A stretch of DNA of 64,000 nt from Trichoderma breve (Eukaryota; Ascomycota; Sordariomycetes; Hypocreales; Hypocreaceae), in assembly GCF_028502605.1 (NCBI RefSeq), contig NC_079233.1, positions 1,550,001 to 1,614,000 of the forward strand, written 5' to 3'. The translations under genes and the position numbers were made by a program. How positions within the stretch are numbered: the stretch's first letter is position 1; each line of letters starts with the position of its first letter. Shown here one piece after another: positions 1-64,000 of the stretch. A model generated the notes under the pieces. That model was given only the letters and a program-made list of their open reading frames with translations, did no database searches and had not been told where the DNA came from.

Positions 1-672
1 AGGGCCGTGGAGAACATACTTGCCGTGATTGTGGGGTGATACATCATCAAGAGCCAGAAGGTGTGCGGCAACATTGCCAATGTCCTCAGGGTCAATCAAT
101 CCGGCAGGAGAATCTTCTGACGAAAGCACAGGCAGCACTCCCTGCTTTCCTGTTTGCTTATATTCTGCAATGAAGCCAAAAGCAGGGCCCAGCCAGTACT
201 GGGTAAAGAAATTCGGCTGAAGTGATGTCCACTGCAGCTCTTTGAACTCTGGCTGACTCAACAGGTTCTCGACTGCCCAGTGGGAGCGGGCATATGGCGT
301 GGGATTTGTGGGAGAGATAAATTCCACAAAGGTCGATACCCGAACAACATACTTGACACCAGCCTGTAGCAGAGCTAGGTAAAGGGTGGACTCGTCCGCA
401 AACTGATGAGGCAATGTGTGCGGCGCAATAAAGACTCGTACTACCTCCTGGCTCTTGAGCCACTCAACGTCAATATCAGGCCAATCCTTCTCTAGCCACT
501 CAACACCATCCACCTCTGCGGCAAGTCGTTCGGCCACTGAGTTGTTTAAGGATCGAGTGAGAGCAACAACGCGATACTTGGTGGTGCTTGATTTGAGCAG
601 CGCGGGAAGGCCACGGACAACGCCTTTGCCGGTGTTACCGGTAGCACCAATAATCAGAATGGTCGGAGCCAT
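1..672 (-). CDS. NmrA-like NAD(P)-binding Rossmann protein (3' part cut by window edge)
   Basis: An open frame starts at the ATG whose first base is 672 and runs off the window at position 1 after 224 codons, so the C-terminus is missing. The protein begins MAPTILIIGATGNTGKG, the GxxGxxG dinucleotide-binding motif of atypical short-chain dehydrogenases. Later segments (VVRVSTFVEF, the Y-A-R-S-H-W helix, LQPNFFTQYW, and an acidic segment before a D-P-E-D-I-G-N-V-A motif) fit the NmrA/HSCARG family. Members are NAD(P)-sensing regulators or reductases of isoflavone-reductase type; the substrate cannot be told from sequence. I see no intron in the visible part. The family assignment is firm, the exact function is not. 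Confidence 0.88.
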   Translation of the reverse strand, partial: MAPTILIIGATGNTGKGVVRGLPALLKSSTTKYRVVALTRSLNNSVAERLAAEVDGVEWLEKDWPDIDVEWLKSQEVVRVFIAPHTLPHQFADESTLYLALLQAGVKYVVRVSTFVEFISPTNPTPYARSHWAVENLLSQPEFKELQWTSLQPNFFTQYWLGPAFGFIAEYKQTGKQGVLPVLSSEDSPAGLIDPEDIGNVAAHLLALDDVSPHNHGKYVLHGP

Positions 673-3600
673 GATGACTTGGGGATTCTGCAATGCTTGG
701 AATAAAATCGATATGTATAAGACGTTGACTATGTAAAAAGAAGAGTCAGTTCGTAAAAGTAACAGAGTGAGGGACAAGGACATAGGCAGGGCCGTCAACT
801 CTTTAAATACAAGACTCACAGGCAAAATACTTCAATACTTCGGCGCACGAACCGCAATCTTTACGAGAGAAATTCCAATAATAGTATAATATATAATCAA
901 CTTTGCAGATAAACCCTGGTATCGTTCTGTTGATTCGCCCATTTGCTGCTTTTATCTACATCAAAGATATGCGGGACAGCGAGATCTTCCGCACTGCAGC
1001 GGCCACTTGGTTTGGGCACGCAAGCGGTTCGTAAAATACAGAGACCGCAAATTGAATATACACAGACATGAAGAGAATACGCTCACCATTCTAGATGAGT
1101 TTATTATGGCGGGTATGTGCGGATTGTCTGTTTCTGTACGCTGATCTTTTCTCGATTCCAGTACCCTCCGCAAACTCGGCCCGCTATGGGTCCATCGTCA
1201 ATCATATGAACCGGCCGGAGACTAAAAGAGACATGAAAAACTTTAAGTTTGTTGATTTCAATGTAACAAGGATTTCATTGAAGATTTTTCAAAGCGGCGC
1301 GGCTTATTTCTTGCCCTATAATCCTCCAATTCATGAGGGCTACTTCGAATGATCATGGACATGTAAGATGGGAACATGCTGCATCCCATCATTGCCAATA
1401 GGGTCGTCATTAAACCAGCCTCGTATTCAAAACAAAAACCCACTCCTGCTGTGATAATACTGCGTAGAAAGTGCGAAGGAAGCCTTGAAGAGACGTCCTT
1501 CCATTGGCTCGATCCTTCTGGGCGAGTTACATGCCCGAGCCACCTCGGCCCGCCTTCTCCAAATCTCCGAGATAGTGTTGCATCGCATCAGAATCTGACA
1601 GCAGGACGATACGACGCCGGACAATCTGAGCTTGTTCGACACTCGACGCGTCATTCTAATGCTGTACGGAATATCCAACCCATCCGATACATACAAGTTG
1701 CGGCAATTTAAATGTGGCTTACCACAAAATATCTTTTTTGTAAGCCGTCAACAACCTTTTCACGTGAAAAAAAGAGATATACGGCGATATATAATGTTTC
1801 AAGTTATAAAACAAGAATGATAACTCAGTAACACAAGTTGGCTATGTAGCATCTTGTGTACCAAGTTTATATTTACCCAGTACCTCAGTGATAGGATCAG
1901 ATATTGGGGAAATATATCTATAGTAGCCGGTACCAAAAGGAAGTCATCATAATAGAGAAAGTAGCAATAGTAGGAGGAAGTGGAGGCATTTATGAGATCT
2001 AGCAGCAGATAGCTAAGTATATACAAAAGAAACAGGGCGTCTTCTTCGTCTCATGAAGCGCCTCTCATGTTTGCCAAACATTCTCCGCATATAGTCTTGC
2101 GTCAAAAACAGAGCGATGATAATATCTCCTTCTCCTTCTTGTGGATTTCTCAGGAATAGCAATTGAAACCTCAGTACCAAATCATTGCTAATCTCGTAGA
2201 CTAAAAGGCTTTCCCTGTTTCTGATGATTACAACCCCCTAGTGGCATTCAGGTGTCTATGCGCTTGCCAAGCAATGCCCTTTTTGTTGTCTCTCTTCCTA
2301 TCTTTGTATAGTTATCTTGCGACGATTCATGTCAAGTTTTTCCAGAATCACAATCTTGATATGGTGATTTGAGTCCCTAAGCCAGTTCCTTGCCGTCGGC
2401 TGTACATCTTGTAAATTACATCTTCACGACAGGTAAACCAAATCGTCAGCATCGAATAAGTCCCTTTACTGAGCTTCACACAGAACTTAACTGGAGATGC
2501 TGCCTCTTGGTTGAGGTAAAAGATCGCGTCATGGGGCTTACAGCAATTTCATGTATTTTATGCATAGTGCTTAGTATGGATTTACGTCTATGGTGTATTA
2601 TTATGATCACTGCTACAACGACATAGCGCGTATGGGCTGTATTACAATTTTCAAGCCGTCCACGAGAAGAATTGCTCCACTCAAGAAAGCCTTTTACACA
2701 TCTAAATGCAGTATGGATCGTAGAAAGCACACCAAGGATGAAAGAGCAATCATCGGGTTTGCAAAAATAACGGGTTTCCAATCCCATTTCCAAGGGTAAA
2801 CTCACCGTACTTCCACCCCGATGCACAAAACGGCGATCTCCCGGGCGATCGGAGAACGTTGAGATCGGGAGCGGGTACCAAGCACTTGGGCCCTTCTAGA
2901 CCAGCAGCCTCATATAAATGGCTCCGCAGTTGTTCAGCTGGCTTAGGATCAGGATTTAGCTGGCTTTGTATCCAGGACTGGAGCACCACACCACAATCAA
3001 TAGACCTACTCCCTGCCCATCTAAACGCAAGTGTCGTCTAATTAAGGCGGTTCTATCGTTTCATCCATATCACTCGCCTCAAACCCACACCAACTTACAG
3101 ATGACTTCCTAGCAACTTCACTAAGGAAAGGATGAGAAGGATACTATAGACTGGCGAACCTAACGAGCCGTGTCTCCTCTTTAGTGCTACTTTGATCATC
3201 ATGTAAACAACCTCCTTCCCCTTTCTTTCTTGTCCGACCCCTTCAAAATACCTACCCGGCCTTCGCCTGATGTCTTAGTTCTATATTTGGCTCATGTGGC
3301 TTCAGCCTGAAATCTCATGAGTTATTGCCAGCCTATCATTGCTACAAAACATTAGTAGCATCTCAGTTAGTGTATGGCGGTGTATTATATGTGAACCTTG
3401 ATCCTTGTGCCCGTTTTCCCTACATATCTGGTTCAAGCTGATACACTCTAGTCAGTACAATATGTTAAGTTGTAATTCTCTCTTCGTATTGCGCAGTCCC
3501 ACTTCTGTAACATTCTATACACATTATCTTTGTCTCTTGCGCTGTTAAGCCATGTGGTATCATACAGTTTATCTAGCCGAGCTACTAGGAGTGGCATTGA

Positions 3601-6600
3601 GTTATGGTTACTAGTATATAGTTTGCTGGATATGTAAACAACATGATATTGGACTCGTGACTAGTTACAAGTGCCCTAAGAGATCAAGTAAATGCGAGGC
3701 ACTCAGTGTGAGGCATATGAATCGAAGAAAGTGTACTCCGTAACGGTCATGTAGCTGCAGTGACTCGCCTCATCCAAGAATCAGCATCTCCGTCGTAGTT
3801 ACAGACCCAACAAGTAGGGGCGTATGCTTAAGATCTAGTCCTAACTTCTCACTGTACCATGGACAAACTGCTCCGGATTGAGCCTTGTCTTCCTCATATT
3901 CTCACACCCAACAACGGTACAACATCATACTAGTCTTACCATGAGGGTACCCGAGATTATGCGGCTACAGCGGATGAAGGAGTGGGATTGGGGCACCCGT
4001 AATGCAGGTTATGCCTCGAATGACGTCCTACTCAGCTGGCTTCAGCACGGCAACCCCACGATATGTGATGTATCACTTCATTGTACTTAACCGAGTGCAT
4101 CTTTGTACTCTGTGTTAAAGTGGTGATTGGAGGAACTAGGACAAGGATCTCATGTGAGCAAATACCAGAACGTTCAAGACTACATGTGATCCCACAAACA
4201 CGGCATATATCATGCAGTATTGCGAACCACCATCTGTAGGGGCATGTAGTTGCAGCAGTACTTTTGCACCCCCAAGATAACGCCATTAGCTGGTGTGGGA
4301 TTATAAATGAGAGAACAAGAACCACTATATGGGGAACAAATGAATCCCATTGTTTCGATCTCAGTGGCATATAGATAGTTTCATAATCTAGCACTGTGAC
4401 CGGAGGAAGACCTTGTCATCATCCGCCTCACTGGCTTCTCGGTCCTCGGGACAATCGTATGCGGTCCGTCCCTGATCCTCTATCTAGTCTAATTGACTCC
4501 TTGCTGGCTTCATTTCCCAAAATACGCCCTTAGGGGAGAGTGTTTTGTCTTGTTCAGCTGTCTACGTAACAGAACCTCCTTTACTCTTTTTGTACTACTA
4601 CCTTTTTATCCGAATTCCCAAAATTGTGCCAATGCAAGTAAAAGCCATGTATACGCATCCGAACATGCACAAAAATGGTCTGATTTATTTATGCCGTGTC
4701 TGGTTGAGCTCATTTCCTCGTCGCGGTACATCCATAACAAGGGGGGGCTGCACCTTGCCTCCCTATTGGCAGTACTTCTTGACATGTCCCTTTTCACCCT
4801 AAATCTAGTCTAAATGTATTCATTGCATTATCGTTCTTGCAGCATTTCGCACGTGGTGTCTTATTCGAAACCCTCTCCCAAGTAATCTACTTGAAGTAAA
4901 CCGTCTAATGAAGGGCACCAGGCACCGGGGATCTGTCATAAAGGATACATACGTCAGTAAATGACCGGCGGAGGCAGCTCCGAGGATACACACATTGCGA
5001 TTGGCTATTTCGGATTTGGGTATTTGATCAGGGTCTTTGTAACGCAAACATCCATGTACGTCACTCTATCAGGCTGAGGAATTTCCAGGATAGCCTTGGA
5101 CATTTACGCGCACACAAAATTCCAGCAGGGAATAAGACACACGAGTCGGTGATACTCCGTAGTTACTCTGCATTTTGTGTCCTGTAACCTGTACCTTTCC
5201 AATTCTGATGGGCGTCATCAAAGGTGTTGGTTCGAGAAGGCCGTTTTCATATATATATGCAACTTGTCATTATCACTTACTACTACTGCATAATCGAATA
5301 ATCGTGCATGCGGCACATCTACATGCATCATTATCCCTGACAGCCTCTGTCTCATTCAACCCTCAGCTCAGCGTGGCAATGAATCAGAAAAAGGTTAGAA
5401 AACGGCCCCCGAAAAGAAGGGGGTAAACCACCTCAACCGTTGTGATATCTGCGCGGAGGCTTTCCATGCCATGCGTGTTGGGTCAAGCAAACGAAAAAAA
5501 GCAAAAACAAAGAAAAAGAAAATAAATAACCGAGACCGCCAAATACCCCTGCCCTCCCCATCCCACCCCAAGCCGCTCCACGGACGAGTGGCATACGAGT
5601 ACTCGTAACACAGGTCAATACGGTTACACCCTGCGTCCTTCAGCTTGTCGGTCAACATTTTAATTTCCCCATAGGGACGGCGCCCAGACAACTGAAGCCT
5701 CCTCCCATTCACAAACCAATACAAGAACAGGTCTTGTCTTACATTTCAACGCTAGCAGCATCCGGGCCAAGGATCTTTCACCACATGAGCCGTTTAGTCC
5801 AAAAAATCAACCACCCCGAACATCAAAAAAGCAATTCACGCTTTAGCTCAGGGCATTGGTTGATAAAAACTTTGTGTCAAGCTTTTATCCGTCTAAGAGC
5901 TCCACGCCTTCGCGCTTCGCACCATATCAGGACTCCTTGGCCAACAAGTCTCGCTGCCCCTCTACGAAGAGGGCGTACGAGTAATAGAACAGCTATCCCA
6001 ATGAAGGCTACCTCCTGACGAGGCTAGAAGGGAACTCCTTCGCTCATCATATCATAAGCGCCTTGGTTAGTTAGGCTGGGCGCCTCAACGGCTGTCAGTC
6101 AGGCAGGTCCGTCTTTTATTGTGAATAGTGACAGACCTCCCGGCAGAATGCCTTGGCAAGATCCCCGTAGACAAAGATTGTCAGACGAGAAAAAGGAAAG
6201 GAATCAATAGTGCCGTCCATTTGTGAATTGATGAAATCATCATTCATGCGCATTGAAGCAGATGATGGAGAAGGCCAAATCTAGACTTGATTCCTGACCC
6301 CGATCTGTATCAACCCAGCATATCCCAAACATCGCGGGGCTTTGTATGGTGCGGCTGAAGCCCTATCCATGCGGTTGCTACTGTGCTCGTTATGCCGTAA
6401 CGTTCCGTGTCACCGTATTCCGTCTATGCCGACCCCTCCCACGGTCTTTCGCTACGGTCTATTTGAAAATTTCCGAGAATGACGACTTCAAGCCGTTTAA
6501 TGTCAGTTATGAAGTAGATATGAAAAGAGCCACTCAAAGACGAAAAGGAATAACAAACGCTGGGAGATGGAGGGTGGGATTCCCTGGGATTCCCATGTAT

Positions 6601-6884
6601 TCCCATGTAAGCACCGTGCCCCAAAATTGATATTCCAAGCACGAGGCCATTCTTATTTCAAAATTGAAGAAAAATTGGTAGCATAAATAAATCAAAACTA
6701 AATACATGTACCTGAGAGAGAAAATTCGTTTACAAGTAGTTACTGCCATGACCCCAGCGTATACCATTTCTTCAGCGAACCGCCCATTTTTGCTGGCCCT
6801 GTCCCAACCCCGGCCTTCATCCCCTGCCGTTTCCGGTATGAATCTAATGTGACTGTGTGCTGCACTCGCCCTGCGCTCTGGAGC
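673..6884. other. Gene-free stretch of about 6.2 kb
   Basis: Only short overlapping open frames occur on both strands, without recognisable domains, splice-joined continuity or codon bias. It presumably holds the upstream region of the NmrA-like gene and the 3' flank of the oxidase. Two copies of the 9-mer TACTCCGTA lie at 3734-3742 and 5153-5161. A short tandem of GGGATTCCC-like units sits near 6575-6607. No tRNA, transposon end or long repeat was seen. Confidence 0.5.
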
Positions 6885-8525
6885 CTACGAAATCCATTGC
6901 TGTAAATCTCCCACAACTTGATAGGTCGGGTTGGCAGAGTGGCCATCACCGCTTTTCTGGTCCCACGCCCATCGGTCTGCATAGTCTGCACCAAGGAGGC
7001 CGTGCAGCATATCAACAATGTAGTCACCAATCACTGGCAAGAACTTCCAGCCGTGAAAGGAGCCACCTGTAGCCACGTACAAGCCTTCGCAGTGAGGGTG
7101 AGGCGTAATAAGGAAGTCATGAGTCGGTGTAGAGGCGTCCCTAGAGTACTTGTGTAAGTGTGTGTTCATAAAGCCCAAGGGGAAAAAGGAAAACAAGGGG
7201 CTTATCTTACCAGCAAATGCGGTACGACTCAATGGGCAGATTTTCAACCTCCTTGCCATACAGACCATCAAACGTCTTCCTAGCACACTGCTTGAGGAAG
7301 GGAACGAATTCCGGGCCGGTCCACGTGTTGTAGTCCGATGCTTCAGGTGTCATGGACATCTTCTCGCCCGTAATAGGGTTATCGACGTAGTTGGTGAAGC
7401 ACATATCGCAGTTGAACTTTATGGTCCCATCTTTGAGGATCGACATGCCCTCGCCTGTGTCTCATATCATTGTTAGCGACTGTTTCCCGTTGCCGTATGC
7501 TTGTAAGAGCAGCTGAAGGAAGGGAATCCTAGCGTCCTCATCCTGGTGCTGGAAGTGGGGAGAGGGGGGGCGGGGAGCCAGTTCCGTTGAGGAACCAACG
7601 TTTCTCAGTACGACGCACCTTTAACCTCAGGGAGGCAGTTCTTTAGTACGGGAATGCAGGCAAACTTTTCCTTCTGCTCGCCTTGCAGCTTGGAGTAGAA
7701 GCTAACGGCGCCTGTTGCAACCAGACGGTCACCGATGTGGAGCTCCTTGTTCTCTGGGGCGCTCTGGGCCAGGAGAGAGCCAGTCCTTGCACCTGTGCAA
7801 AGCAGCACCTTGTCCGCTCTCAGGGTATCGCCATTGGCGAGCTCGATCCCCACGCACCGGCCGTCAGCGCCGAGATCGAGCGACTTCATCTCGCCAACCA
7901 CGTACTCAACACCCAAGTCGACTGCAGCTTGCATGACGGCCTGCAATGCCTTGTCTGCCTCCGCATACCCCACCGTGGGGTTGTAAAGTACCTTGTCCAG
8001 GCTGCCGAAATTCGCTGTAGCATAGACGCCGTTCCAGCGTGCTCGTACCTCATCAACTGACAGGAATTCCGCGTCGTTGGCAACTCCAACGGCCCTGTAC
8101 GAAGCAACACTCTTTTCACCAAAGTCAGATGCGTCAGCTCTGAGCATACCGACTTCATGGTACCAAGGGCTATAGAGCTTGTCCGCACGCCACATGGGCA
8201 TGGCCCTGATGAGCATCCGCATATAGAGCTTGTCTGGATAGTCATCTCGCACGATCTTGTTGATGTCGTGCGAGGCAGCTCTTGGGTTTGGGTAAGGAGC
8301 AGTGTCAAGAATCGTGACTTTGAAGCCACCTCTCCTGGCAAGGCTCAGAGCCGTTGCAGCGCCGAAATTACCGGCGCCAACAATCAAAACTGATGGTATA
8401 TCACTCTGGATGGAGGAGGCCGACGAAGCCGGGGATGCTGGCTCAGTGTCTGGTGCCTGCCTCGGTGATGGGGGAGTAGACATTGGCTTTGAGGCCTGAG
8501 AGGTTGAACCTGTGACGATATGCAT
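6885..8525 (-). CDS. Fructosyl amino acid oxidase (amadoriase)-type FAD oxidoreductase
   Basis: Three exons: 8525-7619, 7454-7211 and 7140-6885, giving 468 aa. Introns are 164 nt (GTGCGT donor) and 70 nt (GTAAGA donor). The FAD-binding motif VLIVGAGNFG is at about residues 46-55, followed by the ASHDINKIVR segment typical of fructosyl-amine and sarcosine-type oxidases. Near the end come RICW (Cys about 383, the expected covalent-flavin Cys region) and D-A-S-T-P-T-H-D-F-L-I. Family members oxidise glycated amino acids to glucosone, the free amino acid and H2O2. The first 40 or so residues are a Ser/Pro-rich extension; Met15 is an alternative start. The C-terminus is WIS, not an SKL-type peroxisomal signal. 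The family is clear; substrate (fructosyl amino acid versus another secondary amine) is inferred. Confidence 0.88.
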
Positions 8526-11500
8526 CGTGTGAAAGGTAGTACTGATTTGTGTCTAAACTGACAACTTGAAGAGGCAAAGAAACGTTGCTACTGAGATGTA
8601 AGAGGATGAGACGGTTGTGTCTTGTCCTCTGTCTTTTTGTCTTTTTCCAAATGGAATTTTTATATAACAGAAATGGTGAGGGAAAACTGAGAAGTAAGAA
8701 GATGTTCTTGTCTGTCTGGAAAGCTGTCTTGAATTGCTTGCTGCGTCGAGTTCATGAGAGGAGGGGAATGAGCAGAGCTTTATACTTGGGGAGCCTCCCA
8801 ATAAGTTTGACTAAAGGCATTGACGTGTTGTAGATCGGCGTGCAAGAAAAAGGAAAGAAAAAGGCATTAACACCCAAGCCATCTAGCAGCGAATGATGAT
8901 ACGGGCATTGCAAGGCAAGGCCCCAAGGCACGCGAAAACACCCCGGCTAGGTAACGTACTGTACGCACTCCGTACATTAGCCCTCCCTGTCATTATCACC
9001 CGGTGTAAGTCTGTCAGCTGCCGGAGCCTAGCGGATCTGGGTCTTGGAGGTTGTTTGGGGGTTCAAGTCATTCAGCATTAGACGGAAAAGATACGTATCC
9101 CTTTTGGGTTGTAGCTCGGCCTTGAATTCACACCCCCCAGTCTGTGGCAAGAAGAGTAGCCGCCGTGAAAGATACAGGCTAGAGGGAAGAGGAAAGAGAA
9201 AACAACTGAATAAGTATACCGAATTCAACGAGAAAACACAGGTGGTACGACAAACGTATGACGACGCATGAAGGACGGACTTTTGCGAGCCCAGAACCAT
9301 CGTGTGGGTTCCGCCTCTGTGTGCCTGTAAGTAGACAAGCTGTGGCCATTGCGGATGACCAGGTGTCAGTGACTGCCAGCTCTTCAACAGATCGATTGGT
9401 AGGAGAGGACAGGGGCTCGGGGCAAGGACAGGGCAGGGCAACCCAGGGCTAGGATATGCCCACGATGGTGGCGGATGCAGCAGCCGTTGTGCATCGGTAT
9501 GAAGAGTTGACGAGGAAACAAGATGCTGGAGCTGCCAATCGAGACCCGGAGGGGGCGTGTATTTAGCAGGCTGAGTGCGTAGCCCAACATGAGGCCCCCG
9601 AGAGACAGAGACTGAGAAAAGACGAAGCCAAGCACATGCAGCCCGGGGCGGAGGAAATTAGGAGAGACACTCCAAGTGACGAGAAAAAGCAAAAAAAAGA
9701 GACAAGAGAGATGTCCAATCGATCCCCAGAGGGGCCTAGGCAGGTACAATTTTGGTGGTTAGCACTACCCTGTACCAGAATAAAATCCATTCATTGAGCC
9801 ATCCACGGATGATAAATCGGGCAGAGCTCCGTACCTCGTGCTCTACTAAAGCAATGCAGCGCAGTACCTTACCTACATGCACTAAGGTCCCTGTAATGGA
9901 ACCTTGAACATTCCTCCTTAGTAGTAGTCGGCGACTCAATGCCGAGCTACGCGCGATCAAAGACGCCAATCTAGGCTACGCTAAGCAAAATATTAACGGC
10001 AAAAGAGCTTCGGAGATAGATTTGATGCTGACCTGGGATCTGGGACGAAACCTGGAAGCAGTTGAGAGCTCAATGGCACATCCCCGATGTTGCAGCAAGG
10101 TATCTGTTATCATTGGCTACCTAATGTATACACAAGATCAGTGTTCAATATTCTTCTCTAGAGCTCCAATTCCATGTCTTCACATACAAAATATAAATGT
10201 CTATTCTCCCTTGCCTATCTCCCTTTATCCCCTGGCCTCTTCTTGGCCATCCCAAGCCAAAGACACTCAATGTATGTGTATATCTTGTCCGCTGTTATCG
10301 GTCTCCTTCGAGCGCTTGTCCTGTTATCGGATCGGTATCGTGGGTACGGAGTACTTGGCGGTTGATCCCTCAGGCATCAAGCACCTGTAGTTTATTTCGT
10401 GTCACGTCAAGTTGTCGAGCCTCCTTGTTTTCTCTCTTCTCTCTCTTCCAAGTTCTCTCTTTTCCAATCTTCGTCTCGCGCCCCCCTTTCTCTTTTCCCC
10501 ACGCCCACGCCCACGCCCACATCTCTCTTCCTCTCCCCGGCGATCGCCCTACTGTAATGCTACGGTAGGCGCAAAGCATCCGCCCCATTGTCCCCTCTTC
10601 CAGGCCTGCCCGCTATCCGCTCGCTATATGCTCCACATGTTGCATGCATATTTTGTTCCACCTCGCTGCGGATACGGCCTTAGTGTCGCAGGGTATATCA
10701 TGGTCCGGCCGGTGTGCCTGAAATGGCAGAGTATGGCGTATCGGAGCTCGCGATTCACGGAGGCATCGCAACCAACAGGCCAACAGGTATACGCGCTGCA
10801 GCTGCAAGTCGAGGGCGTCAATATATGTATGTGCGACGTGAGCTTTTCCATGCGCGGACGGCCAGACGTGGGACCGTGAGTCTCCAAAGTCGGTACCCCC
10901 CATCAAGAGAATAGACACCACCTGGTACCTGTGAGTTCTCTTCCTAAAGCGTTGGCTGCTGTGCCTGACACGCAGCGGACCAGTAACGAAGAGGACAAGA
11001 AGAGCGCCACTCGCTAGCGTTTACCTGCTGGCTGTTAGCTCCATCTCTTGCAGTCTATGCAGAAACGCCGTCGTCGTCCCGGACTGGCTGAATCCAATGT
11101 CGTGGCGAGCTAGCCATCACATGCAGTCTGCTTTGCCAAAGATTCCTTCCAAGTCGTACAAAGAGAGGTTATCCGCGGCAGACTCTGGTGAACGGACAAT
11201 AACGACGGCCTATCAAGATAACCGGTGGCATCCATTTCGCTCTCGCCGTCGCTGCCGTCGTCCTCAGCATCGTCATGACGTTCTAGGGCCGCACCGTTGA
11301 CGAGCCACGTGCCACAACCACTTCACGATATTGACTTTGAATGTGACAAGAACCCGCATACAATCTGCCAGCTAACACGCCTCGAGGTGGCGGTGTGCCA
11401 AACCACGAGCAGTTTAGGTTTCGACGTCTCGGGAGAGGCGTGGAGGTGTGGTAATATGGAGGCAACACTGGGTTTGGTATCGACCGAAACAAGTGGGTTC

Positions 11501-14430
11501 GCTGCATCACTCGGAGCAAAAGCTTGCGCCCTCTACTTGAGGTTATTCCAATTGGGGTGTTGTGCTCTAGTAGAGACAAGAGGAGCCCGAGCTCTCGAGG
11601 TTTCGTTGTACTCTAGCTTCGACGACCGGCGTTGCTCTAGCTTTCCTCAGTCAATCAGCCTCGACGTCTCGATGTTGCCCTGCATGGTGACGCCATATTT
11701 TCTTTTTAAGGAAACTCGACACTTTGGATATGGCATGTCATTTGTAGACGGTCGATGCTGACCCCTCCAAAAGGCCTATCGGTGAGCTTCGTTATGACCG
11801 TCTGTCAGCTATGTCGAGTTCCTGCAGTCGGAATGCCACAGACAGGACGTCTGACCTCAGCACCTGGAGACCATCACATCGAGTAAATGCCGCTCCCTTG
11901 ATGTTTCCGTTGTTTCATGGCCTTCTTGAGTGCGTCCCCCCTTCCTATCTCCCCTCCCCAGCCCAAGTTGATGTCTTCTGATCTTGTTGTATTTCGATAG
12001 GTGTCGTCCGTTACTCCGTGGTGGTATGCTGGTTTGGGTTGTTATTAGCTGACTAGTTGCATCTAAGTGAGCGGCTGCTTTAGCAGACGAGACTCCATGC
12101 GATGATAAAACGCCACTGCCGTAGCCAGAGCCGGAAGTTAAGTGATCCTGCGACGTATTATCTAATACATACCGGCGGCCGTTTGATCACTCTCAAACTC
12201 TCACTATTCTTACGAATAGTTCCTTCTCTCGATGTCTATGAGAAGGATGATGACCAACATGACTTGGTTCTGCATCCTTAGTTTCCGATACGTCGCCTCG
12301 GAGTAAGCGGGACAGCGAAGAGCTTCTCGGTCAACTCGCTCTCCCAGCGTCTTGACCTATTCCTTCAAGGCTAGGACTAGTTAGAAAGTGAGTTCTCTCT
12401 TAATAGCTTCTCCCGTAGAAGTGTTGGAGAATTGGAAGGTGGTCGTCATCTGATCTCAGACTGTGACTATGATCACTGATTCTGACAGCTGAAGCTAGAA
12501 GAGAGTGCAGAGAACCGCTAGTCGTTGTGATTCCCAGATTTTTCCGGGACGTACTTTGTACTACCTACTATTAGGCTTTCGGTTTTCAAAGCTGGGTATG
12601 CATTCGCTTTACTGGAGAACATTCAGCTCTTCAAACAGTACATGTCTCGTGAATTTGGAGGACACACGTGGGAAAGTCCGAGAACTCGGTGTCCGTTGCC
12701 CCCCCACGCCGTCTATCGGCTATTTTTCGACCTCTGATAGTGTGTTGCAATAGTGCCTGAGAGGTTTTCGTGTCTGTACTCTACTCCCGGCACGGCTCAC
12801 ACACATTTACACGAGATCCACCAAGCTCGCGGGGCCTGTTGTCATCACGCATGCACCATGTGCGTCTGTTGGTGGGTACTCCTGCTCCCATTTGCTGGAT
12901 AGGGCTGGCATCACTGACCGGTCAGCATTTTTAGATTGACCGGTCAAGAGAAGAATGCATTGCAAAACCCAAGGATTCATGCAGAGTGCAATTTGCATCA
13001 CCGCGTGACCTGATTCATGATATGAAAACGCCAAAGTAAATAAGGGCGAGAAGCGGGGGCAGTGCAGTAGCAGATTCCCTGGTGATTTTGGGCCTGAGAT
13101 GGGAGATTGGGAGGAAATACACGAGGCTCAGATGGTAATATTGGGCACGATTTGGGATACGATTACATACGGCCCGCTGTCTGACACTCTATGTGTTACA
13201 CGATGTTTGCTTTTCTTTTTTCTGGAGATGCTCTCCTCTCTCCGCATGAGGCTTAGAGTACGGGCAAACCCCTTCTAGGACAAGGTGCACTCCCTGGATT
13301 GGGAAGCGACGGCAGGCGACCTGGCATCAGTTCATCAGGCATCATGGGCGTTGAAGCCCAATGGATGGAACCGTCCCCTCAACCGGCACTCGAAACGTTG
13401 GAACCCAGTCAGTTAACCACCTTGAACAACCAGCCTCCTGGTCGGGCGAGTACACAATTCGGGTCCGGAAAAAACCTGCCTCGCATCGTTCCCCCTGGCT
13501 TACGGTTATCATTGCGGAACATTAAGGGTCAATGGATCGTATCAGCTCTATTTTCCTTTTTGGAAGCATATCCACAAAGAGAAGCCATGGGCAGATCCCA
13601 GAGTTCAGCTCTCCAGGATGCGGAAACATTTACATGGGTGGCCCCGCCCCTCGAATTAACTAAACGCCCGCTATCTTGCCCTTCCTTTTTATTCCGTCCC
13701 GTGTGTTATTAAACCCAATAGTTTTGTCAGTTAGCCTGACACAGTCTTCGTCGTCATCGTTATCCTCGTATAATCTAGCCACTCAGAGCGAGTTGCGTTT
13801 TCCGATGCTGTACTAACAGAGCAAGAACATAGCGCCACCAAGAAAAAAGAAAAGAAAAGCAACGAAACCAACCCTCCCTTGCTTGGCAAAACAGGGGTAC
13901 CAAATTGGACGCAAGCCACCAAGTCTTGATAGCGCAAAAGACAAAATTAGTGTGTACGGGGGATCGACGGGTACCGTGACATCGGGGGCTAAGAGACGGG
14001 CAATGATAGCCCGATCCACCTTTGGATGGCGTTGGGACTAACAAGGCGCGGACTCGGGGAGAGCCGTGGGCGTGGGGACGGCATCTAAACCAGCCTCACC
14101 GACTCGTTTCGACTCCGCTTTCGCCAGTGCTTTGTCTCTTCTCTAGCTGACGGAACCGATCCTTGAGAAGGCGCTACACTTGTTGTTGAGGCGCGTTGTG
14201 AGATCGTCAGGCCCAGCTGGCCTTATTCTGCAGAACCTCAGCAGCTGACTGGCAGTTTTCGCCCGTCACCTGTGATTGATTCCATCGTGTGATCCCTGCA
14301 ACACATTCATTTGCCCTCCCCACCCGGTTTCTTCAAGGTCTTGAGATGGAGCATCATTCTCATATCTGTCTACGCATTACGCGTTTGTAAGCCAATCTGG
14401 TTGCACAAGGAGGAGGGAGTCTTCTATTAC
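8526..14430. other. Gene-free stretch of about 5.9 kb
   Basis: No open frame here could be tied to a family or joined into a multi-exon gene. The longest (11297-11761 plus strand, 154 codons; 13299-13712 plus strand, 137 codons; 9028-9441 minus strand, 137 codons) show no domain or signal peptide. Local features are a CCCACG-type tandem near 10498-10521, one TACGGAGTA at 10345-10353, and a twin palindrome at 12915-12946 listed separately. An alternative last exon of the neighbouring zinc-finger gene may reach 14266. Confidence 0.45.
12915..12946. promoter_or_regulatory. Two perfect copies of the palindrome TGACCGGTCA, 22 bp apart
   Basis: TGACCGGTCA occurs at 12915-12924 and again at 12937-12946. 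Each is a perfect 10-bp palindrome, and the centre-to-centre distance of 22 bp is about two DNA turns. This arrangement suits cooperative binding by a dimeric regulator, but no binding protein is known to me. It lies about 1.5 kb beyond the 3' end of the zinc-finger gene and about 4.4 kb upstream of the oxidase start, so which gene it would serve is unclear. Confidence 0.4.
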
Positions 14431-16081
14431 TCACGTCATAAAGTAATGCTTGACTGTGGCTTTGTGACGCTCCAGTCCGTCACGGCGCGCAAACCGACGC
14501 TTCTTGGGAGGATTCGGACAGCCAGGTACATCACACCGCCAGGGTTTTCGATGTTTGTTACAGTGTTGCCTGTATGATTTATTAGCAAACATGTCCACCA
14601 AAGCACATGTCGCAGGTCCTCTTCCGCTTGTTTTCGAGAGCAGGGCCCCTTGACTTTCCAAAACTCCTGGGGCAGAGAAAAGCAGGGAATGAGGGTTTGC
14701 CATGCGCCACGCGCTGAATGGGGAGATGACTACATACGCAAAAGATGAGTTACGATCGAAAAGTATCAGGTTGCCATGTTTATCGACCCCGCCTTTGTCG
14801 CATTGATGCCCCCTGGGGCAGTAGTATTTCCCCTTGCCTCGTTGCTTCAAGGCCTTCATGTTGATGCCCGCAAATTCATTCTCATCCGAGTAGTCGTCTG
14901 ACTCATCTTGCTCAGGAGGATTTGCTCCAGTTGCCGTCGCGTCTGACGCCGGCGTTGCTACGGACACTGGGGTTTCTGGTGGAGGAGGCGTTGGTGGTGA
15001 TTCAGACGCCGTGGCCGATGCTGCTATTGGTATTGGAGCCATTGGTGTTGAAATTAGTAATGGCCTTGATTCGGCCTCTCTCCTCGCCGCGGCCCTTGAT
15101 AGCTTCGGCGGTCTCGGCGGTGGGTTGTTCGGCGCCGGTCCAGTTGAGTCTGCGGCATCTGACAAGATGGGCGGCAATAAGAGCGATGAAGCCGGCGGTA
15201 AGAGCGGGAGCGGCGGCAGTGGTGGATGTGGCGCCGCCGCCGCTCGTTCACGCTGTACAGCGGCAGCATCGGGAAGCTGCTTGCGACGTTTAGGTGCGCG
15301 CGAGAGCGTATCAGGCGCCTCTTGCATGTCCAACGAGGTCGCCGATGAGGTCACCGATGGGGCAGCGGATGGGGGCCCGTCGTGTGACGAGATGGACATC
15401 CGGGGCACATGTGAAGCCAAACTCGACCTCCTGCCTCCGACCGTCCATACCGTTTGGACATCTCGAGCGTACTGCTCTGCCAGGTCGCGCATCTTGCTGC
15501 ACGCCATAGCCATGATATGGTTAGTCTGTGCCATTGCCTACATGTGGACTAAGGTAGAGCAAGAAGTGAGGGAGGGGAAAGAAATGGCTGAAGAAGAAAA
15601 CATATACATACCGAAGACGACTAAGGGTCACGTCCATGGAAACGGATGCGGCGAGGTCTGAAACCCGGGTGTCTGCTCGAGACTTCTCGAGGATTTGTAG
15701 AGTAACTTGGTCAATGTGAGGTCCTTGGATGAGACCTTGAATGAGAGAGGACCATATCATGGCAGTTCGGGCTAAGTAGTCTCCCATCTCGGTCACCAGA
15801 GCGGCGACATCTTGTGGTTCGGATGGGCACGACTCCGACGACGGAACAGAGGCAGAGAATAAGTCACCCGCAGCCAGCTCAACTTTGTGAGCGGCTTGCT
15901 CGAGGTGCTTTTGAATCAGTTCTTCCAGAGACTCAGTTGCAGGCGGCGTAGTAAGTCCAAACTTGAAGACATGCGTGGTGCTGAGTGGCGGCATAGTGTG
16001 AGTTGACACTACCTGTATTACAGGACTTCCGGCTTCTGGATTAGAAACGGAGGCTTTAGCCTGGGATATACTACTCGGCAC
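14431..16081 (-). CDS. C2H2-type zinc-finger protein with Pro/Ala-rich linker
   Basis: Exons 16081-15608, 15537-14738 and 14569-14431 give 470 aa. Intron 1 (70 nt) uses donor GTATAT, the only choice that keeps frame. Intron 2 (168 nt) uses GTATGT and a CATACAG acceptor, giving the junction NSSFA-QHCNKHRKPW. The N-terminal third is helical and uncharacterised; the middle is low-complexity Pro/Ala/Ser; the C-terminal part carries CPRGHQCDKGG and then a finger of the form C-x4-C-x12-H-x5-H (CDVPGC...ERHKATVKH). Such fingers occur in fungal nuclear proteins presumed to bind DNA. The stop codon TGA coincides with a GTGAGT donor; splicing it to an ACAG acceptor (next exon from 14365, intron 69 nt) would add about 32 residues and move the stop to 14266. 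Either end is possible. Confidence 0.8.
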
Positions 16082-19000
16082 TCTGGAGAGTAGACAGTCT
16101 AGAACCAGGAATTTTTTCTGTCCCAGGGGAGCCTCCCCTATCAGGCCATGAGGCTGAAGTGAAACCTCACCTCTGCCCGATCCCCAGCTCTAGCGTTGAC
16201 GATTGATTGAGCCGATCGCTTGCTCTCCAATCGCCCCGCTCCTCACGCTCGGGCTCACTCGCTCGCTGACAACAAGCCGATATAACTGGCAGCAGCACCA
16301 CCCGAGGGCAATAAACGATGACGAGATTCAAATAGGACAGACGATGGCTGAGACTTAGAGCAGTCTTGCCGTGGTTAGTCCCGCGGGCCGCAACCCAGGA
16401 CAAGAGGCAGCAGAACCCGGCCAGCCTTGTGGCGACCCGGTGACTGACGGCTCAGGCAAAAATGAACTAAGTAAGGGACCGATCCGAAAGCCGCCGTTGG
16501 AGTTGCGTAGGTCCAAGCCAAGTGGGCAAAGGGAAAGGGGCCGTCGTGTGTGCTCTTTTTTAGTGAGCACTCCGGCGTCCCACTCGCAAGTGAGGTGAGG
16601 CTCTCTCGCTGATGGAATGGGAATGGGAAGGATGAATAATCACGGGGCGATGGGATTTCCCATGTTTGTGTCTTTTCTTTTGGGTGGGCTTGAGATGGAG
16701 AGGGACCAGGGGTCTTGATTTGGCTGAGCTTAGTGGCCACTCTGTGACTGATATGCTTTTGATTGGCGCGACGATGGCCACCCCTGCCTTGAGTGCAAAG
16801 GATCGTGAGGCCAATCGTCTGGTTTGTGTTACCCACCCGACTCCGCACCGACTGAGAGGGCGCCAGAGACCAGAGGGACGACGAGATAGAGGCACAGTAG
16901 AGGATAGGAACGGGCAGAAGATGGGGGTGGCGATGGCTGGGACCAGGAGCAGAAATACCCGTCCGAGCGAGCAAGAGACGCAAAGAAGGGGGGGCTCAAA
17001 AGAGAGATCAAGAAACGCCAGCAGCCTCGGGCTGTGCAACAGAAGCGAGCTTCACGGCGTCACAGACGGACGGCGGCCCCTTTTGAGCCTGGAGGGGAGG
17101 CAAATCACAGCAAATGGTGCAGCACTTGGGTGGTTGCAGGAGCCAGGCCGTTGATTGGCCGCGATAACCTGAGCCGACGAGGAGCTGGCGAGAGAAGAGA
17201 CAACAATAAAGCGCCATTCGACCTGCCGTGAGCTGGCCACGCTAAAGCACCAGAAGTAGTAAAGGCCTCGACCCCTGCACACCGGTATGCGAGCCGTGTC
17301 TCCATGTGCGTTAGGCTATTGTCGGATTGGCTGCTCGTCGATCATCTGGACGGTCCTTGGGGAAGCTTGGAGGACCACCAGCTGCAACAAGCAATCCCTT
17401 CTTGCAGGGATGGCACAGCACTTCTCCACTCGGTGAGGCCAGGACCCTGGCCCCGATCATGAGCATCCTGGTCGGACAGCGCGATCGTGAGGCTTTAGAG
17501 GGCACCAGTACGTCGGAAGCATCACGTTGGTGCAGAAACGGGGCTTTGTAGAGTACAAGCCCCCCAAGCAAAAGAAATTATGGCCATCTCCAGGTTCCAA
17601 GGGCCCGGTCATGCCCTTGCTATACGCACCCTCTTTTGGGAGACGCTGCATCTAGGCGTAACAGCAATCGACGCTTAGCAGGACGAAGAGAGTTCGAATA
17701 AGATGGTCCTTCGACCTACTACAAACTTTTTGACTCTTCCCCAGATCCTCCCAAGATCCAGAATACATAAAGGAATCAGCCAAAGCTCGCGCGTTACCCC
17801 GGGGGTTTGGTTCTCCATCTGACTGCTTTGTACTGCTACCACTGCCCGGAGTGCAAGTAACACCCGCTCGTATTATCGCGACGCCTTTACACTTTTGATT
17901 ACTCGAGTTGGTCCCTCCGATCTTCAGGGACCGTTTAATGCGGCTATATTCTCTCCCAAGCGGAGCTTCGTGGGTAAGTGCCACTTCTTCTCTCTCGTCC
18001 CCAGTTGATGGCCGGCACGAGGGGGGTCTTGGTGTCTTGTCCGGTGGATTCTGGCTCCTCCATGGGCCCTTTTATCTTTTGCTCCCCTCACGAGAAAAGA
18101 GAGAAAGCGTGAGAAAAGTTTTCCGCCGATTCTCGGCTTTCCTTGTTTTCTCTTTTCTCTTCTGCTCCTCCTCCTCCTCCTCTTCCACTCCGCCCCAATC
18201 TTATCCTCTTGTTGCCTCTCTCGGCGCATCAGATCCAACACCCCAGATCGTCGCCGGCTGAGTCGGAAGCCCAAGTTGGCCGCTGCAGATTTTTTTTTGG
18301 GTATCCTCACGCGCATTGTTTTCTCTTTTCTCATTTTACCCCTACCACCCCTAGGCCCGAGCAAGTACCAGGCCGCCACCCCTCGGCCAATCCTGCACTC
18401 CATCCCCATATTGGACGAATCGCTCTGTTGGTACGAGTACCCTTATGGTATCTGATCATTCTCGCGTTAGTCTCAACGGTTGTTGCGTTGCCGAGCCAGT
18501 CTGTGTATTAGTTGTGTCCCGAGCTTATTGAACCTGCTGCACGCACTTAATCCGCTTCTTTGCGCTTGATACCTACATGCCTGCATTTGGCAGCACACGC
18601 CACCTGGTACGTTGTATTTAGTTACTCTTGGTCTATGCAGACAATAACTTCTCTCTCCCAACCAACCGTCTTGGCATTTCTGCCGGTAATTGGCCCTCAC
18701 ATTCTGCCTCTTTTCGCATTGAATCTCACCGCATGCCTCTATGTTGTTTCCTCCCGTTGGGCCATTGTGGAGGTCAGAGCCTGGTTGTTGTACCGAAGAG
18801 TTCCCTCTCCCCACACACACGATCTCACACACGATTCATACACTTACACGCCCTGATGGTCATCTTACTCACTCTTTACAAACTAGATACAGTACCAGAT
18901 CTGATCGCTAAAGCCACAGGGTGGCTTCTGATTGACCCGGCTGGCCGAGCCCGTGGATGAAACGCCCGCTTCTTGTCATACTTAGTATAGCCCGGCAAAT

Positions 19001-19280
19001 ACTCTTTCACGAGGCCACTGCCGGCTGGTAATTGGCGATCGGGTTTATTAATTGTGCATGGTCCACCGCCAGCCTGCCTTCGTTGTCGTCCAGGCTCAGT
19101 GACACCCACACCCTGGCCCGTGTGTGCATGTGTGCGCGTGTTCCTGTCCGACGTCCGTGAGCCCACCATTGACAAGCCTGGCGTGTGTCTGCGGCCTACA
19201 GATCTAATCAAGGCGTCCCGAATCCTCGTTGCCACGCGAGCCTGGTCTCTTCGCTTCGAGTAAGCACCTGACTCGCCCAG
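16082..19280. other. Intergenic region between divergent regulator genes
   Basis: This 3.2-kb stretch separates the start of the zinc-finger gene (minus) from the start of the Fungal_trans_2 gene (plus). It probably contains both promoters and long 5' leaders. Pyrimidine-rich tracts (CTCCTCCTCC near 18165-18185) precede the plus-strand gene, and a GTAAGT at about 17971 could be a leader-intron donor. The 202-codon minus-strand frame at 16375-16983 has no domain and overlaps other frames, so I do not call it a gene. Confidence 0.45.
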
Positions 19281-22200
19281 ATGGGAGACTCGTTGGACCA
19301 AGGGCGCCCGGCCAAGCGCATCAAGCTGGCGCCACACCCGCAGCCCTCGCATCCGCACTCTCAATCCCAGGATCACACTCGCCAGCGGACGCTCCGGCCT
19401 GCGCCAGACCCTGCGGAGGCGGCTGCTACGGCTGCTGCAGTTCCTGCCTTTCATGTTATCCCTTCTGCCAGTGGCGCCCGTGGTGGCCGCCGTGTCCGTC
19501 GCCGTGTCCGCAGCCGTGGGGGCGGCCGTGCCGCCGCCTCCGGCACTGGGGCGTCCCGGCCCCCTTCACAAGTGCCGGTTGACGCGGGCTCCTCTCCGGC
19601 CTCGACTGAATCATCGTCTTCTTTGATTTCGACGTCGACACTGCCTTGGCCGACGCAAGAGCAAATTCATATGGCAGCAGAAGCAGTAGACAGGCCAATC
19701 GAAATGACATTGATACCTTTGGACAATGGTAAGTCAACTGCAAGCAGATGCTACGCTGTGGCAATGCCACCCCACGCACGCCAGCTTGGGAACCACCCTC
19801 CCCTGTCTTACAATTCCCTGGCATTGCATACACCATTACTTGTTTGGTCTGCTTTTCTTTTCTTGTACTACTCGCTGCCCCTCGCACATATATGTACACC
19901 TAACACTCCCTGTTGTCTTACCACGCCACGCGATCTGTGTTGGCCCAACGCTACTATCTGTCATATCTAACATTTTCTTATGGATCTCTGCACGTATCCG
20001 ACGAGAAAAAGAGACAAGGTTTCTTTCTGTCACTGCAGAATGCCACACGGTACCATACCAATTTCTTCCTCGCACCATTTCCCTTGCTGGTAATCCCAAT
20101 TCATTCGTGCGACTTGCACTTTACTTCATTTCGTCATTTTACACCTGCACTTGTTCAACTACCACTCCCTACCTGAAGCCATGTCGCCTATTATTGAATA
20201 CCGATAACTGACATTTGAATCTAGTACGGCCGCCTGTGGAGATCGATCTTGTATCGTCAGACAATGGCTCTTCGAGCAATTCCATTTCCCCGGAGCGAGA
20301 ATCCCAGTCGCCCCAAGATCTGTTTGTCTCAGCCAGTGTTGAGCAGGTCGTATCTTCCCAAGCTGAACAGGGGCACAACTCCTCCCAACTCGAATCACGG
20401 TCACATAGATTCGTCAGTCCGTTTAAAGATTGTGTATCAAGCTATGTACAAGCGTCCCGGCGCTTCAGTCGCCCTTCGGATGGTACAGTCAATTCATACA
20501 TCAAATTTAACTGGCCACAGCGCAGAACGCAGGGCGGACGCTCGTCTTCTGTATCGGTTGCCGCTCAGCCTGGCAATGATGCTGATGATGACCAAGTGGA
20601 GGAGATCATCAGACCTTCAACTCAGTCATCATCTTCTTTGGTTGCTTCTAATCGCCACTCACATCAGTACGCAAAACAACTATCACAAGCTACTGCGATT
20701 TTGTTAAACTCTCAGAGACGATCCGACCGCTCGCTGTCTTTCTCAGACGGCACATTGCCGTCTGCAGGGTCGAGCTACTCTGTCACATCCCCTTCTGCTC
20801 ATCCGTGGAGCTCCCACGGTTGGGCTAGCCATTCATCATCTCAAGCTCCTCGCATGTTACCGTCACATTTTGGGCTGGTTTCGAAAATGGATAAGATAGA
20901 TAGGCAGCTTTGGGCATTTTGTAGGTTGAAATCTCCCGATTTCCTCAAAGCATTTCACATCCCTCATTTTTCTCCATTACAACTCCTATGCAGACTACAC
21001 CAATAGTTTTGAGTTTAGGTTTGCGCATCCTGACTTTCGTGGAATATAGATATCAGGAATTGGTGTCCTGGCCGGAGTATTCTGGGCAAAACAAACTCAT
21101 GGTTGCAGGATTTTGCCCCCATGGAGGGGAACGACGGCGTGCTGTACGCGATGCAGAGCCTCGCCGGCATATATGTTTACGACTATCAGCCACTGGAAGA
21201 AATAAGTCGTCGCATTAACCTTCAGTTTGCAAAGGCAGAGGCGCGTCTGAGCCAATTACTCGCTAAAACGAATCCTACTATTGAAGAAACCAGCGAGCTG
21301 ATCACCATTACTTCTATCTTATCGATGCAAGACGTAAGTGTCCCTGCGAAGTGTTTGCACTTTCAATACATTTGAGCGATTCTAACAATTTGGATCTCAT
21401 TCTTTCCAGATTGTCTATACTGAGCGCCGTCGTAAGCGACCTCAGTCTCCGCGTTGGCTGGAAGGCTTCAAGCAATGCGAGCATTTCCTCGAGTCAATCG
21501 ACGAAGGGTCGCGATTCTGGTCACCGTCCAATGTCCAGTCGTCCTCCCTTCGTATCTCCCAGTCAATCATTGTCGGCAGAGCTGTCGTCCTTTCGCAGAT
21601 CATGACGCCGCTCAAATCTCCATATACCTTTGATCCACAGAAAGAGTCCTCTCGCTTCGGCTGGCTCCTCTACGGCAACATGGAGGACATGTATGAGATT
21701 CATGGCGGATGCGGCTTCTCCAAGAAGTTGCTTCATTCCCTGAGCCAAATCTCATACCTCGCCGCGCGTCTTTATCAGGACCCTGAAAGTCCAGTCGCTC
21801 CGCTCACTGCCCGGTTTCTGCTCGCGGAGCTGCTCCAAATGAGGCAATGGAGCAGCGCCCCCGATGCCGCGCCTTGGGAACAAGCCAAAGATCAACCGCA
21901 GACCATTGAAATGGTGCGTGCTGCTCCCGAAGGCTATGTTATTGAGAGCGCATGCCACATGACAGAAGTCACTGCGGAAGCCTGGAGAATTGCCGCTATA
22001 ATCTATCTCCAGTGCCGTGCTCTAAGGTGAGCTAACTTTCGCTCTACTGAGTACAAGCTGTTGTTCTTAACAAATTGAATCTTTACAGAAAGCCCCGGAA
22101 TCACCCAGAGGTGTTGAATAATTTAAGCGATCTTGCCAAATGTATAAACATCATGCCAACTTCAGGCTACAACTTCACTGCACAAGCACCTCTATTTCCA

Positions 22201-22543
22201 GTCTTCCTTCTAGGAATGCTTGCTACAGATCCTGGGCACGCTTCCGTTGCGCAGACGTGGTTTGAAAAAGTCACCAGCACGCCAGTAAGAAGTGTAAGAT
22301 GAGCTTCCCATTCCACCTACTCTACTTTTTTTTCGAAGCGCTAACTCAGTGTGTCTCATATAGAGCGTTCCTCCACTTTATGAAGCATTGAAACGGATCT
22401 GGACGTGGATTGACTCTGATCCCAACTTGAAGCCACCTGCCAAAGGAAAGCTCGATGAAGATGTCGGCAAAAGAATACCATGGTGGGAGCATCTAGTCAG
22501 ACGCGTGCAAGACCACGAGTCCGAGATTTTGTGCTTGACCTAA
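19281..22543 (+). CDS. Fungal-specific transcription factor domain protein (Fungal_trans_2 type) without visible Zn2Cys6
   Basis: Six exons: 19281-19728, 20225-20920, 21050-21333, 21410-22026, 22089-22293 and 22364-22543, giving 809 aa. Introns are 496, 129, 76, 62 and 70 nt, all GT-AG. The region from about residue 370 (LWAFYIRNWCPGRSIL across intron 2) through the final SVPPLYEALKRIW matches the helical Fungal_trans_2 (PF11951-type) regulatory domain. The N-terminal 370 residues are Ser/Gln/Arg-rich and disordered-looking, with a basic patch (GRRVRRRVRSRGGG). I find no Zn2Cys6 cluster in exons or in the long first intron. The choice of the last donor (AGT|GTAAGA rather than CCA|GTAAGA, both in phase) is by family resemblance. 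Probably nuclear; targets unknown. Confidence 0.85.
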
Positions 22544-22714
22544 AGGGTGAGGATATCAATTGGTCTCATCAAGTCTATCTAAGCCTATCTATTTAGACTG
22601 GCATCTCCTCCAGTCTCCGACACAACCTGTCTAGCATCGCCTTTCCCGCCAATTGCTCAGAGGTCCAATCTAAGGGAGCAAACAATGAAAAGTATTGGGC
22701 AGTCCAAAGCATTA

Positions 22715-23918
22715 TTAAATCAGCCCTGATACGGCGCTGTCCCCATCATCTCTTTGGTCCTGCCCCCCCTTCATTTTTAAAAGGTACTGCCCTACGAGAC
22801 AGATTGTTAGCAAAGGCAGATCGAAAAAAAAAGGGAAACAGTCGAGGACTCACGAAACTCAGAGTTTGGTGCTTGCCAGACACTTATCACACTCAGTCCC
22901 GCCTTATGGCACATGAGTCGAACGCTCTCCTCTCCATACTTGTGAGAGTCGAACCAGTCTAGCTCTTCACCCTGTTTGATGGTCCGTCCAAGCTTGTGGA
23001 TCGTGACATCCTTATTGGCGCGGAAGAAGAATCGGTGCCGAGTTGTGGGCTCATCTTCAAGCTGTGCCATGAAGTCCCAATCTTCTTCTTGGAACCACTC
23101 TTCTCCAATCGCTTTGTTCACTTGCTCAAAGCCATTCAGGAAGAACTGGTGGTATAGATCGTCCCTGGAATGATAGGCAGCCCAGATTTTGTCCTTATCG
23201 TTAGGCAGCAAGTGGGCATCCATTCCTACCAGGAGAAAGTCATTTGGCCGGAGCGCCTTGGCCCAGTACTTGAGATGGCTCAAGGCTTCTGGCCAAGGGT
23301 CGTTGCAAAGCACTGAACCCAGCGAGAGAAACAGTCTCTGGCCTTCAATGCCTTGTACATAGGCCTGCCCATCTTGGAATGTTCCCCACAACCCTGCACA
23401 AGTTACCTTTGCATCCGCTGCCGAATGCTTATCGAGAAGGTAGCCCACGCTGTGCTCCAACGAGGCCTTGGAGATATCGAGAGCCAAGTAGGTGGCTTTC
23501 TGCTGCGCCTTCTCAAAGGCAGCCAACAAATGCTCCACTTTACGAGTGTCACTGAATCATTATGGAGCTTGTTAGATCATATGATCCCCTAAGGATTGAT
23601 CCTTGTTGAGACTTACCCGACTCCAAGATCAATCATGGTCACACCAGGCTGAACTTGCCCAACGATGTCGCTGCCGTGAGCATCAAAGAGCGCAATCTCG
23701 TCGTGTGTCTGGTAGAACTCAGGGGTGAAAATGATCTCGTTCCATATGGGCAGTCCCACATCAGTATACAGGAGCTCATCTGGGAGAGTTGGCTTTGCAT
23801 TGGGGCCATAGACAGCCGTGAGGACTCTGGAGAGTCTCTCTCCGACATCCTCATGCATTCGGCTTCCGCCTATGTCCATGACATCGCCATGACCAGGGAT
23901 CTCATGCCGCAAAGCCAT
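22715..23918 (-). CDS. Stand-alone Methyltransf_33 (EgtD / ergot N-methyltransferase-like) SAM methyltransferase
   Basis: Exons 23918-23617, 23551-22854 and 22791-22715 give 358 aa; introns are 65 and 62 nt. Motif I reads IDLGVG across the first junction, followed by DTRKVEHLLAAF. ALDISKASL, FLSLGSVLCNDP, FLLVGMDAH and the terminal EFRQYLLK are characteristic of the histidine-specific SAM methyltransferase fold (PF10017). Fungal stand-alone members include the dimethylallyltryptophan N-methyltransferases of ergot pathways; the ergothioneine enzyme Egt1 is instead a fusion with a sulfoxide synthase. No sulfoxide-synthase domain and no prenyltransferase or other ergot gene is visible nearby, so the substrate (histidine, tryptophan derivative or other amino acid) is open. 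It converges on the regulator gene, with 171 nt between stop codons. Confidence 0.88.
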
Positions 23919-26900
23919 GATGCGTATCTGATATATGGTGGTGATCGGTTATTTGAATCAAAAGCTGGCACAAGATAGCACTGTTTGCTGTTGCAGTCGA
24001 ACTCTGCTCTGGTTCCAGATCGTTTTACTGGGATATCCTCGAGTTTTTATGTCGAGAATACGGCAGCGAAAGACAGCCTATTAGTATGTCGGTCGCTGCT
24101 CTTACTCACTGCTGCAGCCTCAAGGTAAATGCGTGAATGGGAGAGGACAGGAGAGAGACCGGGGTGGTATTCAGCGAGGAATGAAGAACAAAACATGGAC
24201 CCAGCTCTACCTGCTGGGTAGAGATGTAGACTACTCATCTCCTATTTCGCCGGGAAACGCAGAGGAACTGATAGAGCTCTGCGGTGATGGTCGAGCTCTG
24301 ATTCCTCTTGTCGCACACCCTACATCTCCCCACCAGCCTGTCAAGCCGCCGCGTGTGTGCATATATGCGGTGCTTGGCCAGAAGGGCCGTAATAGGATAA
24401 GGTGCTGTCCAGGATGGACCTGGCAGGATGACAGCCTCAACCCTACAAACTGTTGGTACATGGCATTCCACCAAGCTGCTGCAGCCGGCCGGAGGACTTT
24501 AAACCTCCCAGAGGCCCGCCTGGTGGTGAGGCGAACTTAGGGTCCTGCCGGGGCATGGCCGGATGAGGTTCGACTTACATTAGCCCGCTTGTTTATGGAG
24601 TAGAGGGAGGGGTGCCACCGCGCGTAAATATGTGCCCCCCTGTCGAGACGAGCCACCGTTGAGGAATTGGGAGGGGGGCAAGTACTCGTACTGTACCGCG
24701 CTCCGGAGCTGCATGAAGCGAGTCTTACAGGCACTTGTAGTAGTACATGATGCCGCTGTCCTGCACCAAGATGGAGACTTGGTGTCAACCAGTTACTTCA
24801 TTTGCTGCACCGTTGGTCCATCATCGACGGCGAGAGAAGAGAAGAGAAGAGAAAGGAGGGTAGCTTTTCAACGGAGCCACGTCCGAACCAACTGCATTCG
24901 CTTCCTCAGCTGGGGTTAGACTCCAAGGATGCCCGTACTCCCCAAGCAGGCCAGCGCATACATGCAATCACAGTCGATACTTGTGTTCTGTCATATCTCG
25001 AGGTGTTTCTGCAAATGCTAGAGGGCATTGGAAAATCCCATTACTGCGCCACCACGTGTCTTCGTGATGCGAGGCCGTTGTGGATGTCTGTGATTATACG
25101 TGTGAACGAAGCATAAGTTCATGTGTGAAGCCTCGCCGCCGCTGGGCATCAATAGGTGACCAAGCTGGTTCGTCGTTTCTTCAGGTAGGCATTGGTATTA
25201 CAAACGGAGATATCGAGATGTGGCTTGAGGGCGTCGTCCCCTTCGGCGCGGGCCGAGCGAAAGCTAGTATTTAGTATATTATTCTTTTGATACTCCAAAA
25301 CAATGCGTTGTTCCATTGTGAATCACTTCCGTCCGTCCCTTACGTATCCAATGCTTTCACTGAGTCCCTACTCATACTTGCATTGCTCATGCCTGTCGCG
25401 GTGGTGCTGAGGATGGGTACTGCACACATACCGTTGCAGCTCGAAAGATAATGCAGAACATCCGGAGATGTCCAGTTGCTCAGGCCCGCCTTGTACACAT
25501 GAAGTACAGGTACGAGCCCGCAGCTCTAGTGGAGCGAAAGAAATATGCAAATCAGTCGCTTGCAAAGGCAGGGCAACGGAAATGGGTGGCGTGGGTCTCT
25601 CGAAAAGCTCGATTGGGCACTTGGTGCGAGTGGGATGAGGATGGCGAATATCTAAACGACAACCAAGTCGATCTCGATTTCCATGGACCTGACCAAGCAC
25701 CAGATAAGGCCCATTGCCTCACACCCATTGATTTCCAAGCGGACATGTATGCAGGCAATTGGAACGCAACAGTTGCGCCTTGATACCGAACGAATACAGC
25801 TGCATGGATAGCGAACAGCAACCTCCAACCGCCGATGCATACTGCGCTCCTACTGAGAACGTTGGCTGACAGACCGACCATCTGTCCGCATACGATACAA
25901 CCTGCTTAGTATTAGCACCAGTGGCTTCATCAAAATAGCCGCCGATTGCTTACCCTTACAAGCGAATGAATAGGGCTTGATCCACCATATTGGTTTCGGC
26001 TCGCTCAACACACCCCACGGCCCCTGCATCATTGTACTGTAATCTTCTGCGGCGCCGTCCCAGATGATCCTTGTGATGAACGGGGAATTACTTCTTGCTG
26101 GTCAAATATCGGAAAGTTTTTGAATACACACAAGCAAAGTCTTGTGCGAGTGGCGGGGCCGTTGCTCATGGCACTGCGACTGCCTCTTTGGTGTTAAATC
26201 GTCCGTTACGGTTGTAATCGGAGCTCTAGCGGAGAGCAGATATGGGAAGATTGTCTTGTCTGTTCGTGCTACGTCACACACGGCCGGCCGGGAGCATATA
26301 CGAAGATGGGGGGACCTGCCGGGCGGAATACACCCGCGGTCCGAAGTGCGACGAGCGAAGCATGCGAAAGCGTGTTGTACAACATGTTTGCTTTCTATGC
26401 TAATATCCGTGGCACCATCGATCATATCAGGAGTCTTGAGCCTCAAGCGAAGGGCAACGCGGTGCTGCGCTGCCGGCAGTTTATGTCTGTGGGGTTACAT
26501 CCAGCTGGGGCCCTTTTTCAGACTGCATACGTACCTTGGAAAGGTATGAAAGAAACAATATTGATGGTGATGCCGACTGGGATGGACCAGCCACGGCGTA
26601 TAGACGTTGTACAATTTTCTCATCGAGCAAGTTTCAACAGTGGCAAAGACTGGCTGGTGCTTTTGCAATTGACTGATTTTCCGTACCAAGACCTACCCTC
26701 GTTTGGCAAAGGGAAATATTGCTGCTAGCGCTGAGCTGAGTGACGACGTTATCCCCGTTTTGATGGCAACTGTCAATAGCACAAGTGACAAGTAGTAAAA
26801 TGTCGTTGTGGGGTCTGTGCTTGCAATGCCTGCAGGAATATGACAGATGATATCCCCCGGTCTGATGTCGGTACCGATCCTGTGTCACCATATGCAGGAG

Positions 26901-29900
26901 CATCAACTCCAGAGCTTTGTTTACAAAGAGGGATCAATTCATGCCATTCGTGGGGGATATATCCACAGGACAAGGCCGAGCTCTAATCAAGCATGCACTG
27001 ATCGATCTGTTCAATGGGATGAACGGCCGAGTAGACGTGTGGGACGTTGCTCTCCGTGCTCTGCATCGGAACGTTCAGGGGCAACTAGACGGGAAAGTCG
27101 GAGTAGCAATACTTGCCATGGAAAACTTGGATACAAAATCTGACTGCATGTCCTGCTCGCAAATACTAGCAGCATGTTAGTAGATGCAGCTAATGTATGG
27201 AAGTACGGAGCAGCATTCCGGTGGATGTTGGGGGAGGGGTTCGCAAGACGATCACGAGCAGACGAGGCTTGGTGATCGAGATTGACCCCATGTCTGCGCT
27301 CAACGACTTGATTTTAGCAATTTGTGCTACAATCAGTGGATACAAATGTGTCTAAGAGCTGACTTTACTCACGGATATTCACTTGTGAAGGGTTGCAGAG
27401 TCATGAGGAGGAGGTCCCAGATCGGCCCGTTCCACGAAAGTGCAATCTGGTTTTCCCCTGAGTAAGAACCGGGAAATGACATGCCGTAATTGTCTCAAGT
27501 CTGCCGCCTGGTCATCGAGGAGATGTGGCCAAGGCATCTATACTTTTGTTTGTCAACTACTGCACCTGCGTCTTGCCAAGCAGGCCAGCCGCTTTGCGTG
27601 CTTACTATATCTATCAACCTGTGTACCGAATCGATGGAAAGACGGAGAGGGTGTGGTGGCAGTCAATCTGACTGGGTGCTCCAGCTTCGGGGCTGTGTCT
27701 CATCGCCGAGGATATGGTTGTCTGTGACAATGATGCATCTAGATGGGGCCGATTCTCACATGTCACGATCGCCGCCTGGGTCGGTGATAAGACGCTTCTT
27801 CTGATCGAGTTGCTGTGTATGGATGGTTGAAGACGAAGAAGAAGAGCCAGAATGAAGAAAGATCAAGAAACCTGTCCTGGATTTCATCACGTGCTGTGTA
27901 TCGAGTACGGAACTTGGCCGTGGAAGTTGGAGGCAAGTGCCTCCCAAAGCTTGTACAGGAACTTTCAATGTTCCTTTGTCCCAGCTTTCCAGCTCCTTCT
28001 ACGGATCGACGTCTCTGTGCCTGGCTTTCTCAAGAACGGCAGGAAAGCGAGCCGCGGCCCCACTGACACGCGACTGAGCGCCCGCTGGTAGGCAACAAGT
28101 ACTAGGAAGAGCACAGAGCCCGGGGGCATGCGTACCTGTACGATCCATACCTAGAAGACACGCCTGAAGAATTGTGGTACGTTTACCTCCTGGCTGTTTA
28201 GGCTATACTTCTGCAGTACCTCAGATTGTACCAAAGGTACGTATAGGTAGGTAGTGGGATGCAAAAGCAGGAGACACCTACCTACGTACCTACCTAAGTA
28301 CTAAGTATCTATCGATAGAAAAGGATTTTGTGACGTTTTCCCTCTCTCATCAGGGGATTCAGCTTCAGATCAACTACCACGTCCGTACAACACCAACACT
28401 CTGATCGGCAGCTAGTCCGACATACTTCCCAGTTCTGGACGAGAAGCAGATGCCTAGATCGGCTTCGTACGAGTGACAACCTGGGCGTTATTGACCCACG
28501 CCGGCTGCGTCGCGGCGCGCTCGTCAGCAAACTATATCGAGACGGGTTGACGAGGACACGTCAGATCCGCATGTGCATCTGACAGCCAAACACGGAATGA
28601 ACAAGATCGCCAACCGCTCGTTGGTGCTGATGAGCAATGGCCGTTGTCTGCTTCCACCAGATCCAATTTCCTGCAACTGTGCCACCTCGCACTTTCGGGC
28701 CACCAGGACGTGCCTAACAGGTGCTTACAACATTTCCACGGGTTATAAGTTGCTGGAATACGAAGAGAGAAATGCAGGCAGCAAATATCAGCACCAAGAA
28801 TACTACGTGGACGAGTATTGTATTACGACTAGTAAGCTACCTGGTATGCATCCATCCAGATGGGTCTACGGCAGCTCATACAAGTCTGTGCGACATGTCG
28901 ACAAAGGATACGTACACATCGTACGAGCCACTGTGGAGGCCGTTTTGCTTTCGTCGTCCCATCAACCGAGGATGAGGGACAAAAATTTGTGAAACCAAGG
29001 GAGCTTCACTTTCTATGAGGCCTAATGAACTTGGGCTTTCCACCTTCAGGACCGCTTCTGTCATGTGGAAAGTCACTCAAGAGAATCTTGGCAGGCTTTG
29101 CAGATTCATTTGCGGATCAGGAAAGCCAAGGATCCGAGAAGGGGTGTAATATTCTGTGCCCCATCACATATCACTCTTGCAAAGAGCAGATTATGCAGAG
29201 AGCCCTTTCCACCATACAAGCGCGGAACACAAGTACACTTGACGGTGGGCCTCTGACAATAGCAATGCCGCAGCTATTGTCGGGAATAGCCAGCCAATAC
29301 AAGCGCCAAGGACGAAGCTCGAAACACAGAGTAGTACAAGTGTCGCTTAGCAGTAGCCAGGGCGTCGAGAACTGCCGTCGTAAGTTGTGGAATGTGAGTT
29401 ACTCTCGTCTATCCCTGAAGCTTCGGCCTTGTTAACCCCCCTTCTTGAATTGGTGAAGTATAATCAAACGCAACGGCGCAGTAGGCCTCCATTTGTTAGC
29501 GCCCGCCAACTGCAATGGCTCTTTCACCCAACCCTAGCCTGCCACCATTTTTTGCATGGTTTCTCTTCTCTTCTCTATGCTCCCAGCTCTAGTGTGAACA
29601 AACTGCGGGATGACCCGAGCGGCGGGGTTCCTTGACTGACGACAATTTAGTACCCCACGAGCGTTGCAAATCAAAATTGACTGGCATCAAGATGCTGCCA
29701 TTATCCCTGATTCAACTCCAAATGGAGCTCGGCTTTTCCAACCTTGGGTCACACAGAGCTTAGGTCCCTCGCTATAACGATCCTCTGCCCTCCAGACTTG
29801 GCATTGTTAAAGCAAGACGACAGAAACTGGATAGAAGCCGTGCAACTTCGTCAGAGTTAGCCGTGCATCCTCAAGTTAGCGTCTCCGTTCATGCCCACAA

Positions 29901-32900
29901 CCGATCCCAGAGTGGGCACAAGACGACAGATGCTACTGTATGGAGTGCTTTGAAGCGCCTGGATGTGTGAAATGAAATGTGAGCAAATCCTTTCGTCCAC
30001 CAATGGGTATCTCGTGAGATGGCATCCGCATATCTATCCATCACAAGGTATGGGGCACTCCGGACACCCACTTCCCGGTTTTTAAATTATGTCTTTTCCT
30101 CTTTCACAACTGTGCAGCACAATCCTTTCTTTTAGAACTTTTGAGAAGCGACCAAGTCTTCCTAACCGAAGGCAGATGGGACTGGTCTCGCAAGGCAGAA
30201 ATGCTTTCTCATAGCTACCTAGGATGCGCCCAGCTACCTTGGGCGAGGAGTTGCGCCTGAGTTAGCCCCTCACTACCGCTTATCTAGCCTTCCGGATGAA
30301 GATTGCATTTGTGGGTTTCTAACAAGAAATTTATGTAATTGTTTTCTGGTAGGTTGCCCTGCTCCCGTTTCCAAGCCATTCCTTGAGGCCCTTATACCCT
30401 GCGTTCTGAATCCTGGCTGTCCGGACCCCGGCTCCTGGCATGGAGAATTCATTGTTCGAGTGGCCATCACATAAATACGCACCAGCTCTGTCCTATGAAG
30501 AGGGGCCGAGGTCGCTGAGCCGCCCCATGCTGTCTCAATAAAGTGACATGTCATGCTTGGCTGTGGAATTGTCCTCATCGTTGGTGGGTGATAGTCAACC
30601 TAGGCAGTCTTGAGAGCTGGCAGAGGCTCCCATTAACAGCACTGCTGACTCAAGCCATTCGTCCAATGGCTTATTACCCAGCTCACCGAAAGCTTGGATG
30701 ATGATGAAGTCGGGCTACCAGTATTACGCACAATTGTGAGTATTTTGCGGTGATTTCTTAGCACGAAGTTTTGTGGCCGACATCGCTAATCCAAGCCTAG
30801 CAGATAATTATGCGGATGGAACCTGGGGTGGCAACGAACCCCCTTTCGAGAACTATCTGCTTAGAAGATCATTTACGAGCAATTGCAGTTGGCTATCCTT
30901 GCTGAAATTTGTTTACTAAAAGGCGTGTACCCTAACAATGTCCAACTGCTTGCCATTGGGGTCTGAGATTGTCATATCTGTCACTGCCAACACGTTGCGT
31001 GGCCAAGCAAGTTACATTGTTGGCCATCGATGCCGCGGATCTCGAGGGAATAACTCAAGACGCGGATGCCATTCATCGCGACACACGACGCTATCTGTAA
31101 AGAGAAACACGACAAGGAAGAGCCCCGAGCTTGCTTGCTTGCTTTACGCCATATCGTATATTTAAAGCACAATCTCGATCTGGTTTAGTCTTGCAGCTGA
31201 AAGATTAACACCCCATCCTATCTAGAGCAAAGTGGCATTCATGCAGCCTGCCTGTCATCATAGCTTGAGTACCTGCAAGCCGGGCATATTCCGACAGGCC
31301 GTACGGGTTTTGGTGCTTACTCCTTCGTAATTGTACACCGAACATTGGTTAGTATTAGGGCTTGCATCTCGTACACCCCCAAGTACAACAAGAGACTTAT
31401 GCATCCATGTCTCTCAGAGCAACTCACACTCACGACATGCGAGTATAGCTTCAGTGCTATTAAGTACGATTCCTTACACACTAGGCCTCTGTCCTTTACA
31501 ATCCATGACACATGCCGCCCCCCTGAGATCTGCAAGTCAGCCGCTGCTGCGGATATAAAGCAGGCTTTAACATCTTCGTTCATCATGCGTAAGAAAAACG
31601 TGGCACAAGTGACAGTCAGGGCTTTGATGTCCGCAGACTAGAATATGCGGAGGTGGGCAAACCACAGCACGACATCACATTCCATTCTTTGTGAGCTTCC
31701 TGCATCCAGGCATTGACAGGTGGAGGAGCCGTACTGGCGCACTAATGGCATTGCATGAACCCCATCGCGGAGGAATCTATCCAAGTATACCATATACCAT
31801 GGCATACAGCATGTACGGAGGACTCTATGCATCAAAGAGGGGGCGTCTACATAAGGTGCATGGGAGCAGCAGGATGTCCCATCTTGCACCTCGCTTAGCA
31901 AACTGGGTTGCCAGCAGGAACGAGAAGGGATATGCAACACCATTATTGGATACCGCCCCTAACATCAGATGCTTTTGACAGGTTGTACAATGCAACATTA
32001 TCACATTGTTCCTTCTGCGCATCAGGCCCAACAGAGGGAGCCATGGGTTCGCTGTCATGCACGGGTAAAGTCAATGGATCCATACATGAGAAACGATTCG
32101 CCAGAAGCAGAAGCAGATGATTGATAAGTGGAATGCGATTCTCAAATACTAGGAGTTTCCGTGACGGCGATTCTGCCTGCCCCTCGGCACTAAGAAGCTG
32201 AAGCCGACGTGGTGCATGCATGCATTCCCCTGCACGCCTTGTCAAGCAGAGCCAGAGCTTGTTTAACACGACATGCCCCTCTTCGGACGGCCCCCCTTAT
32301 CGGGCATGACGGAGAATAGACAATTGCTGGCTTACATGCAATTTGATTGATAATGGTGGCCTCGCTATCACATTTCTTTGTTACCTGACGCAAGAGCTCT
32401 TCCTCGAGCTGCCATGCATGACCGAAAAGTGACAGAGTTTAACAAATTAAACCGACGATGCCGAATCATGAACAATATCAAGGAGTCATGATGCTGCCTA
32501 GCACTACAATTAGAAAAAGGGGGGAGTGCATGAATGTGACGTCTTACATCTGGGATCGGTGCCGCTGAAGAATTTTAGATCAAGATATTACTTGGCACAT
32601 ACTTACGGAGGATCGTGTTCAGTTGTGTCATACTTGGCCACTGAGATCTGCTCTCGGTAAGTATGTATGGAGGGTGGATTGGATTGGTTTGAACGAGTTG
32701 ATAGGGCGCCCCTTTTTATGAACTAACTGATTCGCTTGTGATGTTGAAGATCAGCATTGTGTACCAGGACGACATTGTACACTCTTCTTCAGACTGGCTT
32801 GGGCAATTGAGAAAGAGGGATTGAGTTTTTACTTGCTTGAATATCGCTGATGTTCTCTGAGTACTCGATACTGATACTTTTGAGAGTTCTTGTTGTAGAT

Positions 32901-33293
32901 ACCTCTGAGGTTCTACACGGAATACACCTTACTAGGTGACGACGATGCGAGATATTGTTTGGCCGTTCGAACACGCACCCGAAGGAAGACAATTTGAGCT
33001 CTCTAGGTCTGATATGATATATCTGTCTTCTACCACGACTGTCTAAACTTGTTATATCTGTTGAAGATCTATCGCCAAAAAATCTTCTGCGTAGTCTTTC
33101 TTGTCTGGCTTCTTCTGAACATTGTAAACAAAAAAGGGAAATCGAATAAAAAAAAGGCAGTATGCAAAAATGAAAACTGATTTTATGAGCCGTTGAACCT
33201 CAGACACGCATCTGACTTGGGCCGGCATTTTGATTGCGCCGTGTTTTCCACCTCCAAACGCCCCCGTATGTATCTTTTTTTAGTCTACCCAAC
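23919..33293. other. Gene-free stretch of about 9.4 kb
   Basis: The largest interval without a convincing gene in this window. Frames such as 25451-25783, 26306-26728, 28573-28992 and 29025-29435 (all plus strand, 110-140 codons) are single-exon, domain-less and overlapped by equal-sized frames, so I reject them as genes. Base composition is mixed, not obviously the AT-rich pattern of RIP. There are a GAGAA microsatellite near 24833-24855 and an imperfect inverted repeat at 28236-28290. No transposase, reverse transcriptase or tRNA was recognised. Confidence 0.45.
28236..28290. repeat. Imperfect inverted repeat of GGTAGGT / ACCTACC units
   Basis: GGTACGTATAGGTAGGTAG (28236-28254) is followed after about 20 nt by CACCTACCTACGTACC (28275-28290), its reverse complement apart from a two-base insertion. 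Similar ACCTACCTAGGTAGGT-type low-complexity tracts are common between genes of Sordariomycetes. It could form a hairpin; no function is implied. Confidence 0.5.
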
Positions 33294-34342
33294 CTAGTTA
33301 TCCCAGAAGCCCGGGAACAGGTACTCGACCTTCTTCATGGCCTCAGGGTTCCTGCCAGCAGGCTTGGTCATGAACTTGACAGGGCCAGAAGACGCACCCT
33401 CCCAGTGCTTGGCCAGGACAAGGTCGCTGTGGTCCAGCTTGGAGAGCTGGTCCAGAACACCGCCAACAAGACGCTTAGCATTCTGGCTGTTGGCCTGCAT
33501 GTACTTGATAACCATCTCGACGTTGACGTCCTCGTATGAGTGCCAGCAGTCGTAGTCGGTAGCCATGCAGATGACCTGGTAGGAAAGCTCAGCCTCGCGG
33601 GCGAGCTTGGCCTCGGGAAGGGCAGACATGTTGATGACAGAGCCACCCCATGAACGGTACATGTGAGACTCGGCACGGGTGGAGAATTGGGGTCCCTCTG
33701 TAGTTAAAGAGAAGTTAGTCAAGCGGTAACTTTACATCAGTTTTAGGTAAATGCATTGACGAACCCATGCAGATCAGGGTGCCCTTGTCATGGAGCACTA
33801 CGCCATCACCCTCCATATGCGCCGCACAGGTCTTGACAATATCTGCCAGCTTCTTGTCGAATGGGTCGGCAAATCCGACGTGGCCTACAACACCACCCTC
33901 AAAGAAGGTGAACGGCCGGATGCCCTTGGTGCGATCGATGACCTGGTCGGGAATCACAAAGTCCATGGGCTTAATCTCCTCCTGCAGGGAGCCCACAGCG
34001 GAGAAGGCAATGACGCATCGGACACCGAGGTGGCGGAGAGCAGCGATGTTGGCCTGGTTGGGAACTTCGTGAGGCGCAAACTGATGGTGCAGACCGTGAC
34101 GGGCGAGGAAGGCAATGTTGACACCGTTGTGGGAGAGGATGGAGATGGGCGAGGCGGGAGGTCCCCAAGGGGTGATGGGGTTGACGACAGCAATGGGCTC
34201 GTAGCCCTCGAGCTGGGCAAGGCCGGTGCCACCGATGACGGCAATGTGGACGGGCTCTGTATAATCGAATTAGAGTCACATTGGAGATGACAGCAGGGGA
34301 GATTTGCAACATACGATCGAAGGTAGTGGGGAGGTCGGACAT
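33294..34342 (-). CDS. MEU1: S-methyl-5'-thioadenosine phosphorylase
   Basis: Exons 34342-34315, 34256-33765 and 33697-33294 give 307 aa; introns are 58 and 67 nt. The first exon codes for only nine residues and joins as FDQPVHIAVIGGTGL. Family hallmarks follow: the phosphate-site loop GGTG, SILSHNGVNIAFLARHG, the RxxGVRCVIAFSAVGSLQEEI core, LICMEGPQFSTRAESHMYR across intron 2, INMSALPEAKLAREAELSY and the C-terminal MATDYDCWH. This is class-I (PNP/MTAP) nucleoside phosphorylase; it splits methylthioadenosine from polyamine synthesis into adenine and methylthioribose-1-phosphate for methionine salvage. Length and motifs are complete. It diverges from the ataxin-10-like gene across 0.8 kb. Confidence 0.96.
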
Positions 34343-35164
34343 GGTGACTGCTAGCTAGTGATTGAAGATTAGCTAATGCGCCTACAAATGAAAACTGAAA
34401 GCTGAGCATTTTACCTAATGGGTATGTCTATGCTTGTAAAAAGAAATAAAATAGAAAAGAAGAGGCTTGGAGACTGGCAATGGTGATGTTCTTGGAAAGG
34501 CCGCAGGTTCTAGGGAGCAAAAAAAGCTACCAAGCTGGACTTACCCCTCTATCGATAGTGATGGAGGGGCAGGATTTTCTTAGGCACTCGTTGGATAAGA
34601 GGTTCAAGCAAAGAGCACGCCATCATGGAATTAGGTTCCTATCAGCTTAGTCCGCTTATGTGATATTTTGAGGTGAAGCAGCTCTATAGATAATCTATAA
34701 TACGTGAAAACTCAATACGTTCAATTGGTGACATTTTGAGGATGCTGGCTGAAGTGCTGGGAGTAGGTCTAATACTATTTGCGCAGTACAGGGCACCCGC
34801 CTATATCCTTGTCCTTCAATGGGATGGGGGAAGAGTTGCTACCGATCTGGTTGACACGGAAACGCCTTCAGCCTGGACAATCGCTCAAAACAACATACTC
34901 TGCACTCTATTCTAGCATTGATACATCCATTTTTTGGGACAAGACAGAGGGCAAAATACACTGTAAAGCTCCCTCCCATTGCCTCGTCATTTATTCCCGA
35001 TATAGCGGGGTTATGTGCTTACCAAGCCGGCAACTTTTTTTTTTTTTGCGGGCCATTTCATTGCTTCATAAACTACAGGGCAAAATTATATTAGAGATAT
35101 CCAGGCTGCTCACGCGCGCATCATCAATTTCACTCGCCTCGAGACTTCAACATCAGCCGCAGAT
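34343..35164. other. Divergent promoter region
   Basis: This 0.8-kb stretch lies between the start codons of the MTAP gene (minus) and the ataxin-10-like gene (plus). It includes a CTATCGATAG palindrome near 34552 and a run of 13 T at 35035-35047. No gene seen. Confidence 0.5.
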
Positions 35165-38100
35165 ATGAGGATGGCGGAGACGGTTGATATCAATGATACT
35201 ACCATTCTTGGGCAAGATGTAGTATCAACGCGGCCGAGCGAAAATGGTGGCGACAACTCTGGAGAGACCATCGAAGAGCGATGCTTCTCAGCCGCTCTCA
35301 TCTGCCTGGAGGGCCATTTCACACAGTCTCCTCCCATGGGCCCTCAAACCACGGCCAGGGTGAACTCGATGATCTCCAAGACGCTGGAAAAGACTCACAC
35401 ACTTAGGAAAGCCAGGTAGGATCCCGTAATCTGCAGCAAGATACTATGTCGCTAACCTGCATCGATGGCATCAAACAGAGAGGCCTTGGCACGGAATGTA
35501 GCAATCTGGATATGGCTGACAAGGATCTTTGCTGCTGCGATCCCAAGCTTGACATCGCGATCAGTGGGACCCCTATCGGCATTGAACGATCCTGATAAGG
35601 GAGTCAGTCCTCAAGAAAGCACAGCCTTGATCGTCCTCAACCATGTCTCTGTGAAGGAAGATCTGGGCACCCTCATCAAGTTGATGCACATTGCGCGCAA
35701 CCTCCTTGTTAATGCTGAGCCCGAGGTTCCTCAGGACATATGCGCCGCAGTGCATTTTGACCAAATGGTCTACCAGACAATTATCCTCTGTGTTAACGTC
35801 ACGAGTAAAGGCTACGACGGAGAGATATTGGACGAGGCCCAGAGACTAAAGCTCACAGACATTACTGAATTATGTATGTGCAGCTGACTTCTTTTTCTTA
35901 TACGGAGAAATGGATATATGCTAATCCCTCTGTCAGATAAAAAACTGCTTGTGACTTCGCTGCAGCAAGTTCACAACTGGACTGCCAAGCATGATCGCAA
36001 CAAGATGTCGTTCTGGTTTGATGTCCTCTTTGACGATGACGGTGCGCTATCGGGACCTGAAGAGATCATGACAGACGGCTCGGGATTCCGCCCAGATGCG
36101 GCTAAGCACCAAGTTCAGCACTGGCTGGATCGGAATTCGAAAATGTGCGACACAGCGAGGAAGCTACTTAGACATTACGCCGAAAACCATGCAGACAAAC
36201 CTCCAGGAAACTTGGCTCCCATACGGCCACTGGCCTGGAACTGGCTTCCGGAAACCCTTGATCCCACTTCCATTATCTTAGATGATGACTCTGAAAAGGT
36301 CAACCCGGTATGGAAGCCGGATGAACCGGACAAGTACCAACAGGACAGGTTGTACGCTCGTGTGTCCCGTGAAATTGATACATGGTGGCTCCGAGCGCGG
36401 GATCCGAATTATGAGGATTGGGTAGTTGGCATGCCATCCGTGGAGTTTGCGCAGTCGCGTACAGAGCATTGCCGCAACAACTTGGTTCATCGATATGCTC
36501 ATTCCTACCGGGCGGACCACTCCCCGCCTCCAGAGGGTGCCGAAGAGGACCTCTCTGACCATGAGCACTGCCATGAATGCCATGAGTGCTATCTCCGTCA
36601 CCACCATCACCACGAGGATGATCATGAATGCCATCACCACCACCATGATCACGAACACGACCATGAACATGAGCACGACCATGAACACGACCATGTGCAC
36701 GACCACGATCACGAACATGACCATGACCATGACCATGACCATGACCACGACCACGACCACGACCATCATCACCACGAACATGCTGCATCTGGCAATGAGG
36801 TTGAAGAGTGCGACCACCATCACCATCATCATCATGATAATGAAGACGACCACCACCACCATCACTGCCACCATCACCACCATCATCATCACCATGATCA
36901 CGACTATCCCCACGATTACATGGACGACATGATGGACGACGAAGAGGTCGATGATGACGAATCGTATGGAGATGGTCCATTGACTGGTCTTTTGACAGAG
37001 GTGCCTAATATTCTCGATCCAAAGCAGATTGAAGCATTGCACATGATTGTCAAATCGTGCATTCTCGATCATGCAGGATCCGGGTTGACACGTGCGGGAG
37101 AAAACTTGCAAAAGACTCGATGCAGAATGTTTCTTGCGCTGGACTGTGGAAAGAGCCTACTACGTGAGCTGCTTGTATTCATTGCTGTGTGGGATAAGGA
37201 CGAGCAAAGCCTTATTTTCCAAGTCACAACGCAGATTGTCGAGGCTATTCACCACAGCGCCCTGGTGCCCTATGCGTGGAATTCTCTAAGAATCCCCAAG
37301 GACATCATCTCCCCGGCGCAAACAGTTCTCTTGCGTCTTGTCAACCATATGCTTCGGGCCCGTGCCGCCAGTTCTACCACACAGGATTCCAAGGACCAGA
37401 CCAGAGATCTCAAATTAGTGCACTTCTTCTTTAGCTTTTTCCGGAGCCGCATCGTCCCCGAGTGCGCGGCTCTCATGCATTTACAAGCTCAGATTCGCGA
37501 GGAGAATCGTGATCCCGCCGAGTTTCCGGTCGATAGCTGGGATATGGAACGAGCCAAGGATGGGCTGTCCCAGTACCTGGAATTTCTCACGACTGTGGCC
37601 GAAATGGTGGACATGAGGCCTCATCTTATCGAGTGGCAGGCTATCTATGATCTCATCACGATCCTCAGCAGCCTAGAGGCCGCCGTGCCGAAGAAACCAC
37701 TTGTCGAAGTGCCTAAACGCGCCCCAGCAGCAGAGAGCACATCTAACGCCAGTAACAATGCCAGCAACGACCCGATGGTGGAACGGCCATACGCAACTGG
37801 AGACGAAGGCGTATCTCCATCACCCCCACCGCCCCCTCTGCAAGAGCCGGCTCACAAGTTCCCATGGTCTGGCATAAAGGGCCAGATATTCACCATCATT
37901 GCGACGCTGTTGCAGCCACCACCTGGGCAAAGTACTCCGGGTAATGCCCAAGTGCAGATGCAAATGATGAAGTACAACGGCATTGTGCCGCTGCTCAACT
38001 GCTGCGCATATGACGACCACAATCCATTTGCCAAGGAGCGAGTTACTATCTGCTTGAAATGGCTATTGGATGGTTGTGAAGCTGCCAACAACTTCTTCCG

Positions 38101-38353
38101 CGAGCTAGTCAACTTGGCACCGCAGCCGAATCTGCGGCCACCGCCCGGAGGCACCACGGTGTCGACGATTAAGCTGGATGGAGTGCAGGGAGAGGTCAAG
38201 GTGCAAGTGCGGTCGAACACGGCGCCGCCATTGGCAGACCGCGGCGCCAGCAGCACTGATGAGCTGCTTGAGAAGGCAGCCGAACTTAACCTGGGGCTGA
38301 ATCAGAGCAAGAGCGGTAGTCGAAGCAACATTGAGGAAGACTTTATGGCATAG
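35165..38353 (+). CDS. CTR86: Ataxin-10 / Ctr86-family protein with a large histidine-rich insert
   Basis: Exons 35165-35415, 35479-35873 and 35937-38353 give 1020 aa; both introns are 63 nt. The C-terminal part (about residues 860-945) includes NPFAKERVTICLKWLLDGCEAANNFFREL, the ataxin-10 domain pattern (N-P-F-x-R-E...I-x-N-L-L-x-x-N); flanking sequence is helical, as expected of armadillo-like repeats. Ctr86 of yeast and metazoan ataxin-10 belong here; their biochemical role is poorly known. The unusual part is a segment of about 120 residues (about 423-545) made mostly of His, Asp and Glu with a few Cys (HECHEC, HHHCHHHH), followed by an acidic stretch. It sits in one uninterrupted exon, in frame with conserved sequence on both sides. 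Met3 is an alternative start. Family call good; function inferred. Confidence 0.82.
36557..36925 (+). repeat. CAC/CAT-GAC low-complexity tract coding for a His/Asp-rich domain
   Basis: An impure tandem array of CATGAC, CACGAC, CATCAC and CACGAA codon pairs encodes (H-D)n, (H-E)n and H-runs. CAC and CAT are mixed, which argues that the amino-acid pattern, not just a pure microsatellite, is kept. The opposite strand is open over the same stretch only because CAT/CAC read as Met/Val in reverse. Confidence 0.9.
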
Positions 38354-39054
38354 TCAAGAGATGGCCTACCTTGATATGTGCTATGATCGTAGTTTACCGG
38401 CATTGACAAAGTGGGATTATTCATGGAAGCATTATTGTGTTTTGTTTTGTTTTTAACTCATAGCGATGGATCAAAAGTATTTCATGTACAGTATCAGTAA
38501 GGACAAATTGAATAGAAATTCCTTGCAGTAAATATGGCACGGTGAATGGGAAACATAGTTTTTGTCTATTTTCTTTCATTTTTGCCTTGTTATACAGGAT
38601 AGGCTATACATATGTATTGTGGTATGTAAACAACGCCGTATAAAATAGCTAAATCTAATGAGACAACCAAAAACATAACCAACGTAGATGAAGTCGTCCA
38701 AGACAGATAGCCAAGGTACTGGGTGCGTAGATGGATGTATGAAGTGAGTTTGGAATACAGGGTCAAGCAGTGGGAGTAGAGTAGGAGTTTGCGGCCTTTT
38801 TTTGGTGTCTTCCTCTTTCTTTTCGAACCAGCCCTTTTTCCGCCGTTGCCTGTGTGCGCCGAGCAAATATTAGCCATGGTAATCGAATGAGTCCCTATGA
38901 TTTGTTTTTTGTTTTAGGGGAGAATTCCCGCCCTTTGTCGTTCCTGTTCGTGATATTCTTAGATTCCTTGTTTGTCTCTTTCCCATATTTTTTTTCCCTT
39001 CTCTTTTCTTTTTTCAGATTAATTCAAGATCCCCTCGTATCTTTGTTCTTTGCT
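38354..39054. other. Convergent 3' flanks
   Basis: The ataxin-10-like gene and RIB3 end here head-on, 0.7 kb apart. The stretch is T-rich with TTTTGTTTT-type runs near 38440 that may be 3'-end signals. No gene seen. Confidence 0.5.
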
Positions 39055-39855
39055 TCAATTTGGTCCGTTGGCTGCGAGCTTGCCCTCCGTCTTCTCAACA
39101 TAGGCTACCAGGTCCGCAATAGTGCAGACCTTGAGGCCCCATTTCCGGGCAAAGTCGATGCAGGCCTCGCCGCGAAGCATACCGGGCTCATTGCGAACAG
39201 CCTGGCCAGGAACCTCCTCTCCATCATCGACAATCTCGCAGATGACGCCCGCCTCAGCCTTGCCAGCAAGGCGGCAGAACTCGGTAGCAGCCTCGGTATG
39301 GCCATTACGGGCGCGGATTCCGCCAGGCGCAGCGCGCAGCGGCAGGACATGTCCTGGACGACGCAGGCTGGCGGCGGTCGAGGCGGGATCGGCCAGCACG
39401 CGGCACACAAGGGCGCGGTCGTGGGCGCTGATGCCGGTGGTGACGGAGGGGTCGGCGGCATCGACGGAGATTGTGTAGGCGGTGCCGCGCGGGTCCTGGG
39501 AGTGCTGGACCATGGGCGGTAGGTCGAGGGCATCGGCGCGGGCGTGGGTGATGGGGGCGCAGATGAGGCCGGAGGAGTGGCGGACCATCCAGGCCATTTG
39601 CTCTGTGGTGACGGAGTCGGCGGCGATGATGAGGTCGGCCTCGTTTTCGCGGGAGGGATCGTCAAGGACGACGAGGAACTCGCCTCTACCTGCGGGGAAA
39701 GGGTTAGTCAATTGCCCAGCCAGAGCGGAAATACGAGAGAAAGAGAGATGTCAAGAAAGGGTGAGAAAAGCTGAAAAGGGCGAAAACATACGGAAGGCCT
39801 CGATAGAGTCGGGGATGGAGTCGAATTGACTCTGATCTATGGTGGAGGAAGGCAT
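39055..39855 (-). CDS. RIB3: 3,4-dihydroxy-2-butanone-4-phosphate synthase (riboflavin biosynthesis)
   Basis: Exons 39855-39792 and 39689-39055 with a 102-nt intron give 232 aa. The exon junction falls in EAFRRGEFLVVLDD. Catalytic and metal-binding motifs are present: D-D-P-S-R-E-N-E-A-D-L, RHSSGLICAPI, GISAHDRALV, LRRPGHVLPLRA and RNGHTEAATEFCRLAG, with Glu late in AGVICEIVDD. The enzyme turns ribulose-5-phosphate into formate and the four-carbon riboflavin precursor; it normally acts as a cytosolic homodimer. No GTP cyclohydrolase II domain is fused, as in other fungi. It is divergent from COQ3. Confidence 0.96.
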
Positions 39856-41481
39856 GTCGCTGGGCTGTTTGTGCTTGCGCTTCGATTTTGGGTATTATTG
39901 CACTGCTCTCAATGAAGCAGCTTTGTATTCGATTTGAATTGAATTGATCGCTTATCCGAGAAGAAAGAGAGACGGAAATGTCGAAAAGTAAAAAAAGAGC
40001 TGATGGTTGGAATATGACGATGCGCAAGAACTTGGGGAAAGTCACCCGGTGACTTTTGTTCGATGGACTTCCACGGGCCTAGGGTCGCTTTGGGCGGGCC
40101 AGAATTCCGAGTACCCTGGAATTTATGGACTGGATCTCGGGCCGGCACTTGCGGCGCCGAGCTGAGAAACTGCGAGAGGTAGTTGGAGGGGAAAATAGCG
40201 GCTGGTTTTGGCGTTGGGGGATTTCGAGTGACCCGAGTTTGTTGCGGCAAAGCCGAGACGATGGAGGGGCTGAAAATGCCGAAGCGTGTGTCTCTCAAGG
40301 GCGTGGCACGGAGATGGTTCGCGAAGTTGTGGGTGAAAGAGTATCCGAGGCTTGTTTGGTTTTTGGATTGGATCGACGTCGCTTTTTGCTTTTTGCTTCT
40401 GTTTCTTGCTTTCGTGCTTGTTTCTCGATTTTGGTTTCGTTTCTTGTTTTCAGCAACAGGGTATCATGGGAAGAGATGAGATGAGAAAGATCAAGGCCAA
40501 TGCCGTCCACAACAGTAAAGAGAGGTATTGCTAGCGACAACAGAACATCACATGGGAAAACGAAACTCTTTCATCTAGATGGGCGCTCCGGCCAGAATAT
40601 AAACAAACGCCCAGGTTATTAGTTATTGCTCGGACCAGGCAAAAAAGACCTGCGACCTCGGTGCGCCGGTTCCGCTAACGTTGTGCCGGTCTTATGATGA
40701 TGGCATCAGGACTAATCCACATGCTTCGACCAGATGCTTGTCAGCTTTTCCCGCTCGTACTGTAAGTGCAGAGTAATGATGTGTAAGCCGAGGCGTGGAG
40801 AGCGCTAGGGCGGTTTTGCGGCGTTTTAGCAGCAAAGACGCCTATTGAGGGATTCACATGTTGGAATTTGATTACAAAGAAGCCAAGAGGTTTATGTCGA
40901 TTGCTGGGGTAGAGTTGTGGCCAGCTGCAGAGAGAAATACAACTAGGTTCTAATTGATTGATATTGGCAATATGATGACGGATCTACCGTCAAAATAGAG
41001 AGCCAAACAAGTCCCAATTGTTACTACACCACGATACATCTACTCATAGAAATCTCTCCAGAACAACAAAAAGATCAATGCCTCCAACTCATCTGATCAT
41101 GTTTCTCTAAATGGCTATCCATTCATATTACCGCAATACCATGTTCCACCACAACATTCGTAGCAACAGCCAGCAATAGCCAACCGCGCGGGTATAATGC
41201 CCGATTTTTCTCGCTGCGGCCAGCCCCCACAAAGTCCCGCGGCACGCCGGGGGGCTGCCCCTCCAAGTCTGGAAGATTTGCAGAATTGGGGGAGATTCGG
41301 AGTTGGACCTCCAGCTCTTTGTTTGTCAGCCGGACCCTTTGTGCATGCCCAGGGCATTCCCGCCCGTTGCAGCGTTGACATCACACATCTCCGTATCCTC
41401 CGAGCCTCCGAGCTCCTTGCGTGTTTCTTCCTCATCCCTTGTCCTTTGGTGCCCTCGTCCGCTTCCGCTCGCTCACCTCAG
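39856..41481. other. Divergent promoter region of RIB3 and COQ3
   Basis: A 1.6-kb stretch with T-rich and mixed sequence. Short plus-strand frames at 40125-40484 and 40183-40479 overlap each other and show no family; the latter has a hydrophobic stretch but no further support. A plus-strand frame in phase with COQ3 reaches back to 41197 but its extra 95 residues are Pro/Arg-rich and unlike the family. Confidence 0.45.
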
Positions 41482-42357
41482 ATGGCCGCGCCGACCCGAG
41501 CTGTGGCCGGTGTGGCAAGCGGCCTGTCCCGGCTGGTGTCTCGTTCTCGTCCACGGCTGCCAATTGCCTCTATCTCTGTTTCTACTCCAGCGAAGACGGC
41601 GGCTGCATCATCGCGATGGCACTCGGGCTTCTCGTCGGTCAACCCCAATGAGGTCTCACACTTCAATGCCCTCGCCGCTGAGTGGTGGGAGCCTCACGGA
41701 TCGTCGCGCCTGCTACACCTCATGAATCCCCTGCGCCACGACTTCATCCGCTCCTGTCGCGAGTCCTCCGACGACCTCAATTCCATCACGTACCTCGACA
41801 TTGGCTGCGGCGGTGGCATCTTTGCTGAGAGCGCCGCCCGCCTAGCCACCACCAAGCACGTCACCGCCATCGATCCCACGCCGTCCGTCCTCAACGTCGC
41901 AAAAGCACATGCCCGCAAGGACCCTTCGCTGGCGGGGAAGCTATCCTACCTACAATCTTCGGTCGAGCAGCTTGAGGTCCCTGCCGAGGGCCAGGGCTAC
42001 GATATCGTGACTCTCTTCGAAGTCATTGAGCACATTGACGACCCGGGGGCGTTTCTAGAGCGCGTGCGCCCGCTCGTGAAACCTGGCGGGTGGCTCATCA
42101 TGAGCACCATTGCGCGGACGTGGGTCAGCTGGTTGACGACGAACTTGATTGCCGAGGACATCCTGCGCATTGTGCCGCCGGGGACGCACGACTGGAACAA
42201 ATACATCAATGAGGGTGAACTGAGGGGGTATCTTGCCGGCAAGGGCTGGGACAGCGCAAAAGTAATGGGCGTTGTCTATGTCCCTGGGTTTGGATGGAGG
42301 GAGGTCAAGGGCAGCGAAAAGGTGGGCAACTATTTCTTTGCTGTGCGCAAGGCATAG
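41482..42357 (+). CDS. COQ3: Ubiquinone biosynthesis O-methyltransferase, mitochondrial
   Basis: An uninterrupted frame of 291 aa from the ATG at 41482. The first 40 residues are rich in Arg, Ala and Ser (RLVSRSRPRLPIASISVS) without acids, a typical mitochondrial presequence. The mature part carries EVSHFNALAAEWWEPHGSSRLLHLMNPLR, SAM motif I LDIGCGGGIFAES, motif II YDIVTLFEVIEHIDDP, post-motif PLVKPGGWLIMST and HDWNKYINEGEL, diagnostic for COQ3/UbiG. The enzyme performs both O-methylations of the coenzyme Q ring at the matrix face of the inner membrane. I preferred this ATG over the in-frame start at 41197 because it places the presequence at the N-terminus. Confidence 0.95.
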   Translation: MAAPTRAVAGVASGLSRLVSRSRPRLPIASISVSTPAKTAAASSRWHSGFSSVNPNEVSHFNALAAEWWEPHGSSRLLHLMNPLRHDFIRSCRESSDDLNSITYLDIGCGGGIFAESAARLATTKHVTAIDPTPSVLNVAKAHARKDPSLAGKLSYLQSSVEQLEVPAEGQGYDIVTLFEVIEHIDDPGAFLERVRPLVKPGGWLIMSTIARTWVSWLTTNLIAEDILRIVPPGTHDWNKYINEGELRGYLAGKGWDSAKVMGVVYVPGFGWREVKGSEKVGNYFFAVRKA

Positions 42358-42696
42358 AGAGGGGGGGAACAAAAATTGGTGAGAGTTATCACGGGCGGAG
42401 CATCACAGGCTACCTGCTTGTAAAAATAACACATGTGTATCAATATGGCTTTGGGAGATTTGATACCCCTTTGATATCTTACGAAATTCACGATGGGACA
42501 CGGACGGCGCAAAAGCCACTGTACGATAGTTGATAGAAAGGGGAATAACCTCATTGCGTTAGAGAGAGGTCTGAAAAATAGTAAGAAGCTTTCTCAGCCA
42601 TGTAGCTTCAAATTTTTTTATTTCTTGCTGGGTATCACTTTGTATAATATCTCATTCCTACCAACTGGAGCCATCTGATGGTCACCACTAGGTCTT
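42358..42696. other. Convergent 3' flanks of COQ3 and NSE2
   Basis: A 0.34-kb AT-rich stretch between two stop codons. No gene seen. Confidence 0.5.
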
Positions 42697-43975
42697 TCAT
42701 CTCGCCTCTCTCTTCAGGCCTCTTGTACCGCCTCCTCTTGCTTGTTTCTCTGTCTCGAAAACAAGAGATTCATTTGCATCGTCTTCGTCTTCGTCTTCGT
42801 CATCTATATCGCGACGGTTTTGCTCTGCTTGCTTCCAACGTTGGATTCTTCGCTTCATCGCCTCGTCCAAGTAAAACTCATGGTCAAACCGGGCTCGAGA
42901 GAACATCTTCCTTCAATGTTAGCGCAGTTTCAAAGAGAGAGGGTAATGGATAATGAAAGCTCACCTGAGAACAGCCCGTCTGGGGGCATTGGTGCTCTCC
43001 CCGGGGCGTCAGGTAGTCCAAAATGGCAGCCTTTTCAAAAGTATGCGGGCACTTGCGACTTCTGTATGGCTCCGTCATTGGAAGGAGGGTCAAGGGGCAG
43101 TTTATGCTAATCGTTTCCCGCTGGACAGCTATGTCGTCGTCGTCATCGTCTCGGGTGCCATTCTGCCCATCACGGCTGGGGGTTGTCATATCCGGTTCGC
43201 CATTGGACAGGAACCATCGTGAGGCATCTGGCAAGGGAGGGCCATCTTCACCTGCAGCAGCTTCGTGCCACAGCTTCTTGAAGCCGGCATAGTCATTGTT
43301 GAGAGCGTACCGCTGCTGGACGTCAAGGTTCGTGTATTCGGCCCTCTTCTTGGCGCGGAGCTCACGAAACGTATCGAGGATGCTAGTCACTGGCCCCTCT
43401 TCGTCTTCATCTTGCCTCTCAGCAGCGTCTTCCTCATCACTGGTAGCTCCGTTGGCCTGTCGTCGTCGGCTTTGGGCAGCAGCTGCGCCTCTTGTCTGAG
43501 CTATTGTGTTTGTTGTGGCGGTCGTGCTGAGCTCCTCCAGGACAATAGCTCCGTCCTCCAGCTCGGCTCTTCGATCAATGGTATCTCTGAGGGCACGCTC
43601 GGATTCTCGTGTCAGTCTCTCCACCTCTTTTTCGAATTCGGGAATCTCCTCTTCCAGTCGCTCCTCTTCGGCCGTCTTGGCTGTGCCCTTCTCCTCTCGA
43701 CGCTCACGGACTGCAGCCAGTCGATCCTGGCCTCTGCGTAGGCGCTCGTTCAGATCGCTTACGCTAAGGCCAAGATTACGGATGGAGTCCTTCAGCTGGC
43801 TCTCATAAGGTGCAGCGCCGCGGTTGTTCGAAAGCTCGATCAATTCTTGCCGGGCGGTATCGGATAGAGGGAAAGACAGAGGCTCGTAATCGGGGAGAGC
43901 TGTAACTGTGGTGGTAGAGGTGCTGGTCGATGAGGCAGCAGCACGGCCACCGCGATTGAAAAGACGACGCGACAT
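42697..43975 (-). CDS. NSE2: E3 SUMO-protein ligase of the SMC5/6 complex (MIZ/SP-RING)
   Basis: Exons 43975-42965 and 42906-42697 give 406 aa; the intron is 58 nt. The SP-RING lies at about residues 291-335: INCPLTLLPMTEPYRSRKC, C-P-H-T-F, then CPQTGC. Cys293, Cys309, His311, Cys330 and Cys335 fit the MIZ pattern for one zinc ion. Upstream, about residues 80-150 are heptad-like and charged, matching the coiled coil by which NSE2/MMS21 docks on the SMC5 arm. The second exon supplies FDHEFYLDEAMKRRIQRWKQ, which extends the SP-RING, and then an acidic tail. It sumoylates SMC5/6 and other repair proteins in the nucleus. The identity is firm. Confidence 0.93.
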
Positions 43976-46239
43976 GGTACGGGAGATGAAAAGTTGACAG
44001 TATCTTAGATGTCGGCTATCATAAGAGCATCTTCGTGAGGATTGATTGGCAGATTTGTGCTTGTAGATCTATCCAATGGTGGGGGTTTGAAGACGCGATT
44101 CACAGACGCGATTCGCAGCGAATGCACTTAATTACCTTACCTAAGCTGCCTAGCACTCAAACAGGTGCTCCTGCTTCGGCAACTTTGACGAAGATCATTT
44201 CTTGCTAGAATGTTCATATCAAGATGCTAGGAGTTTATGCGCCCGATTTCTATCATTATTCATGACAATGAAAATTCCAATTTTTCGTCAAGAGGCAAAC
44301 ATGAAAGCGTGGAGATGTTACGTCCAAAAGCTGAACTGTCTAAGTACTACAAGTACGCAGAGCAGCCAGGGGTCAGCAGCTTCCCCATGATAAAACGCCG
44401 CCGGCCACACACTCTCTATCCTATACTTAGGTAGTCGCCTTTGACTTACCACTTCGTGAACACTCTTCTTGACTGACCCAATCTCTACTAAGCAGTCATT
44501 AGCTCTGCGGATTCGCAAACGATGCCTAGCTGGGACACGGCGCCTCCCGATCCCCTTGTAGATTACTTGGGGCATCGGCGTCAAGTACGGTACCTATGAT
44601 GCTGCATGGAGTATTGCTAGGACCGATGGGCTTTGACAAGGCATGCAGTAGCAGGTCACCGTAATGAATGTGCAGCTGAGCACAAGATGCTGCGGGCCTG
44701 GGGACGCCGGACTACTGTGGCAATCCAGCCTCACCAGACACCGGCCATGTGCATTTGTCTGTCCGCCACGGCGCCAACTCGACACTCTCCTGCCAGTCAG
44801 ACCCCTGCAAGCCGAACACAAGACACTTGAGAACGGAGCAGCAATCTGCACTTGCGGTATCTTGAGCCTGTCTGTCTTGGCCAGGTACTTGGATCCCGGT
44901 GCTACAACTGCAATTTCAAACCCGCTCATTGAGGCCTGATGCAGCCACCGCTGCAAGGAGCCTGCGGAATTCAATGAATCCTTCAGCCTCACATGTCACT
45001 CCATGCGGAATGCCTCTCACCGAGCGTCCATCCTCGCCGTTAGTGTGCAGCTTGGCTTCAGGGTTGCTGCATCTTTGGTCTCAGCTCGTGGTCTCCCTTG
45101 CCAGATGTTGGAGGCGATCAGCAAATGATTTGATATTCAATTCCTACCAGGTACAAGGCAGCTACGAGTATTGTACTATTGCTAGATACTGAGGGTCACA
45201 AGCTAATACCACATGTACGGTGAACGGCGTTCTTGATCCATGGCAGCTGGACGAATCTCAACTGCGGACCAACATACGATTACTGAAGCAAATCGCAAGC
45301 ATTGAACGCCGCATTCCTGCGCCCGCATTGAAAACAGACGCATACTGAGAGCCTAGAACTGGAGACTTGCAGACGAAAGCTACATAAAGCGTCATGACAA
45401 CAGGGAACTTACCGCCCTAAAGCGATCCCCGCCCATTGGCAAACATCGTGTGGCATTGACCAGCATCAGAGGCTGGGATTTCGGATCGTCTTTCATCAAA
45501 GGGCAGCCATTCGCCCGATCGCCATATTGACCCAAGCTACCGCCATCGGACCAATCAACTAGCTTCTCCCGGCCGTCTGCAGCCATCGGGAGCTCCACGA
45601 AGTTTGATGGCTTGCGCTTGGACGCTAACAAATTCAAGCGCGCGATCCCCAGTGCAGATGATAGTGCGCTAACATGGACTGGTCAAGCCGCTCTCGATGG
45701 TGGCCAAAGCCTCCCGCATCTACGATCTGAGATCGGTACTCTGTATCGATGATTTCCAGTTTTGTAGAGGCTGCCCCTGCACATGTCTGCAGGCTCCCCA
45801 GCGCCCACCGGCTGTTAGCCTTTTGCCAACTCAGTTGCGCCATGACTGCGTCAGGATCAAACTTGGCCCCCCCTGGTCTGTCAAAGTTGAAAGCCCTACC
45901 CAGTTAGCAGCAAGGAGCAAACTGGAGCGAGTGGTATCAAGCTTCGGATGGAGCCTCCCAATTATCCCGGGTGGCCGTCTTGTCTTGTGCTCTTTTCCCA
46001 TTCCGCAAAATATCTTACCTCCTATCCACTTGGTTTACTCGTATATCTTATCCCTTAACTTAAAATGGTCCTTCAATGGCACTGCTATTTAGTAGCTCCT
46101 CCCCCGACTCTGTACAGTCCAGCATCTCTTTCATCCTCAGTAGCTTTCTCGATATCCAAGCCTTAGCCGTATTTCAGAAGTTGGCACAATCCTTGCGATT
46201 CTTCCTACGCCACTTAGCGGGCGTCAACGTCAACAACAA
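43976..46239. other. Upstream regions of NSE2 and the LOV photoreceptor gene
   Basis: No convincing gene in these 2.3 kb; frames such as 45697-46092 lack any family. Several GATC/CGAT-containing elements (for example CGATCCCC near 45422 and 45645, CGATCGCC near 45517, GATCTGAGATCGG near 45724, ATCGATGAT near 45746) lie upstream of the photoreceptor, where White-Collar-type light-responsive elements would be expected. Confidence 0.4.
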
Positions 46240-47014
46240 ATGCAAGGGGCACCAATCATGGTGTCTTCAGGGTCTTCCGGATTGCCATTACAGCTGAATC
46301 CATGGGAAGACCAGGCCCTCAACGTACGTTCTCGCCTCTTTACCGGGGGGTTAGCCGTGTGACCAGCACCGATATTAACTCTTTATGCAACCAGTACGAG
46401 TTTCCAACCCAGTCTGCTACTCATGCAGGAAACGACAGCACTCCTGTTCCGGCTTGGATACAGCTTCAAGACCCAATCATATATCCCGGAATCTATTCCG
46501 CTAGCGGCATTGATGTGATGGGTGTACTGGTAAGAAGCACTTCTCGTATACTGCTCCTTCGTACCGGGGCCAAGCGTTGGGAAGTCTCTTCTAACTGGCT
46601 CATGACTAGTTGCGAGTAATGTCTCGACCAAATCCTTGCATTGATATCGGGCCTCTCGACTGCTCTGTGTCGCTCACATTATGCGATCTCAGCCAACCCA
46701 ATGCGCCCATCGTCTACGCCTCCCCTGGCTTCTACGAACTGACTGGCTATTCTCCCCAAGAGACTATGGGTAGAAACTGTCGGTTTCTGCAATACCCCCC
46801 TCATGTGCAGCCGCCGGCCAGATCCAGTCCTTCAGACATTCATGAGCCCGTTACAATGATGCGGCATGCCATCCGGACCAATCAAGAAGTTCGGGTCCAG
46901 GTTCTCAACTATAAGAAAAACGGCACAGCCTTTACCAATGTCGTCACTATATTACCCTTGTGGGCTGATAATACTGGGCATCATTATGCCGTGGGGTTCC
47001 AGGCTGAATTATAG
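46240..47014 (+). CDS. vvd: LOV-domain blue-light photoreceptor (VIVID/ENVOY family)
   Basis: Exons 46240-46323, 46395-46529 and 46610-47014 give 207 aa; introns are 71 and 80 nt and all junctions are in phase 0. The N-cap contains QLNPWEDQ (the NPWE motif of VIVID) and GIYSASGIDVMGVL. The LOV core reads VMSRPNPCIDIGPLD, then PIVYASPGFYELTGYSPQE, the signature GRNCRFLQ with the adduct-forming Cys at about residue 130, RVQVLNYKKNGTAF and VGFQAEL at the end. The protein is a stand-alone FAD-binding LOV domain that damps White-Collar-driven light responses. A second in-frame ATG at 46258 has better start context (201 aa). Other Cys at about 83, 91 and 98 lie near the flavin pocket or dimer face, as in VIVID/ENVOY. 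Confidence 0.95.
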
Positions 47015-47672
47015 AGACTTGGCACTCGCGCTAAGACGACTCTCTCAGTTCCAGCAACAGGTTCCCATTACGCTTTCGTGTATTAGGAGCGATCTGGTTC
47101 TACGACGTCACTTTTTTCTCCTTTTTTTCCTTTCTTTTGGGAATCCTTTTGTTTAAGTGTTTAATCAAAGCCAGCATATAGCGATGCTCTGGAGCGCTTG
47201 AGCTTCGATCACGAACAATACAGTACAGACAGAAACATATCTATCAATTGGTGTTGGGAGATATACGAGAAGTACCATTTGGTTGATTTCACATGGCTTC
47301 ACGCCGACGAGATAGACTTTTGGCTTTTATGGTGGTTTCACGACGGGTTCGGGGCGTAAACGACTATGATATAGTTTGCTTATTTGATTTATTTTGAGAG
47401 AATCTGCTATTTTCTTCACGGGAGTTTTAGCTGGGCAGTATGATCTTTGGGGGTGGCAAAAGAGACAAGGCTTATGAATAGTACACGTAGGGATTATCAG
47501 GAAATATTGGTCATGATACACGAAGACATTCAGAAGTATATTTAGTATCAGACACTCATATAGTTATATAAATAATAGTACGGCCAAAAGCACCAAAAAC
47601 ACACAGCATTCACTCTTATCTATGAAAACTCTCATCACCTCCGTGTGCATCATGTCAAACATCCACAGGCAT
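47015..47672. other. Convergent 3' flanks
   Basis: A 0.66-kb AT-rich stretch between the photoreceptor stop and the glycosylase stop. No gene seen. Confidence 0.5.
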
Positions 47673-49110
47673 CTACCTCCTCAAGCGACTAGACCGGCGG
47701 CGGCCTGAGTCTTCCTCCACCACTTCCTTTTTAACAGAAGTCTCCGATTTGTTCGCCGCCGTCGCTCCCTTGCCCCGTCTCTTCTTAGCAGGTGGGCCAG
47801 CATCATCAGCTTCTTCAGGCTCTTCCTTGACTACCGCCGCCTGTTTTCGTGATCTCTTAGGGTTCTTTTCTTCGGCCACTTCATCATCTTCTTCTTCCTT
47901 CGGCTCGCTCTTCGCTGCTTTGCCCTTTGCGGGCTTGCTCTTCCCTGATTCGCTCTTCACGGGCTCTGTCTTTGCGCTGGCAACAACAGCGCCGGTCTTC
48001 TTCTGCACGCCTGGTGCGTAGCAGCTAGTCCGCCCGCCGACAGTGATGAAGGCGAGCTTTTCTCCGTTGGGGAGCTTTGTCGCTGCATCTTTGTCGCCCT
48101 TGCCCCAGCGGTAGTTGAAGAGCCAGTGATCAGGGAATTCATCCGAGTCGCCCAGTTTGTCCACGGCTGTTTGGCAGACATAACGGATGGACTCGTGCAG
48201 CTTTGCGATTTCCTTGTCATCAAAGGTATCAGAATATTGCTCCGGGTGAAGTTTGGCTTGGTAGAGAGTCTCGTCGGCGACCCAGTTTCCGATGCCACTG
48301 ATCATGGCTTGGTCTAGCAGTAGGGCCTTGATGGGGACGTGCCGGGACTTCATCTTGCCGCGCAGATATTCCTCTGTGAAGATGTCCTTGTCGACAACGG
48401 GATCAGGCCCATTCTCTACAAGGGGAGAATGTTTCCGAATGGATTCGCCAGGGCAGTTGACAAGACGCACGCGTCCGAATCTCCGGGCATCGGTGAATGC
48501 GACTTCGACGGGCTCTTTATCATCTGTGCTGAGGTGGAACTTCCAAAACTTGGGGGGCCATTGAGCAATGTCGCTCTCCTTCATTTTCTTGTAGTAGTTT
48601 GTATAAGCCGTCTTCTCGCCGTTTATGTGTACCCAGCCTGTATGCTAGACATGAGTGGTGTGAACTGAGGAGAATTGCCTGTATGAGTAGCTTACCCGTC
48701 ATGCCAAAATGCATTACCAGATGCGGTGGCTTGTCTAACGTTATCCTTTCTCAAGCGTTAACAAAAGTTCATAAAGCAGTTATTATGACAGTTTTATTTC
48801 ATCATACCAAAAATATTTTCCTTGAGAGCCCGCGGAGACAACCTGGTGCCGTTAGACATGGCACGAAATCTCAAGCTTGTGACAAGTTGGTCATACCGTT
48901 CTACCTTTCAGAGCCTCTTCGACCTCTTTTCCACTGGTTCCGACCTTGCCAAATACGCTGCTATCATCTATGGCCGCAGCATTGGCGATGGTCTTCCCCA
49001 CCAGCCTCTTGCGGAGGTAGTGTACAATACGGGCAACTACAAGGATGTTAATTATACAGTACTTTGGGCTTCTAGAGGGAAAGATACATTCCTTCAGCTA
49101 TCTCAGGCAT
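47673..49110 (-). CDS. Formamidopyrimidine-DNA glycosylase (Fpg/MutM family) with basic tail; first intron donor is GA
   Basis: Exons 49110-49092, 49036-48897, 48842-48808, 48745-48696 and 48637-47673 give 402 aa. The start MPEIAEVARIVHYL supplies the catalytic N-terminal Pro and Glu left after Met removal. Further motifs: GKVGTSGKEVEEAL, GSQGKYFWITLDKPPHLVMHFGMTGWVHI across two introns, FTDARRFGRVRL, LLLDQAMISGIGNWVADE (the helix-two-turn-helix) and FNYRWGKG. The last 110 residues are a Lys/Glu-rich, KKRR-containing tail, a likely nuclear signal. As in plants and other fungi there is no C-terminal zinc finger. It excises oxidised bases with AP-lyase activity. Frame is kept only if intron 1 (49037-49091) begins with GAATGT where GTATGT is expected; introns 2-4 are canonical. 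The gene diverges from a snoRNA host gene. Confidence 0.88.
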
Positions 49111-49453
49111 GTTGATGAATGTCGCTTGCTAAGATCAAAATGAGATGTGAGAAAAGACGCTTAAAAATCGTTTTTCACTCTGCTTCATACAATTGGAGCA
49201 ACACCTTGTGAAATCACGTCGTCAGCTACGCCTTGATCACTCTCTGAACGCGAGGCAACGCGAAATCACGTGCGTGCTTACAGAAGCAAAAATCTTAGTC
49301 GGCCCACAACCCCACCTGTAAAAGCTATGAAAACATTTTGCCGAAGCTTTTTTTCTTTTTTTCTTTCCACCATTCGCCATGTGCAGAATTTTGCCATGGC
49401 AAAAGCTCAATGTAAGTTTGTGTGCTGCTTTTGCTTGTTTGCCCTCAGTCCTC

Positions 49454-49537
49454 CTACCTGATGATACCCTAAATCCGCAAACTAGAGTCTTTGACCACTG
49501 GAGTGAAAACACCGTTTAGCACGTCAGTCTGAATTAT
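49454..49537 (+). ncRNA. C/D-box snoRNA 1 (intron 1)
   Basis: Box C TGATGA at 49459-49464, box D CTGA at 49529-49532. The guide next to box D (GCACGTCAG) complements CUGACGUGC, a conserved 25S rRNA segment as I recall it; the base at the D+5 position would be the A of CUGA. The match is only 9 nt and I see no clear terminal stem, so the target is tentative. Confidence 0.6.
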
Positions 49538-49720
49538 TATCGGACAGCTGCAATTTTTCTTGTCGCATTCAGCCAATTGAGCGCTCTTGCTAACTGTCTG
49601 GATAGAAAATGAATACCAAGTGGTATCGAGCTTGAATATCTCGCCGGCAATCTTGCGCCATCGATATGTAATAATTGGTAGGTTGCAAATTTTCTTTTTT
49701 TTTTTTTTTTTTCTGCTCGC

Positions 49721-49811
49721 GCAATATGATGATCAATTTTACAACTATATACGCTGGAAATTACCGGCTGAGGTCTCCTTTGACGATATTCTTAGGCTAT
49801 AACTGATTTGC
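49721..49811 (+). ncRNA. C/D-box snoRNA 2 (intron 2), snR77-like guide for 18S Um578
   Basis: Box C ATGATGA at 49726-49732, box D' CTGA at 49768-49771, box D CTGA at 49803-49806. GCAA before box C pairs with TTGC after box D. Upstream of D' the guide GCTGGAAATTACCG complements the 18S segment CGGUAAUUCCAGC with a single extra A. The base five before D' faces the U of CGGU, the yeast Um578 site guided by snR77. A run of 18 T (49695-49712) lies just upstream of box C. Confidence 0.7.
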
Positions 49812-49928
49812 CTCTTCAATGCTCTTTTCTTGTTGACTACAATCATGGTAGCATTGGCTGACTCGGATAAATAGAATCACTTGACAAGGTATGCCGTCTT
49901 GATACTGCATCTCCTCCATCATTCCGAT

Positions 49929-50022
49929 GTTAGATGATGAAACGGCACTGGGCTCCGATTTTTATAATGAGCAAGACACGCCATTTTGCGGCAGGCCTAG
50001 AAAACCTCGCCCACTGATTCTA
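49929..50022 (+). ncRNA. C/D-box snoRNA 3 (intron 3), target not assigned
   Basis: Box C ATGATGA at 49934-49940 and box D CTGA at 50014-50017, 84 nt overall between box ends. The guide before box D contains GAAAACCTCGCCCA, for which I recognise no rRNA or snRNA target. TAG before box C could pair with CTA after box D. Confidence 0.6.
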
Positions 50023-50181
50023 TCTCATCGATGCTTCATGTTGGATCAACCGATGCTGGATATCAAAGCTAACTCCTTGGTATCAGTGTCTAGTGATGCG
50101 CTCTGTATTACTTCTGTCGCACTACACTGCGTTTCACATTCAAGGTAAGCTTTACTAGTTTTCTGCCTCATCCCAGCCTAG

Positions 50182-50275
50182 CATCATGTGATGATTTTAG
50201 ATGACGAGTCCTATTCGGGTTTCCGATGAGGACAACAACCTTACCTACCATTCATGCAAACCCTGATTTATGATC
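50182..50275 (+). ncRNA. C/D-box snoRNA 4 (intron 4), target uncertain
   Basis: Box C GTGATGA at 50188-50194, C'-like CGATGA at 50224-50229, box D CTGA at 50263-50266. ATCAT before box C can pair with ATGAT after box D. CCATTCATGC at 50247-50257 complements GCAUGAAUGG of 25S rRNA for 10 nt, but the pairing starts six bases from box D, so the D+5 base would be mismatched; this target is weak. Confidence 0.6.
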
Positions 50276-50374
50276 CAACATTTCTCCTTGTTCTGCTGAA
50301 GCTTGCATGTAGACTTTGGCTAACATCTGAAAGTGATATTGTTAGTTACCCACATATTCCTCTTGCAACCCAGC

Positions 50375-50463
50375 TTTTTCGTGATGAGCTCGAATAAACA
50401 ATGACAAGCATATGTCTGAGCTTCACGCGACGAAGACAAAGTGTTCTATTTCTGATCTGAAAT
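50375..50463 (+). ncRNA. snR74: C/D-box snoRNA 5 (intron 5), snR74/U27 homologue guiding 18S Am28
   Basis: Box C GTGATGA at 50381-50387, box D' CTGA at 50416-50419, box D CTGA at 50452-50455 (a second CTGA at 50457-50460). The D' guide GACAAGCATATG (50403-50414) is a perfect 12-nt complement of CAUAUGCUUGUC near the 5' end of 18S rRNA. Counting five bases from D' selects the second A of CAUA, position 28 in yeast 18S, the known snR74 (human U27) methylation site. TTTC before box C can pair with GAAA after box D. Confidence 0.87.
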
Positions 50464-50608
50464 CATTCGCATCACGCTGTTGACTTGCAAGAACCTGGGC
50501 TGTTGGCTAACCGGCTCGAAAGATGACTTGCCCCAATCCGTGGTATTCTCTTCTTGCATGTGACTCTATTGGTAAGACATCCCCTTTTTTTTCTTATTCT
50601 CCTCTCGC

Positions 50609-50698
50609 ATTTACATGATGTACAAATATCACGACGGTCAACTTAGCCATATGCTCTGATGATAACGCCTGTGACAAGGCACTTTTACCCTGACAACA
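50609..50698 (+). ncRNA. C/D-box snoRNA 6 (intron 6), target not assigned
   Basis: A C-like box ATGATGT at 50614-50620, an internal CTGATGA at 50656-50662 that can serve as D'/C', and box D CTGA at 50690-50693. Position in the intron matches the other five. The guide before box D (AAGGCACTTTTACC) has no target I recognise, and box C deviates at its last base, so this is the least certain of the set. Confidence 0.5.
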
Positions 50699-50763
50699 CA
50701 CATTATCTTCATCTTTGTATCGCAGCATGCATTTTCAGCATCGTGCTAACAGATGATATCCAG

Positions 50764-52884
50764 GTATAGTAATTCTCTCAACATCATTTTGATGAGAATT
50801 TTGCATCAAGTGGTGCCGGCCACCACCGAGTCTCTACCAAGTGGTAGCTGTAACTTGTATCTTGAATCCATAAAGCATGGATTGCCGTAAAACTCGTGTT
50901 ACCATGGGACCATGGTACAGCTGGCCCTGGACCATAATGGTGAGTTCGTCAGTTGCCTTAGGATAGAGAGAATACGACTATTTTCAGCTTATAATTATAT
51001 CTTGCACTATGCCAGTTATTTCCCACTTGACCTGTGATAATGTTTTGCCTTACATGGCGTTCATAAATATGAATCATATATGCTCAGTAGCCCCTCGTCA
51101 GATAGGAGTTTTGTCCCTGGTTACTACCTACCTAGGTAATCTGTCCGAGCGAAGTCACTCCTCCTATCTAGTACCCAGCGCGGCGCGTATCCGAAGCCGT
51201 CGATAAGATCGCTGAAATGAGAAGAATGACTGACAGGGTGAAGAGAGACGGCAACGGAGTGTTGTAGGGGCCTCGTTGCTACAAGATATGGGCAACAGAT
51301 CAAATGAGAGTATCCTACCTGTGCCCAGAAGGGCTCTTCGTCAAAGATGTGGAGGCTGCGGCTATGGTGGTGGGAATATTTGACGGCGGCGTACAGATAT
51401 ATATAGGCACAAAAACAATAGTTGGTTCTCGGCAGCGCTTAAACATCCGCAGCGAGCATTCTGACTGTCCATGATAGGTCGGCAAAGCGCATGTGGCCTT
51501 CGATTCATGCATCCATCTCGTCTTCTGTAACATCGATCTAAACCAGCGCCATGGTTTTGAATTCCGGAGGGAGAACCATGGTGGCGTCGACATGTGTTGG
51601 TGTATGCCCAACTGATTTGCGTCCCGACGGCAGCACAAAAGAGCCGCAAGAGTAAAATTCCCCCCAAAATCTCTTGGCAGGTCTTACCTAGGCGCGAGAA
51701 GGCGCGAGAAGGCAGGGATCGGCTCAATTTCGAACAAGTTTGCCGATTGAGCTGATTGGGGGCTGAGTAAAAGACGTTCGATGTGACCTTGGCTCGGCAG
51801 GATCAGAGTCCTCGACAGATGTCAACCGCTAGGTCGAGAAATAGATGAGGAGGAAGACGCTACTCTGGACGCTAAGGTGCATGTTTAGCGCCGGCAGCGC
51901 GCCAGGATATTGCACGGGTTGGGCAGAGCTGTTGAGGGTATTCCCGAGTGAGGCTCTTCAGTGTTCTTGATGGGAGGTCAACTTATACAGCAATATCTTG
52001 TGCATAATTAACAATATCTTGGCAGCTTATTTCGACTCATCTTGCTGATTTTTGGGTACCAACATGACGAGATGCCTGTCTCTACTCCGTAAAAGCATGA
52101 TGATGCCCCCCCTGTTCATTGAATCCTAGCTCTGGACAGACTAGGATTCCCGGTGGACACCCCTGCTCTCAACAAAGCCTCTTAAGCGCTGCATCTGGGT
52201 GGGAATGAGCTTAGCATCTTCTCTTTGGCGTACAACCTGTACTGTACATACATCAAACTACGGGAACCTTGGGAAAAGGCGTGCGATCCTTCTCGCCAGC
52301 CCCCCTGGACTATGTCGTGTCGTCCTATTTCCTCACCTCATAGGCCGATGCCGGTTCCACGACGGCATATGTCTCAGAGCCCAGGCAGACTGCGGCATTG
52401 CGCCTCAACGATCATTGGATCGTCGCGTTCGGAATAACACAGGCTGAACGGCTAGTGGCCAGTGAGGGAGGAGCTGAGCGACAGGCATTCGAGGAGAAGG
52501 ATTCAGCTCCTTGCAGCTTTTGGTGGGTGTGCTGGCTAGACTTTCTGCAGTCTCAGGGGTGGACTTTTTTCGTTTGTAAGAGTTGAAGGAATATCCATTG
52601 AAACCAGGCTTATGCTGTTTTGAGGCGGTAATGTGGTATCGCTCAAGGCATTAATATGAGCCACACGTGAATAAGACCCTCGGCAGGCTGTCTTTCATGC
52701 TGCTTGGGTCCTACGCTACTGTATATTACATATCTGGGCTGGCGCTTCCATCCGCTGTTGCATTCACCACTTTGATCTGCGACGAGAGCTGCGTGATATG
52801 GTGCTTCCTTGACCTGTCGTTGGGAGAACTGGCAATCTTAATAGCTCTGTTGCCGCGATCGATCTCTCCATCAGGCGTCTCGCC
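50764..52884. other. Gene-free stretch downstream of the snoRNA host gene
   Basis: Right after the last snoRNA intron come three inverted repeats: AATTCT/AGAATT at 50771-50800, CTACCA-AG-TGGTAG at 50834-50847 and TACCATGG-GA-CCATGGTA at 50900-50917. The rest holds short frames without domains, a tandem GGCGCGAGAA pair near 51692-51711 and one TACTCCGTA at 52083-52091. A possible upstream exon with a signal peptide for the next gene could lie near 52697, but I could not join it. Confidence 0.45.
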
Positions 52885-54028
52885 ATGGCCCTTCTCACAA
52901 GCCAGGCCGGCACTCTGCTAGGCCCTCTAATGACAACATGGACTATGCCCGAGACTTGCTCAATTTACATGCCGTCATGTTCGACATGCACCCAAGGATT
53001 CAGAGCACAGTCCTGCAATTCGATAAACGATGGCCAAGTGCAGGATAACACGGCGTGTTGGCCGCCAGCCAAGCCGGGGGTTGCGTCTCCATCATGGCCC
53101 TTTGTGGGATGGGGATTCTACTCTCCCGGTATTGCGTGTCCGGCAGGATACATGACTGCTTGTACGGCAGTTTACGGGCAGCGGCCTGAATGGGATATCC
53201 AATTCACCCTGGTGTCGTCTGAAACTGCCGTGGGATGTTGTCCAACGTAAGTATAACCTAGTTTGAGCCAGACGTCCATTTGTTATACCGCATCTTCTTG
53301 CTGGATAATCCAGGAGATTGAGGAATAGCTTGGATCTAGAAGTTTGCTCCGCGCAGCGAATTGGCCAGGTTAACTAACTCAATCATTCAACTAGGGGTTT
53401 CGCATGCGCCAACATCAACGGAAACACATGCGTTGCAACGGCTACGTCCACTGCCGTTCCAACAGCCTTTTGCGATGGCACCAAACTCACCGATTCCGGC
53501 ACCGAGACGTTTCCCCATGTCATTACGATCACCCAGACGGATACAGCCAGTGACACGGTGGATGTAGAGACGACGTCGCTGACAATGATGTTATACGCCC
53601 CGATGTTCCAGCTCAATTTCCAAGCAAGCGATTTACCTGCCTCGACAACCACCGCATCCACTACACTATCAACAAGAACGACATCCTCAACAAGCAAGCA
53701 AACTTCAACTTCCGCAGCAGATGATAACCTTGGGAAAGGTCATTCAGGGCTCTCCAACGGAGCCAAAGTTGGGCTGGGAGTTGGCCTTGGTCTCGGAGCG
53801 GCCTTTTTACTCGCTTTCGCCGCCTTCATATACTATTATCGACGCGCAAGGAGATCTCAGATACCTATCAGCAGCGAACTTCCAAACAACGAGGTAGCAG
53901 AAGAAACTCCAAAGGTCAAGAAGTTGCCTGGTCAGGTATACGAAATGGGAGATTATTACGCCCCCGCTGAGCTACCCGGTGATAACCACGAAGGAGAGCA
54001 TTTACAAACCGCTTCGAGATTCGCATAA
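52885..54028 (+). CDS. Fungal single-pass membrane protein with Cys-rich ectodomain
   Basis: Exons 52885-53246 and 53395-54028 with a 148-nt intron give 331 aa. The N-terminal part (LLGPLMTTWTMPETC, CSTCTQGF, CWPPAKPG, FYSPGIACPAGYMTAC, then GCCPTGFACANINGNTC across the junction) is a Cys-rich pattern I know from many uncharacterised ascomycete surface proteins. A Ser/Thr-rich stalk follows, then one membrane segment at about residues 255-280 (VGLGVGLGLGAAFLLAFAAFIYYYRRARR) with a basic stop-transfer end, and a 50-residue cytoplasmic tail. Orientation is probably ectodomain outside. The called start lacks a clear signal peptide, so an upstream exon may be missing. The role may be wall or stress sensing; this is inference only. 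Confidence 0.78.
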
Positions 54029-55425
54029 TTGGGTGGATGAAAAAGAAAGAGGATTAATGTTGTAATGAAATATTTGTCAGCGAAATGCATGGGCAGGGCA
54101 ACTAGAATTTGTATGATTTGCAGGAAAGCTTGAGTTCCAGGACTCTGTTGATACCTACTGTAAAGCGACACATGGGCAAGGAGCTGGGGCTGGATTTTCC
54201 TTTATCGTTTTGAATACCACTTTTTACGACTTTGAATAGCGAACGGAGGCGGATATGATTCTTCTCCTCATCTATTTATATATTCTATTTCTCTTTCGCA
54301 AATACTATTCTGTCACGGCCATCTTCCGAAAATAACCGTCTATCCGTGCAAATATCCGGCCGCCTTCGTCTCCGTTCCGCACCGATGCTTCGTCAACAAG
54401 TGGCGCAGACTCATCTATTCGCAGGATAGGTAGCATTCAACTTGAATAAACACTCCGTTTGGAGAAGCGGAATTGGGAATCATTTGTCAGTTTACTTGGC
54501 AAAAGGACTACGAATCTCTTCGGGTTCCGCGCAAGACGGGATTCGCGGGCGCCGCGGCCGTGGCGCAGCAGCGGGCTGAAATTGTTGGAGTACGAGTACG
54601 ACAACATGTTTTGCGGACGGATGAATCAAGATAAGATAGATAAACAGTCAATTGATAGAAGCTCAAGCGTGAGGCCATCACAACGCTGCAAAAAACAATG
54701 CTATGTGTATTTTGTGGTGTTCTCCGTACATGCACTGTACTTGAATTGCCTGCTAACCTGGAACTTAACTCATGATGGATATAAAATTGCCAACTCTGGA
54801 GATCTAAACGAAAACGAGTGGCCAACCAACCAACAGCCACCCAACCAACAAAGATCTAGATTTTCCTCCCCCTTTTACCCCACAAAATAAAGCTGCGAAT
54901 TACGCGCATTCCATTTATCTCACTACAATTTCTCCGTACGGCTGATGCCCGCTCGTATTAGCGAATTTCGGCGTGTTAGTGAAGAAGTCGTGCCACAAAA
55001 CTGCTGTAAGATGCTTCTCTCGAAATGAACGAGAAACGTCATCAATGCTACTCCTCCATATCCGGCAATTGATCGAAAAGGAATTCGGGAATCATATCAA
55101 TATCAAAAAAGGGCCCCCATCTTTGGGCGTCGATATTCGTCACCGCCCCCTTTAATAAATCGCTGCTAGACACAAAACTAGCCGTATTCGTAATTTGACT
55201 GGGCCGTAACACTGGCACCAGCCAATCTTTGCTGGCCAGGTGTTGATGGAAACACACAGATAAAAGAGACAAAATCTTCTTCACAAACAGACGGACAAAC
55301 AACCATCCATTGACTCGTGGGGATTTAAGCTTGTGCTTACTCTCTCTCTTCCTCTCTCTCTTCCTTGTTCTTCCTCTTCGTCAGCAGGTTTCCTCTCATT
55401 TTGCTCGTCGAATCCTAAGCCAGCA
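54029..55425. other. Intergenic region upstream of the EBP gene
   Basis: 1.4 kb without a supported gene. A CT-rich tract (CTCTCTCTCTTCCTC near 55341-55371) precedes the next start codon, as is usual for fungal leaders. In-frame sequence reaches back to 55333 but without ATG. Confidence 0.5.
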
Positions 55426-56228
55426 ATGAATAGCACTGTTGAGCAAGTCATGGCAGATCTGCCGCTTCACCCCTTCTCTCCTTTTGCCGTTGAGCTACCA
55501 ACCTACGTTGCCAACACACATTCGGCGGCTGTCCTGGTGTCAATCTTTGCTGCGGGATGTTCTGTCATCTTTCTTGTCACGTATGGCCTCATTCAGCGGA
55601 TGAGGCCCTCAATGGGCAGCGGTGAGATGCTGGTTGCCATGTGGTTCGCCCTCTGCGGTTGTATCCATCTCTTTTTCGAAGGTGAGCGAGCATGTCCAGT
55701 TCCCTGGCTTTACATACAATACTCTCATCTTGTGTTCCTGATTCAATGGAGTCGAATGTTAACATGTATGCAGGCTATTTCTCCTACAATGCCTTCGACA
55801 TGGCTGGTAGAACAGACATCTTTGGCCAGCTCTGGAAGGAGTATGCCCTCTCGGATTCTCGTTACATGACCCAAGATGCTTTCACCGTCTGCATGGAGAC
55901 TGTCACTGCTGTTTTCTGGGGCCCCATGTCCTTTTTCTGCGTCTACTTCATCATCGCCGACCACCCGCTCCGCCACCCCTTTCAGATCATCATCAGCCTG
56001 GGCCAGCTGTATGGTGATGTTCTCTACTACGCTATCTGCACCTTCCAGGAGGTCGTTAACGACATTGTCTACTGCCGACCTGAGCGATTCTACTTCTGGG
56101 CTTACTACTTCCTCTGCAACTTCTTCTGGATTGTCATTCCCTTGCTGCTCATCCGATCGAGCGTTAATGAGATTGCAAGCGTGTTTGCCAAAGTCAAGGC
56201 GGCATCTGTTGGTAAGAAGGCACAGTAA
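55426..56228 (+). CDS. EBP: EBP-type sterol delta8-delta7 isomerase (emopamil-binding protein family)
   Basis: Exons 55426-55681 and 55774-56228 with a 92-nt intron give 236 aa. Four to five membrane segments form an EXPERA domain. Residues matching the EBP active site are visible: CGCIHLFFEGYFSYN (His81 and Glu85) and VCMETVTAVFWGPMS (Glu127, Thr130), then FYFWAYYFLCNFFWIVIP with the late Asn/Trp pair. EBP moves the sterol C8 double bond to C7 in the endoplasmic reticulum. Most fungi use the unrelated ERG2 for this step, so here the protein may be a second isomerase or act on another substrate. Start chosen at the first ATG in good context (CAGCAATGAA). Confidence 0.9.
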
Positions 56229-56500
56229 AAAAGGGGAGGATTGTGCGAATTTTGCCTGCAATGATGTTTGAGAGGAAAGATTATTATCATATGGTATAGA
56301 CAAAAATTGATGCTATTTTTTTCTTCTTTTTATAAGTTTGAAGCCTTCCAATCATGACCATTCCATCTAGGTGTTGCCTGCTCCGTAGAGGATTTTGACA
56401 CGTGCTTCCTCTACACCTAACCAAAAATAAAGTGACAAGAACGCCATCGCTATGCAAAATGATCCAGGTATATTAACAAGAGATTTTGTTGAGTTAGTCA

Positions 56501-57515
56501 TCATTCCAATTGGCCCTCGATGCCTGACTTGATACCTTCAAGCACAGGACCCCACTGGCTGCTCGTTCTTTGGGTTCGAATCTCGTCAAATCGATCGCTG
56601 GCAATTTTGCGGACGAGAAGGGTGTCCTTGGCCTTTTTGAGATTTCTTCCATCACCTGTCGAGAGGTATTCCTCAAACCACGCTTCTTCGGTAGAGTCAA
56701 AGGGCAGAAAAGCCAATTCGCCTGCCTGATCTGACTTATTACCGAGCGTTTCTGCAATCAACTGTCGGAAGAGCTGCTCGCGGGCATGCTCAGGATATGT
56801 TCGGGAATAAAGAAGCGCCTCAGTGACGTTGGTTTGAGCCATGGCGCCAAAGATGAGCTCAAGGGCCTTGGAATTCTTCAAGACTGGCTGAACAGTGTGG
56901 AAATAAGACAGCGCAAGATCATAGTCGCCATCCGGGGCATTCTGAACCAGTGCGATGATAATATCATCTGCAAAATCCGATACCAGCGATGGGTGGGCGA
57001 CATATTCCAGAGCGGTCTAGCAGACTGTTAGCAAGGCCCTGTTTTGGCGAATCGATTGTTACAAACCGAAAATTCGAGGCCATCCATGTACCACAGCCCC
57101 TTCATAAATATCTCGTACTTCTGCGGCATGCTGGAAGCGGAAGCAAAGGTTTCTGATAGAGATGCTTGGCCCTCAACCGTGTCAAAGTCTAGGAGAACAT
57201 AGTAGATCAAGGACAGCTTGTGGTGCATCGACATGTTGCTTTCGCAAATCTGTTGGTGGAGCTGTTTGACTCCATTGTCGTTTTTCGGAGGATACACCTT
57301 GCCTGTGTAATACGGTGTCAGTTCCAAATCGCAATGCCCATATAAGGTCAGCCAAACTGACTCTTGCTGATGCCCAATGCTTTCAGCACACGATCAATAA
57401 AGAGCTGTCCACCCAACTCTTTCCGACGCGCCTCGATTTCGTGTATGCGCTTGCGGTCGTAGGGCATTTGAGCTCCCGGTGGGAAAACCTTCTGGTAGTC
57501 GGTGTACTCGATCAT
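56501..57515 (-). CDS. ELYS-domain nucleoporin (nuclear pore assembly protein)
   Basis: Exons 57515-57362, 57302-57067 and 57016-56501 give 301 aa; introns are 59 nt (GTCAGT donor) and 50 nt (GTTTGT donor). The start MIEYTDYQKVFPP is followed by YDRKRIHEIEARRKELGGQLFIDRVLKALG, then HHKLSLIYYVLLDFD, FMKGLWYMDGLEF-STALEYVAHPSL and FADDIIIALVQN, the helical ELYS domain (PF13934). Fungal members such as Ely5 bind the Nup107/Nup84 Y-complex; they lack the beta-propeller and AT-hook of animal ELYS. In-frame sequence continues upstream of 57515 without an earlier ATG. It diverges from SMC4. Confidence 0.87.
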
Positions 57516-58036
57516 TGTTGCAAAGGTATTGAGGCAAATCCAAATGTTGGGGATTGGGTTTTGGAGGAAGAGAAAACGAAGGGTAGCATTCAAGGTTATC
57601 AAAAATGAAGCTCCCAGTCCAGGGCAGCAGTCACTAGCTTCAGTGCTCTAACTGGAAGGCTGATGCTTGTCGCGACGTCACGTGCAGCTGCTTCTAAGCT
57701 TGAGGCGCCGCCAGCCGTAGCGCTGAAGCCACTGAAAGACACCCACAGAACAGTGGCCGTGGTGGGGTTCCAGGTACGTACCCGTTGTTTACAAACCACG
57801 TATTTGGACATTTCCAAACAAAAGCGCGGGGTCTAACAAGATCGAGATTCTAGCGGTCAATTGCAAGGCCATCAAAATAGCGACAGGCGAGGGCTGTGGA
57901 TCGGCACTCCAGGCTCAATCACATCGCCCATCTCTCATTTCATCCTCACGACGATTTTGCTACTTCGAATCGGGGCTTTCGCGACAGCATCTCATCCATC
58001 GCATCTGGGCTTGGGAGCGACAGCCCACTAAATATC
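57516..58036. other. Divergent promoter of the ELYS gene and SMC4
   Basis: About 0.5 kb between the two start codons. The SMC4 frame stays open back to about 57896 without an ATG (GTG only); a minus-strand frame at 57599-57817 has no family and is rejected. Confidence 0.5.
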
Positions 58037-61000
58037 ATGGCTTCTCGACCACGACGCGTCGCCCAGAGGCGCGCTATTGTCGAGTCCGACGACGAGGATG
58101 AAATCTCCATGGCATCCAACACCAGTCGCCAAATCAAGGAAGAGTCACCATTTGAAGAAGAAAAGCCGGCCGTCAAGCGAAGTAGGACTAAGCGCGGATC
58201 GGTGCCGCCTGCGGCTGCTTCTGCTCAACCACCCGCTGCCGTTCGAGTTCGTGGACGCCTAAAGAAAGCTCCCACTCCGGCTGCGTCTGAGACGGCTGAT
58301 AGCAACGACATACTTGGAGAAGATGAGATTTCTCAGGCGGACGTCACATCGACTTCGACGAGGATCCGTGGCCGACCTAGGAAGATTCCGGCTGCAGCCT
58401 CTGTTGAGTCCAGTCGGCTTGGTTCAGTGGACGTATCTCACCTAGACACCACCCTTTCTACAGGCCGTGTGACGCCGGCAAAGCGGAGGAGCATGGCATC
58501 ACGAAGCTCCATGTCCAGCAACGCATCAGTCGACGATCCTCCGACCCCAAGACCTAGGAATAAGAAAAGGTCGACGATCGTGCCAGATGATCAACCATCA
58601 GGAGGAGAAGAACGGGCTACACCAAAACCGCGAGCTGCCCCGAGATCAAGAGCCAGCACAAAATTCCGAAGCACACCGGCGCCGCAGGAGACGCCAGCCG
58701 CGACTCCCTTACCGCCGACATCGCTTGATACACCAGCAACGCAGCTTCGACAGTCCCCTCCGCCAGCAGCGCAGAGGCAAGATTCGCCTTTGGCAGACAC
58801 TGCACCGCAGTTGCGAGAGTCCACTCCTACCGCACCTCAGAAGCAGGATTCGCCTTTGGCAGACATTACATCAAATATCAATGCGGCCAATCTGCTACCG
58901 CCGCCATCAGCTGTCAAGCCCAACAAGCCGTCAGAGTCCCCCACGAAGTCGTCGATGGAACCCATTATGGACAAGCCGTTGGATATCGTCCTCAAGTCGC
59001 GAACAATGACGATTCCCGTTGTTGAGGACACAACACCAAAGCCTCGCATTGTCATCACGCATTTGATTCTCAACAATTTCAAGAGTTATGCTGGCCGGCA
59101 GGATGTAGGACCATTTCACGCGTCGTTCTCATCGGTCGTTGGGCCTAACGGCTCTGGAAAATCCAACGTCATCGACTCACTCCTTTTCGTGTTTGGTTTC
59201 CGAGCTAGCAAGATGCGACAAGGCAAGATTTCGGCTTTGATTCATAACTCTGCGCAGTATCCCAACCTCGAGTTCTGTGAGGTTGCTGTTCACTTCCAAG
59301 AGGTTCTAGACCAGCCTGGCGGTGGCCACGTTGTTATCCCAGACTCAGAGCTCATCATCTCCCGCAAGGCCTTCCGCAACAACTCTAGCAAATACTTCAT
59401 CAACAACAAAGCGTCAGACTTTACAACCGTCACTACACTGCTGCGAGATCGTGGTGTAGACCTTGACCACAAGCGTTTTCTAATCCTCCAGGGAGAAGTT
59501 GAGTCGATTGCTCAGATGAAACCTAAAGCTGCAAACGAGCATGAAGACGGATTGCTAGAATATCTTGAAGACATTATCGGAACCTCCAAATATAAAACAC
59601 CGATAGAAGAGTCCGCCGCTGAGGTTGAAACACTCAACGAGGTTTGCGTAGAAAAAAATTCCCGTGTTCAGCATGTCGAGAAAGAGAAGAACAGTCTGGA
59701 AGAGAAGAAAGACAAGGCACTTGCATTTATCCGAGATGAGAATGAGCTCGCTATGAAGCAGTCCGCTTTGTATCAACTCTATATCCACGAATGCAACGAC
59801 AACATGGCGGTCACGGAGGAGGCGATCAATCAGATGCAGGCCGAGCTTGATGTTGAACTGGAGAAACACGAAGGGAGCCAACAGCTTATCAAGGAACTCG
59901 AAGGCAAATACGAAATGGGCAAGAGGGAGTTTGAGATTCAAGAGAAGCAAACTCAGGTCTTGTCAAAAGAATTGGCAAAATTCGAGCAAGAACGTGTCAA
60001 GTTTGACGAGAAAAAGAAATTCTTGGAAGACAAGAGAAAGAAGCTCGAGAAAACCATTCGAAACGCCGAAAGGAATGCGGCCGAAGCTGATGAGACAATT
60101 GAGCAATGCGGCGCCGATATCGAAACTCGATCACAAGAGATTACGGCGATGGAGACGATGGCAAAGGAAGAGGAAGCCGAACTTACCAACATTCGAGAGA
60201 GCATGAAGGGAAAGACAAAAGTCTTTTCGGACCAAATTGCAGTCAAACAAAAGTCTCTCGAGCCGTGGATTGAGAAGATCAATCAGAAGCAATCTTCCAT
60301 TGCTGTTGCTGAAAGCGAGATGAACATTCTCAAAGAAAAAGCAAATGCTGGTGCCGTTGCCCTGCAGGAGCTCGAGGCCAAGATATCGTCCATCGAAGAA
60401 GGCAAGGTCGCCAAGCAGAAAGAGCTCAAGGCCTGCCAGACTGAAAAGGCAAAATTGACAAAGGAGGCCGAGAAGATGAAGTCTGAACTTGATATTCTCG
60501 CAGAACAAGAGCCAAAGATAAGGGCTAAGATCTCCAGCGCGCGCCAAAAGGCAGACGAGGCTCGCTCAAGTTTGGCCAATACCCAGACAAGGGGCAACGT
60601 CTTATCTGCCCTAATGAGGATGAAAGAATCAGGTCGTATTGATGGATTCCACGGTCGTCTGGGCAATCTCGGTACCATTGACAAGAAATACGATGTTGCC
60701 GTTTCCACCGCGTGTCCTTCACTGGATAACTTTGTCACTGAAACAGTCGAGGCCGGCCAGCAGTGCATCGAGCACCTACGCAAGAATAAGCTCGGCCGTG
60801 GCAACTTTATCTGTCTAGACAAACTGCGCCAGCGAGACTTATCACCGATTCAAACACCGGAAAATGCACCGCGATTGTTTGATCTCATCACAGCGAAGGC
60901 AGACAAATTCCTACCGGCTTTCTATCACGCTATGCAAGATACGCTCGTTGCCAATGATCTCGCGCAGGCAAATCGCATCGCTTATGGTGCCAGGAGATGG

Positions 61001-62986
61001 CGAGTTGTGACGCTGGATGGTGAATTAATTGACAAGTCCGGTACGATGTCTGGAGGTGGCACAACTGTAAAGAGGGGCCTGATGTCTTCCAAACTTGTTG
61101 CCGATACTACAAAGGAGCAAGTCGCCAAGCTCGAAGAGGATCGTGACCAATGGGAAGCCAAGTTTCAAGAGTTCCAAGAGTATCAGCGAGAGTGCGAGAA
61201 TACACTGAAAGAGATCAACCGCAAGATCCCACAGTTGGACACCAAAATGCAAAAGCTTGGGTTAGAAATGGAGAGCGCCACGCGAAACTTGGCTGATATT
61301 GAGCGACGCATCAAGGAAGTCGGCAAGGAGTACCAACCATCTACCGAAGACACCAAGCGTATTTCAACACTGCAAAAGGAAGTAGCCAAGCTTAACGCGG
61401 AAGTGGACAAGCTCCGTGGCGAGACATCCAGCCTCGAAGAAGAAATCAAAGCTCTTCAGAACAAGATCATGGAGCTCGGTGGAGAGAGATTGCGAGCTCA
61501 ACGAGCCAAGGTCGATTCTATCAAGGAAGAGATTGCGTCTCACCACGAGGAAGTGTCCAAGGCTGAAGTTCAGAAAGCCAAGGCTGAGAAGCAAAAGATC
61601 AAGCTTGAAAAGGACTACGCAAAAGCAACTAAAGAGCGAGATGCGGCAGTGCATGACCTCCAACAGCTCCAGGACGGCCTTGACAATCAAGGAGAGAAGG
61701 CTGAAGAGCTGAAAGCTCGCGTCGAAGAAGCCGAGGAAGGCCTGGCGTCGAAGAAGAAAGATCTGAAAAAGCTCAAGGGGGAGTTAGACGAGAAGATTGC
61801 GGAGCTAAACGAGAGCCGTGCAGTGGAGATTGAGATGCGGAACAAGCTTGAGGAGAACCACAAGGTGCTGACTGATAACCAAAAACGACTTCGATACTGG
61901 GAGGACAAGCTATCCAAGCTTACACTTCAGGATATCGATGATCTCATCGGCGGCTCGGGTTCCAGAGTCATCAAGACTGAAGAAGCAGAGGCGCCTGAGA
62001 TGCCTGATGCTCCGGCAAATGGCGATGAGGATGGCGATGTTGAGATGACTGACGATGATGTTGAAATGTCCGATGTTGAAATCGACGACGCCGCCTCTGA
62101 CAAAACTGAACATGCCCCAAGCGCGCCCGCTCGCCAACCTGGCCAACTCCCAAGGTATACACCGGACGAATTGGCCGGTATGAGCAAGGAGACTCTGAAG
62201 GGCGAAATCGCGGCCCTGGAGGAGAAGACGCAGAATGTCAATGTCGACCTTGGCGTATTGGCTGAATACCGTCGTCGTGTAGAAGAGCATGTATCTCGTG
62301 CATCTGATTTGCAGACGGCAATTGAGCAGCGCGATGCCGCCAAGAAGAGGTGTGACGATTTGCGTCGCTTGCGACTTGAAGGGTTCATGGAGGGCTTCAG
62401 CGCCATTTCCTTACGTCTCAAGGAAATGTACCAAATGATCACCATGGGAGGTAACGCAGAACTCGAGCTGGTCGACAGCTTGGATCCGTTCAGCGAAGGA
62501 ATCCTCTTCAGTGTGATGCCGCCAAAGAAGAGTTGGAAGAATATCGGCAACCTTTCGGGTGGCGAGAAGACCCTCAGTAGTCTTGCATTGGTGTTTGCTT
62601 TGCATCACTACAAACCGACGCCGCTATATGTCATGGACGAGATTGATGCTGCTTTGGACTTCCGAAACGTAAGTATGGCTCTGCAGCCATTTCCAAGCCC
62701 CTTTCTCGTACTTGGTGACGATAAGACCCTTCTTGCTAACACACGCTACCAGGTCTCGATCGTGGCGAACTACATCAAGGAGCGCACAAAGAACGCACAG
62801 TTCATCGTTATCTCGCTACGAAACAACATGTTTGAGCTTGCAGCGCGACTCGTCGGCGTGTACAAGGTCAACCATATGACAAAGAGCGTAACAATAGAGA
62901 ACAAAGACTTCATCGACAGGCCTCTGACGCTGCAGCAACAGCAGAGGACACTTGGCGGGAACACAGCCACGGTGACGATAAGGTAG
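58037..62986 (+). CDS. SMC4: Condensin subunit SMC4
   Basis: Exons 58037-62668 and 62753-62986 give 1621 aa; the intron of 84 nt (GTAAGT, GCTAAC, CAG) has no stop in frame. The first 330 residues are a Ser/Pro/Arg-rich tail with acidic patches. Then come LILNNFKSYAGRQDVGPF, Walker A GPNGSGKSN at about 369, a coiled coil, the hinge (about 860-1010, GFHGRLGNLGTIDKKYDVAVSTACP), a second coiled coil interrupted by an acidic stretch (about 1320-1360), the ABC signature LSGGEKTLSS at about 1506, and Walker B PLYVMDEIDAALD at about 1530. ISALIHNSAQYPNL and the KSYAG/CEVAVHFQE segments are SMC4-specific. It pairs with SMC2 to compact chromosomes. The start was set at the ATG in good context (ATCATGG). 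Confidence 0.96.
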   Translation: MASRPRRVAQRRAIVESDDEDEISMASNTSRQIKEESPFEEEKPAVKRSRTKRGSVPPAAASAQPPAAVRVRGRLKKAPTPAASETADSNDILGEDEISQADVTSTSTRIRGRPRKIPAAASVESSRLGSVDVSHLDTTLSTGRVTPAKRRSMASRSSMSSNASVDDPPTPRPRNKKRSTIVPDDQPSGGEERATPKPRAAPRSRASTKFRSTPAPQETPAATPLPPTSLDTPATQLRQSPPPAAQRQDSPLADTAPQLRESTPTAPQKQDSPLADITSNINAANLLPPPSAVKPNKPSESPTKSSMEPIMDKPLDIVLKSRTMTIPVVEDTTPKPRIVITHLILNNFKSYAGRQDVGPFHASFSSVVGPNGSGKSNVIDSLLFVFGFRASKMRQGKISALIHNSAQYPNLEFCEVAVHFQEVLDQPGGGHVVIPDSELIISRKAFRNNSSKYFINNKASDFTTVTTLLRDRGVDLDHKRFLILQGEVESIAQMKPKAANEHEDGLLEYLEDIIGTSKYKTPIEESAAEVETLNEVCVEKNSRVQHVEKEKNSLEEKKDKALAFIRDENELAMKQSALYQLYIHECNDNMAVTEEAINQMQAELDVELEKHEGSQQLIKELEGKYEMGKREFEIQEKQTQVLSKELAKFEQERVKFDEKKKFLEDKRKKLEKTIRNAERNAAEADETIEQCGADIETRSQEITAMETMAKEEEAELTNIRESMKGKTKVFSDQIAVKQKSLEPWIEKINQKQSSIAVAESEMNILKEKANAGAVALQELEAKISSIEEGKVAKQKELKACQTEKAKLTKEAEKMKSELDILAEQEPKIRAKISSARQKADEARSSLANTQTRGNVLSALMRMKESGRIDGFHGRLGNLGTIDKKYDVAVSTACPSLDNFVTETVEAGQQCIEHLRKNKLGRGNFICLDKLRQRDLSPIQTPENAPRLFDLITAKADKFLPAFYHAMQDTLVANDLAQANRIAYGARRWRVVTLDGELIDKSGTMSGGGTTVKRGLMSSKLVADTTKEQVAKLEEDRDQWEAKFQEFQEYQRECENTLKEINRKIPQLDTKMQKLGLEMESATRNLADIERRIKEVGKEYQPSTEDTKRISTLQKEVAKLNAEVDKLRGETSSLEEEIKALQNKIMELGGERLRAQRAKVDSIKEEIASHHEEVSKAEVQKAKAEKQKIKLEKDYAKATKERDAAVHDLQQLQDGLDNQGEKAEELKARVEEAEEGLASKKKDLKKLKGELDEKIAELNESRAVEIEMRNKLEENHKVLTDNQKRLRYWEDKLSKLTLQDIDDLIGGSGSRVIKTEEAEAPEMPDAPANGDEDGDVEMTDDDVEMSDVEIDDAASDKTEHAPSAPARQPGQLPRYTPDELAGMSKETLKGEIAALEEKTQNVNVDLGVLAEYRRRVEEHVSRASDLQTAIEQRDAAKKRCDDLRRLRLEGFMEGFSAISLRLKEMYQMITMGGNAELELVDSLDPFSEGILFSVMPPKKSWKNIGNLSGGEKTLSSLALVFALHHYKPTPLYVMDEIDAALDFRNVSMALQPFPSPFLVLGDDKTLLANTRYQVSIVANYIKERTKNAQFIVISLRNNMFELAARLVGVYKVNHMTKSVTIENKDFIDRPLTLQQQQRTLGGNTATVTIR

Positions 62987-64000
62987 GACTGCTAAGTTGT
63001 CCTTTCAAAATTATGAGCCGGGCGACTACATATTGTTTAAGAATGCGATGGCTGATTTATTACAATAGTTCATAATGTGTCCATGACATACAAACATATA
63101 CGGGAAGAAAGGGTAGGCAGGCATTGAAGGAGTATATGGCGGCTGGCTTTTTGGAACTCTGACGGATGTCGAGTTGAAAATAACGGGATGCATTTTCTCT
63201 CTCTTTATGATTATTCATGAACAATATTCAGCTGAGTCCTAGAAATGTGAGATGTGAAAGCCGTGTTCATGTTCCTCTGCTCCCACATCACGAAGCACCC
63301 CCTATTTCCCCTTACCACTATTGGCTTCGAAGATATCGTTGTCAAAAGAGAGGGAACCCATGGTGGCAACAACTTAGACTCTGGTCTCTGGAAGCGAAAG
63401 CACTCGCCTCTCGCGCTCGCACCAAGCGCACTCGCTTCTCTCGAGTAGCTTCTCCCCAAGCTCCTCCACCAACCCCAGATTGGGCAATGCGAGAAATGTC
63501 TTGAACTGCAGCCCTTTTGGAGGTGTGCACATTGTGCCACGTGCCATCGTTCGCACAGCAGCGCCCCTTTAGGGGAGAGAGGGGGAAGTGCCGGATCTCG
63601 CGATCGCCATTGCATGAGACAAGATGTTGATGGGTCTTGGCTTCTGGGTGATGTTGCACGGATGAGATCTTGTGTGACGAGGAGGGGAGATGGTGGAGGG
63701 GGGAGTTTCGAAGCGTGTGAAGGATTGTGGCTGAAGTCCTTAATTTGGACATGTCTGGATTGTGTCAAGGTGGTGATGGACTCGACGTTCAGCTTGGAAA
63801 GTAAGGCCGAGAGGGGACCTGAATAAGGGGCTGGAAGCACATCTAGTTATGCCGAGACATGAGCAATGCCAGCTGTGTCTCGGTGAGCTGCCTGATCTAG
63901 GCTCTACTGAGGCTCGGGACGGGTTGGTTTATATGGTTAGATTCAACGCCAAGTTTGAAAGTCCTGCCTGTTCCTCGATCCTTGTCAGGGGCAGCTGAGT
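62987..64000. other. 3' flank of SMC4 and further non-coding sequence
   Basis: About 1 kb to the window end. A 209-codon minus-strand frame (63211-63840) shows no domain, signal peptide or codon bias and is overlapped by frames on both strands, so it is not called. Confidence 0.4.

Follow-up and report, generated by a model that had tools for sequence, protein, structure and literature searches.

What kind of gene lies in a stretch of the Trichoderma breve genome where six introns of similar length follow one another, each carrying the boxes of a C/D snoRNA, and is that kind of gene already known from other fungi? The window, by which we mean the whole 64,000-nt stretch of DNA that was analysed, holds these introns on the + strand at 49412-50763 (194, 197, 198, 189, 182 and 192 nt), and they are present where the sequence-only reading had placed six adjacent introns of 182-198 nt. 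The locus divides as follows, with the introns assigned from their splice signals and the exons predicted from the introns that flank them.

49330..49411, +, exon 1; arbitrary start, predicted from the donor at 49412
49412..49605, +, intron 1, 194 nt, GTAAGT...CTAAC...TAG
49606..49677, +, predicted exon 2, 72 nt
49678..49874, +, intron 2, 197 nt, GTAGGT...CTGAC...TAG
49875..49888, +, predicted exon 3, 14 nt
49889..50086, +, intron 3, 198 nt, GTATGC...CTAAC...CAG
50087..50144, +, predicted exon 4, 58 nt
50145..50333, +, intron 4, 189 nt, GTAAGC...CTAAC...AAG; alternative TAG acceptor at 50343-50345
50334..50340, +, candidate 7-nt micro-exon 5 (TGATATT), predicted
50341..50522, +, intron 5, 182 nt, GTTAGT...CTAAC...AAG
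50523..50571, +, predicted exon 6, 49 nt
50572..50763, +, intron 6, 192 nt, GTAAGA...CTAAC...CAG
50764..50900, +, predicted exon 7; arbitrary end

Inspection of the locus finds one box C/box D pair in each of the six introns, at the steady spacing that the same reading described. Box C starts 41-49 nt past the donor and the branch A lies 50-61 nt 3' of the end of box D in all six, with the acceptor 10-14 nt beyond the branch A. From the start of box C to the end of box D the units span 74-83 nt, taking the second of two CTGA motifs in intron 5. Box D is CTGA throughout, whereas box C is TGATGA in five introns and TGATGT in one, and the branch site is CTAAC in five and CTGAC in one. The acceptors of introns 1-6 are TAG, TAG, CAG, AAG, AAG and CAG (AAG in two of six), and the predicted inner exons measure 72, 14, 58, 7 and 49 nt. 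A looser intron-consensus scan gives 16 matches of 65-271 nt, two of which are as long as introns 1 and 2. Searched against its own genome, the region returns a single match, which is itself. An Nse2-like protein encoded elsewhere in the window (42884-43975, -) shares 96% identity, across 93% of the query, with a protein of Trichoderma pleuroticola that ranks first among the 120 listed of 216 hits, which places the window in a Trichoderma close to T. pleuroticola.

The snoRNAs within these introns can be named from Rfam covariance models, from their guides, or from both.

49453..49537, ends approximate, +, C/D snoRNA snR78/72, a double guide; boxes and guides, compare N. crassa CD5
49722..49808, +, C/D snoRNA Afu_300 (snR77 homologue); Rfam RF01509, 68.7 bits, gathering threshold 40
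49930..50019, +, C/D snoRNA Afu_513 (snR76 homologue); Rfam RF01514, 81.8 bits, gathering threshold 48
50186..50268, +, C/D snoRNA snR75; Rfam RF01185, 67.6 bits, gathering threshold 40
50376..50465, ends approximate, +, C/D snoRNA snR74/U27; SNORD27 match and guide
50609..50695, +, C/D snoRNA snR73/U35, box C ATGATGT; Rfam RF01207 and guide

The covariance-model search for C/D snoRNAs that the sequence-only reading had proposed thus yields three families above their gathering thresholds and two matches at E about 0.002. Homologues of snR77, snR76 and snR75 stand consecutively and in order in introns 2-4, all above gathering, and snR74 and snR73 are next in order in introns 5 and 6, both below threshold. 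A relaxed-threshold Rfam scan of 48800-51400 returned 8 matches. Among the relaxed matches, intron 2 scores 27.1 bits against RF01178 snoR77Y (gathering 52) and intron 3 scores 40.4 bits against RF01209 snR76 (gathering 55); these sub-threshold matches overlap Afu_300 and Afu_513, which ties the latter to snR77 and snR76. Intron 3 also has a chance-level match to DdR13. Intron 5 matches SNORD27 over 50376-50436, scoring 34.0 bits against a gathering threshold of 52 (E 0.002), and either of two CTGA motifs, at 50452 or 50457, could serve as its D box; U27/SNORD27 corresponds to snR74 in the N. crassa snoRNA table (PMC2780460). Intron 6 matches RF01207 snR73 at 35.4 bits (E 0.0018), just under the gathering threshold of 37.

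Intron 1 has no significant Rfam match; six at chance level are listed, at 14-16 bits and E about 4.9-7, including a partial match to snR78 (E 7) that covers the guide CAAACUAGAGU and one to snoZ122 (E 4.9) that covers GCACGUCAGUCUGA. Rfam stays at chance level here, and the name snR78/72 is given on guide identity and prior expectation. A separate seventh snoRNA (snR72) after intron 6, where there is a TGATGA at 50790, was rejected: in an Rfam scan of 50750-51000 that admitted E-values as high as 10, the single match is to RT-18, on the minus strand with E 1.8, and the snR72 guide is already present in intron 1.

Guides were compared with seven short segments of yeast rRNA, taken as background knowledge and used in place of the species' own rRNA. 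In yeast numbering, we take the targets to be 25S U2421 and A876 for intron 1 (snR78/72), 18S U578 for snR77, 25S C2197 and G2288 for snR76 and snR75, 18S A28 for snR74 and 25S C2959 for snR73. The D' guide of intron 1 forms a 12-bp perfect run to the yeast U2421 segment and its D guide a 9-bp perfect run to the yeast A876 segment, so that the snR78 and snR72 guides occupy the expected halves (D' and D) of this snoRNA. Perfect runs to the other yeast segments reach 9 bp for snR76 (C2197), 12 bp for snR75 (G2288), 12 bp for snR74 (A28) and 11 bp for snR73 (C2959). When 3000 shuffled snoRNAs were compared with any of the seven segments, runs of at least 9 occurred in 181, of at least 11 in 8 and of at least 12 in 2, and single 9-bp runs are therefore weak when taken alone. 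A 35-base 25S core gave no match in viral_contigs.

A script that accepts a box when at least three of four letters agree with CTGA finds the expected kind of base (U, A, C, A and C) fifth from box D or D' in five of six guides; the boxes in those five are CTGA twice, TTGA, CCGA and CTTA, three of them degenerate D' boxes. The snR75 D' box is too degenerate for this rule; reading it as CCTA at 50210 sets a G opposite the fifth base. In snR77 a surplus A divides the D' guide into 8 bp, AATTACCG (49759-49766), and 6-7 bp, GCTGGA(A) (49753-49759), and the longest perfect run of this snoRNA (9) falls outside the known guide. The snoR77Y consensus lacks the extra A, which is present in the Afu_300 consensus of A. 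fumigatus. There is a small possibility that the interrupted guide could leave 18S U578 weakly methylated.

Short motifs are common, and box and splice motifs could in principle have come together by chance in intergenic DNA, an explanation to which we give a probability close to nil. The donor-box C-box D-branch-acceptor pattern used for counting was written post hoc, after the region had been read. With this pattern the 64-kb window contains exactly the six units on the + strand and zero on the - strand. Against these six, when the dinucleotides of the 1371-base region were shuffled 1000 times, 998 of the shuffled sequences had zero units and 2 had one, and 30 whole-window shuffles, scored on both strands, gave 24 with zero, 5 with one and 1 with two. 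Rfam, which does not use this pattern, counts as the independent test: at the gathering threshold it returns three C/D snoRNA families in the 64-kb window, all within these introns, with E-values of 3.1e-15, 6.2e-11 and 1.4e-11. The Rfam matches and the shuffles together refute a chance origin.

If the snoRNAs are real, their host could still be a protein-coding gene that carries them in its introns, since the hosts of intronic snoRNAs in N. crassa are of both types, protein-coding and non-coding (PMC2780460). In the transcript predicted after splicing, however, taken from 49330 to 50950 with arbitrary ends, the longest ATG ORFs have 32, 25, 20 and 19 codons, and the longest unspliced ATG ORF in 49300-50950, of 73 codons, runs through snR76. 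On these ORF lengths a protein-coding host, hardly more credible than chance, was ruled out, and the host gene is best read as non-coding. Very improbable too, if a little less so, is that the snoRNAs are cut by an endonuclease from an unspliced polycistronic transcript, as in Saccharomyces, with the splice signals as relics. Rnt1p cleaves the S. cerevisiae counterpart cluster from one transcript (PMC5033589), and the two AAG acceptors and an exon 5 of just 7 nt would suit such a reading; yet donor, branch and acceptor are retained at near-constant spacing in all six units, and the cluster snoRNAs of Euascomycetes are intronic in the account of Luo et al. (PMC3596301). The best reading is the one first proposed from the sequence, a spliced non-coding snoRNA host gene, and it is supported by the Rfam order, by ORFs of no more than 32 codons and by a homologous gene that has been described.

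That gene is snoRNA gene cluster I, described as intronic within a non-coding host gene across Euascomycetes (PMC2780460, PMC3596301). According to Luo et al., almost every fungus that they analysed has the snoRNA clusters; those of Euascomycetes are all intronic, snR78 is fused or recombined with snR72 in every Euascomycete, and the spliced cluster RNAs are poorly conserved and without long ORFs (PMC3596301). The order at our locus is snR78/72-77-76-75-74-73, collinear with cluster I as Luo et al. describe it, with donor, branch and acceptor recognizable for all six snoRNA introns. We put the probability that it is the Trichoderma orthologue of cluster I, in its intronic UHG-like form, at about 95%. 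Since cluster I is described in Euascomycetes, such a locus is expected in a filamentous ascomycete. N. crassa and two species of Gibberella are on the species list of Luo et al., which, as given there, has no Trichoderma (PMC3596301); among the matches listed in literature searches on snoRNA in Trichoderma and on fungal snoRNA clusters, no title concerns cluster I in Trichoderma.

The closest described counterpart is that of N. crassa, in which CD5 (snR72 and snR78), CD24 (snR77), CD12 (snR76), CD7 (snR75), CD21 (snR74) and CD31 (snR73) are intronic on chromosome VI, the cluster hosts are termed UHG-like, and spliced products have been cloned and confirmed by RT-PCR and sequencing (PMC2780460). 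Alternative splicing of N. crassa cluster I skips exon 2, either alone or together with exon 3 (PMC2780460). The Trichoderma locus is like the N. crassa and other Euascomycete clusters in its snoRNA set by homology, its intronic arrangement, its short ORFs only and its double-guide snR78/72. The Trichoderma locus has one predicted 7-nt exon and two AAG acceptors. Its snoRNAs begin 35-44 nt past the donor, at or slightly below the 41-60 nt that is usual in N. crassa (PMC2780460).

More distant systems share part of this organization. The S. cerevisiae cluster snR78-snR77-snR76-snR75-snR74-snR73-snR72 has the same guide order, but it is unspliced and has a separate snR72, whereas in Trichoderma the snoRNAs are intronic and the snR72 guide is joined to snR78. 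A. fumigatus Afu_300 and Afu_513 (RF01509 and RF01514) give full-length matches to introns 2 and 3; the Trichoderma homologue of the former has, relative to it, a 1-nt insertion and a 5-nt deletion, and that of the latter a shorter middle. Vertebrate UHG and gas5, to which such hosts are compared in PMC2780460, are likewise spliced non-coding transcripts in which every intron holds a single C/D snoRNA, but their snoRNA content differs and the likeness is functional, with no descent claimed. A pattern of box C plus snR75 guide matched 7 loci in viral_contigs and 5 in genome_contigs, none of them a snoRNA by Rfam; the 131 Rfam matches in these 12 loci are all CRISPR repeats in one locus, and the 12 were dropped as chance matches.

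One detail of the Trichoderma locus departs from a simple succession of introns and exons. Only 7 nt are left between introns 4 and 5 if the AAG acceptor at 50331-50333 is used, and the sole other AG between the intron 4 branch site and the next donor is in TAG (50343-50345), which sits inside the intron 5 donor GTTAGT (50341-50346). Intron 5 again has one AG only before the next donor, also in AAG. The arrangement suggests that splicing at the intron 4/5 boundary may be alternative or order-dependent. We consider it unlikely, if conceivable, that cluster I in Trichoderma undergoes nested or order-dependent splicing of a kind in which the order would decide whether snR75 and snR74 are both released. 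Nested and recursive splicing has been described for cluster II in the Candida parapsilosis group (PMC5033589), nested or order-dependent splicing also for clusters III, and the loss of some inner exons from snoRNA clusters, which may include cluster I, for Euascomycetes generally (PMC3596301). As exon loss and order-dependent splicing are thus both described for such clusters, the boundary is a variant detail and not a new kind.

By analogy with the described clusters, a single Pol II transcript would be spliced to excise the six introns, and each excised intron, once debranched, would be trimmed as far as the snoRNP that forms on its boxes C and D, yielding six guide snoRNAs. The joined exons, which code for nothing long, would be a by-product, and the snoRNAs would direct 2'-O-methylation of 18S and 26S rRNA. 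For this species we infer all four processes, transcription, splicing, debranching and methylation. In Fusarium, loss of Dbr1 lowers five intronic snoRNAs, none of the five from cluster I as reported (PMC9606315).

The find is real but ordinary, its kind being already known in other fungi. The novelty implied by the sequence-only reading is unsupported, because cluster I, with its yeast counterpart snR78-72, is well known, and the locus contributes little that is new to the biology. On a small scale, the order of splicing could be tested on the micro-exon. The locus checks that the snoRNA order of cluster I is kept in a Trichoderma, and it is a clear example of why non-coding host genes, which protein-based pipelines would miss, deserve annotation.

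The D' guide of snR77, the C/D snoRNA in intron 2 of the predicted snoRNA host gene, carries one surplus A relative to the snoR77Y consensus (window 49753-49767), and the Aspergillus consensus for the homologous Afu_300 has the same extra A. Owing to this nucleotide, a bulge is predicted in the duplex with 18S, when the guide is paired with the yeast 18S segment. Intron 2 also contains a run of 18 T residues (window 49695-49712), with the donor on one side and box C on the other. The start of a separate 2500-base contig (L016, G000:C9) resembles the 3' portion of a gene for large-subunit rRNA.

Three protein-coding genes in the window are as follows:

42884-43975 (-), SUMO ligase resembling Nse2/Mms21 (Pfam zf-Nse at E 1.2e-22)
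47673-48584 (-), H2TH-domain protein (H2TH of formamidopyrimidine-DNA glycosylases)
57896-62986 (+), hinge-containing SMC protein (SMC_N at E 5.6e-66)

The H2TH-domain gene is the closest ORF of at least 180 aa upstream of the host gene, and about 14 kb separates the SUMO ligase gene from the SMC gene.

Between introns 4 and 5, splice signals delimit a candidate exon of 7 nt (within window 50331-50346), where the donor of the next intron, GTTAGT, itself contains a TAG acceptor. On this arrangement of signals, splicing at the candidate exon may possibly be order-dependent.
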